Source of the DNA: Oscillatoriales cyanobacterium
GTDB taxonomy: Bacteria > Cyanobacteriota > Cyanobacteriia > CACIAM-69d
Direction: 5' to 3'
Assembly: GCA_004292515.1 (NCBI GenBank)
Contig: RDXB01000048.1
Span: forward strand, 1-42,127
DNA length: 42,127 nucleotides
The position numbers and the translations under genes are program-made. Position 1 is the first letter of the stretch; each line of letters begins with the position of its first letter. The notes under the pieces are model-generated. The model was not told the DNA's origin and searched no databases. It saw nothing but the letters and a program-made list of their open reading frames with translations. This document shows, one piece after another, positions 1-42,127 of this stretch.

Positions 1-302
1 GCGACGTAACAGGTTTCGGCTGTTTCTAGGATATGGTCGCGAATTCTGGGATTTAGCGATTTGAAGGTTACTAAATCAATTGGACGTTTTCCTAGGCAGT
101 CAGATAGCTCTTCTTGCAGTTGATAAAGTCTTAGGAAACCGGGAGTGAAGCCAGTTTCAAACTCGACTAAAACATTAACATCGCTGGTTGGGGTGAAATC
201 ATCACGCAGCACTGAACCAAACAGTGACAACTTAGAAATATGCCACCGATGGCAAATAACCGAGAGCTTATCAACAGAAATTTCAATATTTTGAAGCTTC
301 AT
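1..302 (-). CDS. MNT-type nucleotidyltransferase, partial (runs off left edge)
   Basis: Reading leftward from an ATG at 302-300, about 100 codons stay open to the window edge. The fold signature is visible: L27-F28-G29-S30, then R33-D34-D35, then S40-D41-V42-N43-V44-L45-V46-E47-F48, followed by the usual helix and a PIDLVTF strand. This is the minimal nucleotidyltransferase family (MntA/YutD-like antitoxins), whose known members AMPylate a HEPN toxin encoded next to them. Such a partner would lie left of the window. The metal-binding DxD motif reads D-V-N here: the second Asp is Asn (codon at 176-174), so catalysis is doubtful. Base composition is AT-rich compared with the core genes to the right, which fits an accessory locus. 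Confidence 0.8.
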   Translation of the reverse strand, partial: MKLQNIEISVDKLSVICHRWHISKLSLFGSVLRDDFTPTSDVNVLVEFETGFTPGFLRLYQLQEELSDCLGKRPIDLVTFKSLNPRIRDHILETAETCYV

Positions 303-395
303 ACACACAGTAACCTAATTACTCAACGAATCTGATCGCCATTCGAGAGAGGAGAATCATAGCTTTTAGGATGGATACCGTCTTGGATAGAAGGC

Positions 396-412
396 GGTGG
401 GCATTGCCCACC
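396..412. repeat. Dispersed palindrome GGTGGGCATTGCCCACC
   Basis: A 17-bp near-perfect palindrome flanked by CCTAC. The same core with the same flank, in the opposite orientation, occurs at 23084-23100. The remainder of the 303-545 gap shows no gene. An open frame at 371-553 starts across this repeat and is not believable as a protein. Confidence 0.6.
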
Positions 413-545
413 CTACTCGCTCTCATGAGAATTCAGGTTACAATTGGTCAGAAAATCAGAAGTGGAAAGAAATATATGGAAATGCATTTCCTTCTTGAAG
501 TAAAATATTTCTTACAAGCCCTTAACTCTAAGATGAACAGACATC

Positions 546-1049
546 ATGAATAGCTCATCGAGTAATATTCGGCATTTGATAAACGAGTGCAAGATTGTAG
601 AAGAGAATTGCCTCTATACGTCCCAAGCTCATTTTGTCATGGCAGACAAAGCAGAATTTCAAGCGCGTTTATTTTTGATTGTACCTTCTTGCATTGCAGC
701 AATTAGTGGCGTTCTAACTGCTATCGGCTTTCCGGCATGGATTGGCTCATTTGCTGCGGTATCTGGACTCGTTACAGGTTTAGCGTCTGCTTTTGGTGTA
801 GATCGGAAGGCTGGTTTGCACAAGCAAGCTGGTAACATTTTAACAGCACTACGACATGAAGCTCGTGCTTTGCATGAGTCATATTGGCGTGAGATACCTC
901 ATGAACAATTTGTTTCTGAGGTTAGGCGTATTCATGATAGGTATAACTCGTTGATTCAAATTTTGGAAACAACTGATAATTCAGCATTTGAAGAAGGGAG
1001 AAAAAAGATCAAGGCTGGAATATTTGAGACTGATTTTCCAAAGTCATAG
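546..1049 (+). CDS. SLATT-like two-TM membrane protein
   Basis: The 167-residue protein has an N-terminal helix, two adjacent hydrophobic segments (about 42-61 and 64-85) and then a charged, mostly helical cytosolic tail (about 86-145) containing the segment H92-K93-Q94-A95. This architecture matches SLATT domains (SMODS and SLOG-associated 2TM effectors), which are predicted pore-forming effectors of nucleotide-signalled or abortive-infection systems. No SMODS or SLOG sensor is present in the window; the nearest gene is the divergently transcribed MNT nucleotidyltransferase 243 bp away. No clear Shine-Dalgarno sequence precedes the ATG. The gene is AT-rich relative to its right-hand neighbours. 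SLATT membership is judged from topology and motif feel, not from a profile search. Confidence 0.65.
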   Translation: MNSSSSNIRHLINECKIVEENCLYTSQAHFVMADKAEFQARLFLIVPSCIAAISGVLTAIGFPAWIGSFAAVSGLVTGLASAFGVDRKAGLHKQAGNILTALRHEARALHESYWREIPHEQFVSEVRRIHDRYNSLIQILETTDNSAFEEGRKKIKAGIFETDFPKS

Positions 1050-1147
1050 CTAAGTAGGCAGTGCCTGTGAGGTGATGATTTTTGGCAAAAGATTGCTGAT
1101 TTAGCAAGGCTTTCACCCGTTTATCATTAGTGGATCACGGCACTATC

Positions 1148-1687
1148 TTAGAGTTGTTGGGGTTTGGTGGGTGGGCCGGGGGTGATGGTGAGTCGATCGC
1201 CCACTTTTAGACCTAACTGAGCCGATCGCCCTGCTGGCAATTCCAACACCGCATCCACCCATAGATTGGGGCCATAACTCGGGCAGGGATCTTCACGGCA
1301 TGGCGGCACATTCGCCTCGATCGCCACCACACGCCCCTCCCGCAAAAACACCATATCCAACGGGATCAGCGTGTTTTTCATCCAAAATCGCGCCAGCCGA
1401 GCTTGCTCAAAGGGAAATAACATCCCCCGCCCTGGAGCCAACGATCGCCGAAACATCAGCCCGATCGCCTGTTGCTCCGGCGTGCGAGCCACCTCCAACA
1501 AAATTTCCTGAGCACTGATCGTGGTGCGCGCCTCGATCGGCAACTGCTGCCCGCCCGGCCCCGGCGTGCTCGCCTCCAACGGCGCGCAGGCCATCAAGCC
1601 GATCGCCCCCAACACCAGGAACGATCGCGCCAATTTGTGAGCCACCGCACCAAACAGACCAGGCCGATTAGGCGATCGCAGCGTCAT
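1148..1687 (-). CDS. DUF192 lipoprotein
   Basis: 179 residues. The N-terminus has basic residues, a hydrophobic stretch (about 22-33) and a lipobox L31-M32-A33-C34, so the protein should be lipid-anchored. The DUF192 core follows: the strand IEARTTISAQEILLEVA, the G76-L77-M78 segment and the hallmark F101-W102-M103-K104-N105-T106-L107-I108-P109-L110-D111 motif, with a paired-Cys segment at C130 and C135. The function of DUF192 is not established. It lies 26 bp downstream of purQ on the same strand and is probably co-transcribed with it. Confidence 0.88.
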   Translation of the reverse strand: MTLRSPNRPGLFGAVAHKLARSFLVLGAIGLMACAPLEASTPGPGGQQLPIEARTTISAQEILLEVARTPEQQAIGLMFRRSLAPGRGMLFPFEQARLARFWMKNTLIPLDMVFLREGRVVAIEANVPPCREDPCPSYGPNLWVDAVLELPAGRSAQLGLKVGDRLTITPGPPTKPQQL

Positions 1688-1713
1688 ACCTTCAGAGCCA
1701 ATCCTTGAGCGTC

Positions 1714-2286
1714 CTAGACACTCACTAACGCCGCCGTCATTGCCGCCCGTTCCGGGTGGGGCATCATCCCCAACACATTCCCCCGATCGTTGCAGAGGCC
1801 CGCGATTTGGTTCAATGAGCCATTCGGGTTGCTGCCCTCATAGCGGAACAGCACTTGGCCTTTGTCCTCAATCTCCTTCAGAGTGTCCGGATCGGCATAA
1901 TAGCGACCTTCCCCGTGGGCGATCGGCAGGTTCAGCACTTGCCCCGCCGCGTAGCCCTCCTGCAAATTCTCATTGCGAATCAGCGCCCCCGGCAGCAGCC
2001 CCGCTTCCGTCAGGATTTGGAAGCCGTTGCACACACCCAAAACCGGCTTGCCCTGCTCCGCCGCTTCAACCACCGATCGCATGGCTGACGAGAACCGGGC
2101 GATCGCCCCGCAGCGCAAATAGTCGCCATAGCTGAAACCGCCGGGAATCACAATTGCATCAAGATCGCTCAGGTCGCTGTCTTGGTGCCACACCATGCGC
2201 GTGGGCAGGCCCAACAGCCCCTGAAACACCCACTGCATATCCCGATCGCAATTGGAACCCGGAAAAACGATAACGCCAACTTTCAT
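1714..2286 (-). CDS. purQ: Phosphoribosylformylglycinamidine synthase glutaminase subunit PurQ (shortened)
   Basis: PurQ is the glutaminase subunit of FGAM synthase (with PurL and PurS), the fourth step of de novo purine synthesis. I chose the ATG at 2286 because the family begins M-K-x-G-V; an in-frame ATG 12 bp upstream is possible. The product is 190 residues. The nucleophile C86 in GVCNGFQIL and the H177-P-E179 dyad are present, as are FPGSNCD and [18 protein letters not shown]. PurQ is usually about 220-230 residues. Two pieces are missing compared with my recollection of Bacillus PurQ: about 20 residues between L108-Q109 and E110-G111-Y112, where the family has a Cys-containing strand and a conserved F-T, and most of the tail after HPERA. 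The reading frame is intact. Confidence 0.9.
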
Positions 2287-2349
2287 GGACTGGAGCAAAC
2301 CCGCGACTTGCGCTCCTATCCTATCGTGCGATCGGTTAACTTTAATTGC

Positions 2350-3846
2350 ATGCTCCTAACCGCTGATGATCTACTCTTTTTTCAGCGCTGCCCCCGGCGC
2401 GTCTTTTTGGACTTTTATGGCGATCCCAGTCGGCGCGCCCCCACCGCCGGTTTTATCCAAAAACTCCATGACGAGAGCGATCGCCACAAGCGTGATGCGG
2501 CCCAGCAAATTGCCGAAAAGCTGCAACTAGAGCTGGTGCGGCCCAAGTTTCGCCGGGGCGATCGGGAGGCAGGCGCGGCGGCTACCTTGGCGCTGATGGA
2601 AGCAGGCGCGGGGTTGATTGTGGGCGGTCTGTTGCGGGTCGAGGAGATCCCCGGTGTGGAGCTGGTGGGCCATCCCGATCTATTGGTGAAACGGCCGGGC
2701 CAGTCGGCCTTTGGCGACTGGATCTATGAGCCGGTAGATATTCGATTGGGCAAGAAGCCAAAGCTGGAATATCAACTGGTGGCGGCGCTTCATGCGGATT
2801 TGTTGACGATGATTCAGGGGGCGGCTCCGGCCAAGGCGGGCGTGGTTTTGCGCGGGCGATCGCCCCATTGGGTAGACTTGCGGACGCGGCTGAAACAGGT
2901 GCAAGACTTGCTGGCGAACCTGATCGATACGCTGATGGAGGACGATCGGGAGCCGGAGCTATTCATTTCCCGCAACCGCTGTTCCCTCTGCCATTGGGTA
3001 GGCGACTGCACCGATCGGGCGCGGCAAACCAAGCACCTGTCGCTGATCCCCGGTGTGACCCCCGCTCGCTACCGGGTGCTGGAGCAGTTAAAGATTGAGA
3101 CGATCGAGCAGTTGGCGGCCACACCGATCGATCGGCTCAAAGCGTTTCCCGAGTTCGACGCTGCGGCGGAGGCGGTGTTGCTTCAAACCCGTGCCACTTT
3201 GACCCAGCAACCGATCGCCCTGAGCACCAGTGAGGCTTGGTCGCCCGATCGCCTGCCTGCTGCCCCGGTGGAACTCTATTTCGACATCGAAGCGGAGCCG
3301 GATCTGTCGCTGGATTATTTGTTAGGGGTGTTGGTGGTGGATCGATCGCAACCGGAGCCGACCTTTCACCGATTCCTAGCAGAAACTCCCGAGGATGAGC
3401 AGCGGATTTGGGGTGAGTTTTTGGCGCTGGTCGATCGCTACCCAACCGCGCCGATTTTCCACTTTTGTGAGTATGAACGGGATGCGAGCAAGCGCCTGGC
3501 CAAGCTCTACGGGTTAAGTGCCCAGCGGCTGGAATCCTTGCTCGATCGGTTTGTGGATGTCCATGCTTGGGTGACGCAAACAGTGGTGTTGCCGGTGGAA
3601 GGCTATGCCCTGAAGCAAATCGCGGGCTATTTGGGGTTTGAGTGGCGCGATCGCACGGCCAATGGCTCCCAGGCGGTCTATTGGTACGACAAGTGGCTGA
3701 AAACGGGCGATCGATCTTATTTAGAGGCGATCGTCACTTACAACGAGGATGATTGTTTGGCCACCTATCGGGTCAAGCATTGGCTCGAACAATTCCATCA
3801 ACAGCAATTAGAAATGCGATCGCAACTCGTTGATCTAGCGGTGTAG
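2350..3846 (+). CDS. TM0106-type RecB-like nuclease with RNase H-like domain
   Basis: 498 residues from the ATG at 2350, which starts MLLTADDLL; the open frame continues upstream over purQ, but that part has no family resemblance. The N-terminal half resembles a RecB/Cas4-type PD-(D/E)XK nuclease (G107-H-P-D110-L-L-V-K, then E127-P-V-D-I-R). It has four cysteines placed like a Cas4/AddB iron-sulfur cluster: C14, C211, C214 and C220. The C-terminal half is an RNase H-like exonuclease domain (F311-D312-I-E314-A-E-P, H-F-C-E-Y-E, and the terminal [10 protein letters not shown] motif). This arrangement fits the TM0106 RecB-like putative nuclease family, probably a DNA repair or processing enzyme. 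It is divergent from purQ. Confidence 0.85.
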
Positions 3847-3878
3847 AAACTATCGCAGTGAGCCAGTGATGACCATAC

Positions 3879-6800
3879 CTATCTTGACTGAAAAGAGTTA
3901 GGCCATGAGTAGGTCTCTTGCTTCACAGCCTCATAATTAGCATTGAGTTGAGGTTCCAAGAACAACAGGGCCGCAATCCGCCTAGCCATGTTGCTAACTT
4001 CCTGAACTTCTTCTCGCTTCAAGGGACGGCCCAGCAACGGCCCCTCTCGATAACTCAGCCATTTTTTAATGACTTGATATCCCCCGATCGTGTAATTCCA
4101 CACGCGATCAGGGATATTTTTCCAGTAGGCAACATCATTCAAGTAGATGTCATAGGTCGTGGCTCCTAGGAGCGCTTGATCAGAGTCATTCACCCGCTTC
4201 TGAAGTTTCCCTTTTCCAGGCATGGTAGCCCCATCTTTACCTGCATGGCCCCACCCAGCCAACAGAGCCAAATCCGTCTCCAGATTCAATTGCCCCCCAC
4301 CAATCTTCGACATCACAGCAATGCTGCGTAAACGAAGGTCAAGCTTGCCAGCAGTTACGCCATCAACCTTTGTCTCTGTATCCAAATAACTAGCCACTTG
4401 CCGACCTAGGCTTGCAGAAGCTAGCAATAGTTCTCGGCTCTTAGGGAGCGGAATTCTGGGCCAGTCTTGTCGAATACCATCAGCATTTTCTTGTAAATAA
4501 GCCGATGAGTAGCCGATCGCCAAAATGTGCATCCAAATCAGTTGAGCCGTTTCCAAATCATGATCGGGATTAGGCAACCCTAAATCGGCTAAGTATTGAC
4601 GAGCAGACTCAGAAAGATTTGCAAAAGGCTGATCAACCTCGGGCTTTTCACCCAACAGATTTAAGATGCTTAACTGCTCTTGACGGCGAAGCCTCACTCC
4701 ATTCTTGAGTTGTAATGGAAAATAGTAGGCATGACCCCTTAAAGAATCATTATCGCCAAGCAAGCGAGTGAAAAAGAATGGGCAACCCTCTGGGCTGGCC
4801 ACTCCAGCAGGTCGAGTTACTAAAAAGGAGTTGCCTGACCAACATTGTTTCCAAAGAAAAGGACGTGCTCTATTCCAAATACTGCTAACAAAGGTGTAGT
4901 AGCACCAACAAGCTTCAAAGGGTCGGAGAGAGTAGCGAGTTAACCGATAGTCGTAAAATGGTTCTGCTAAAAGTGCTTTAGAACGGACAATCTTGGGATT
5001 AAAGCTCGCTTGGGGTTTGATCAGTCCATAATTAAGTGCTTTATAATCTTCCCAACCCAGATTGGGATTGAAATAGGCTTGCATCCGTTGTTCTAAAGCA
5101 TCTCGATCAATATCAATCAATGCGCCGCCCCGTTTTTCCATCAGTCCATTGCTGGGGGCAACAGCACAGAAATCAGGCACTTTTGCCCACTCTAGATAAT
5201 GCGGCTCAATCTTAGAAGGATAAAATGAGAACCGAGTTTCGCGAATTGGATTGGTGATTGCGTATTGTTGGGCAAAATCCTTCGCCTGCAAACTCTTTAG
5301 CAGATCTTCCCGCTTATTCACACCCCAGAAATGTCGGAAGCGAGTGATTGGTTTCGGGCTTTGCAGACCTGTTTGAATCATCAGGGCGATCGCCGTCCCG
5401 GTTTTAATACCTTCCCGGTTATATTGGGTTGAAAAAACCGAGGGATCGGGTTTACCTTCTGGTGTCAGCTTCCCGGTTTTACGACTATCGCCATTCAAGC
5501 AATCGAACCATAGTTGGTCAAAAGTTTGTAAAAACTTCTGACGCATCACCACATAGGATGGATCACCCAAATAGGAGAAATTAGAGATAAAGCAAACTAC
5601 TCCCCTAAAAATCGCCTGCTTAGAAATACAGCACTCGGCAACTCGAAAAAATCGGACATAAAGATCATCTAAGTTGAATTTCTTGATGCCCCACTGATCA
5701 ATCAGTCCTTGTTTATAGACTTCCACTAGCCCTTCTTCCTCTTTAGGGCTAATCCCTGCATAGGCGTTATAGGGAGGATTTCCCAACACAACTAAAATGG
5801 GCTTGCCCCGTTTAATTTCATCAGCCGCTTCTCGTTCTGCTTGCAACTCAGGATAGTTGATCGTTAATTGCTGAAATTTTTGTTTTGTTACATCATTCGG
5901 CGGCTCCCAGCCTGTCAGTGCATTGGTTAGATATATACCCACCCGTTCGCGATCGCCCTGCAACGATGCACCCATGCTTTGCAATACTAGCCCCAGTTGC
6001 AAATGAGCCACGACGAATGGAGCCGTGAGGATTTCAAATCCAAAGACACGATTTTTAGCCGCTTCTTTGAGATCAATCCCCACCAGAGCATCATCTCCTT
6101 TCTCGATTAAAGTTTGATGAATGCGCTTCAAAACCTCAACTAAAAATGCTCCAGTTCCACAGCAAGGATCAAGAATATAAACATTCTCATCAGCCAACCC
6201 ATCGATAATCCCTAGTTCTTCCCTGAGAGCCGTGTCAACTCGGGCTACCATATACTGCACAATTTCTGGTGGCGTATACCAGACACCCAAATCCTTACGT
6301 AACTGTGGATCGAAAGCTTCCAGAAAGGGTTCGTAGAAGTATTGAACTGCTTGGCCTTCATCAAATTGAGCAAAGAAAGCAGCACGATCAACACGGTTCA
6401 ATACCTCTCCAGCCCAATCTAGAACTTCAACCAGATCTAAACGTCCTAAGTTGGTTGGTGTTGCCACTTTCTCAAACAGAGCTTTAACCATTGGGACATG
6501 GAGCGACCAAGCGGCTGTTTGCCAATCAAAGTAACCGCGCCTTGCTCCCTGCTTATGCCACAAAACCCAAGCTGAAAAAATTCCATAAAACAGTGTCTGA
6601 ATCAGTGTTGACTTAAAAAAGTGATCCCCTTTTTGATCTTGAAACTGAATCCCTAAAGCATCTTCTAGGGCAGTACGAACTGCTTGTAAGGCAGGAAGAT
6701 CAGACTTGCCAATTCTTGCTCTTGCATCCTTCGCGTAGGATGCCAAAAACCAGGCTAAATCTTGAGGAGAAGTAATCACTGCTTTTTGCAGCATCACGCG

Positions 6801-7319
6801 CTTTAAATATTCATTAATTTGCTCTTCATGTTCTTGAGCAAATTCACGAGGATTTTGTGCTTTTTGCCAAAATTCTTTTTCATTGGCAGCTAGCCGATAG
6901 GTTTCCAATGTAATAGGTTGACCGTTACTATCCTGTCCAATCAAAACAAAGTCACGATAGTTGGTCACTAAAACTTGTCGATACTTATCCCAATACTTGG
7001 CTACTTGCTGAGTGGCTGATGTTACCCAGGCATCATCTCTGGTGCTCTTAACCTCGATTACCCCTCGCTCTGGATTTTGTGGATCGCTTGGTTGTTCACC
7101 CAGTTGGCGCTGATATTGCCGTGCCGTGAACAGACCACCATCGGGCATCCCCGCTCCCAGATTTTTGAGCTGCATGAAACAGCGAACTTTAGGTTTTAGT
7201 GTTCCCCCGATCGCATTGAGTAAGTTGACTAATGGAGTGTAATAGGAGGTTTCCTTGACAGCCGCTCCTGTTGCACGAATATTTCGTAATTCTTGGATAT
7301 ATTGCTCAAAGTGACTCAT
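3879..7319 (-). CDS. Single-chain restriction-modification enzyme, nuclease plus N6-adenine methyltransferase (ISP/IIG-like)
   Basis: 1146 residues. The N-terminus carries a PD-(D/E)XK nuclease core: P59-D60, then E89-V90-K91. A helical region follows, then an N6-adenine methyltransferase: W348-Y-T-P350-P-E (motif X), D384-P-C-C-G-T-G390 (motif I, AdoMet binding) and N514-P-P-Y517 (catalytic motif IV). The roughly 600-residue C-terminus resembles the specificity domain of type ISP enzymes. Classical ISP enzymes (LlaGI, LlaBIII) have a helicase between nuclease and methylase; I see no helicase Walker A or DExx box here, and the protein is about 400 residues shorter. It should therefore cut without ATP-driven translocation, like type IIG/IIL. 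The gene is AT-rich and HIP1-poor compared with its neighbours, consistent with acquisition. The specificity is unknown. Confidence 0.85.
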   Translation of the reverse strand: MSHFEQYIQELRNIRATGAAVKETSYYTPLVNLLNAIGGTLKPKVRCFMQLKNLGAGMPDGGLFTARQYQRQLGEQPSDPQNPERGVIEVKSTRDDAWVTSATQQVAKYWDKYRQVLVTNYRDFVLIGQDSNGQPITLETYRLAANEKEFWQKAQNPREFAQEHEEQINEYLKRVMLQKAVITSPQDLAWFLASYAKDARARIGKSDLPALQAVRTALEDALGIQFQDQKGDHFFKSTLIQTLFYGIFSAWVLWHKQGARRGYFDWQTAAWSLHVPMVKALFEKVATPTNLGRLDLVEVLDWAGEVLNRVDRAAFFAQFDEGQAVQYFYEPFLEAFDPQLRKDLGVWYTPPEIVQYMVARVDTALREELGIIDGLADENVYILDPCCGTGAFLVEVLKRIHQTLIEKGDDALVGIDLKEAAKNRVFGFEILTAPFVVAHLQLGLVLQSMGASLQGDRERVGIYLTNALTGWEPPNDVTKQKFQQLTINYPELQAEREAADEIKRGKPILVVLGNPPYNAYAGISPKEEEGLVEVYKQGLIDQWGIKKFNLDDLYVRFFRVAECCISKQAIFRGVVCFISNFSYLGDPSYVVMRQKFLQTFDQLWFDCLNGDSRKTGKLTPEGKPDPSVFSTQYNREGIKTGTAIALMIQTGLQSPKPITRFRHFWGVNKREDLLKSLQAKDFAQQYAITNPIRETRFSFYPSKIEPHYLEWAKVPDFCAVAPSNGLMEKRGGALIDIDRDALEQRMQAYFNPNLGWEDYKALNYGLIKPQASFNPKIVRSKALLAEPFYDYRLTRYSLRPFEACWCYYTFVSSIWNRARPFLWKQCWSGNSFLVTRPAGVASPEGCPFFFTRLLGDNDSLRGHAYYFPLQLKNGVRLRRQEQLSILNLLGEKPEVDQPFANLSESARQYLADLGLPNPDHDLETAQLIWMHILAIGYSSAYLQENADGIRQDWPRIPLPKSRELLLASASLGRQVASYLDTETKVDGVTAGKLDLRLRSIAVMSKIGGGQLNLETDLALLAGWGHAGKDGATMPGKGKLQKRVNDSDQALLGATTYDIYLNDVAYWKNIPDRVWNYTIGGYQVIKKWLSYREGPLLGRPLKREEVQEVSNMARRIAALLFLEPQLNANYEAVKQETYSWPNSFQSR

Positions 7320-7556
7320 GGCTGATTTGGATTTTATAGATAAAGTTAATGATTGATGGTCGAATTTTACTTGACAGGAGTCCTGGGACTATCAAGATTT
7401 TTCGAGATGGGTCAAGATGCAAAGATAAGATATCTATGAGCCATCATAACTCCTGAAATTAATTGATGCTTAACTGATGACTTAAATACTAAGGCTCGTC
7501 TATGTTCAGCCCGACTAACCGCGTTAAATCTGAAGTCAGCTACTAGGACTTTTACG

Positions 7557-7892
7557 ATGACCGATCGCCCCGTTGTTCCCGATCGTCCCTATCAAGCGAT
7601 GGCGATCGCCCTTGCTCCCTTGCGCGTGGCCATCGCCGAACCTGCACCCTCGATCGCAACAGTGCAAGCAGCCCTAGATACGTTGCAACAGACGATCAGC
7701 CAACTGCCCCCAGCCAGCGGTCTTGAGCAATCGCTCCAAGTGGAAATTCACAAGCAATGGCGACTGTTGCAGGCGGACTTTGCCTTTTTGCGGGCGGCGC
7801 GCCAACCGGCCACCCTGGCCCAACGCCAAACCACCATGCTGCAACGGTTAGATCAGTTGACTAGCTATTGTGAGAGTGGCGATCGCCTGTAG
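7557..7892 (+). CDS. patD: PatD-like protein (heterocyst frequency control family)
   Basis: 111 residues, almost entirely helical. The C-terminal half has the pattern I recall for the PatD family: L-Q-V-E-I-H-K-Q-W-R-L-L (about 69-80), then D-F-A-F-L-R-A-A-R-Q, then an Arg/Gln-rich helix ending L-T-S-Y-C. In Anabaena, PatD binds SepF and limits heterocyst number. Homologues also occur in filamentous cyanobacteria without heterocysts. It is convergent with lnt, with only 9 bp between the stop codons. The call rests on recall of the family pattern and should be confirmed by a profile search. Confidence 0.65.
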   Translation: MTDRPVVPDRPYQAMAIALAPLRVAIAEPAPSIATVQAALDTLQQTISQLPPASGLEQSLQVEIHKQWRLLQADFAFLRAARQPATLAQRQTTMLQRLDQLTSYCESGDRL

Positions 7893-7901
7893 AGATGGCC
7901 G

Positions 7902-9506
7902 CTAGATTCGATTGCGATCGGGCGTTGGCGACATCCTCCAAGCCACGATCGCCCCACCCACGGCCAGCGCCGTCGCCCAAGGCGTGAGCCAGTCGCCCCA
8001 GCGCACATACAGGGTTTGGGTTTGGCGACGGTAGATCTCGGTGGCGTGGATGGCGTAGGTGTTGGGGCGTGATCGCCAGAGGGTGCGCCCGTGGGGATCA
8101 ATGAAGGCGGAATAGCCGGTGTTGGCGGCGCGGGCCACCCACCGATCGGTTTCGATCGCCCGCATCACATCCTGGGCATGGTGTTGGGCAAACATCGTCG
8201 GGCGGTAGTGGGCGTTGTTGGCCGCCGAGAGAATGAACTGCCCGCCGGTCGCCGCCTGCGATCGGGCCAGTTCGGCATTGGCGGAGTCGTAGCAAATCAG
8301 GGCGATCGCCGGGCCAAAGGGGGTGGTGAGTTGTTGATCCCAGCGCCCCAGAGCTAGCTTGGCTTCCAAGGGCGACAGGCGATCGATCAAGCCGCCAATC
8401 CAGTTTTCAAAGGGGATGTATTCACCCAGGGGCACGAGCCGCACTTTGTCGTAGCGGCCCACGGCTTGCCCGGTGCGATCAAGAGCCAACAGGCTGTTGG
8501 TGATCCGATCGGGACGCTGGCGATCGGGCGCAAATCCACCAATCCAAGCAGGCACACCCCGTTCCACCACGGCGGCTACGAAGTCACTGCGGTTGCGGGC
8601 GGCGGCTTCGTCTGTCCAGACGATCGGCAAGGCTGTTTCGGGGATCAATACGCCATCAACTCCTGCGGCGGCCAGGGTTTCATAGCCGCGTCGGTAGCCC
8701 GTGAGGGCCAGTCGCCAGCCGTCCGAGCCAAATTTCAGTTCGTTGGGAATGTTGCCTTGGATCACGCCAATCGTCAGGGATGCGGAGGGGCGATCGGCTA
8801 GGGGTTGGGCAGCTAGCATTGCCCCGCCACTTTGCAAGAGGATGAGGGCGGCGATCGCTCCGATCCACCAGCGCCGATCTTGGGTCAGCCAACCCTCGGC
8901 CCCCAAACCATTAACCAAAACGATCGACCCGGTGACGGCAGCGGGCCCCGCCAACTGCCCTAGGTGCAAAATCCCTAAGTTATGGGGAGCTTGGGTCAGG
9001 CCTAAACCTGTCCAGGCCAGGGGCGATTGGTTCCACAGGGCTTCGGTCATGAGCCACAGGGCCAGACCGATCAGCAGTCGCAGGATCGGGCGTGATCGCA
9101 CCACAGGCCAACGCCCGATCGCCCCAAACACCCCCGCCCAGACCGCTGCTTGGGCCCCGGCCCAGCCGGCCGCCACCAGCCAACAAGTGAGGGTGATCGT
9201 CAGGCTCGCCGTCCAAGACACCCCCAACCAGGTCATGGGATGCATACCGGTTAACCAAAAAACGGTTAGCAGGTTGTAGCCCAAGCCCCAGAGCCAACCC
9301 CAGAGCCAGCGATCGCGATGCCGGGCCGATCGATCAACCGCCAGCCACCAAAGGGGGACGATCGCCACCCAAGCCAAGGGCCACCAACCGATCGGTTCTG
9401 GCGCAAGGCCCATCAGTGCCCCAGCCCCCAGGGCCAACACCGCCCGACTCCACCATCCTCGATTGCCCGAACCTACGGGCTGACCCAATGGCTTGGAACC
9501 CCCCAC
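7902..9506 (-). CDS. lnt: Apolipoprotein N-acyltransferase
   Basis: 534 residues. The first 235 residues contain six or more hydrophobic segments; a nitrilase-like periplasmic domain follows (about 244-500), then a last TM helix (about 505-525). The catalytic triad of Lnt is clear: E290 in I-P-E-T-A-L-P, K354 in Y-D-K-V-R-L-V-P-L-G-E-Y, and C405 in I-C-Y-D-S. It transfers an acyl chain from phospholipid to the N-terminal Cys of lipoproteins, such as the DUF192 lipoprotein nearby. It starts 3 bp after the stop of the PP2C gene on the same strand, so the two are likely translated from one transcript. Confidence 0.95.
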   Translation of the reverse strand: MGGSKPLGQPVGSGNRGWWSRAVLALGAGALMGLAPEPIGWWPLAWVAIVPLWWLAVDRSARHRDRWLWGWLWGLGYNLLTVFWLTGMHPMTWLGVSWTASLTITLTCWLVAAGWAGAQAAVWAGVFGAIGRWPVVRSRPILRLLIGLALWLMTEALWNQSPLAWTGLGLTQAPHNLGILHLGQLAGPAAVTGSIVLVNGLGAEGWLTQDRRWWIGAIAALILLQSGGAMLAAQPLADRPSASLTIGVIQGNIPNELKFGSDGWRLALTGYRRGYETLAAAGVDGVLIPETALPIVWTDEAAARNRSDFVAAVVERGVPAWIGGFAPDRQRPDRITNSLLALDRTGQAVGRYDKVRLVPLGEYIPFENWIGGLIDRLSPLEAKLALGRWDQQLTTPFGPAIALICYDSANAELARSQAATGGQFILSAANNAHYRPTMFAQHHAQDVMRAIETDRWVARAANTGYSAFIDPHGRTLWRSRPNTYAIHATEIYRRQTQTLYVRWGDWLTPWATALAVGGAIVAWRMSPTPDRNRI

Positions 9507-9509
9507 AAC

Positions 9510-10346
9510 CTAAGCCTCGCGGTGCATTAACAGCAAAGTGAGATCATCATCGGTGCGATCAGCGATCCGATCAGACTGCAAAAAGGTGGTCAGGCGATCG
9601 CCCATTGCGGCCAGGTCTTCGCTGACTGCTAGGAACTGAAACAAGGGACTAAAAAACGGTGTAAAGGGTTGGCGATCGGGTTCCTGAAGGGCCAACCGTT
9701 GCAACCCGTCGGAAAACAGGGCTAAATCTACCCAGTCGCCTGCCCAGAGCTGAATTTGGGGCGATCGAGCTGTGCCCGGTTCCACCAAAAAGCGGGTTTC
9801 GTTGGCAAACTCGCCCTGCTCCGGCTGGCTGAGGGTGGTGAAGCTGCCCGTGCGATCGCGCACCACCACGGCCCCATCACCAATTTGGGCGATCGCCACC
9901 CCCGTCGGCAACGCGATCGCCACAATCAACGTGCAGGCCAACTCGCGCGGGGTCTGTTGGCGATCGCGCGCTTTCCGTTCAACGGCCCACTTCGCCGATC
10001 GCACCGCCACCCGCAGCAACGGAACCCAATTGGCTGGTGTTTGGGGCGATCGCCGTTGATGGAGGCGTTGCAAAGTATCCAGGCTGTGATCCACCGCCAG
10101 TTGGGCCCCCACGGCCGAGTCCAGCGCGGAACCGGCTCCATCGGCCACCACGGCGATCGCCCAGCCAGGGCCAGCCCGCCAGCCGCTCGCATCTTGGCAA
10201 GGTTCCCCAGCACGGCGATGACGACTGCCCGCCACCGACAGGGCGATCGCCTTGATGCCTTCAGGAACAAGGGGGACAACCAAGCTGTTGCGATCGGCTG
10301 AAGTCAATACTGAATCCTGATTGGCTTGATGATCTTGAAACACCAC
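9510..10346 (-). CDS. PP2C-family protein phosphatase
   Basis: 278 residues with the metal-binding motifs of PP2C phosphatases: E48-P-C-Q-D52-A, V67-A-D69-G70-A-G, A-Q-I-G-D-G (about 155-160), L-F-S-D-G-L (about 210-215) and R-T-D-D-D-L-T-L near the C-terminus. It is closest to the stand-alone bacterial PP2C_2 type, which removes phosphate from Ser/Thr. There is no membrane segment. Its substrates may include targets of the two TPR kinases encoded at 36.6-40.8 kb, but this is only inference. It is the upstream gene of lnt. Confidence 0.88.
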   Translation of the reverse strand: MVFQDHQANQDSVLTSADRNSLVVPLVPEGIKAIALSVAGSRHRRAGEPCQDASGWRAGPGWAIAVVADGAGSALDSAVGAQLAVDHSLDTLQRLHQRRSPQTPANWVPLLRVAVRSAKWAVERKARDRQQTPRELACTLIVAIALPTGVAIAQIGDGAVVVRDRTGSFTTLSQPEQGEFANETRFLVEPGTARSPQIQLWAGDWVDLALFSDGLQRLALQEPDRQPFTPFFSPLFQFLAVSEDLAAMGDRLTTFLQSDRIADRTDDDLTLLLMHREA

Positions 10347-10386
10347 AGAGACTGACCAGCCCTAGTATCACAGCTGCCTTAATTTA

Positions 10387-10508
10387 CTGGTTCAGAGTCA
10401 CGAAGTCAGTCGTAATAACAAGGGGCTTAAGCCCCTTGCTGCCTAACGATCTGGAGATGGCAATAGTCATTTGACTTGACCTATCAAAATAAGCTTGCTG
10501 TGCTACGA
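10387..10508. mobile_element. Family C palindrome-bearing repeat, copy 1
   Basis: A segment of about 122 bp containing CAAGGGGCTTAAGCCCCTTG at 10419-10438. It matches, in inverted orientation, the segment at 40805-40926, including GTCAGTCGT before the palindrome, CTGCCTAACGAT after it, and GACCTATC and GCTTGC toward the end. It codes for nothing. Its right end overlaps the stop codon of the kinase remnant. The end points are approximate because I see no clear terminal inverted repeats. Confidence 0.65.
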
Positions 10509-10867
10509 GTCTGTTAGGGGCAAGGCAACCGAAAACGTAGTGCCCTCGCCCTCGATGGATTCTACCGTCAGGCGACCACCATGCCGCTCCTCAATGATCT
10601 GACGGGACAGAGTTAAGCCCAAGCCCGTTCCCTTGCCCACGGGTTTGGTGGTAAATAGGTGCTCAAAAATTTTGCTTCGTAATGGAGCCGCCATGCCGCG
10701 GCCGTTGTCTTGGAAGCGCACGATCGCCCACTGGCGATCGGCAGACAGTTTGCTGGTGACGGTTTGCTGGTGACGGTAATGCGTTGGGGATCTTTTTTGC
10801 AGGCTTCAAGGGTTGATAATTGGCTGGCTTCATCGAACTCATTGATCGCATTCGCCAAAATATTCAT
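10503..10867 (-). pseudogene. Histidine kinase ATPase-domain remnant, frameshifted
   Basis: Only the HATPase_c part of a sensor kinase remains. The N-box (M-N-I-L-A-N-A-I-N-E-F-D-E-A) is in one frame at 10867 downward; the G1 box (D-N-G-R-G-M) and G2 box (G-K-G-T-G-L-G-L) are in another. The shift falls in a 14-bp tandem duplication, GTTTGCTGGTGACG, at 10748-10761 and 10762-10775. Removing one copy restores one frame that reads through to D-N-G-R-G-M. Upstream of the N-box there is an in-frame stop three codons before the first Met, and no dimerization or sensor domain is seen, so the N-terminus is also lost. Confidence 0.88.
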
Positions 10868-11010
10868 TGCGATTTAACCATTTTATTGAGGCTAGCAAAA
10901 AGGCTTGAAAAGCAGTCGTGAGGTCTGAAAATTCTTTGTCCCCCGTGTGAACCTGGGTAACGATTATTGGGATGAGTTGGGGAGCAATGCTGGCTTTTTT
11001 AATAGCGTTG

Positions 11011-13392
11011 TTAGCGCGATCGCATCACAGATAGCAGGCTCGATCGATTGTCTGTCCAGAGTTGGTTAGGGGGTTGCGAATCAACAGCTTGCCAAGTGGA
11101 TGCGGATTTGATTGGGGAAGTTAGCCAAGCCAAATCGCGTTGATTACGCCCGATCGCCACCCAATGGGATGGGGTTTTGCCGATCACTCGTTCGGCCTCG
11201 GAAACGTTCACATCCCAGCGATGAATGGCCACCAGGTTTAAATCCTGGGCGGTCGCCCCGACCACCGGTAGTAAGTCCAAATAGCGATTGGTGATGTTTA
11301 TCAAAATCAAGCCATTGGGTTTCAGTTTTTGGGTGTAGAGGGCGATCGCTTCCCGGGTAATAAGATGCACAGGAATCGAATCGGAACTGAAGGCATCCAT
11401 AATCGCCAAATCGAGGGAGCGATCGGGTAACGTCTGCATTTTTAAGCGCCCATCGCCAATTTCGACAGCAACTTTGCCCTTGGCATTACTTAAAAAGTCA
11501 AAATACTGGGGGTTGGTGGCAATTTGTTTGACATCGGGATCGATTTCATAAAATGTCCACTGTTGATTGGGTTGAGCATAGGCAGCTAAGGTTCCGACTC
11601 CCAACCCCAACACGGCTACTCGATCGCGGGGAGTCTGATTAAATCCCTCAAAAAACTCGCCGATCGGGCCGGTTTCGGTGAAGTAGGTTAAGGGGCGATC
11701 GCGTCGTTGGGGCAATAAACTTTGCTGACCGTGTAATGTTGTGCCGTGGAGCAGGGAAATCACTTGGCGCGATCGATCTATCACCACCCGATTCACCCCA
11801 AAGAAACTGCGATCAGTCAACACCACTTCGCCCCGTAACCCCACCGAAAATTGCATCATCAAAATAATGGCAAAGGTTGCCGTGATGATTTTGGTTTTCC
11901 GCAGTTGCAGGGCATAGGCAATCGTCCCTAGCAAACTAAACGCCACCAAATAAGCCGCCCAATAATCCCCAAAGTGTTTCCCATTTACGCCGGCCAGTAG
12001 CACCCCCAGTCCTAGTCCGACCGCGATCCAACTCCATTTAGGCAACTGACCCAAGCCGATCGTCGCCGCTAGAGTCAAAATCAAAACTAGCGGGTATTCT
12101 TGAGTGTTGGGGAATAAGTAAGGCGCAATAATTGCATTAAAAAATCCACCCGCTGCTCCCCCGATTGCCAACCACCAATAAAACCGCGTCAGGTGTTCAA
12201 CGGTAGGTTTAATCAGCGCTAAGGTTTGGTGGCAAATAAACGCTGCTAAGGTAAATCCAACCCAGTGAAACGGCAGCATCACCCACAAATTTTGCGCCCC
12301 ATCTAGTCGTGACCAAAATACTAGGGGAGTTACCAAAACTGGCAATAGGGCAACCGCCCAAGGATAAATTTGACCAGCCCGCCGCCAATTGGAAAATGCG
12401 ACGATGTAAGTCAACAAATAGAGGCTGAGGGGAATGGCCCAAAAGAGGGGAACTGCCGCTAAATCAGTGGTGATATAGGTGGTCACTCCCAACGAAAGGC
12501 TAGCTGGCAAAAAGGCAAACAGCGCCCATTGCAAGCGATCGCGCCATGTGGGCTGCTCGATCGCCACCGACCAGTGAGGGGCGATGGATGCATGGGTGTC
12601 GGCATTGTCGGCATTGTCTACATCATTGGTGAACGGTGATGACTCTCCTATTTGTTCTATTCCTATTTGTTTTGTTGATGATGCGCTCGGCAAATCTCCA
12701 GTTATTTCGCTCGGTTTTTCGCCAGAAAATTCCTCTCCTGATTGCGATAAATTTGATTGAACAACTGGCTGATCAGCCGTGGAAATATAGCTGCGATCGC
12801 GCCAAACAATTGCGGCGCAAGCCACAATCATGATCGCTTCTAAAACATAGGCTATTAGCCAAGCTTGTCGCTGACCCAACAGTGAAAAAGCCGGTTCGAT
12901 CGCGCTGGGATAGCTCAAGACTCCCAACAAACTGCCAGCATTACTAGCGGCATATAAAACATAGGGATTTTGACTAAAACTCAGGCGCGTTTGAGATACC
13001 CAACGCTGCAAGAGGGGAGCCGTGGCCGACAGCACACAAAAGGGGATCAAAATCGTCGATCCCAACACCAATAGCAGCGTTGCGATCGGGCGATCGCTAC
13101 CCATTGGCAGTTGGGCTAGGAGCTGGGGAAAACGGGCCAGGGCGATCGCACAGCCTGCCCCGATCGCTGCCAAATGAATCAGGAGTTGCTGCCGGAGTTT
13201 GGGGCGATCGCCCAACCATGCAGCGTAGGCATAGCCGATCAGCAACGCCACCTGAAAAAACGACTGACAAACATTCCAAACGGCCGGTGTTCCCCCCAAA
13301 AAGGGCAACAAGCTTTTGGCGATAATAAATTGCACCCAAAATAATAAAAAAGCGCTACCAAATAGTGCGCTCAAGAAAAAATATTTCTTCAT
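11011..13392 (-). CDS. Fused multi-TM / spermidine-synthase-like methyltransferase-fold protein
   Basis: 793 residues. The first roughly 500 contain about 12-14 hydrophobic segments, interrupted by a polar, Ser/Asp-rich loop (about 205-270). The C-terminal roughly 230 residues have a spermidine-synthase-type Rossmann fold: V-L-G-L-G-V-G-T-L-A, then Y-E-I-D-P, I-G-D-G-R and M-D-A-F-S-S-D-S. This matches the fused MFS/spermidine synthase family common in bacteria. Its substrate is not known, and true polyamine synthase activity should not be assumed. The ATG abuts a repeat element that fills the gap to the upstream gene. Confidence 0.85.
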   Translation of the reverse strand: MKKYFFLSALFGSAFLLFWVQFIIAKSLLPFLGGTPAVWNVCQSFFQVALLIGYAYAAWLGDRPKLRQQLLIHLAAIGAGCAIALARFPQLLAQLPMGSDRPIATLLLVLGSTILIPFCVLSATAPLLQRWVSQTRLSFSQNPYVLYAASNAGSLLGVLSYPSAIEPAFSLLGQRQAWLIAYVLEAIMIVACAAIVWRDRSYISTADQPVVQSNLSQSGEEFSGEKPSEITGDLPSASSTKQIGIEQIGESSPFTNDVDNADNADTHASIAPHWSVAIEQPTWRDRLQWALFAFLPASLSLGVTTYITTDLAAVPLFWAIPLSLYLLTYIVAFSNWRRAGQIYPWAVALLPVLVTPLVFWSRLDGAQNLWVMLPFHWVGFTLAAFICHQTLALIKPTVEHLTRFYWWLAIGGAAGGFFNAIIAPYLFPNTQEYPLVLILTLAATIGLGQLPKWSWIAVGLGLGVLLAGVNGKHFGDYWAAYLVAFSLLGTIAYALQLRKTKIITATFAIILMMQFSVGLRGEVVLTDRSFFGVNRVVIDRSRQVISLLHGTTLHGQQSLLPQRRDRPLTYFTETGPIGEFFEGFNQTPRDRVAVLGLGVGTLAAYAQPNQQWTFYEIDPDVKQIATNPQYFDFLSNAKGKVAVEIGDGRLKMQTLPDRSLDLAIMDAFSSDSIPVHLITREAIALYTQKLKPNGLILINITNRYLDLLPVVGATAQDLNLVAIHRWDVNVSEAERVIGKTPSHWVAIGRNQRDLAWLTSPIKSASTWQAVDSQPPNQLWTDNRSSLLSVMRSR

Positions 13393-13393
13393 A

Positions 13394-13536
13394 GGTGATT
13401 CAATCTTTTTTGGATCATCGTTTTTGGGGCTGAAATGCCCAATCTTTCATACCCTAGCCCTGGTAGACAAGGGGCTTAAGCCCCTTGCCCCTCACGATCT
13501 CGTAGCGGCAACATCAGGAGTTCAAGCGATAGACCC
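13394..13536. mobile_element. Family B element (TA-flanked), copy 1
   Basis: 143 bp bounded by TA on both sides (13392-13393 and 13537-13538). The right end, CAAGCGATAGACCC, is the inverse of the family terminus GGG(C/T)CTATCG; the left end is worn (GGTGATTCAATC). It holds the palindrome CAAGGGGCTTAAGCCCCTTG at 13468-13487. The interior matches the copy at 33293-33435 (GGGGCTGAAATGCCCAAT against GGGGCTGGAACGACCAAT). It contains no gene. It fits tightly between the stop of the ArsA-like gene and the start of the spermidine-synthase-like gene. Confidence 0.75.
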
Positions 13537-14726
13537 TAGACCTTTGCCGGTTCTGAGAAACGGATTTTGAGGTAATCATCCTCCATCTTGGCTCCCGTGG
13601 GTTGCAGAGCAGCCAAGGCCTGTGGCAACACCAAGTTGCGGCGATGGTTGCCGATCCGCACATTCAGTTCATCGCCGGTTTTACTCAGCTCAATTTGGCT
13701 CTTGGGAATCCCCGGCAAGTACATCTCTAAGCTGTAGCTGTTCTCCACTTGGGTGACGCGCAGAGTGGTTTCTTTGTAGTACACCTGGGCGGGATCTTCA
13801 TTGTTCGGATAAAGGGTTTCTTTCAGGCGATCGAGGGCAGCCAGTCCACACAATTCCTCGGAAAACAACGGCACTTCCTTGACCGGTAGCGGGCGAAAAT
13901 TCTCATGAATTTCGTCTTTGTATTTTTGCTGATCAGCTTTCCAGCGATCGAAAAAGGGATCATTTACCTCAGCCGGAATCACCCGATTCGCCACCACCAT
14001 ATCTGTGGCCACGTTATACAAACTCAGGTAGGCATGGGCGCGCAAGGACTCTTTAATCACCATTTTTTCGGGATTAGTCACCAGGCGCACGGAGGTTTGG
14101 GCACTGTCCGTTAGTACCTTTTCCAGCGCTTCAATTTGCTCATAAAACTCATAGGGCGCGTCCATCACTTCCTTATCCGGCAGCGAGAACCCGACGATCG
14201 GGCGGAACAGCGGCTCCACCAACGGTCGCAACGCCACCGACATACTCTGCAAAGGCTTGTAGAACCGGCGCATATACCAGCCCCCCACTTCCGGCAAGCT
14301 CAACAGCCGCAACGCCGTGCCCGTGGGTGCGGAGTCGATGATCAGCACGTCATACTCGCCTTCGTCGTAGTGGCGCTTCATGCGCACGAGGGCAAAGATC
14401 TCATCCATTCCCGGCAGAATGGCCAGCTCTTCGGCCTGCACGCCGTCCAAACCGCGCGCCTGCAAGACTTGGGTGATGTAGCGTTTGACGGCTCCCCAGT
14501 TGCCTTCGAGTTCCGCCAGGGCATCCAGTTCGGCGGCCCACAGGTTGGGGCGCACGGCGCTCGGGTCGTGGCCCAGCTCCATATCGAGGCTGTCGGCTAG
14601 GGAGTGGGCGGGATCGGTGCTCAGGACGAGGGTTTTGTAACCCAGCTCGGCGCAGCGCAGGCCGGTCGCTGCGGCGACGGAAGTTTTACCGACTCCGCCT
14701 TTGCCGGTCATTAAAATTACGCGCAT
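13536..14726 (-). CDS. ArsA/Get3-family ATPase with HSP20-like C-terminal domain
   Basis: 396 residues. The deviant Walker A G8-K-G-G-V-G-K14-T is followed by the switch segment D-P-A-H-S-L-A-D-S and by [12 protein letters not shown], typical of ArsA/TRC40 ATPases. The last 80 residues form a short beta-rich domain like ArsA_HSP20, which is common in cyanobacterial homologues. The role is unsettled: the group includes arsenite-efflux ATPases and tail-anchored-protein targeting factors, and no ars genes lie nearby. The stop codon TAG is made of the TA flanking the downstream repeat element plus the element's last base. Confidence 0.9.
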
Positions 14727-15164
14727 GGTGGAAATGCCTTTGTTTCGGAGGAGACGATCGCCCGTTGCGACTCCATTATGGCGTTTTGGTCAAGGTTTTT
14801 GAAGATCCCAAGCGGCGGAATCTACCCAAACACAAGGGTTTGACGATCGCCCTGCGCCAAAATTTCAGTAACTTGGGATCAATTGCAGGGACTGGAGCTG
14901 GTCGTCGTTTCGCCCGAAACCCTGATACCAATTTCGATTGCCAATGCTACAAATGCCGACCTGTAATCCTTACTGGCTCTAGATCTTGCGTAGCGTTAAT
15001 TCACAAAATTGGTATGATTCAATCGTGGCGAGATCCTGGGGCAGCAAAGGGCTTAAGCCCCTTGTTACGACGATTGAGGCTCAGGAAATCGACGATTTCA
15101 GGCTCACTCCGGAAAATGATGACAATCCCTAAGTCCATCTAAATCCATCAATCACACCAGACCC
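14727..15164. other. Gene-free spacer with palindrome and inverted repeats
   Basis: 438 bp without a credible gene. It holds a variant palindrome, CAAAGGGCTTAAGCCCCTTG, at 15045-15064. The sequence after it (TTACGACGATTGA) matches family C elements, so this is probably a diverged or partial copy. A 10-bp inverted repeat, ATACCAATTT / AAATTGGTAT, lies at about 14928-14937 and 15006-15015. An open frame at 14765-15142 runs through these repeats and looks accidental. Confidence 0.6.
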
Positions 15165-15644
15165 TTGGCCTCTTCCATCACCCGATCGCCCCTGTCACCG
15201 CACGATCGCCGCCGTCAGATCATTAGTTTGTCGTTGGTGACGGCTCCGCTACTGGGGGCCTATTTTTTTGGAACCACGGGCCTGCGATCGCCCTTTGCCT
15301 GTCCGGTGCATTGGCTGACGGGCATTCCCTGTCCGGGGTGTGGCATGACCCGATCGTTTGTGGCGATCGCCCGGGGCCAACTCCCTGCCGCTGTGGACTA
15401 TCACCCGTTTGGGCCGGTGCTGTTTGGGGGCCTGGTGCTGTGGGCGGTGCAAGGGGCGCTCGCCTTACGCAGGGGCAATCGATGGCGGATCGCGGTGGCA
15501 CGGCCCTGGCGACGGCGACTCCAGCTCATGGCGATCGCGATCGTCCTCGGTTGGTATAGCGCCCGTCTGTATCTAATCTGGGCCAGTGGCGAGGCGGCAG
15601 TTGCTTTTGGGCGATCGCCATTAGGACAGTGGCTGAGTTTCTGA
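15165..15644 (+). CDS. DUF2752 small membrane protein
   Basis: Up to 159 residues. The DUF2752 signature C-P-V-H-W-L-T-G-I-P-C-P-G-C-G-M-T-R-S lies at about 46-64 and is followed by two or three hydrophobic segments. The function of the family is unknown. The paired cysteines suggest metal or redox chemistry at the membrane, which is inference. No ATG is available: the longest frame opens with TTG at 15165, and in-frame TTG or GTG codons about 60-75 bp further in are alternatives, so the start is uncertain. The stop is followed directly by a family A repeat element. Confidence 0.8.
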   Translation: MASSITRSPLSPHDRRRQIISLSLVTAPLLGAYFFGTTGLRSPFACPVHWLTGIPCPGCGMTRSFVAIARGQLPAAVDYHPFGPVLFGGLVLWAVQGALALRRGNRWRIAVARPWRRRLQLMAIAIVLGWYSARLYLIWASGEAAVAFGRSPLGQWLSF

Positions 15645-15787
15645 GAGGATGTCTGAAAAGTATCTTTCGGCCCGAACTAAGCACCAATAGTCGTAGCAGC
15701 AAGGGGCTTAAGCCCCTTGTTTCCGTCGATCAATGGAGCATGCAGAGAGCATGCAGAGTATCAACTTTGGCCTTTCAGGCATCCTCT
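15644..15787. mobile_element. Family A element, intact copy
   Basis: 144 bp with terminal inverted repeats: AGAGGATGTCTGAAAAG at the left and the near-inverse CCTTTCAGGCATCCTCT at the right. The palindrome CAAGGGGCTTAAGCCCCTTG is central, at 15700-15719. The same left arm (CGAACTAAGCACCAATAGTC) and right arm (GTCGATC.ATGG, AGTATCAA.CTTGG) recur at 33227-33503. It contains no open frame of note, so it is non-autonomous. The rest of the spacer to rpsU (15788-16056) shows no gene apart from the rpsU leader. Confidence 0.8.
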
Positions 15788-16056
15788 AAGGGTGCTGCAA
15801 ACGCTTGCTGGACAACCAACAGCGCTGATTGCAAGGGCTTGCCAACTGTCTGATGCTGATGACGACAGCGATCGCCCCCAAAATCACCCGCAAAAACGAT
15901 TCGATGCAATGGGGTGCGATTTGCTAGGATAGATGGCCGGCGATTTCCCCGGCGATCGCCCTCTGTGGGGATTGCCCCATGAGCCACAACCGAGCCATGC
16001 TTGCGTCTCAACCCCGCGAGCCAACACCACAACATCAACGAAAGGAGTAAAAACGC

Positions 16057-16236
16057 ATGACCCAAGTGGTTTTGGGTGAAAACGAAGGGATCGAATCCGC
16101 GCTACGCCGTTTTAAGCGCCAAGTCTCGAAAGCCGGAATCTTGGCTGACGTGAAATATCGCCGGTACTACGAAACCCCGATCGAAAAGCGCAAGCGCAAG
16201 GCCGCCGCAGCCCGCCGGAAGCGTCGTTATCGGTAG
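16057..16236 (+). CDS. rpsU: Ribosomal protein bS21
   Basis: 59 codons. The product begins [20 protein letters not shown] and ends in a run of Arg/Lys/Ala, the standard bS21 plan: a small 30S subunit protein near the anti-Shine-Dalgarno end of 16S rRNA. A strong ribosome-binding site AAAGGAG lies about 8 bp before the ATG. It appears to be monocistronic, with its own terminator downstream. The length is normal for cyanobacteria. Confidence 0.97.
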
Positions 16237-16296
16237 AGTTTCTTGAGAGTTTCTGTAGGAAGCTTTTGTTGAAAATTGAAAAGGAATAACCGTGTT

Positions 16297-16341
16297 GAGC
16301 GGGGACGAGGGAGGTGAGCCTATGTCCCCGCTCTGTATTTT
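16297..16341 (+). terminator. Probable rpsU terminator
   Basis: A 10-bp perfect stem, GAGCGGGGAC (16297-16306) with GTCCCCGCTC (16324-16333), a 17-nt loop and then TGTATTTT. It lies 60 bp after the rpsU stop. Confidence 0.75.
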
Positions 16342-16354
16342 CAGGATTAATTTT

Positions 16355-16460
16355 TATAATTTTTATGCCCCAGCCACGGAGGGCAAGGGGCTTAAGCCCC
16401 TTGCCCTCCAACGATCTGCTAACGGTGGATCGGGGTTTAGGGTCTTTTGACGATCAGCCA
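16355..16460. mobile_element. Family B element, degraded copy
   Basis: This holds the palindrome CAAGGGGCTTAAGCCCCTTG at 16384-16403 and a right arm matching the copy at 26762-26895 (CTGCTAACGGTGGA.TC.GGGTTT and the end TTTGACGATCAGCC). The left arm is not recognisable and no TA pair can be assigned, so the copy is probably truncated. The limits are approximate. Confidence 0.6.
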
Positions 16461-16498
16461 TCAACCCCTTGCTTGAATTCAACGATTGCGAGTGACGG

Positions 16499-17872
16499 CT
16501 ATTGCGGCAGGGGGGCAACGCTATTGTTAGCCGCAATTCGAGTGCGTAGCAGGGTGACGGCGCGAGTGTAGTGAGGGTCGTTCGCCGTTGCCAACAAGCG
16601 GCCACCATTCGAGAACAGGTAATATTCCTGCTCCTGGGAAAGGTCAAACACCACGTCGGGATCGATGCCGGTTTTGTTAATATCTGTGCCCGCCGGGGTG
16701 TAGTAGTGGGCGATCGTCACGGCCAAACCAGACCCATCACCCAGGCTATGCACCGACTGCACCAGGGCCTTGCCGAAAGTTTTGCTGCCAATCACAACGG
16801 CGCGGCGATTGTCCTTCAGTGCGCCGGTCAGAATTTCACTGGCGCTGGCGGAGTTGCCATCCACCAACACGGCCAGGGGCAAGTTGGTCAGGGCGGTGCG
16901 GTTGGCGCGGGCCGCTTGGCTGTTACCCACGCGATCGGTGGTGCTGACGATGCCGCCCGTATCTAGCCACATCCGCGCAATTTCGATGCTGGCATTCAGC
17001 AAACCGCCGGGGTTGCCGCGCAGATCGAGCACGAAGGCTTCGGCTTGTTTACCTTTCAGTTCCTCGATCGCCCGTTGCATTTGCTCGGCCGCATGGGCGC
17101 TGAACTCGTTGAGGCGAATGTAGCCCACGCGCAGGCCATTTTCGGTTTGCAGGCTGGAGCGGACGATCGGCACTTCAATGCGCGCGCGCGTCAGGGACAC
17201 AACAAAGGGCTGGCCCCCGGTGCGTTGAATTTCTAGCTTGACCGGCGTGCCCGCCTGACCTCGAATCAAACTTGAGGCCTTTTCGGGATTCATGCCTTTG
17301 GTGGCTTGCCCATCGATCGACAAAATCAAATCGCCAGCCTGCAGACCCGCCCGCGACGCAGGGGAGTTGGGCATCGGCTCCACCACTTGCAGCAGCTTGG
17401 TTTTTTCATCCACACCCATCCGAATCCCAATCCCCGACAGTTCACCCGTAGTTTGGTTGGTCAGCTCCTCAAATTGCTCAGGGTCCATGAACCGGGTGTA
17501 GGGATCATTGAGAACTTTGATCGCGTTGCGGAGGGCGGTGTAGGCTTCCTCGCGGGAGCTGTATTGGCGACTGAGTAGGTCTTGGCGAATCGCTTGCCAA
17601 TCGTTTTGGTTGAACTTGCCGTCAACATAGTCACGATTGATGATCTGCCACGCTTCATCGAGAACGGCTTTGGGGCTGTCTTGAAAGCTGCCGGGTTCTG
17701 GATTGGGGGCGGTGGCCTGCTGACGGGTTTCGCTAAAGGCGGGCTGACTCAGGGCGGGGTGAATCAGGGCGATCACGGCGGCCGCGGCCGCCAAGCCAAC
17801 CCCAATGGGCCGGGGCGATCGCACCCAGCCAGACCAGCAACGCAAAACCTGGGAAGCAGCAAACTCGATCAT
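16499..17872 (-). CDS. C-terminal processing peptidase (S41 family)
   Basis: I place the start at the ATG 17872, giving 457 residues. It begins M-I-E-F-A-A-S and leads into a basic stretch and a hydrophobic segment ending A-L-S-Q, a plausible export signal. A longer frame to 17998 adds 42 residues with no signal-like character. The order is an N-terminal helical domain, a PDZ domain (about 140-220) and the S41 catalytic core. The catalytic dyad is S343 in N-S-A-S-A-S-E and K368 in T-F-G-K-A-L-V-Q. Cyanobacterial Ctp proteases process photosystem II D1 (CtpA) or act in envelope quality control (CtpB, CtpC). I cannot decide between these paralogues. Confidence 0.92.
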   Translation of the reverse strand: MIEFAASQVLRCWSGWVRSPRPIGVGLAAAAAVIALIHPALSQPAFSETRQQATAPNPEPGSFQDSPKAVLDEAWQIINRDYVDGKFNQNDWQAIRQDLLSRQYSSREEAYTALRNAIKVLNDPYTRFMDPEQFEELTNQTTGELSGIGIRMGVDEKTKLLQVVEPMPNSPASRAGLQAGDLILSIDGQATKGMNPEKASSLIRGQAGTPVKLEIQRTGGQPFVVSLTRARIEVPIVRSSLQTENGLRVGYIRLNEFSAHAAEQMQRAIEELKGKQAEAFVLDLRGNPGGLLNASIEIARMWLDTGGIVSTTDRVGNSQAARANRTALTNLPLAVLVDGNSASASEILTGALKDNRRAVVIGSKTFGKALVQSVHSLGDGSGLAVTIAHYYTPAGTDINKTGIDPDVVFDLSQEQEYYLFSNGGRLLATANDPHYTRAVTLLRTRIAANNSVAPLPQ

Positions 17873-18069
17873 ACAATCGGTATAGCGAAGGGATAGGAAG
17901 GCGAGCAGTTGGGGCGCGATCGGGCTGACCTCAATCCCGAAAATTGCTCTGCTGTCTATCATAGGTCGGTCGCCGAAAACCGTGGGCAACTCGATCACCC
18001 AGTTACCAATTGGCTCCTGATCTCACCACGCAGCATCCCAATTTTGGGGTTGATGGCGGATAGCTGCCC

Positions 18070-18172
18070 AAGTTCCAAGTTCCAAGTTCCAAGTTCCAAG
18101 GCAAACACGAGTCACAACCACCACCAGTAACCATCAGCAACCACCAGTAACCATTAACAATCATCAGCAACC
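18070..18172. repeat. Heptamer array and CAACCA-rich tract before the 18173 gene
   Basis: AAGTTCC is repeated four times plus AAG at 18070-18100. It is followed by imperfect direct repeats built on CAACCACCAGTAACCAT up to the ATG at 18173. These are simple-sequence expansions with no coding sense. Confidence 0.85.
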
Positions 18173-18988
18173 ATGGCCAAGACAGCATCCACCAGTCCCG
18201 ATCCAGCGGCGATGATTCGGTTGCAGCGCTGGTTGGGTCACGGCATCAACGCCGCGATCGCTTTGGGGGCTACTGTGGCGATCGTTCTGCTTCAGCGATC
18301 AACCATTGAACGCGCTGCCCAAGGTCTTGAAGATCCAGTGGTGGCCCAAGATCGCACCCGTAGCCAACTGCAACTGGCTGCGAAGTTACCGACCTTGGGC
18401 TTTGATAATTTCCTAGGCAACTGGGCATTTTTAAGCTATTTGCAATATTTCGGCGATAGCGATGTGCGTGCCCAAACGGGTTTCACGGCCAACGAAGATT
18501 ATTTTGAAGTGATGACCCTGCGCGATCCGCGTTTTACGACCCTCGCGCCGTTTATTTCTGCGGGGGTGGCCTACTATGGGGCCAAACCCGAGAAATCAGT
18601 GGCATTCATGACGCGGATGACCAATGCGATCGCCCCCAAAGTTCAAGAGGATGGATTCTGGGTTTGGCGCTTTAAAGCATTGGATCAATATTTGTTGTTG
18701 AATGATATTCCCAGCACCATTCAGTCCCTAGAAATGGCGGCAAGCTGGGCAGAAGTGAATGGCAAAAATCGGGAAATTACTGGCTACTTTCGTGATAGTG
18801 CCAACTTTCTGCGCCGCGATCCAAACGTGATTTCTGTGCGGTTTTTTGCTTGGAATGAGGTCTATCAAAATGCTGTTGATCCGCTTGTGATTCAGCGATC
18901 GGAACAGGAGCTAGTGAAGATGGGAGCCAAGCGGGGTCAGCGCTTACCCAATGGTCGCTATCAATTCAAAGCCCCGTCAAATATGTAG
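18173..18988 (+). CDS. Conserved cyanobacterial membrane-anchored hypothetical protein
   Basis: 271 residues with one N-terminal TM segment (about 25-42), then a soluble helical region containing L-P-T-L-G-F-D-N-F-L-G-N-W-A-F-L-x-Y-L-Q-Y-F-G-D, D-P-R-F and A-Y-Y-G-A-K-P-E. I recognise this pattern from cyanobacterial proteins of unknown function. The helical repeats look TPR-like, but no canonical TPR is obvious. The anchor places the soluble part on one face of the plasma or thylakoid membrane. No operon partner is visible; the downstream gene is convergent. Confidence 0.8.
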   Translation: MAKTASTSPDPAAMIRLQRWLGHGINAAIALGATVAIVLLQRSTIERAAQGLEDPVVAQDRTRSQLQLAAKLPTLGFDNFLGNWAFLSYLQYFGDSDVRAQTGFTANEDYFEVMTLRDPRFTTLAPFISAGVAYYGAKPEKSVAFMTRMTNAIAPKVQEDGFWVWRFKALDQYLLLNDIPSTIQSLEMAASWAEVNGKNREITGYFRDSANFLRRDPNVISVRFFAWNEVYQNAVDPLVIQRSEQELVKMGAKRGQRLPNGRYQFKAPSNM

Positions 18989-19054
18989 CCTACATTGAGC
19001 TGATATTGAGCTTGCGTTGGGTCTGAGAATTGGGTCTGAATTACTGATTGGTAT

Positions 19055-20704
19055 TTAGGCGATCGCCTCCCCAGGCATCAGGGCGACGGCTTCGGCGCGA
19101 TGTTTCTTGAGGGTTGTGATCGGGAGTGGTCCATGCAGGTGTTCCCAGGGCAAAACCTGATCGAGATCCCAATCTTGGAACACGTAATAGTCTAGCGGCG
19201 GGACGCGATCGCGCAATTCTTTGAATGCTCGTCGGTAGCTGCCCAAGGACACGCGATCAGGATTGTCTGTGTCACCTGCGCCGTAGGTTCGCACCAGCTC
19301 CAGCAAAGGAGTCAGACGGCGATCACCCCGCGAAATCAGGGTTTGAATAATCGACCAATTGTAGCTTTCTGGTCGAAAATCAATCCCGTTTGATCGCAAC
19401 CGTTTTTGCAATAATTTCAGGCGTTTTTCCGCATCGGTATTAATCCCAAACCACTGAAACGGCGTGTGGGATTTTGGCACAAACGTGCTGCAACCCAGCG
19501 TCAGTTTCAAACCCGGCGCTGCTTTTTTCAGATGCAATATCATTGCAGCCGTGGCTTCAATATCTTCGATCGTTTCGCCGGGAATTCCCGCCATGCCGTA
19601 GAGTTTGAGGGCGCTCAGTCCACCGGCTTTGGCATTGACCGCCGCTCGTTCAATATCTGCTTGCTCCAGTTTTTTATTAATAATTTGCCGCACGGTTTCC
19701 GAGCCACTTTCCACGGCGACGGTGATCGATTTGCAATCGCGGCTGGCTAGGACGCGGGCGAATTTTTCGGTAACGGTGTTGGTGCGCACGGAAGCGACGC
19801 TCAGGCGTACATGCTCATAGGCCGGCTGGGAGAGGCGATCGAGCAACCGATCAAATTCCGGGTGCTGCGTCACCGATGCGCCCAGTAACCCCAACCGATT
19901 GGTGGCTTGCAAACCGCGATCGATCGCCGGAATCAACGAATCATCCAAATCCGCCGTCCGAAAGGGCAACGTCAAATAGCTCGCCAAACAAAACCGGCAG
20001 AGTTCTGGGCAGCTCCGCACGGTTTCGACCATGAAAATGTTTTCCCAGGCCGCGCGCGGCGTGACCACCGTGGAAGCCGAGAGACTATTCCCCCGATAGG
20101 TTTGCTTCGTCACCACGGCCGGAATCCGATCGCTCAGGGGGCGAATCGCCGCGATCGGGCCCGTCGGTTCGGTATAGTCCACCGCGTAAAGCTGCGGCAC
20201 ATAAAGACCCGGCACTTGGGCCAATGCTTCCAGGCGATCGGCACGGGGGCGATCGCGCACAGCCAACACCGTCTCCACCAACGCCGCGATCGACAGCTCC
20301 CCATCCCCCAGCAGCAACACATCAAAGTAAGCCGCAAAGGGTTCTGGGTTAGCCGTCAGCACCGGGCCGCCGCCAAAGACGATCGGGTCTCGATCCGTTC
20401 GATCAACCGCATGGAGGGGCAGATCCAACGCCTCCAGCAGCGCCATCACATTGATATAGTCCAGTTCCCAGGACATCGAAAAACCCACTAGCCCAGGCGA
20501 TCGGGGCAATGGCTCACTCGCATCCGTAAACAACCGAGCCACCGCCAGCTCGGGCCGCGCAGCCAACATAGCCCACACCACTTGGTAGCCCAAGCTAGTA
20601 ATGCCAACCGAATAGGTGTTTGGAAAAGCAAACACCGTCGGTAGCGCATCGGCTCGCGGTTCAGCGGGTTCAAACAGCAGGGTTTCGTCAGCAAAAACAG
20701 ACAT
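19055..20704 (-). CDS. Radical SAM protein with B12-binding-like N-terminus
   Basis: 549 residues. The N-terminal roughly 190 residues look like a cobalamin-binding-type Rossmann domain (P28-N-T-Y-S-V-G-I-T-S-L-G-Y, later V-F-G-G-G-P-V-L-T-A-N-P-E-P). A radical SAM core follows with cluster cysteines C232, C236 and C239 (S-C-P-E-L-C-R-F-C). Further motifs are V-A-V-E-S-G-S-E-T-V and K-L-Y-G-M-A-G-I-P-G-E-T, both typical of the fold. It resembles the widespread B12-binding radical SAM proteins of unknown substrate. It lies downstream of sds on the same strand, separated by a 135-bp gap holding a minisatellite. Confidence 0.88.
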   Translation of the reverse strand: MSVFADETLLFEPAEPRADALPTVFAFPNTYSVGITSLGYQVVWAMLAARPELAVARLFTDASEPLPRSPGLVGFSMSWELDYINVMALLEALDLPLHAVDRTDRDPIVFGGGPVLTANPEPFAAYFDVLLLGDGELSIAALVETVLAVRDRPRADRLEALAQVPGLYVPQLYAVDYTEPTGPIAAIRPLSDRIPAVVTKQTYRGNSLSASTVVTPRAAWENIFMVETVRSCPELCRFCLASYLTLPFRTADLDDSLIPAIDRGLQATNRLGLLGASVTQHPEFDRLLDRLSQPAYEHVRLSVASVRTNTVTEKFARVLASRDCKSITVAVESGSETVRQIINKKLEQADIERAAVNAKAGGLSALKLYGMAGIPGETIEDIEATAAMILHLKKAAPGLKLTLGCSTFVPKSHTPFQWFGINTDAEKRLKLLQKRLRSNGIDFRPESYNWSIIQTLISRGDRRLTPLLELVRTYGAGDTDNPDRVSLGSYRRAFKELRDRVPPLDYYVFQDWDLDQVLPWEHLHGPLPITTLKKHRAEAVALMPGEAIA

Positions 20705-20736
20705 GAAATAGCAACCCAGTTAATCCAGGTTAATGA

Positions 20737-20814
20737 GGCCGGGTTGATCAGGCCGGGTTGATCAGGGCGGGTTGGTGAGACCGGGTTGATCAGGGCGGGT
20801 TGGTCAGGGCGGGG
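20737..20814. repeat. 14-bp minisatellite
   Basis: About 5.6 copies of GGCCGGGTTGATCA, with variants such as GGGCGGGTTGGTCA, between sds and the radical SAM gene. Confidence 0.9.
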
Positions 20815-20839
20815 CAGGCGATCGGGGACAAGTCGAGAA

Positions 20840-21811
20840 TTAGTAAATCCGCTCGATCGCGTAGTGAGCCAAGCCAACCAACGCCTCGCGGGACTCCGAC
20901 GGCGGCAACACCATCACATCCTCGATCGCCTCCTCAATATGCTGCTTGGCCAACAGGCGCGATCGCTCAATCCCTTGGCTCGATCGCACCAGTCCGAGGG
21001 CCAACTCAATATCCCCCTCCTCGGAAAACTCCCGCTCGATCGGGCCCTCCAGTTGCGGGAACTCCTCCATCGCATAGAGCACCGGAGCCGTTAGGTTGCC
21101 ACTACGCAGATCCGAGCCAGCCGGCTTGCCCAACACCTCATCGGAGCTAGTGAAATCCAAGATGTCATCCACAATCTGGAACGCCAGACCCACATGGCGA
21201 CCATAGCTATAGAGGCGATCGGCCACCGCGCGATCGACCTCGCTCAAAATCGCCGCCGCCTTCGAGCTATTCGCCACCAGCGACGCAGTTTTGTAATAGC
21301 TCTTCTGCAAATAGGCATCCAGGGTCAAGCTCGTATCAAACCGGTTTAGCCCCTGATCAATTTCACCTTCCGCCAAATTCATAATCACTTCAGACAACAA
21401 CTTCACCACTTCCAAGTTGTCCAAGTTCGCCAAATACCAGGAAGACTGGGCAAACAAAAAGTCCCCAGCCAACACCGCCACACGATTATTAAAGCGACTA
21501 TGAACCGTCGGCACGCCCCGGCGCGTGCCCGCCTCGTCCACCACATCGTCATGAACCAGGCTCGCCGTGTGGATCATCTCAGTGATCTCAGCGAGTCGCC
21601 GATGCCGCGCTGTGATTTCCGCCGCTCCCATCGTTGCACGCGCCACCAACAGCACGATCGCGGGTCGGAGCCGCTTCCCCCCAGCGCTGAACAAGTGTTC
21701 TGCCGCCGCATAGAGGATCGGATGCTTCGCGCCCACCAACCTGCGCAGGTTGGCAGTCATCGCATCAAGATCGGCTTCAACCGGAGAAAGCAGGGAAATC
21801 GTCGATGTCAT
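20840..21811 (-). CDS. sds: Solanesyl (all-trans-polyprenyl) diphosphate synthase
   Basis: 323 residues. Both Asp-rich motifs of trans-prenyltransferases are present: D88-D89-V-V-D92 with R97-R98 after it, and D215-D216-I-L-D219. The small-residue positions before the first motif suit long-chain products. In cyanobacteria this enzyme makes the C45 side chain of plastoquinone. The start MTSTISLLSPVE is the usual cyanobacterial N-terminus. Confidence 0.93.
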   Translation of the reverse strand: MTSTISLLSPVEADLDAMTANLRRLVGAKHPILYAAAEHLFSAGGKRLRPAIVLLVARATMGAAEITARHRRLAEITEMIHTASLVHDDVVDEAGTRRGVPTVHSRFNNRVAVLAGDFLFAQSSWYLANLDNLEVVKLLSEVIMNLAEGEIDQGLNRFDTSLTLDAYLQKSYYKTASLVANSSKAAAILSEVDRAVADRLYSYGRHVGLAFQIVDDILDFTSSDEVLGKPAGSDLRSGNLTAPVLYAMEEFPQLEGPIEREFSEEGDIELALGLVRSSQGIERSRLLAKQHIEEAIEDVMVLPPSESREALVGLAHYAIERIY

Positions 21812-22516
21812 GGATTGGCCCGGTGCAGCATTAGGTTACGAAATTTTACGCATTCTGTGATTATTTTAAGCTAACCCCACCCCAATCCGCGTAGGTAGCA
21901 GGAATCAGGATTTGTCAAGGTTCATTGGATCGAGCAGGGATTGATATCGCGTCAATGCCTGTTGTTGCAAGCATCCGAGATTTATTAAAGTTTTGTAAAA
22001 ACCTCTAGGAATTCGCTGTCAACCCCATCAGATCGGGTGTTATTCTATAGGTCAGGGGTTTCTGAAAACTTCATGGCAGCACTGCTGGGTGGGAGTGCTA
22101 CCGAACTGAATAGGGCCGATCTCTCACATGTGAAAAATCTCATTTTTCATCTCAACGAGACTCTCGGTACCAAACCGCCACGACCCTTACTGACAGTAAT
22201 CGCTTGGTGGATCTCGACTGCAAACCAATTAATTGACCGGTGCATACATTGACCCGGGCCATGAAAGGGTTGGGCAGTTGTGGATAGGACTTGCAAGCAC
22301 TGTTGAAGTCTAGTGGTGGTCGTTGCTTAATTGGACTCTGATTGCGAACCTTCGCGCTTCAGGGTTCTAATGTCGCGTGCAACTACAGCCAGTTTAAGTG
22401 ATGGATCTGGCAGTCGAAGCGCTGTTGCTGAGATTGTTTGAACCGCACCAAGTTGGTGGTCGTTTCACTGCGTCTATGCCGTCTCACAAAAACGATATTC
22501 ATGTACAGTTACTCCT
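21812..22516. other. 705-bp region without a protein gene
   Basis: No credible protein gene; a 71-codon frame at 22037-22252 has no recognisable features. Several short hairpins cluster at 22075-22200, including TGAAAAATCTCATTTTTCA (8-bp stem, 3-nt loop, 22131-22149) and AGCACT...AGTGCT (about 22078-22099). A possible -10 box, TATTCT, lies near 22041. It could be a long leader or a small RNA gene. I found no match to tmRNA, RNase P RNA or a known riboswitch. Confidence 0.4.
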
Positions 22517-22831
22517 ATGAACACGCTCGGACTGTTAGTGGGGTTGGCGCTCTACCAAGGGCTAAAGGTGGCCAATCGGTACTCGTTGCCGATTAATAAT
22601 TTGGCGCATTTGGCATTTCCGCAGCAAACATCTTGGACAATCTTGGCCGCTTCGGCCATTTATTTAGCAGTGGTGTATTTCTTGTTATCGATCGCCCAAC
22701 AACGCTATCAAAGTCGTCAGCAAGATCGCTTAGAAGTAGATGAAATAGAAGCGATCGAACGTCCGATCGACCTGACCATGACTCCGATATCCATGAGCGA
22801 TCGCCCAGACTTTCTGCCAAAGCGATCGTGA
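22517..22831 (+). CDS. Small two-TM hypothetical protein
   Basis: 104 residues. Two hydrophobic segments (about 3-18 and 41-58) are followed by a charged tail with Q-Q-R-Y-Q-S-R-Q-Q-D-R and an acidic stretch. I do not recognise the family. The GC content and a HIP1-like octamer near the 3' end fit native DNA. No neighbour on the same strand suggests a function. Confidence 0.6.
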   Translation: MNTLGLLVGLALYQGLKVANRYSLPINNLAHLAFPQQTSWTILAASAIYLAVVYFLLSIAQQRYQSRQQDRLEVDEIEAIERPIDLTMTPISMSDRPDFLPKRS

Positions 22832-22926
22832 AACCTGATAGAGAAAAAGCCAGTCTCAACTCCGGCGCAAACTCGGCAAAACCTGCAAAACCTAACGATT
22901 TGATTGGGAGGACATTGAGGATATTA

Positions 22927-23024
22927 CAGTTATCCAATAACAGTCATCTAGCAACAGCCATCTAGCAACAGCCATCTAGCAACAGTTATCTAGCAACAGT
23001 CATCCAACAACCGATACCTAGCCT
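22927..23024. repeat. 14-bp minisatellite
   Basis: Six clear copies of CAGYCATCTAGCAA (CAGCCATCTAGCAA as the central unit) plus a diverged seventh. There are no unique spacers, so this is not a CRISPR array. Confidence 0.9.
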
Positions 23025-23083
23025 GATACAGCCTTTACCTCGCTTAGTTTTCCTCGCTTAATAAGTACAGCAGCCTGTAGGGT

Positions 23084-23100
23084 GGTGGGCAATGCCCACC
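23084..23100. repeat. Dispersed palindrome GGTGGGCAATGCCCACC
   Basis: This is the inverse orientation of the copy at 396-412, sharing the flank GTAGGGTGG. Confidence 0.6.
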
Positions 23101-23205
23101 GACTAACAGCTTCATCGCATCTGCGATCTGATGTACCAATCATTTGAGGTAAAGGCCATATCTACACCAACACCTACCACCAATACCTACTCTGACATCT
23201 CCCTT

Positions 23206-23233
23206 GACACCTACCAGGAGAGTGGTAGGTGTC
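23206..23233 (+). promoter_or_regulatory. Hairpin upstream of ABC transporter genes
   Basis: GACACCTACCA pairs with TGGTAGGTGTC around a 6-nt loop. Beyond it CATCTC and GAGATG can pair across a CCTT bulge. There is no T-run after it, so a role as a processing or attenuation element is as likely as termination. Confidence 0.5.
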
Positions 23234-23415
23234 GAGATGGGGGTTGAGATAGGGCAAGCCCCAACCATCAAAATTGCCACAATCTCGGTAGGAGTAGGGC
23301 TGAAACTTAGGGCTTGCCGCTACAATGGCTGCAAGCTCCCTTGTACGGGCTATTAGTGGTTAAGCATTTAGTTGTGGACGAGCCAGTGCCTTCCGTTAAT
23401 TCCCACCTGCGATCG

Positions 23416-24180
23416 ATGTTGCAACCTGCGATTACACTCAGCCATGTCACGAAAGTGTTTTCAACGGGGACGATCGCCCTTCAAGATGTTTCTCTAACCG
23501 TTGGCGATGGTGAATTTCTCAGCTTAGTGGGCCCGTCGGGTTGTGGCAAAAGTACGATTCTGAGCCTAATTGCTGGTCTGAGTTTGCCAACTCAAGGAGA
23601 CTTATGTTGGCAAATTCCTGAGTATCGCCAAGAATTAGCCTTTGTGTTTCAGGATGCTGCACTATTGCCTTGGTCAACGGTGAAGGAAAATATTCGGCTG
23701 CCGCTGAAACTGGCTGGAATCAGTCGTGCTGAGAGTGATCAGTTGGTGGATGAGGCGATCGAACTGGTGGGTCTCACAGGATTTGAAAAAGCATTTCCGC
23801 GCCAACTGTCTGGGGGTATGAGGATGCGAGCTTCGATCGCCCGGGCGATCGTCACGCAACCCAAGGTTTTATTGATGGATGAACCCTTTGGGGCCCTCGA
23901 TGAAATTACCCGTAACAAACTAAATGAAGATGTGATGCAGCTCTGGCATCAGAAACGTTGGACAGTCATCTTTGTTACGCACAACATCTACGAGGCGGTA
24001 TACCTATCGACGCGCGTGGCGGTGATGGGGGTAAATCCCGGCCGCATTGTTGATGAGTTGCAAATTGATGAGCCTTATCCGCGATCAGAAGCCTTCCGCC
24101 AATCAGCCCAGTTTGGTCAATACCGCCATCGTTTAGCCACAGCATTAGCGACGGGAATGGGGTCAGTCAGCATTCTGTAA
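23416..24180 (+). CDS. ABC transporter ATP-binding protein (nitrate/sulfonate/taurine type)
   Basis: 254 residues from the ATG at 23416 (MLQPAITLSHV); the open frame extends 34 codons upstream from a TTG but without family resemblance. Walker A is G-P-S-G-C-G-K-S-T, the Q-loop F-Q-D-A-A-L-L-P-W, the signature L-S-G-G-M-R-M-R-A-S-I-A-R-A and Walker B V-L-L-M-D-E-P-F-G-A-L-D-E; the H-loop histidine is in F-V-T-H-N. The Q-loop and signature place it near SsuB/TauB/NrtD-like ATPases. With the next gene it forms an importer core. The substrate cannot be told without the binding protein. Confidence 0.9.
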   Translation: MLQPAITLSHVTKVFSTGTIALQDVSLTVGDGEFLSLVGPSGCGKSTILSLIAGLSLPTQGDLCWQIPEYRQELAFVFQDAALLPWSTVKENIRLPLKLAGISRAESDQLVDEAIELVGLTGFEKAFPRQLSGGMRMRASIARAIVTQPKVLLMDEPFGALDEITRNKLNEDVMQLWHQKRWTVIFVTHNIYEAVYLSTRVAVMGVNPGRIVDELQIDEPYPRSEAFRQSAQFGQYRHRLATALATGMGSVSIL

Positions 24181-24236
24181 TTCCTGTTTTTAACACCCTT
24201 TCAATACCCTCTCTGTTGACCTCCTCCACGACGACT

Positions 24237-25070
24237 ATGAGCCGCAGCCGTCCTATGTTTCCTGCCCGTCGATCGCTCATTCAGCGCATTGTTTCACCGG
24301 ATGTTTTAGCCCCTTTGGGTGTCGGTGTTTTGTTTCTGTTGGCTTGGGATGCGTTTGTCCAAATTTCGGGCTTACCACCCTATTTGCTGCCTCGCCCAGG
24401 GCTGGTCTTACAAACCTTGATTGATAACTGGAACGAGCTGTTTGCCTCCTTGATGGTGACGCTACAAATTACGGTGGTGGCCTTCTTGGCAGCGGCCATT
24501 TCTGGTGTGGGAATTTCTGTTTTATTTACAGTTAATAAGTGGATCGAACGCAGCTTGTTTCCTTATGCTGTGATTCTGCAAACAACGCCGCTGGTGGCGA
24601 TCGCACCATTAATCGTGATCTGGCTCAAGGAAAATACCTTTGGTGCATTGGTGTTGTGTGCGTGGATTGCGGCATTTTTTCCAGTGGTCGCCAACACAAC
24701 GCTGGGTCTTAACAGTGTCGATCGCAATCTGAATAACCTGTTCAAGCTCTACAACACCAACCCTTGGCAACGGTTGATCTACTTGCGGCTGCCCAGTGCC
24801 TTGCCCTACTTTCTAGGGGGATTACGCATTAGTGGTGGCCTATCGCTGATTGGCGCTGTGGTGGCGGAGTTTGTCGCTGGAACAGGCGGTGCCAAGTCGG
24901 GTATTGCCTATCAGATTTTAATTTCTAGTTACAATCTGCAAATTCCTAAAATGTTTGCAGCGCTGCTGATGGTCACCAGTTTGGGGATCTTAATTTTCAT
25001 TGGTTTATCAGCCCTGTCCGATCGCCTGTTGCGAGATTGGCATGAGAGTGCCATCAAGCCGGAAAGTTGA
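24237..25070 (+). CDS. ABC transporter permease (nitrate/sulfonate/taurine type)
   Basis: 277 residues from the ATG at 24237; a TTG seven codons upstream is less likely. There are about six TM segments with the conserved cytoplasmic loop E-A-A-like region (around L-Y-N-T-N-P-W-Q-R-L-I-Y-L-R-L-P-S-A-L-P), which contacts the ATPase. It follows the ATPase by 56 bp and is clearly its partner. No periplasmic binding protein gene lies in the 850 bp downstream or anywhere in the window. Confidence 0.9.
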   Translation: MSRSRPMFPARRSLIQRIVSPDVLAPLGVGVLFLLAWDAFVQISGLPPYLLPRPGLVLQTLIDNWNELFASLMVTLQITVVAFLAAAISGVGISVLFTVNKWIERSLFPYAVILQTTPLVAIAPLIVIWLKENTFGALVLCAWIAAFFPVVANTTLGLNSVDRNLNNLFKLYNTNPWQRLIYLRLPSALPYFLGGLRISGGLSLIGAVVAEFVAGTGGAKSGIAYQILISSYNLQIPKMFAALLMVTSLGILIFIGLSALSDRLLRDWHESAIKPES

Positions 25071-25575
25071 GGAAAAGCTCATAAGTAAGGACGATCAGCG
25101 GCTTGAGAACTCACGGAGGGCGATCGCAACTGGTGATCGCAACTGTTGCCGAATTAGGTTCTGGTGATCGCCCCTATGCCGAGTTGGGAAGGGTCGGGGA
25201 TGTTGTTCTGTTGGCCATCTTGCCCAAACAGGCACTCAATGTCAGAATCGAAATATCACAACCTCACTGATTAGATCTCCCAAGTGGAGCATCTGAAGCA
25301 GTAGCCCCTGAGGCGAAAGCATCCGCAGTGACGCATGATAGTCGGGGTTGGAGAGCTGGAGCTTGGAGATGCGGTTTGAGAACAGACCCGGAGACGAACC
25401 TGGGAACAGATGATGCTGTTAGCCCCTGAGTTAGTTCAACCCAGGTCAGTTCAGTCCAACCAATCCAACCAATCCAACCATCACGGGCCGAGTCATCATG
25501 GGCCGAGATTGTCCCGAAAAACCCCCTGTGCTTACAGGCAATTTTTGATAGCAACCACCCAGTTGCTCCAAACTC
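25071..25575. other. 505-bp gene-free spacer
   Basis: No gene is seen. There are local repeats: GGTGATCGC twice near 25132-25170, and CCAATCCAA units near 25458-25480. An open frame on the reverse strand (25264-25656) runs antisense through the tRNA and is not a gene. Confidence 0.5.
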
Positions 25576-25647
25576 CCAGGGTTGGCCGAGCGGGAAGGCA
25601 GCGAACTCATAATTCGCCGTAGACAGGTTCAACTCCTGTACCCTGGA
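25576..25647 (+). tRNA. tRNA with CAT anticodon, probably tRNA-Ile2
   Basis: The full cloverleaf is readable in 72 nt: acceptor CCAGGGT/ACCCTGG, D-arm GCC...GGC, anticodon stem GCGAA/TTCGC with loop CTCATAA (anticodon CAT), variable loop CGTAG, T-arm ACAGG-TTCAACT-CCTGT, discriminator A. CCA is not encoded. The first pair is a normal C-G, so it is not the initiator. The D-arm and the anticodon-loop neighbourhood resemble plastid tRNA-Ile(CAU), whose C34 becomes lysidine; elongator tRNA-Met is the alternative. Confidence 0.9.
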
Positions 25648-25918
25648 TTTCATCATTTATTCGTCTCCAGCATTGGTCTCTAGGCCGTTGCTGCAAGGCT
25701 GAGTTGATGGGGCCGATCAACAGGTTGAGCGGATCTTGCCCCAACTCCTCTGTAACGTTGCTTACTGGCGCGATCGCTGCCTGCCCCGCTTCCTGGAGTT
25801 GGGCTGGCCATCTAGGGGCGATCGAGTCGTTGCCCCCAGCGCAAAAGCGCTGAAGCGCGGGGCATTAATTGCGTTACCATCGAAGGCCCGCTCCTGACTC
25901 GGGCTTGCCTGTCGAGCT

Positions 25919-26755
25919 ATGTACCGTCCTAACCCTGAGAAGAAGCCGTTACGTCGTGCGCTGTTATTGCAGCGGCAGGTGATGCCCCAAAACCGGTGGC
26001 AAGCCCTCAGTGCGGCCCTGCGCGATCGGCTGCAAACCCTACCGGAATGGCAGCAGACCCGAGTTGTGTTTGCCTATGTCAGTCATCGACTAGAGCCGGA
26101 TATTTTGCCCCTGGCCAAGACCGAAGCGGGCCAACGCAAGGTTTGGGCCCTGCCCCGCTGCCAGGGAGACGACTTGGTATGGCACCGCTGGGAGCCGGGC
26201 GATCCACTCATACCGGGTTCCTATGGTGTGCAAGAGCCGCGCCATGACGCGCCTGTGATTGTTCCGAATGCGGCAGATCTGTTGTTGTTGCCTTGCGTGG
26301 GGGGCGATCGCCTTGGCTATCGTTTGGGCTATGGCGGTGGCTATTACGATCGCCTCTTTGCCGACTTACAGCCCAAGGCCTGCACGATCGGCTTGTGTTT
26401 TGACTTTGCGATGCTGGATACATTGCCGATCGATCCTTGGGATCGGCGGCTGGATGGGTTCTGCACCGAAACCCAGCTTTTAAAATTTGCTCCCGATGGT
26501 CCCAGCCGCATTGCGGTCACAATCAAGTTGTTTGCCGCTTACCAAGAAGCCTTTGGGCAGTCGGAGCTGATTTGGGAACTGCCGCGCGGGATTGCGGTGG
26601 CCCAGGTTTGCGACATGCTGATTCAAGAGCGACCGGAGTTGAATCGTTGGCGATCGATCACTCGCTTTGGGATTAATTTGCAGTTTGTGCCAGAAACCAC
26701 CCTGCTGCGAGATGGGGATGAACTGGTGTTGATTCCACCGGTCAGTGGCGGGTAA
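25919..26755 (+). CDS. 5-formyltetrahydrofolate cyclo-ligase fused to MoaD-like domain
   Basis: 278 residues in one frame. Residues 1-190 are a 5-formyltetrahydrofolate cyclo-ligase, which regenerates methenyl-THF with ATP: K8-K-P-L-R-R-A, later L-L-L-L-P-C-V-G-G-D-R and the signature R-L-G-Y-G-G-G-Y-Y-D-R at about 135-145. Residues 199-278 are a ubiquitin-like MoaD domain (V-T-I-K-L-F-A-A-Y-Q-E-A-F-G, ending D-G-D-E-L-V-L-I-P-P-V-S-G-G) with the terminal Gly-Gly needed for adenylation and thiocarboxylation in molybdopterin synthesis. No ATG lies at the domain junction, so MoaD seems to be made only as part of the fusion. Confidence 0.88.
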   Translation: MYRPNPEKKPLRRALLLQRQVMPQNRWQALSAALRDRLQTLPEWQQTRVVFAYVSHRLEPDILPLAKTEAGQRKVWALPRCQGDDLVWHRWEPGDPLIPGSYGVQEPRHDAPVIVPNAADLLLLPCVGGDRLGYRLGYGGGYYDRLFADLQPKACTIGLCFDFAMLDTLPIDPWDRRLDGFCTETQLLKFAPDGPSRIAVTIKLFAAYQEAFGQSELIWELPRGIAVAQVCDMLIQERPELNRWRSITRFGINLQFVPETTLLRDGDELVLIPPVSGG

Positions 26756-26761
26756 GGCCTA

Positions 26762-26895
26762 GGGGCTGTCGTTCAAGCAAGCTGAAACGGTTAATTTTCC
26801 ATGTCCCAATCGTCGTAACAAGGGGCTTAAGCCCCTTGTCCCCCACGAGCTGCTAACGGTGGAATCAGGGTTTTGGGCGATTTGACGATAGGCCC
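26762..26895. mobile_element. Family B element (TA-flanked), copy 2
   Basis: 134 bp flanked by TA (26760-26761 and 26896-26897). The left end GGGGCTGTCGTTCAA and the inverse of the right end GGGCCTATCGTCAAA agree at 11 of 15 positions. The palindrome CAAGGGGCTTAAGCCCCTTG lies at 26819-26838. It occupies nearly the whole gap between two convergent genes. Deleting it with one TA leaves the palindrome GGCCTAGGCC at the junction. Confidence 0.8.
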
Positions 26896-29800
26896 TAGGC
26901 CGCGCCGATCAAGTCGATCACGGTTTGCACGAGGGTGTCGTCTTGGAAGCTGGTTTTGGTTAAATAGGCATCGGCTCCGGCTTCTAGGCCGCGGATTCGA
27001 TCGCCCTCTTGATCTTTGTAAGAGACGATTGCGATCGGCAGGCTGTAAAGACCCGGATGCTTACGAATATTGGTCACCAGTTCAATGCCCGTCATGCGCG
27101 GCATATCCACATCGGTAATCAACAGGTCGTAGGGATGGTTGCGCACGGAATTCCAAGCGTCCATCCCATCCACCGCCACATCGACGTGATAGCCCTGATT
27201 TTCCAGAATTTTGCGCTCCATTTCGCGCACCGTAATCGAATCATCAGCAATCAGCACCCGTTTGCGCGATCGCTGCAACAGGGCCTCATGGGTGGGGGCC
27301 ACTTGTTTGGGGGTGGTGCTGTTGAGCAGGCGGTTAATCGATCGCACCAGGTCAGCCGTATCCACAATCAACACCAAAGACCCATCCTCACGTAGGGCAG
27401 CGGCGTTGATGTCTTGCACTTTGCCCAGGCGCACATCGAGGGGCCGCACCACCAAGTCCCGCTCGCCCAAAAAGCGATCAATCACCACTCCGTATTGATC
27501 CAGATCATCGCTAATCACCACCACGGAATAGGCATCGGGGGTGGCCGGTTCGCCCGCCAGTTCCAGCACTTGGTGGGCCGTGACGAGACCGACGTTGCGA
27601 TCGTCCATCACGAAATATTGGCGGTTTTCGACCATGGCGATCTCTTCCGGCGGCACGATCGCAATTTGGTCAATCCGCGCCAAGGGGAAAGCATAGGCCT
27701 CGCCAGCAATTTCCACCAATAATGTCCGCAACACCGACAGGGTGAGGGGCAACTGAAAATGAAAGCTCATGCCCTGGCCTGGCTGGGACATGGCCCGCAC
27801 GCTGCCGCCCACTTCCCGAGCCATGCTGCGGGCAATGTCGAGGCCCACGCCGCGCCCGGAAATTTCCGTGACTTGGGCAGCGGTGGAAAATCCCGGCAAA
27901 AAGATAAATTCCAGCAACTCTTCGGGCCGCATTTGCTCGACTAGCTCGGCGGTGGCCATATTTTTGCGAATAATTTTGGCGCGCAGGGCTTCGTAATCCA
28001 TGCCGCGGCCATCATCGGTGACCGTAATCGACAGCATCCCGCCGCGATGGAAGGATTCTAGGCGAATCGTGCCTTCTTCGGGTTTGTTGGCGGCCTGGCG
28101 ATCGGCGGGTAGCTCCAAACCATGGTCGACACTGTTGCGCAGGATGTGGGTGAGGGGCGCTTCCAGTTTTTTGAGGATGTCGCGATCAACCGGTGTGGCT
28201 TTGCCGACGATTTCAAACCGCACCCGTTTGCCCAGCTTGCGGGCCAAGTCACGCACCATGCGGGGAAAACCCTGCACTCCGTCGCCAAAGGGGCGCATGT
28301 GGGAAGCAATTACCTCGCGGTAGAGTCGATCGGACAGGTTGGCCGATCGCCGCGCAAACACTTCCAACTCATTCAGGCGATCGCTCAGTAAACCATTACA
28401 TTCATTGGCTTTGGCGCGGGTGGCCCGTAACTGCTCGGGCAGCAGGGGGTTGTTGGTGTGGGTGGCATCCTGCAACTGATCAAGGGCGCGGTTCAGTTCC
28501 TGTTGGCGACGCTTCAAAATCAGCAGCGAGTCGGCAAACAGTTGCAGCCAGTTGCTTTCGACGAGGGATTCACCCGCCAGCCCCATAATCCGGTTCAGGT
28601 TTTCGGCGCTGACCCGCACAACCCGATCGCTGGGCACTTCCGGCGAAATGGCTGTGGTGGGCGGCTCCGTGGTCTGGAGTCGGCCGGGGGGCGACTGGAC
28701 AAGGTGGGTGGCACTGGGGTCACCGGATCGATCGCTGGGGTGATCAGCCGATCGCTCCTGGGCTAGATCATGGGCTGGTTCATAGGCTGAATCATGCACT
28801 GGTTCATGGGCTGAATCATGGGAGCGATCGCTGGCTGAACCGCTGGAGTCGCCTTCTGGGGGCGAGGCAAGGGCGATCGGCGCTGAAACGGGAGGCGCAG
28901 GAGCCTGGGTCGCACCAGTTCGCAACAGGGCCAGCAACTGCTGGCATGTGGCTTCAAAATCTCTTTGGTGTTGATTGAGCCAATCTTGCACATTGGCTTC
29001 ATCTAACAACCGAAATCCCGCTAACAGATCTGTGCCCCGCAACAACCAATCCACCGCATCAGAATCGAGGGCGATCACCTGGTTTTGAGCCGCCACAAAG
29101 CAATCTTCCATCCCGTGGGCCAAGCCCACAGCCAGGTCAATGCCAACCAAACGCGAAGCACCTTTGATGGAATGGGCCGCACGCATCAGCACTTCCAAGG
29201 GATCAAGGGCATTGGGTTGCTCCTCCAAGCTCAATAACCCTTCCGTGAGAATGCCAACTTGGGCTTCGATTTCTAGGCGAAACAGGTCAAAAATCGAGGC
29301 ATCGGCCAAATCACTCGGATCGAGATTATTGGGATTAATTGCTGTGGGAGCAGGGAGCGAGAGGGCGATCGAGTCTTGAGTCTTTGGTGGTAAAGGTTCT
29401 GGATTTATTGAGGGATTTATTGAGGAATTTATTAGGGGATTTATTAGGGGATTGAGCGGGAGATTTATTGGAGAATCTGTTGGGAAATTTGTTGGGGTAG
29501 CTGTTGAGAAACTTTCTGGAGTTTGAGTGGGAAAATTCAGTAAAGAATCTGTTGGGAAATAGGCTGAAGCATCTGTCAATGACTGCGGGGATGATGGCGG
29601 GGCGATCAGATCGATCGGCGTGAGATCGTTCGCTTTAGGAATCCAGGCTGGAGCCAAGGCCGCCCCACTCAAAGAGGTCATCGGTGTAACATCCGTTGCG
29701 ATCGCCCCTCCCTGAGTCTGGCTCCATTGGGTAATTTCAAAAGCAGTGACCTGTAGCTCGGCAGCGCGATCGCGTAACCAAAGGCTCAGGTGATCTGGGG

Positions 29801-30188
29801 CGATCGTGCCCAGTTCGATCAACAACGCCGTGCCGCGCCACACATCATGAGGGATCAACGGTGTAGATGCACTGATAGCCGTGCTGGACTTGGGCTGCTG
29901 ACATAGGTTAGCCACTGCGCTGGCCAGTTGGGCAATGTCTTGCAGCTCCACCAAGGCCGCCACCGAAGCGATCGACCTTGCCGCCCGCCCCATGGTCGAT
30001 CGGCCCGCCTGGGATTGCCAATCTTGGCGCAGAAGTTGTAACCCATCTTGCAACCGGGCCGCTTGCCGAGCCATCTCATCACAAAACAATTCGGCCACCG
30101 ATTGAGCCGTTGATTGCTCGACAGGTTGTGCAGGGAAGTCTGGCTCAGAGGGTGACATGGATTCGGGTTCTGGCGCGCAATCGATCAT
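26895..30188 (-). CDS. CheA-type hybrid histidine kinase (Hpt-CheA-CheW-REC)
   Basis: 1097 residues. Residues 33-155 resemble an Hpt domain, but the phospho-His position is Arg (A-A-R71-S-I). A low-complexity Pro/Asn/Ile linker (211-265) follows, then an intact Hpt domain with H339 (A-A-H339-S-I-K-G-A), an acidic/His-rich linker (445-520), a dimerization region, and the ATPase with N-box H681-I-L-R-N-S-V-D-H-G, G1 D726-G-R-G-M and G2 G778-R-G-V-G-L-D. A CheW-like domain (about 815-955) precedes the REC domain (976-1095, phospho-acceptor D1026). It is the last gene of the chemosensory cluster. Such kinases act in pilus motility, phototaxis or Wsp-type surface signalling. Confidence 0.93.
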   Translation of the reverse strand: MIDCAPEPESMSPSEPDFPAQPVEQSTAQSVAELFCDEMARQAARLQDGLQLLRQDWQSQAGRSTMGRAARSIASVAALVELQDIAQLASAVANLCQQPKSSTAISASTPLIPHDVWRGTALLIELGTIAPDHLSLWLRDRAAELQVTAFEITQWSQTQGGAIATDVTPMTSLSGAALAPAWIPKANDLTPIDLIAPPSSPQSLTDASAYFPTDSLLNFPTQTPESFSTATPTNFPTDSPINLPLNPLINPLINSSINPSINPEPLPPKTQDSIALSLPAPTAINPNNLDPSDLADASIFDLFRLEIEAQVGILTEGLLSLEEQPNALDPLEVLMRAAHSIKGASRLVGIDLAVGLAHGMEDCFVAAQNQVIALDSDAVDWLLRGTDLLAGFRLLDEANVQDWLNQHQRDFEATCQQLLALLRTGATQAPAPPVSAPIALASPPEGDSSGSASDRSHDSAHEPVHDSAYEPAHDLAQERSADHPSDRSGDPSATHLVQSPPGRLQTTEPPTTAISPEVPSDRVVRVSAENLNRIMGLAGESLVESNWLQLFADSLLILKRRQQELNRALDQLQDATHTNNPLLPEQLRATRAKANECNGLLSDRLNELEVFARRSANLSDRLYREVIASHMRPFGDGVQGFPRMVRDLARKLGKRVRFEIVGKATPVDRDILKKLEAPLTHILRNSVDHGLELPADRQAANKPEEGTIRLESFHRGGMLSITVTDDGRGMDYEALRAKIIRKNMATAELVEQMRPEELLEFIFLPGFSTAAQVTEISGRGVGLDIARSMAREVGGSVRAMSQPGQGMSFHFQLPLTLSVLRTLLVEIAGEAYAFPLARIDQIAIVPPEEIAMVENRQYFVMDDRNVGLVTAHQVLELAGEPATPDAYSVVVISDDLDQYGVVIDRFLGERDLVVRPLDVRLGKVQDINAAALREDGSLVLIVDTADLVRSINRLLNSTTPKQVAPTHEALLQRSRKRVLIADDSITVREMERKILENQGYHVDVAVDGMDAWNSVRNHPYDLLITDVDMPRMTGIELVTNIRKHPGLYSLPIAIVSYKDQEGDRIRGLEAGADAYLTKTSFQDDTLVQTVIDLIGAA

Positions 30189-30227
30189 GGTTTAGAACAT
30201 GGGTCAACAAGAAACATCATCAATACT

Positions 30228-30273
30228 CTGAATATTTAGTCGTGGATATTCTGAATATTTAGTCGTGGATATT
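30228..30273. repeat. 23-bp tandem duplication
   Basis: The sequence CTGAATATTTAGTCGTGG plus ATATT is present twice in a row between the cheW-like gene and the hybrid kinase gene. Confidence 0.9.
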
Positions 30274-30375
30274 AGGTTGTAAGTATCTGGTCGCAAATAT
30301 AAGAATTGGGGTCTTGAGTTTGCGATTCAAGTTCTGAGATTTGCAGCTCAAGATCTGGGTTTTAAAATCCAAACC

Positions 30376-31134
30376 TTACAGAATCTTTTGTGCGAGAGCA
30401 TGGGAAAGCAAATCCCAATCGAGGTAACTCACCTTTTGATGATTCCAGTTAAAAATTCCCCTGGTATAAGATTCTGATGCTTTGACGATCGAGACTGGCG
30501 AATTGTGCAAATCATCCGCCAAAAATCGCTGAACACCGTAGACTTCATCCGCCGAAAATGCCCAGGCACTCCCGGCTTGGGAAACAACAACGGTTCGACA
30601 ACTACTACCTCGATCGCTCGATTTTTCGCCCCCCAACGGATTGTCAATTCCTAGCAATGCAGCCAAAGAGACATAGGGCAAAATTTCACCTCGCACATTG
30701 GTTAAGCCCAAAAAAAGCTTCGTGGTGCGGTGGGGCAGGGTATGAATGGGGCAGGGCAACGTCACTTCTTGAAAGACGCGCACCGGCAACGCCAACAGCT
30801 CCTGACCTAAGCGAAAGATAATTGCTGAAACCACTTCAGCCGATCGCACCAGCACATCACTTTCCGGCAGCCCATCGGCCGCCATTTCTGCGAGGATTCT
30901 CGTCCAGGCTTCCAGGTAATCTTGGGGGGCAGCGCGTTCTAATAGTCCCCGCCCCGCCGATGAATAAACCGGGCAATTGCGACAGTGGATATGTTGCTTG
31001 AGTTCTAGACAATGGCGATTTCCCCAAACCCCGATCGCATTCCAGCAGTCACGAACGGGGGCTAAACCAGGGCGATCAGCCACGGTAGATTGGTCAATAG
31101 GAGGAAGAGTATCAAGCCAAGCGCGATCGTCCAT
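30376..31134 (-). CDS. CheW-domain protein with Cys-rich N-terminus (WspD-like)
   Basis: 252 residues. The N-terminus contains C30-W-N-A-I-G-V-W-G and C42, then H50-C51-R-N-C54-P-V-Y-S, a Cys motif I recall from WspD-like and related CheW proteins, possibly a metal site. The CheW domain follows (about 100-245; L-G-L-T-N-V-R-G-E-I-L-P-Y-V-S-L is the hallmark strand). CheW proteins couple receptors to CheA. It sits between the receptor gene and the hybrid kinase gene on the same strand, in the order of a Wsp-like array. Confidence 0.88.
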   Translation of the reverse strand: MDDRAWLDTLPPIDQSTVADRPGLAPVRDCWNAIGVWGNRHCLELKQHIHCRNCPVYSSAGRGLLERAAPQDYLEAWTRILAEMAADGLPESDVLVRSAEVVSAIIFRLGQELLALPVRVFQEVTLPCPIHTLPHRTTKLFLGLTNVRGEILPYVSLAALLGIDNPLGGEKSSDRGSSCRTVVVSQAGSAWAFSADEVYGVQRFLADDLHNSPVSIVKASESYTRGIFNWNHQKVSYLDWDLLSHALAQKIL

Positions 31135-31459
31135 AACGGAGGGTTAAGCAACAGCTTGCAGAATGAAGATAGCAAAGCAAATGGCAAAGGCAATCAGCAT
31201 CGTTCAGTCATTTAATGAAAAGCCTATGAATAAGAGACTGTAAATAAGAGCCTACACATAAAAGTCTGCCAGATACTAGGTAGTCAAAACGCTAGGTAGT
31301 CAAAACGCTAGGTAGTCAAAACACTAGGTGAAACTTCCTCAGACCTCATGCCATCAGATCTGATGAAACCAAAAGCAGTTGCCCACAGATTAGGTATCTA
31401 CAGATTAGGTATCTTAGGTATCGGCACAAGCCATTTTGGGGTTGTGCTGAATGCAGCTC
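31135..31459. other. 325-bp spacer with 16-bp tandem repeat
   Basis: No gene. Three full copies and a partial copy of RCTAGGTAGTCAAAAC occupy 31275-31334, and AGATTAGGTATCT is repeated at about 31389-31415. Other short direct repeats (AATAAGAG) occur at 31227-31256. Confidence 0.8.
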
Positions 31460-33172
31460 CTAATTCTGAACTTTGAAAGCCGCCACTTCTCGCTGCAAAC
31501 TGCGGGCCGCATCGGTCAATTGAGACAATGCACCATTGGTTTCTCGCAAGGCATCGGCAGTTTGTTGAGAGGCTTGGCTCAATTGCTCCATCGCCTCACC
31601 AATTTGTTGGGCTCCTTGAGATTGTTCCTCCATGCTGTAGCTCACTTCCGCAAAGCGCGGTGTCAGGCTTTGTACCCGACTAATTGCGTCTGCCATCTGA
31701 CCACTAATCCGCTCCACATCTTCCACGCTGTCATGGACAGTGCGGTTGAACTTATCCATTTCCATCACGCCCACCGACACCGACGCTTGCATATCTTTCA
31801 CCATTTGCTCAATCTCGAGCGTGGCGACAGCGGTTTGATCAGCAAGTCGGCGAATTTCGCGCGCCACTACCGCAAAGCCCGCCCCATATTCACCGGCTTT
31901 TTCGGCTTCGATCGCCGCATTTAATGACAGCAAATTGGTCTGGTCAGCCACTTTAGTGATTGTGGTGACGACGCTGTTAATATTACTGGCCTTTTCGCTC
32001 ATAATGCCCAGCTTGGAAGAAATCGATCGCGTCGCTTCTGTTAACTCGCGCATCACCGATTCCATATGCATCAAATCAGCTTGGCTACTGCTGGCTGAGG
32101 TGACGGTTTCTTGGGCCAGCTCCGTCACACGCTCCATGGTGGTCACCAGTTTTTGCGAGGTGACGGCAATGTTACGAGCCGTTGCTGTGACTTCATTGGT
32201 CGAAGCAGCTTGCTCGTTAACTGTGGCTTCGAGTTGTTTCCCAGAGGCAGCAATTTGGGTAATGGAGGTCGTAATTTGAATCCCTGATTGCTGCACCTGG
32301 CGAATCAGGTTATTCAAATTACGATTCATTTTAGAAAACGCCCCTTGCAACTGGCCCACTTCATCAACCGCATCAGAGGCTATGACAGTTGCAGTTAAAT
32401 CACCATCGGAAATTTGTTGGGCAACTTTCACCACACCGGCAATTTTGGCTCCTAGGGGCTTGGCGATCGTCCTGGCAAAGTAAATCCCAAATGAAATAGC
32501 TAGTAGCGGCCCTGCAATCATGCCAATAATGGCAAACAGGCTGGTTCGTTGCATTTCCGCCAAGCTTTGAATTTCTGCAGCTTTGCCCACGTCCTGATTG
32601 ATTTTCAGAATATCTAGAAGCAAACTGGTTGCTGCATCAAAAGATTGGCGATTGGCTCTTGCACGATCCTGTAGCTGTCTGAGTAGGACATCTGCATCGT
32701 TAATACGATTAGCCGGAACTGATCCGGCAACTCCACTAGCTGCCGACAACTGTTGATATTGTTGATGCAAGGTCAGCAATAGAGTGTGGTTTTGTTTCCA
32801 GTTCGCCCAAGCAATTTTTAAGGCTTGATACTTTTTCTCTTCTTCGGCAGTTAGTACCGTTTTGTCATATTCCTCAAAACCTGCATTGATTTGCTGCCAA
32901 GCATTATTAATTCGTGTGAGTTCTGCTTGGCGTTCCTGCAAGGTTGTACTGGGATTAACCAGTGCCCGTTCCGCAGATTCAATCTGGGTTTGCCCCTCAT
33001 TGACTGCCCAAATGCCGTCTAGACTTGGTGCAACGGTATTGGCAAACGTGTCAATGTGTTTACTCAGACGAAATGTGCCGCTCCAGCCGACTAGGGCCAC
33101 AACCAGTGTGATTCCACCCGTAAATCCAAAGGCTGTGATCAGGCGTTGTTCTAAGCTGAGGTTTTTAAACAT
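31460..33172 (-). CDS. Methyl-accepting chemotaxis protein
   Basis: 570 residues. TM1 (11-31) and TM2 (210-232) bracket a helical extracytoplasmic domain of the four-helix-bundle type. A HAMP domain (about 233-285) and the long cytoplasmic signalling coiled coil follow, with the highly conserved hairpin tip [14 protein letters not shown] and [13 protein letters not shown]. It should dock CheW and CheA from the two genes downstream. No CheR methyltransferase or CheB methylesterase gene is in the window. Confidence 0.95.
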
Positions 33173-33199
33173 ATTGGCGAATTGGCGAATTGGCGAATG
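33173..33199. repeat. 8-bp tandem repeat ATTGGCGA
   Basis: Three copies lie directly upstream of the chemoreceptor gene, where they could affect the spacing of its expression signals. Confidence 0.85.
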
Positions 33200-33226
33200 A
33201 CAGGTGGCGAATTCTGGGGGTGACTT

Positions 33227-33503
33227 AGGGAATGTCTGACAAGTACTTTCGGTGCGAACTAAGCACCAATAGTCGTGGCAGCAAGGGGCTTAGGGCGTGT
33301 CATCAAATGAGCTTGATTGGGGCTGGAACGACCAATTTTCCTAGCCCAACCGCCCTAGACAATTGGCTCAAGCCCCTTGCCCCTCACGATCAAGCAACGC
33401 AAGAATCAGGGTTTCAGGGATTTGATAACAGCCCCTATGCCCCTTGTTGATGTCGATCGATGGGGCATGAAAAGTATCAATCTTGGCTTTTCAGACATCC
33501 TCT
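33227..33503. mobile_element. Family A element interrupted by a family B element
   Basis: The outer ends match the family A copy at 15644-15787: GGAATGTCTGACAAGTA at the left and CTTTTCAGACATCCTCT at the right. The left arm runs through CGAACTAAGCACCAATAGTC to GCAAGGGGCTTA and stops at the middle of the palindrome; the right arm resumes at TGCCCCTTG. The inserted piece is the family B copy at 33293-33435. Confidence 0.82.
33293..33435. mobile_element. Family B element (TA-flanked), copy 3, nested
   Basis: 143 bp between TA (33291-33292) and TA (33436-33437). The left end GGGCGTGTCATCAAAT and the inverse of the right end GGGGCTGTTATCAAAT agree at 13 of 16 positions. Its own palindrome has decayed to TTGGCTCAAGCCCCTT (about 33363-33378). 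Confidence 0.82.
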
Positions 33504-33827
33504 TGTGGGTGTCTAGGGCGATCGAACGGTTTGTTTTAGTAACCACAAAACATTGGAAAATTCTTGGGAAATTCAATGTTCCAATGTCTCATGGGGTATT
33601 TAATGTTGGGGTTGGTGAGCGATCATCTGCAAGCGACGATCGCTCACGATTACCACTACACAGGCTCGACCCCACTTCCGGTTTTTACGAGCTGAATGAT
33701 CGCCATTCCATGAGCGCGGCCCCGCTGCAAACCTCTTCTAGCCGATCGCCCTAGCCCGAGTCAACGCTCGTTGGCAAAGCCCAGTGATGAAACTGATGCC
33801 AACGAGCGATTAGTTGCTGCCCTTGCT
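33504..33827. other. Spacer with two hairpins, one downstream of talB
   Basis: No gene. GTGAGCGATC / GATCGCTCAC pairs at 33615-33624 and 33638-33647. CGCTCGTTGGCA / TGCCAACGAGCG pairs at 33765-33776 and 33797-33808, just after the talB stop. The second may end or stabilise the talB transcript, although it lacks a T-run. Confidence 0.55.
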
Positions 33828-35015
33828 CTAGCCCACGCCGACGAGGTGATGGCCGTAAGCCGCACCCAAGCCCGCCGCCATTTCAGCGGGGGTGATTTTG
33901 CCATCACGGTTCACATCCAGGGCATCAAATACCGCATCGCTGCCGGCCCATTCTTCCCGGGTGATGAACCCATCGCCGTCGAGATCGTAGACGTGAAAGA
34001 TATCGTCGGCCGCGTGGGTGAGGGTTTCGCTGCCTTCGAGGGTGGCGAGCCGATTTTTCAGCAGCAATTCGAGGGATTCTAGGGCTTTGGAGAAGCCTTC
34101 AATTCCTTCTTTGAGCTTCTCATTGGCCATGGCATCTTCGATATGCATCTGATCGAAACATTCGCGGGTCATTTCGATTTTTTCGATCGCCTCGTCCCCG
34201 ATCGCCTCGGGACTGAGTTTGCGCACCAGCTCGCCTGTGGTGCTTTCCAGTTCATCGAGCAGGGCCGGCGAAATGGTCAGCAAATCGCAGCCGGCCAGCT
34301 CCACAATTTCACCCATGTTGCGGAAGCTGGCCCCCATCACCTCGGTCTTGTGGCCAAAGGTTTTGTAGTAGTTGTAAATCCGCGTTACGGACAACACGCC
34401 GGGATCTTCCGGGGCGGGAATCGAGTCGCGACCGAGTTTTTTCTTGTACCAATCCAAGATGCGACCGACGAAGGGCGAAATCAGCGTTACGCCAGCTTCG
34501 GCACAGGCGATCGCCTGGTGCAGACCAAACAGCAGGGTGAGGTTGCAGTGAATGCCTTCTTTTTCGAGGACTTCGGCAGCGCGGATGCCTTCCCAGGTTG
34601 AGGCAATTTTGATCAAGATGCGATCGCGTGGCACGCCTGCATTTTCGTATTCCGAAATCAGGTAGCGACCTTTGGCGATCGTGGCTTCTGTGTCGTAGGA
34701 CAGGCGGGCATCCACCTCCGTAGACACGCGCCCCGGAATCAGTTCCAGAATTTTTTTACCAAAGGCCACTGCCAACCGTTCAAAGGCCAGGGAAGCAACC
34801 TCGGAGGCCGTTGCTTGCTTACCTTTTTCGGCCCGTGCTTCCAACAGGGTCTGATCCACAATGTCTTGGTATTGCGGCATTTGGGCCGCAGCGGTAATCA
34901 GCGATGGGTTCGTGGTGGCATCGCGGGGTTTGAGCCGCTCGATCGCCTGGATATCGCCCGTGTCGGCAACGACGATCGTCATTTCACGGAGCTGTTCGAG
35001 CAAAGTTCGGGCCAT
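33828..35015 (-). CDS. tal: Transaldolase with C-terminal EF-hand pair
   Basis: 395 residues. The transaldolase barrel has D17, T34-T-N-P-S, the Schiff-base lysine K136 in [11 protein letters not shown] and the segment N-L-T-L-L-F. It acts in the pentose phosphate pathway, moving dihydroxyacetone units from sedoheptulose 7-phosphate. After the catalytic domain two EF-hand loops appear: D344[11 protein letters not shown] and D367[11 protein letters not shown], both with full calcium-ligand patterns. This fusion is known in cyanobacterial transaldolases. A GAGGA ribosome-binding site precedes the ATG. Confidence 0.95.
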
Positions 35016-35376
35016 GGATCGTTCCTCGTCGAGAGGGCTGCTGGATTCTCGTCGTGGCTAGACCTGGTGGCTAGACCTGGTGGCTAGACAATGGAATGCC
35101 GTGTAATTCATCGCAACCGATTGAAACTCAGTTGAGGCTGAATGCGTTTCCAGTGTGGCCGATCCCCTTGGGAATAGTGACGGGGTCGCTACTAACTTCA
35201 ACAATTTCACAGAAAAGTTCAAAGATTAGTGGGGATTGCGATCGGTGCTTCATGCAAAAGTCATTAAGAAACAGTCGCCCAACTTGCGATCGCGTAATCG
35301 ACCGGTGAGAGATCCCTACAGTAATAAGTGGGGCTAGGGTTTTCTTCTCAAGCCAGCCCGAGGTAGGTCGATTGCG
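35016..35376. other. 361-bp spacer between divergent genes, with 13-bp repeat
   Basis: GGCTAGACCTGGT is repeated 2.7 times at 35056-35090. The rest should carry promoters for both tal and the glutaminase-like gene. I cannot assign -35/-10 boxes with confidence. Confidence 0.6.
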
Positions 35377-36294
35377 ATGACTGGACTCCTGACCATGCCG
35401 CACCTAAACCAAGCCGATCGCCTGGTCGATCGTTTGGATGAACTCGTGCAACAACTGGCAAAAAACATCCCGTCAGGCTATTTGCCGGACTACGTGCCCG
35501 CCCTCGCCCAGGCAAATTCCCAGGCGTTTGGGGCTGCGTTGCGGGCGATCGATGGCCGCACTTGGTCGCGATCGCGCCCTCGCCAACCCCTGGTGCTGAT
35601 GAGTGTGGTCAAGCCCTTGCTGTTGCTCTATGCCTTACGGATATTGGGGATAGACCCGGTGCGATCGCTGCTGGACTGCCAACCATCAGCCTTGCCCTAC
35701 AACGATTTGAGTCAACTGCTCGAAGATGGGGGCCGCCCGCGCAACGCCATGCTCAACAGTGGGGCGATCGCCTTGGCGGGTCTGATTCCGGGCCGCAACG
35801 CGCGCGATCGGGTACGACTGTTCCAACGGTGGTGTTACGAAACTTGGGGCCTGTTGCTGCCGGTGAATGAAACCCTCTGTGCGTCGGTGCAATCGCTGCC
35901 GAACCAGCACAACCAGGCGATCGCTCAAACCCTCGTGCAATTCGGCACTCTGGAGGACGCGACCTTGGCCCTCGACACCTATAACCGGATCTGTTGCACA
36001 ACCCTGACCTTGCCGGACTTGGCGAGCTTGGGTTGTTGGTTGGCAGAACCTCTCGATGACTGGGCCGAGGCGATCGCCGAAGTCTTAGACATGATGGCCG
36101 TTGGGGGACTTTACCAACAGTCGCCCGATTGGATGGAACGGGTGGGCTGGCCCGCCAAGTCCAGCGTGAGTGGTTTGGTCTGGGCGGTGCAGCCCGGTGT
36201 CGGGGCGATCGCCTGCTATAGCCCCCCGCTGGATGATCAGGGTAATTCCTTGCTGGGTCTGGCCTTTGTGCGGCGGGCAATCGACTGGTTCTAG
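35377..36294 (+). CDS. Glutaminase A family protein, divergent
   Basis: 305 residues. The beta-lactamase-like glutaminase fold is indicated by the S76-V-V-K79 (SxxK) dyad, G-Y-L-P-D-Y-V-P-A-L near the N-terminus, R-N-A-M-L-N-S-G-A-I at about 121-130 and G-G-L-Y-Q-Q-S-P-D-W with P-A-K-S-S-V-S-G near the end. Typical GlsA enzymes have N-P-x-x-N-A-G-A and A-K-S-G-V-G-G; these are partly changed here (N to R-N-A context, G to S), so glutamine hydrolysis is likely but not certain. The start could be the Met at residue 7. Confidence 0.8.
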   Translation: MTGLLTMPHLNQADRLVDRLDELVQQLAKNIPSGYLPDYVPALAQANSQAFGAALRAIDGRTWSRSRPRQPLVLMSVVKPLLLLYALRILGIDPVRSLLDCQPSALPYNDLSQLLEDGGRPRNAMLNSGAIALAGLIPGRNARDRVRLFQRWCYETWGLLLPVNETLCASVQSLPNQHNQAIAQTLVQFGTLEDATLALDTYNRICCTTLTLPDLASLGCWLAEPLDDWAEAIAEVLDMMAVGGLYQQSPDWMERVGWPAKSSVSGLVWAVQPGVGAIACYSPPLDDQGNSLLGLAFVRRAIDWF

Positions 36295-36579
36295 GGTGAG
36301 TCGAGTCGCCCGCAGGTGGAATTCGGTCGGCAGGTCATTTTTCGAGATGGCTGCCGGCCGCTTTGCCCCATGAGTGCCAAACCATACCAACATCTACGAA
36401 GAATCATCAGGCAGCGATCGCCCCTCGCCAAAGGTCGTTGGCTGGGGATGGGTGGTTTAAACTGAAAACGAGCGCCTTGCCATCGCCGGCCCCGCCCTAG
36501 GCAAAAACCGCCCGCTCGCCCGCTCGCCACCCTCAGCCCACTGGTTTCAAAACCAACCCAGTAATCGCAGCCCGGCCTT

Positions 36580-38619
36580 ATGGTGACGCTCTCAGTCGGT
36601 CAACTGCTCGACCGGCGCTATCGGATCGTAGAAATCCTGTCGTCCGGAGCGTTCGGGCAAATCTATTTGGCTGCCGATTTGCGTCGGCCGGGCTTGCCAC
36701 AATGCATTGTCCGCCAGTTTCAGTTCCCCAGCCGCAACTCAAAAGCCCTGCAAGTGGTGCAGTTGCTGTTTAAGAAAAAAGCCGAAACCCTCGAAAAGCT
36801 AGGAACCCACGATCGGATTCCGCAGCTCTTGGCTTGTTTTGAGCAAGAGGGGCAACTGTTTTTTATTGAAGAGTTGATCCAAGGCGTGCCGATCGCCTCG
36901 GAGCTGAAAGTGGGGCAACCCCAATCGGAAGACTACGTGGTTCGCCTGCTGCAAGACACCTTGGAGGTGTTGGATTTTGTCCACAAAAATGGCGTGATTC
37001 ACCGCAACTTGCGGCCCCAAACCCTGATTCGGCGATCGGTCGATGGGCATGTTGTGCCGATCGAGTTTGGATTGATTCAGGAAATTGCCAACCCCTCAGC
37101 TCGGGCCGATGCGATCGTCCCGCCCCCGTCGCCGGAAGCAGCAATCTATATGCCACCGGAGCAATTGCAGGGCAACCCGCTCTACAACAGCGACTTGTAT
37201 GCGATCGGCACAATTTGCATTCAGGCCCTGACGGGGTTGCCAGTTGACCAATTACCCAAGGCCAAGGACAACAATGGCGATCGCCCCAGTCACCTCGATT
37301 GGCCCAACCACGAACACCTGCATCCCGGTTTGGTGGCGCTGATTGAGCGGTTGGTGTTGCCCTATTTCGATCGCCGCTACCAGTCCGCTGCCGAGGCCCT
37401 GCACGATCTGCAAGAAATTTATGGCCTGTCGAATAGCACCAGTGGGAGTGCTAGCGGCGCGGGCATTAGTGGCTTGCGCAATCGCCTGAGTGCATCTAAT
37501 GCGGGCACATCGGCGGCCCAAACCGCAGCCAAAGAGCCGTTGGTCAATCGCTGGCATGATCGCCGCCTGTGGTTGGGGGTGGGAGTGCTGGTGGCGGCCT
37601 TGGGCATTGGTGCATTGCTGTTGGTGGATCCGCTGCGATCGCGCTATTGGATCGATCGCGGCAGTGAACAGCTCAAGTCCGAGAACCTGCAAGCGGCGAT
37701 CGCCAACTACAGCCAAGCCCTCCAGGCCGATCCCAACAATGCCGAGGCCCTGTTCCAACGGGGGGCGGCCTATGGGGAAGCGGGTGACTATCAAAAAGCG
37801 ATCGCCGATCTCGATCGGGCAATTCGGCTGCGGCCGCGCCATGCACCCAGCTATTTTCAACGGGGCAATGCCCGCTATCGGCTCAGTGATGCTCGGGGGG
37901 CGATCGAAGACTACGATCGGGCCTTGACCTATGACGGCAACCTGGTGCAAGCCTACCTGAACCGAGGCAATGTGCGGGGGGACATTGGGGATGATCGTGG
38001 AGCCATCGAAGACTACAACCGGGTGATTGCCCACAAGGGAACTCCCGCCCGCCTATTGGCCCCGGCTTACCTAAATCGGGGTTTGTCGCGATCAAATCTG
38101 GATGACCAACAGGGAGCGATCGACGATGCCACCAAAGCGATCCAGCTCAACCCCAACTACGCCCTCGCCTACCAAAACCGAGGTTTGGCCAATCGTCGGG
38201 CCGGGAATTTGCAAGCGGCCCTCAAGGATTTCAACCTTGCGATTCAACTGGAACCCGATGATCCCGATCCGTTCTATAACCGGGGCCTCACCCGCTGGGA
38301 CTTGGGCGAAGTGGAAGGTACGATCGAAGACCTAGACAAAGCGATCGCCCTCGAACCCAACCATGCTCTGGCCTATTACGATCGGGGGATCGCCCGTCTC
38401 AAGCAAGGGGATCAAACCGGCGCACTCACGGATCTACAACAATCCGCCAAACTCTGCATCGATGAAGGCCGCCTCGGTTGCTATCGCGATGCCCAGTATC
38501 AAATTCAACTGATCCAAGCAGGTAAAGTGCCGCCAGAGCTTAAACTCTCATCAGACGAAGACCCGGCCGAGCCATCGCCCGCCAGCCCCGCCCCGGTCAG
38601 CCCGCCACCCCAGCCCTAG
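36580..38619 (+). CDS. TPR pseudokinase (Ser/Thr kinase fold, catalytic residues lost)
   Basis: 679 residues: kinase fold (about 14-280), Ser/Gly linker, TM (about 330-349), about eight TPRs (355-640) and a Pro-rich tail. Catalytic positions are altered throughout: the VAIK lysine is R45, the HRD motif is H141-R-N143, the loop Lys is R145, the loop Asn is T148 and DFG is E162-F-G. The glycine-rich loop and the M-P-P-E-Q segment (APE region) remain. Catalysis is therefore unlikely. The gene is intact and similar in layout to the neighbouring active kinase 211 bp downstream, so a scaffold or regulatory role is plausible. Confidence 0.88.
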   Translation: MVTLSVGQLLDRRYRIVEILSSGAFGQIYLAADLRRPGLPQCIVRQFQFPSRNSKALQVVQLLFKKKAETLEKLGTHDRIPQLLACFEQEGQLFFIEELIQGVPIASELKVGQPQSEDYVVRLLQDTLEVLDFVHKNGVIHRNLRPQTLIRRSVDGHVVPIEFGLIQEIANPSARADAIVPPPSPEAAIYMPPEQLQGNPLYNSDLYAIGTICIQALTGLPVDQLPKAKDNNGDRPSHLDWPNHEHLHPGLVALIERLVLPYFDRRYQSAAEALHDLQEIYGLSNSTSGSASGAGISGLRNRLSASNAGTSAAQTAAKEPLVNRWHDRRLWLGVGVLVAALGIGALLLVDPLRSRYWIDRGSEQLKSENLQAAIANYSQALQADPNNAEALFQRGAAYGEAGDYQKAIADLDRAIRLRPRHAPSYFQRGNARYRLSDARGAIEDYDRALTYDGNLVQAYLNRGNVRGDIGDDRGAIEDYNRVIAHKGTPARLLAPAYLNRGLSRSNLDDQQGAIDDATKAIQLNPNYALAYQNRGLANRRAGNLQAALKDFNLAIQLEPDDPDPFYNRGLTRWDLGEVEGTIEDLDKAIALEPNHALAYYDRGIARLKQGDQTGALTDLQQSAKLCIDEGRLGCYRDAQYQIQLIQAGKVPPELKLSSDEDPAEPSPASPAPVSPPPQP

Positions 38620-38831
38620 GCGATCGGTGGGCCAGCCCCGTTGCATGATCGAAGCCCACCCGACCCCCAGCCGATCGCCTAGGCCCCAAGGCGACTGACC
38701 CCGGTGGTGCGCACCATTCGCTCGCGCCCCTGCTATAAATTCAGAATCAGCCATCCCCACGCCTCCCTGGCTGGTCTGGCCCGCTCGATCGGGCCTGGGC
38801 TGCTGGGAGCGATCGCCCTTCTAGACCGACC

Positions 38832-40808
38832 TTGAGCAAGGAATCCATCACGATCGGCCAACTGCTCGACAAGCGCTATCGCATTTTGCAAGTGCTTGGC
38901 TCTGGAGCCTTTGGCAAAACCTACTTGGCCGCCGACCTGCGCCGGCCGGGGTATCCCCAATGCGTCGTCAAGCAACTGCGCTTGCTGCGGCCCAACCCCA
39001 CCGCCGCCAAAAATGCCCACCGCCTGTTCCAGCGGGAAGCAGAAATGCTGCAACGTTTGGGCACCCATCCGCAAATTCCTCGGCTGCTGGCGTTTTTTGA
39101 GGAAAATGAGCAGTTCTACTTGGTCAAGGAATTTGCCCCCGGCCATCCCCTCTCGCGGGAACTAGTGGCGGGTGAGCCTCTGCCCGAACAGCGGGTAATG
39201 GCGATCATGGCGGAAATTTTAGAAATTCTGTCCTTTGTTCATGGCAACCGGGTGATCCATCGGGATATCAAACCCGCCAACCTGATTCGGCGCAGTGTTG
39301 ATGGGCGGTTGGTGTTGATTGACTTTGGTTCTGTCAAGGAAATTTTGCAAACTGACGGGGAATCGGCGGCGGCCCGGACGATCGCAGCGGGCACGCCGGC
39401 CTATATGCCGATCGAGCAGTTTTATGGCAACCCCCAGTTCAACAGCGACATCTATGCGGTCGGGGCGATCGCCGTTCAGGCCCTTGGCGGCCTGTCGTCG
39501 GAGGAACTTCAGGCCCTACGCGATTCCCAAGATCCTGTCAGCGGTCGGCTCAACTGGCGCACGAGTATCACCACCAGTCAAGGGTTTGGAGTTGTGCTCG
39601 ACAAGATGTTGCATCCCTCGTTCCAACAGCGCTATGCCACCGCTGAAGATGTGCTGGTGGACTTGTTGCCGCTGATGGGTTTGGGACCCGATGATGCGTC
39701 GTCCAATGCCGAGGCCGCGGCTTTACCCGAGGCGATCGATTGGGCCGGTCTGTGGCAGCGTTGGTGGCCCGGTGTTGCCAGCCTGGTGGGTTTGCTGGCC
39801 AGCAGCATGGTGTTGTGGCAGTTGGGCTGGCCGCAGTGGTTGATGTCTCAAGCCATTTTGTCGCGTTGGTCAGAGGTGCCCACCGACCTCACCGTGAACC
39901 GCAACACATCGGTCAATGAGCTAATCGGCATTGCTCGCATGGTGGAGGGGGATGCAGTGCCCACCGATCGCGCCTGGGACTACGGCAAGGCAATCTCCGA
40001 TGCGACCCAAGCCCTGAGTTGGCACAACAACACAAGGGCCTATTTCCTGCGTGGCGCGGCCTACTACTACAGCAGCAATTGGAATGCGGCCTTGGCGGAT
40101 TTTAACCAGGCCCTGCAACTCGAACCCGAAAACGCCACCGTGCGAGTCTATTTGGCGGCGACCCAAGACCGGCTAGGCGATTTGCAAAGTGCCCTCACCA
40201 GCTACGATCGCGCTCTCAAGGCGGCTCCTAACCTCAGTCCGGCTTATTTGGGTCGGGGGCTGGCACGGCTGGAACTGGGCGACGCGGCCGGGGCGATCGT
40301 TGACTTTGACAAGGTGCTGGGCCAACAGTCCGGTTGGGCGGCGGCCTATCGGGGGCGAGCTTTGGCCAAAATTCTCACGGGCGATCGCGATGGAGCCGTC
40401 AACGATAGTTCCCAGGCGATTCGCCTTGATCCCAACAGTGCCAGTGCTTACCAAGTGCGCGGCCGGGCTTACTTTGCCGCCAATAATTTGTCCTCGGCCC
40501 TGGCGGATTTGACCGTGGCGATTCGCCTCGATAGCAAAGATGCCGAGAGTTACTATTACCGTGCCCTGACTCGCCAAGCCCTGGGTGAACCCCAAGGCAC
40601 CCTGAGCGATTTGAACCAGGCGATCGCCCTGAATGAACGCTATGCCATGGCCTACCAGCAGCGGGGCTTGGCCCAGGTGAATTTGGGTAATCGGGCCCCG
40701 GCGGCGGCGGATTTTCGGCAGGCGGCGAAGTTGTGTCTCGATCGCGGTCAGCTCGATTGCTACGAAGCCGCGCGCAACGAACTGAGCAAGCTACAGGTCA
40801 CCCCCTAG
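38832..40808 (+). CDS. TPR Ser/Thr protein kinase, membrane-anchored
   Basis: 658 residues from a TTG at 38832, the only start that keeps the whole kinase domain (MSKESITIGQLLDKRYRI). All catalytic residues are present: G-S-G-A-F-G loop, K47, E69, H143-R-D145, K147, N150, D164-F-G, and A-Y-M-P-I-E-Q. A TM segment (about 313-332) divides the kinase from about seven TPRs (390-650), so kinase and TPRs lie on opposite sides of the membrane. The C-terminal segment (C-L-D-R-G-Q-L-D-C-Y) is shared with the upstream pseudokinase, showing duplication. Confidence 0.9.
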   Translation: MSKESITIGQLLDKRYRILQVLGSGAFGKTYLAADLRRPGYPQCVVKQLRLLRPNPTAAKNAHRLFQREAEMLQRLGTHPQIPRLLAFFEENEQFYLVKEFAPGHPLSRELVAGEPLPEQRVMAIMAEILEILSFVHGNRVIHRDIKPANLIRRSVDGRLVLIDFGSVKEILQTDGESAAARTIAAGTPAYMPIEQFYGNPQFNSDIYAVGAIAVQALGGLSSEELQALRDSQDPVSGRLNWRTSITTSQGFGVVLDKMLHPSFQQRYATAEDVLVDLLPLMGLGPDDASSNAEAAALPEAIDWAGLWQRWWPGVASLVGLLASSMVLWQLGWPQWLMSQAILSRWSEVPTDLTVNRNTSVNELIGIARMVEGDAVPTDRAWDYGKAISDATQALSWHNNTRAYFLRGAAYYYSSNWNAALADFNQALQLEPENATVRVYLAATQDRLGDLQSALTSYDRALKAAPNLSPAYLGRGLARLELGDAAGAIVDFDKVLGQQSGWAAAYRGRALAKILTGDRDGAVNDSSQAIRLDPNSASAYQVRGRAYFAANNLSSALADLTVAIRLDSKDAESYYYRALTRQALGEPQGTLSDLNQAIALNERYAMAYQQRGLAQVNLGNRAPAAADFRQAAKLCLDRGQLDCYEAARNELSKLQVTP

Positions 40809-40926
40809 TAGCGTGGCAAGCTGATTTGGATAGGTCAATACAAATGGCTGATACCGTTGCCCAATCGTTAGGCAGCAAGGGGCTTAAGCCCCTTGTTACG
40901 ACGACTGACTCGCAACGTTGACCCAG
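40805..40926. mobile_element. Family C palindrome-bearing repeat, copy 2
   Basis: 122 bp, inverted relative to the copy at 10387-10508 and equal in length. The palindrome CAAGGGGCTTAAGCCCCTTG is at 40876-40895. The left end overlaps the stop of the kinase gene. The remaining spacer to 41151 shows no gene. Confidence 0.7.
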
Positions 40927-41151
40927 CGAATTAAGGCAGCCGCACTACTGGGGCTGATTGTTCGATCGATCCTCAATTTCACGGCTGACCAACGAAAACC
41001 CATTCCAATTGGTTGCATCAGTTGATGGGATTGCGGAGGGCTGATCGCAGTCGCACAATCTCGATCCCAAATTCCGTTACCGGAGAACCTGCACGATTCA
41101 GAAATCCTCGTTTACCATCAACTGCAATTGACTGATTTGCTTGCCCCTGCC

Positions 41152-41655
41152 ATGACCCTCGATTGCAGCCACATTCAGTTTCGCGATCGTGCTGAAGATA
41201 TTGACTTCGACCAGCTTCAGCAGTTGTTTCATGACACCGCATTTTGGGCGCGCGATCGACAACGCGAGGACTGGAGCGTGGCCGTGACCAACAGCCACCC
41301 CACGATCACGGCTTGGGATGGCGATCGACTGATTGGGTTTGCGCGGGCCACTTCCGATGGGGTTTTTCGGGCCACGATTTGGGATGTGGTGGTGCATCCC
41401 ACCTACCAAGGCGCAGGCATCGGGCGCAAGCTGGTGCAAACGGTGCTGGCCCATCCTCACCTTTGCCGGGTGGAGCGCGTCTATTTGATGACCACCAATC
41501 AGCAGGCCTTTTACGAACGGATTGGCTTCCAAGAAAACCACACCACCACGATGGTGCTGTTTAACGAGCCACTGATGGAACCACTACCCCAACCGATCGC
41601 GGCTTCGACCGATCGCGAACGACTAGAGGCGATCGCCTACCCCACATCCGGCTAA
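41152..41655 (+). CDS. GNAT family N-acetyltransferase (Ycf52/NSI-like)
   Basis: 167 residues from the ATG at 41152; a TTG eight codons upstream is less likely. The acetyl-CoA-binding motif A is V-V-V-H-P-T-Y-Q-G-A-G-I-G-R-K-L-V, preceded by R-A-T-I-W-D and followed by M-T-T-N-Q-Q-A-F-Y-E-R-I-G-F. The layout resembles plastid Ycf52/NSI-type acetyltransferases, which act on protein amino groups or small amines. The substrate is unknown. There is no operon partner. Confidence 0.82.
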   Translation: MTLDCSHIQFRDRAEDIDFDQLQQLFHDTAFWARDRQREDWSVAVTNSHPTITAWDGDRLIGFARATSDGVFRATIWDVVVHPTYQGAGIGRKLVQTVLAHPHLCRVERVYLMTTNQQAFYERIGFQENHTTTMVLFNEPLMEPLPQPIAASTDRERLEAIAYPTSG

Positions 41656-41752
41656 AGCTTGCGGCACAATGGCAACGGCGGAATTCGCTCAGGATTGATG
41701 CCCTGCAAATGGGATGCGTTGGCAATTGACAAGGGGATGCATCGATGATCAA

Positions 41753-41772
41753 CAAGGGGTTTAAACCCCTTG
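41753..41772. repeat. Variant palindrome CAAGGGGTTTAAACCCCTTG
   Basis: A perfect 20-bp palindrome with compensatory changes on both arms (C to T, G to A) compared with the common form, so base-pairing is kept. It is flanked by ATGATCAA and CCCCCTAG. No family ends were recognised. Confidence 0.8.
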
Positions 41773-41858
41773 CCCCCTAGATCTCGCCAGTCTCTCGCTC
41801 TGTTTGCGGCCGCCGCCTGTGTGTCCGTTGCCATTGATGTCGATCGCCGAGGCCAATC

Positions 41859-42127
41859 GTGAAGTTTGCAGGACAGTGGGGAAGCGGATTGCAAAAGTTG
41901 CAACGGCTGGGGCGCGATCGCCCTTGGTTGGTCGGCTTGGGTGTGGCCGGTGCGATCGCCCTGGGGACGGGTGCGGCCCTGCTGCCCTGGGGAGATTGGC
42001 TGACCGGCCGGCTGGATCAATCGACTAGCTCGCCCACGGCCGAGCTTGATCGCGTGGCCACCCTGGTGAGTGAGCCACAACAGATCTCAACCCAAAAGCT
42101 GCAAGAGCTGGCCCGATCGCCCTCGTC
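41859..42127 (+). CDS. Membrane-anchored hypothetical protein, partial at right edge
   Basis: 89 codons are open to the window end from a GTG at 41859, which is preceded by GAGG about 8 bp upstream. An in-frame TGA 24 bp before the GTG limits the start. The product has a basic N-terminus, one hydrophobic segment (about 24-44) and then a polar helical region with L-D-R-V-A-T-L-V and Q-K-L-Q-E-L-A. HIP1 sites and codon use match its neighbours. I do not recognise the family from this portion. Confidence 0.65.
   Translation, partial: MKFAGQWGSGLQKLQRLGRDRPWLVGLGVAGAIALGTGAALLPWGDWLTGRLDQSTSSPTAELDRVATLVSEPQQISTQKLQELARSPS

Follow-up and report, generated by a model that had tools for sequence, protein, structure and literature searches.

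Nested insertion of a MITE at the central palindrome of another MITE, and recurrent insertion at the same palindrome, in a cyanobacterial genome

The window (the whole 42,127-nucleotide stretch that we analysed, which forms contig C84 in a draft cyanobacterial genome of 3.98 Mb, G000) contains a confirmed nested insertion at 33228-33502, in which a short element of one repeat family (B) lies within an element of another (A). The insertion point is the central TA of a palindrome, GGGGCTTAAGCCCC, and insertion of B-type elements at this palindrome recurs through the genome. We consider it highly probable that B is an IS5-family MITE which targets the palindrome, nests in the elements that carry it and renews its own target.

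Anatomy of the nested locus

The features of the locus, and the intact copy of A with which it was compared, are as follows.

33228-33502, plus strand: outer MITE, family A, interrupted; inverted ends GGGAATGTCTGACAAG / CTTTTCAGACATCCTC; TNA-type duplication
33228-33292, plus strand: left half of A, ending in GGGGCTTA
33291-33292, no strand: left TA of the target duplication
33293-33435, plus strand: inner MITE, family B, 143 bp; terminal repeats match at 13/16 positions
33436-33437, no strand: right TA of the target duplication
33438-33502, plus strand: right half of A, starting at TGCCCCTTG
15645-15786, plus strand: uninterrupted family A copy with an intact GGGGCTTAAGCCCC; flanks TGA/TAA

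B splits an otherwise full-length A, its ends being GGGCGTGTCATCAAAT and GGGGCTGTTATCAAAT, and the anatomy is as a preliminary description of this DNA gave it: a 143-bp B inside A, with inverted ends and a TA on both sides. The check proposed there, in silico removal of 33293-33437, produces GGGGCTTA joined to TGCCCCTTG in a 130-bp A of typical length (most A copies are 131 bp). This restored A is identical to the intact copy at 15645-15786 at 112/130 positions (86%), and the two differ in length because the 15645 copy has an internal repeat of 11 bp, with a single base making up the rest. The order of events that had been proposed, A before B at this site, is likewise supported. The claim that A is cut at the palindrome centre holds for the central TA but not for the AGCCCC said to follow it, as the outer A has one substitution immediately 3' of the TA (TGCCCC instead of AGCCCC). 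The outer duplication is also imperfect now, with TTA at 33225-33227 and TTG at 33503-33505.

Both elements have the features of MITEs. At 143 bp (B) and 130 bp (A) they are too short to hold a transposase gene, they have inverted ends, and they occur as dispersed copies with a target duplication (TA for B, TNA for A). The inner B is 97-99% identical to its nearest copies elsewhere in the genome and is a member of a young subfamily in which the palindrome at the element's own centre has decayed to TTGGCTCAAGCCCC.

Recurrence and target preference

Similarity searches, in which the best 40 candidates were scored, found at least 40 A-like and at least 40 B-like copies in the genome. The palindrome GGGGCTTAAGCCCC occurs 295 times (control 0) and GGGGCTTAGGGNNTGTCRTC, where the palindrome and B meet exactly, 75 times (reversed control 0), so the nesting is far from chance. 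B-type ends (TAGGGNNTGTCRTC) number 211 (control 2), meaning that GGGGCT stands directly before about 36% of the exact B ends in the whole genome (75 junctions vs 211 ends). Among 386 cyanobacterial genomes, the junction was found in just four, all of the same family: this genome, two congeners (28 and 8 occurrences) and one other family member (2 occurrences). As for the palindrome itself, two congeners have 257 and 110 copies, and one further genome of the family has 30.

Apart from these whole-genome pattern counts, our statistics were drawn from 842 kb of this genome, window included. Loose end patterns, which allow four mismatches, served for a rough look only because about 40% of random places match them on at least one side. 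The 842 kb hold 42 two-ended B-type elements, most of them about 147 bp including the TAs. Eleven lie within the palindrome with both halves present and 14 more have one half, whereas the palindrome accounts for 0.5% of the TA dinucleotides (up to two mismatches allowed and occupied sites added). For 11/42 against this background, the binomial P is about 2e-16, a value which treats insertions as independent, and this is not strictly true; wherever a nest has spread whole, the number of independent insertions is overstated. B-type elements are thus found in this abundant palindrome well above background, as is expected of REP-targeting mobile elements.

These results support the view that B prefers the central TA of this palindrome. 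The preliminary description had proposed this in a more general form, as a preference for hairpin centres. At sites outside the palindrome, YTAR is favoured, and the symmetry of these other B sites is 1.94 vs 1.56 at random TAs. However, the sample has 76 perfect TA-centred 14-bp palindromes, of which 70 match this sequence exactly or nearly and six have another sequence, so preferences for the sequence and for a hairpin are inseparable in the sample.

Junction counts could also arise by copying instead of target choice, if A[B] were a single composite that spreads whole. Congener G001 does have one A[B] composite on two contigs (C10 and C20; 97% identity over 255 bp) whose flanks are unrelated, and a nest can thus also move whole. 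As an explanation of the junctions in general, however, we judge this improbable: the hosts are of several kinds (A, B and possibly C) with differing arms, and the junction sequences differ from place to place. Moreover, the B copies of the window nest and of a nest on contig C46 are 99% identical, but the A halves around them are merely 66% and 74% identical. With the same TA occupied in both, these must be separate insertions, i.e., this TA has been struck at least twice.

Nesting and target renewal

Repeated choice of the palindrome by B, the reading that we prefer, extends to hosts other than A. Where both flanks of a central insertion could be recognised, the host was B in nine cases and A in five; nesting is thus not confined to A hosts but also occurs within B itself. 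In most of the 42 B-type elements, GGGGCTTAAGCCCC is present in exact or near form at offset 61-83, which is about the element's own centre. The inner B of the window counts against target renewal at this one site, because its central palindrome is decayed and the target was therefore not regenerated intact.

An automatic search found no depth-3 nests. In the two congeners (one genome per species compared), we did not find an empty site at the same locus; in neither of them is the transaldolase gene next to a counterpart of the chemoreceptor gene, and their intergenic DNA there gives no alignment. The empty site is seen at the family level only, as uninterrupted A copies.

Several other arrangements of these elements were seen. 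Two sequences, G000:C87 (L141) and G002:C19 (L134), are chimeras with the order A-left, B-left, palindrome, A-right, an order that would be expected if palindrome halves had recombined and a nested B had thereby lost its right half. At G000:C46:40896-41327, a single A copy contains two B-type elements head to tail, with a common TA at their junction. An A copy at G000:C67 (L143) has its palindrome-side half expanded into several tandem copies of GCTGCCACGACT. Finally, at G005:C34 (L193:852-2234), an A-ended IS5-family element has a B-type MITE directly at the TA of its right target duplication.

Transposase family

The preliminary description took the TA duplication as typical of IS630/Tc1-mariner transposases. 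A TA duplication by itself does not identify that group; IS427-like elements also duplicate TA. An IS630/Tc1-mariner-type origin of B is largely refuted, and we regard it as very unlikely even though B has a TA on both sides, as an IS630 element would (the trait is not exclusive to IS630), and this genome does have IS630-type (PF13358) genes. The PF13358 copy on contig C9, a candidate that we rejected, has ends (TAGACTTATAGCAGC...) unrelated to those of B, and no B-type ends were found near either PF13358 locus of this genome.

B-type ends instead enclose IS5-family transposases in relatives. In a genome of related genus g3 (G004, contig C10), an 866-bp element lies between the ends TAGGGGGTGTCGTC...GACGACAGCCCCTA and has two reading frames that match NF033580 (IS5 family transposase), PF13340 and PF01609 (DUF4096 + DDE_Tnp_1), and there is an AAAAAAG stretch where the two frames meet. 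This element is inserted exactly in GGGGCT-TA-AGCCCC. In a further genome (G005), B-type ends bound a decayed IS5-family transposase. B thus has its ends in common with an autonomous IS5-family element of a related genus, not of this genome.

For A, both ends and duplication are common to an autonomous IS5-family element: at G003:C110, A-like ends (GTGGATGTCTGAAAAG / GTGGATATTTGAAAAG) bound an 897-bp element with TAA on both sides. Of 28 end pairs of A copies, 23 are flanked by TNA at either end, and 17 of these 23 have an identical N at the two ends (P about 1e-6). Given the G004 and G003 elements and the TNA duplication of A, A and B are most likely both IS5-family MITEs. Neither this genome nor congener G001 yielded an IS5-type DUF4096 gene, and what ties A and B to such a transposase is thus the ends that they share with elements of relatives; the absence may be a real loss, or repeats may have collapsed in the drafts.

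Three-nucleotide insertion sites are a common feature of the IS1031 group of IS5 (PMC2516522). Duplication length alone suggests the IS427 and IS1031 groups, which are thus tentative candidates for these elements. Like IS5-family elements of the NF033580 (transpos_IS5_3) type, i.e., IS427/IS1031-like elements and their MITEs, the elements with A- and B-type ends have this transposase family; the B-type element has two frames separated by an A-rich stretch, and A has a TNA duplication. The system in this genome differs in that no autonomous copy was found in it.

Rather than mobile elements, the repeats might be structured RNAs or transcription terminators whose nesting is incidental, and an intact A does fold well as a single strand (z -5.4). 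We give this little credence: Rfam has no match at these places (its sole match in the window is a tRNA elsewhere), and terminal repeats, target duplications and dispersed copies are traits of transposable elements, with which a terminator role would be compatible in any case. The idea that the palindrome halves belong to B as long terminal repeats (CAAGGGGCTTAGGGC...) and are not its target draws on the GGGGCT found outside the TA at about a third of B ends, but it is scarcely credible because near-identical B copies start at the same TA at sites that have no halves, and the sequence beyond the palindrome runs on as A or another host element.

Proposed mechanism

We therefore return to B as a mobile element that targets the palindrome. 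B would be a non-autonomous IS5-family MITE, presumably moved by a DUF4096/DDE_Tnp_1 transposase with two frames, such as a relative still has. This transposase probably duplicates TA and favours YTAR and, above all, the TA at the centre of CAAGGGGCTTAAGCCCCTTG, which it may recognise directly. In the window, B landed in the palindrome inside an older A, itself probably an IS5-family MITE with a TNA duplication. B-type elements generally have the palindrome at their own centre, so each insertion would take away one landing site and add another, giving both B-in-A and B-in-B nests, some of which then travel as a unit on their outer ends.

A broader reading, which we offer tentatively and hold with less confidence, is that of a genus-level network of mobile elements built on one palindromic module. 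Three or more MITE families that differ in their ends would carry CAAGGGGCTTAAGCCCCTTG centrally, and B-type elements would insert there and bring a new copy with them. The landing site would thereby renew itself, and it may protect genes, as insertions would be drawn to elements that are already there.

Relation to known systems

Mobile elements at abundant palindromes, an IS in the palindrome of a MITE and MITE-rich cyanobacteria are all known already. IS elements that target REP palindromes include ISPpu9, ISPpu10, ISPsy8, ISRm19 and others (PMC1525189). The insertions described here are like them in being repeated insertions into an abundant intergenic palindrome. They differ in that the insert is mostly a MITE, one that regenerates the target by bringing the palindrome along in its own centre, and in that the palindrome is often inside other MITEs.

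A review (PMC10969869) cites IS1111 in QMITE2 of Coxiella, an IS that uses a palindrome in a MITE as its target, with two copies. The palindrome-in-MITE target is alike, but here there are dozens of insertions, B-in-B nests and a different transposase family. The same review cites Nezha as a cyanobacterial MITE, and 147 MITEs are known from Anabaena sp. 90 (PMC3542288), an example of how MITE-rich cyanobacteria can be. A and B resemble such cyanobacterial MITEs in being many, short, non-autonomous and mostly intergenic.

In the open-licence papers searched, we found no report of a MITE with its own preferred target at its centre, of a central palindrome common to MITE families with different ends, or of nesting at one. 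The palindrome string was not found there, and searches on nested bacterial MITEs yielded nothing relevant. If the proposed explanation is true, B would be a natural transposable element that prefers its own centre as a target and has hundreds of such sites available in a single genome. It would also make two ideas testable: that bacterial MITEs multiply without destroying genes by using self-targeting 'safe havens', and that new MITEs arise via nesting and recombination between palindrome halves.

Other elements in the window

Two further places in the window carry the palindrome.

26762-26895, plus strand: second B-type element; TA at 26760-26761 and 26896-26897
40879-40892, no strand: palindrome core within a copy of a third repeat family (C) with different ends

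Family C is present at about 40800-40985 of the window and also at G000:C46:103832, C49:59605 and C68:59267. Its ends are about AGCGCGGCTGCC... / ...TTGCCGCGCTAC, and its core is identical to that of A and B (CAAGGGGCTTAAGCCCCTTG), so the core is common to at least three families.

The second B-type element is inserted at AAGGCC-TA-GGCC and has an intact GGGGCTTAAGCCCC at its own centre (26822-26835). With its TAs (26760-26897) it lies between two ORFs, and its right TA appears to give the TAG stop of a neighbouring ORF (1097 aa, minus strand, 26895-30188); the gene may thus have been given a new end by the insertion.
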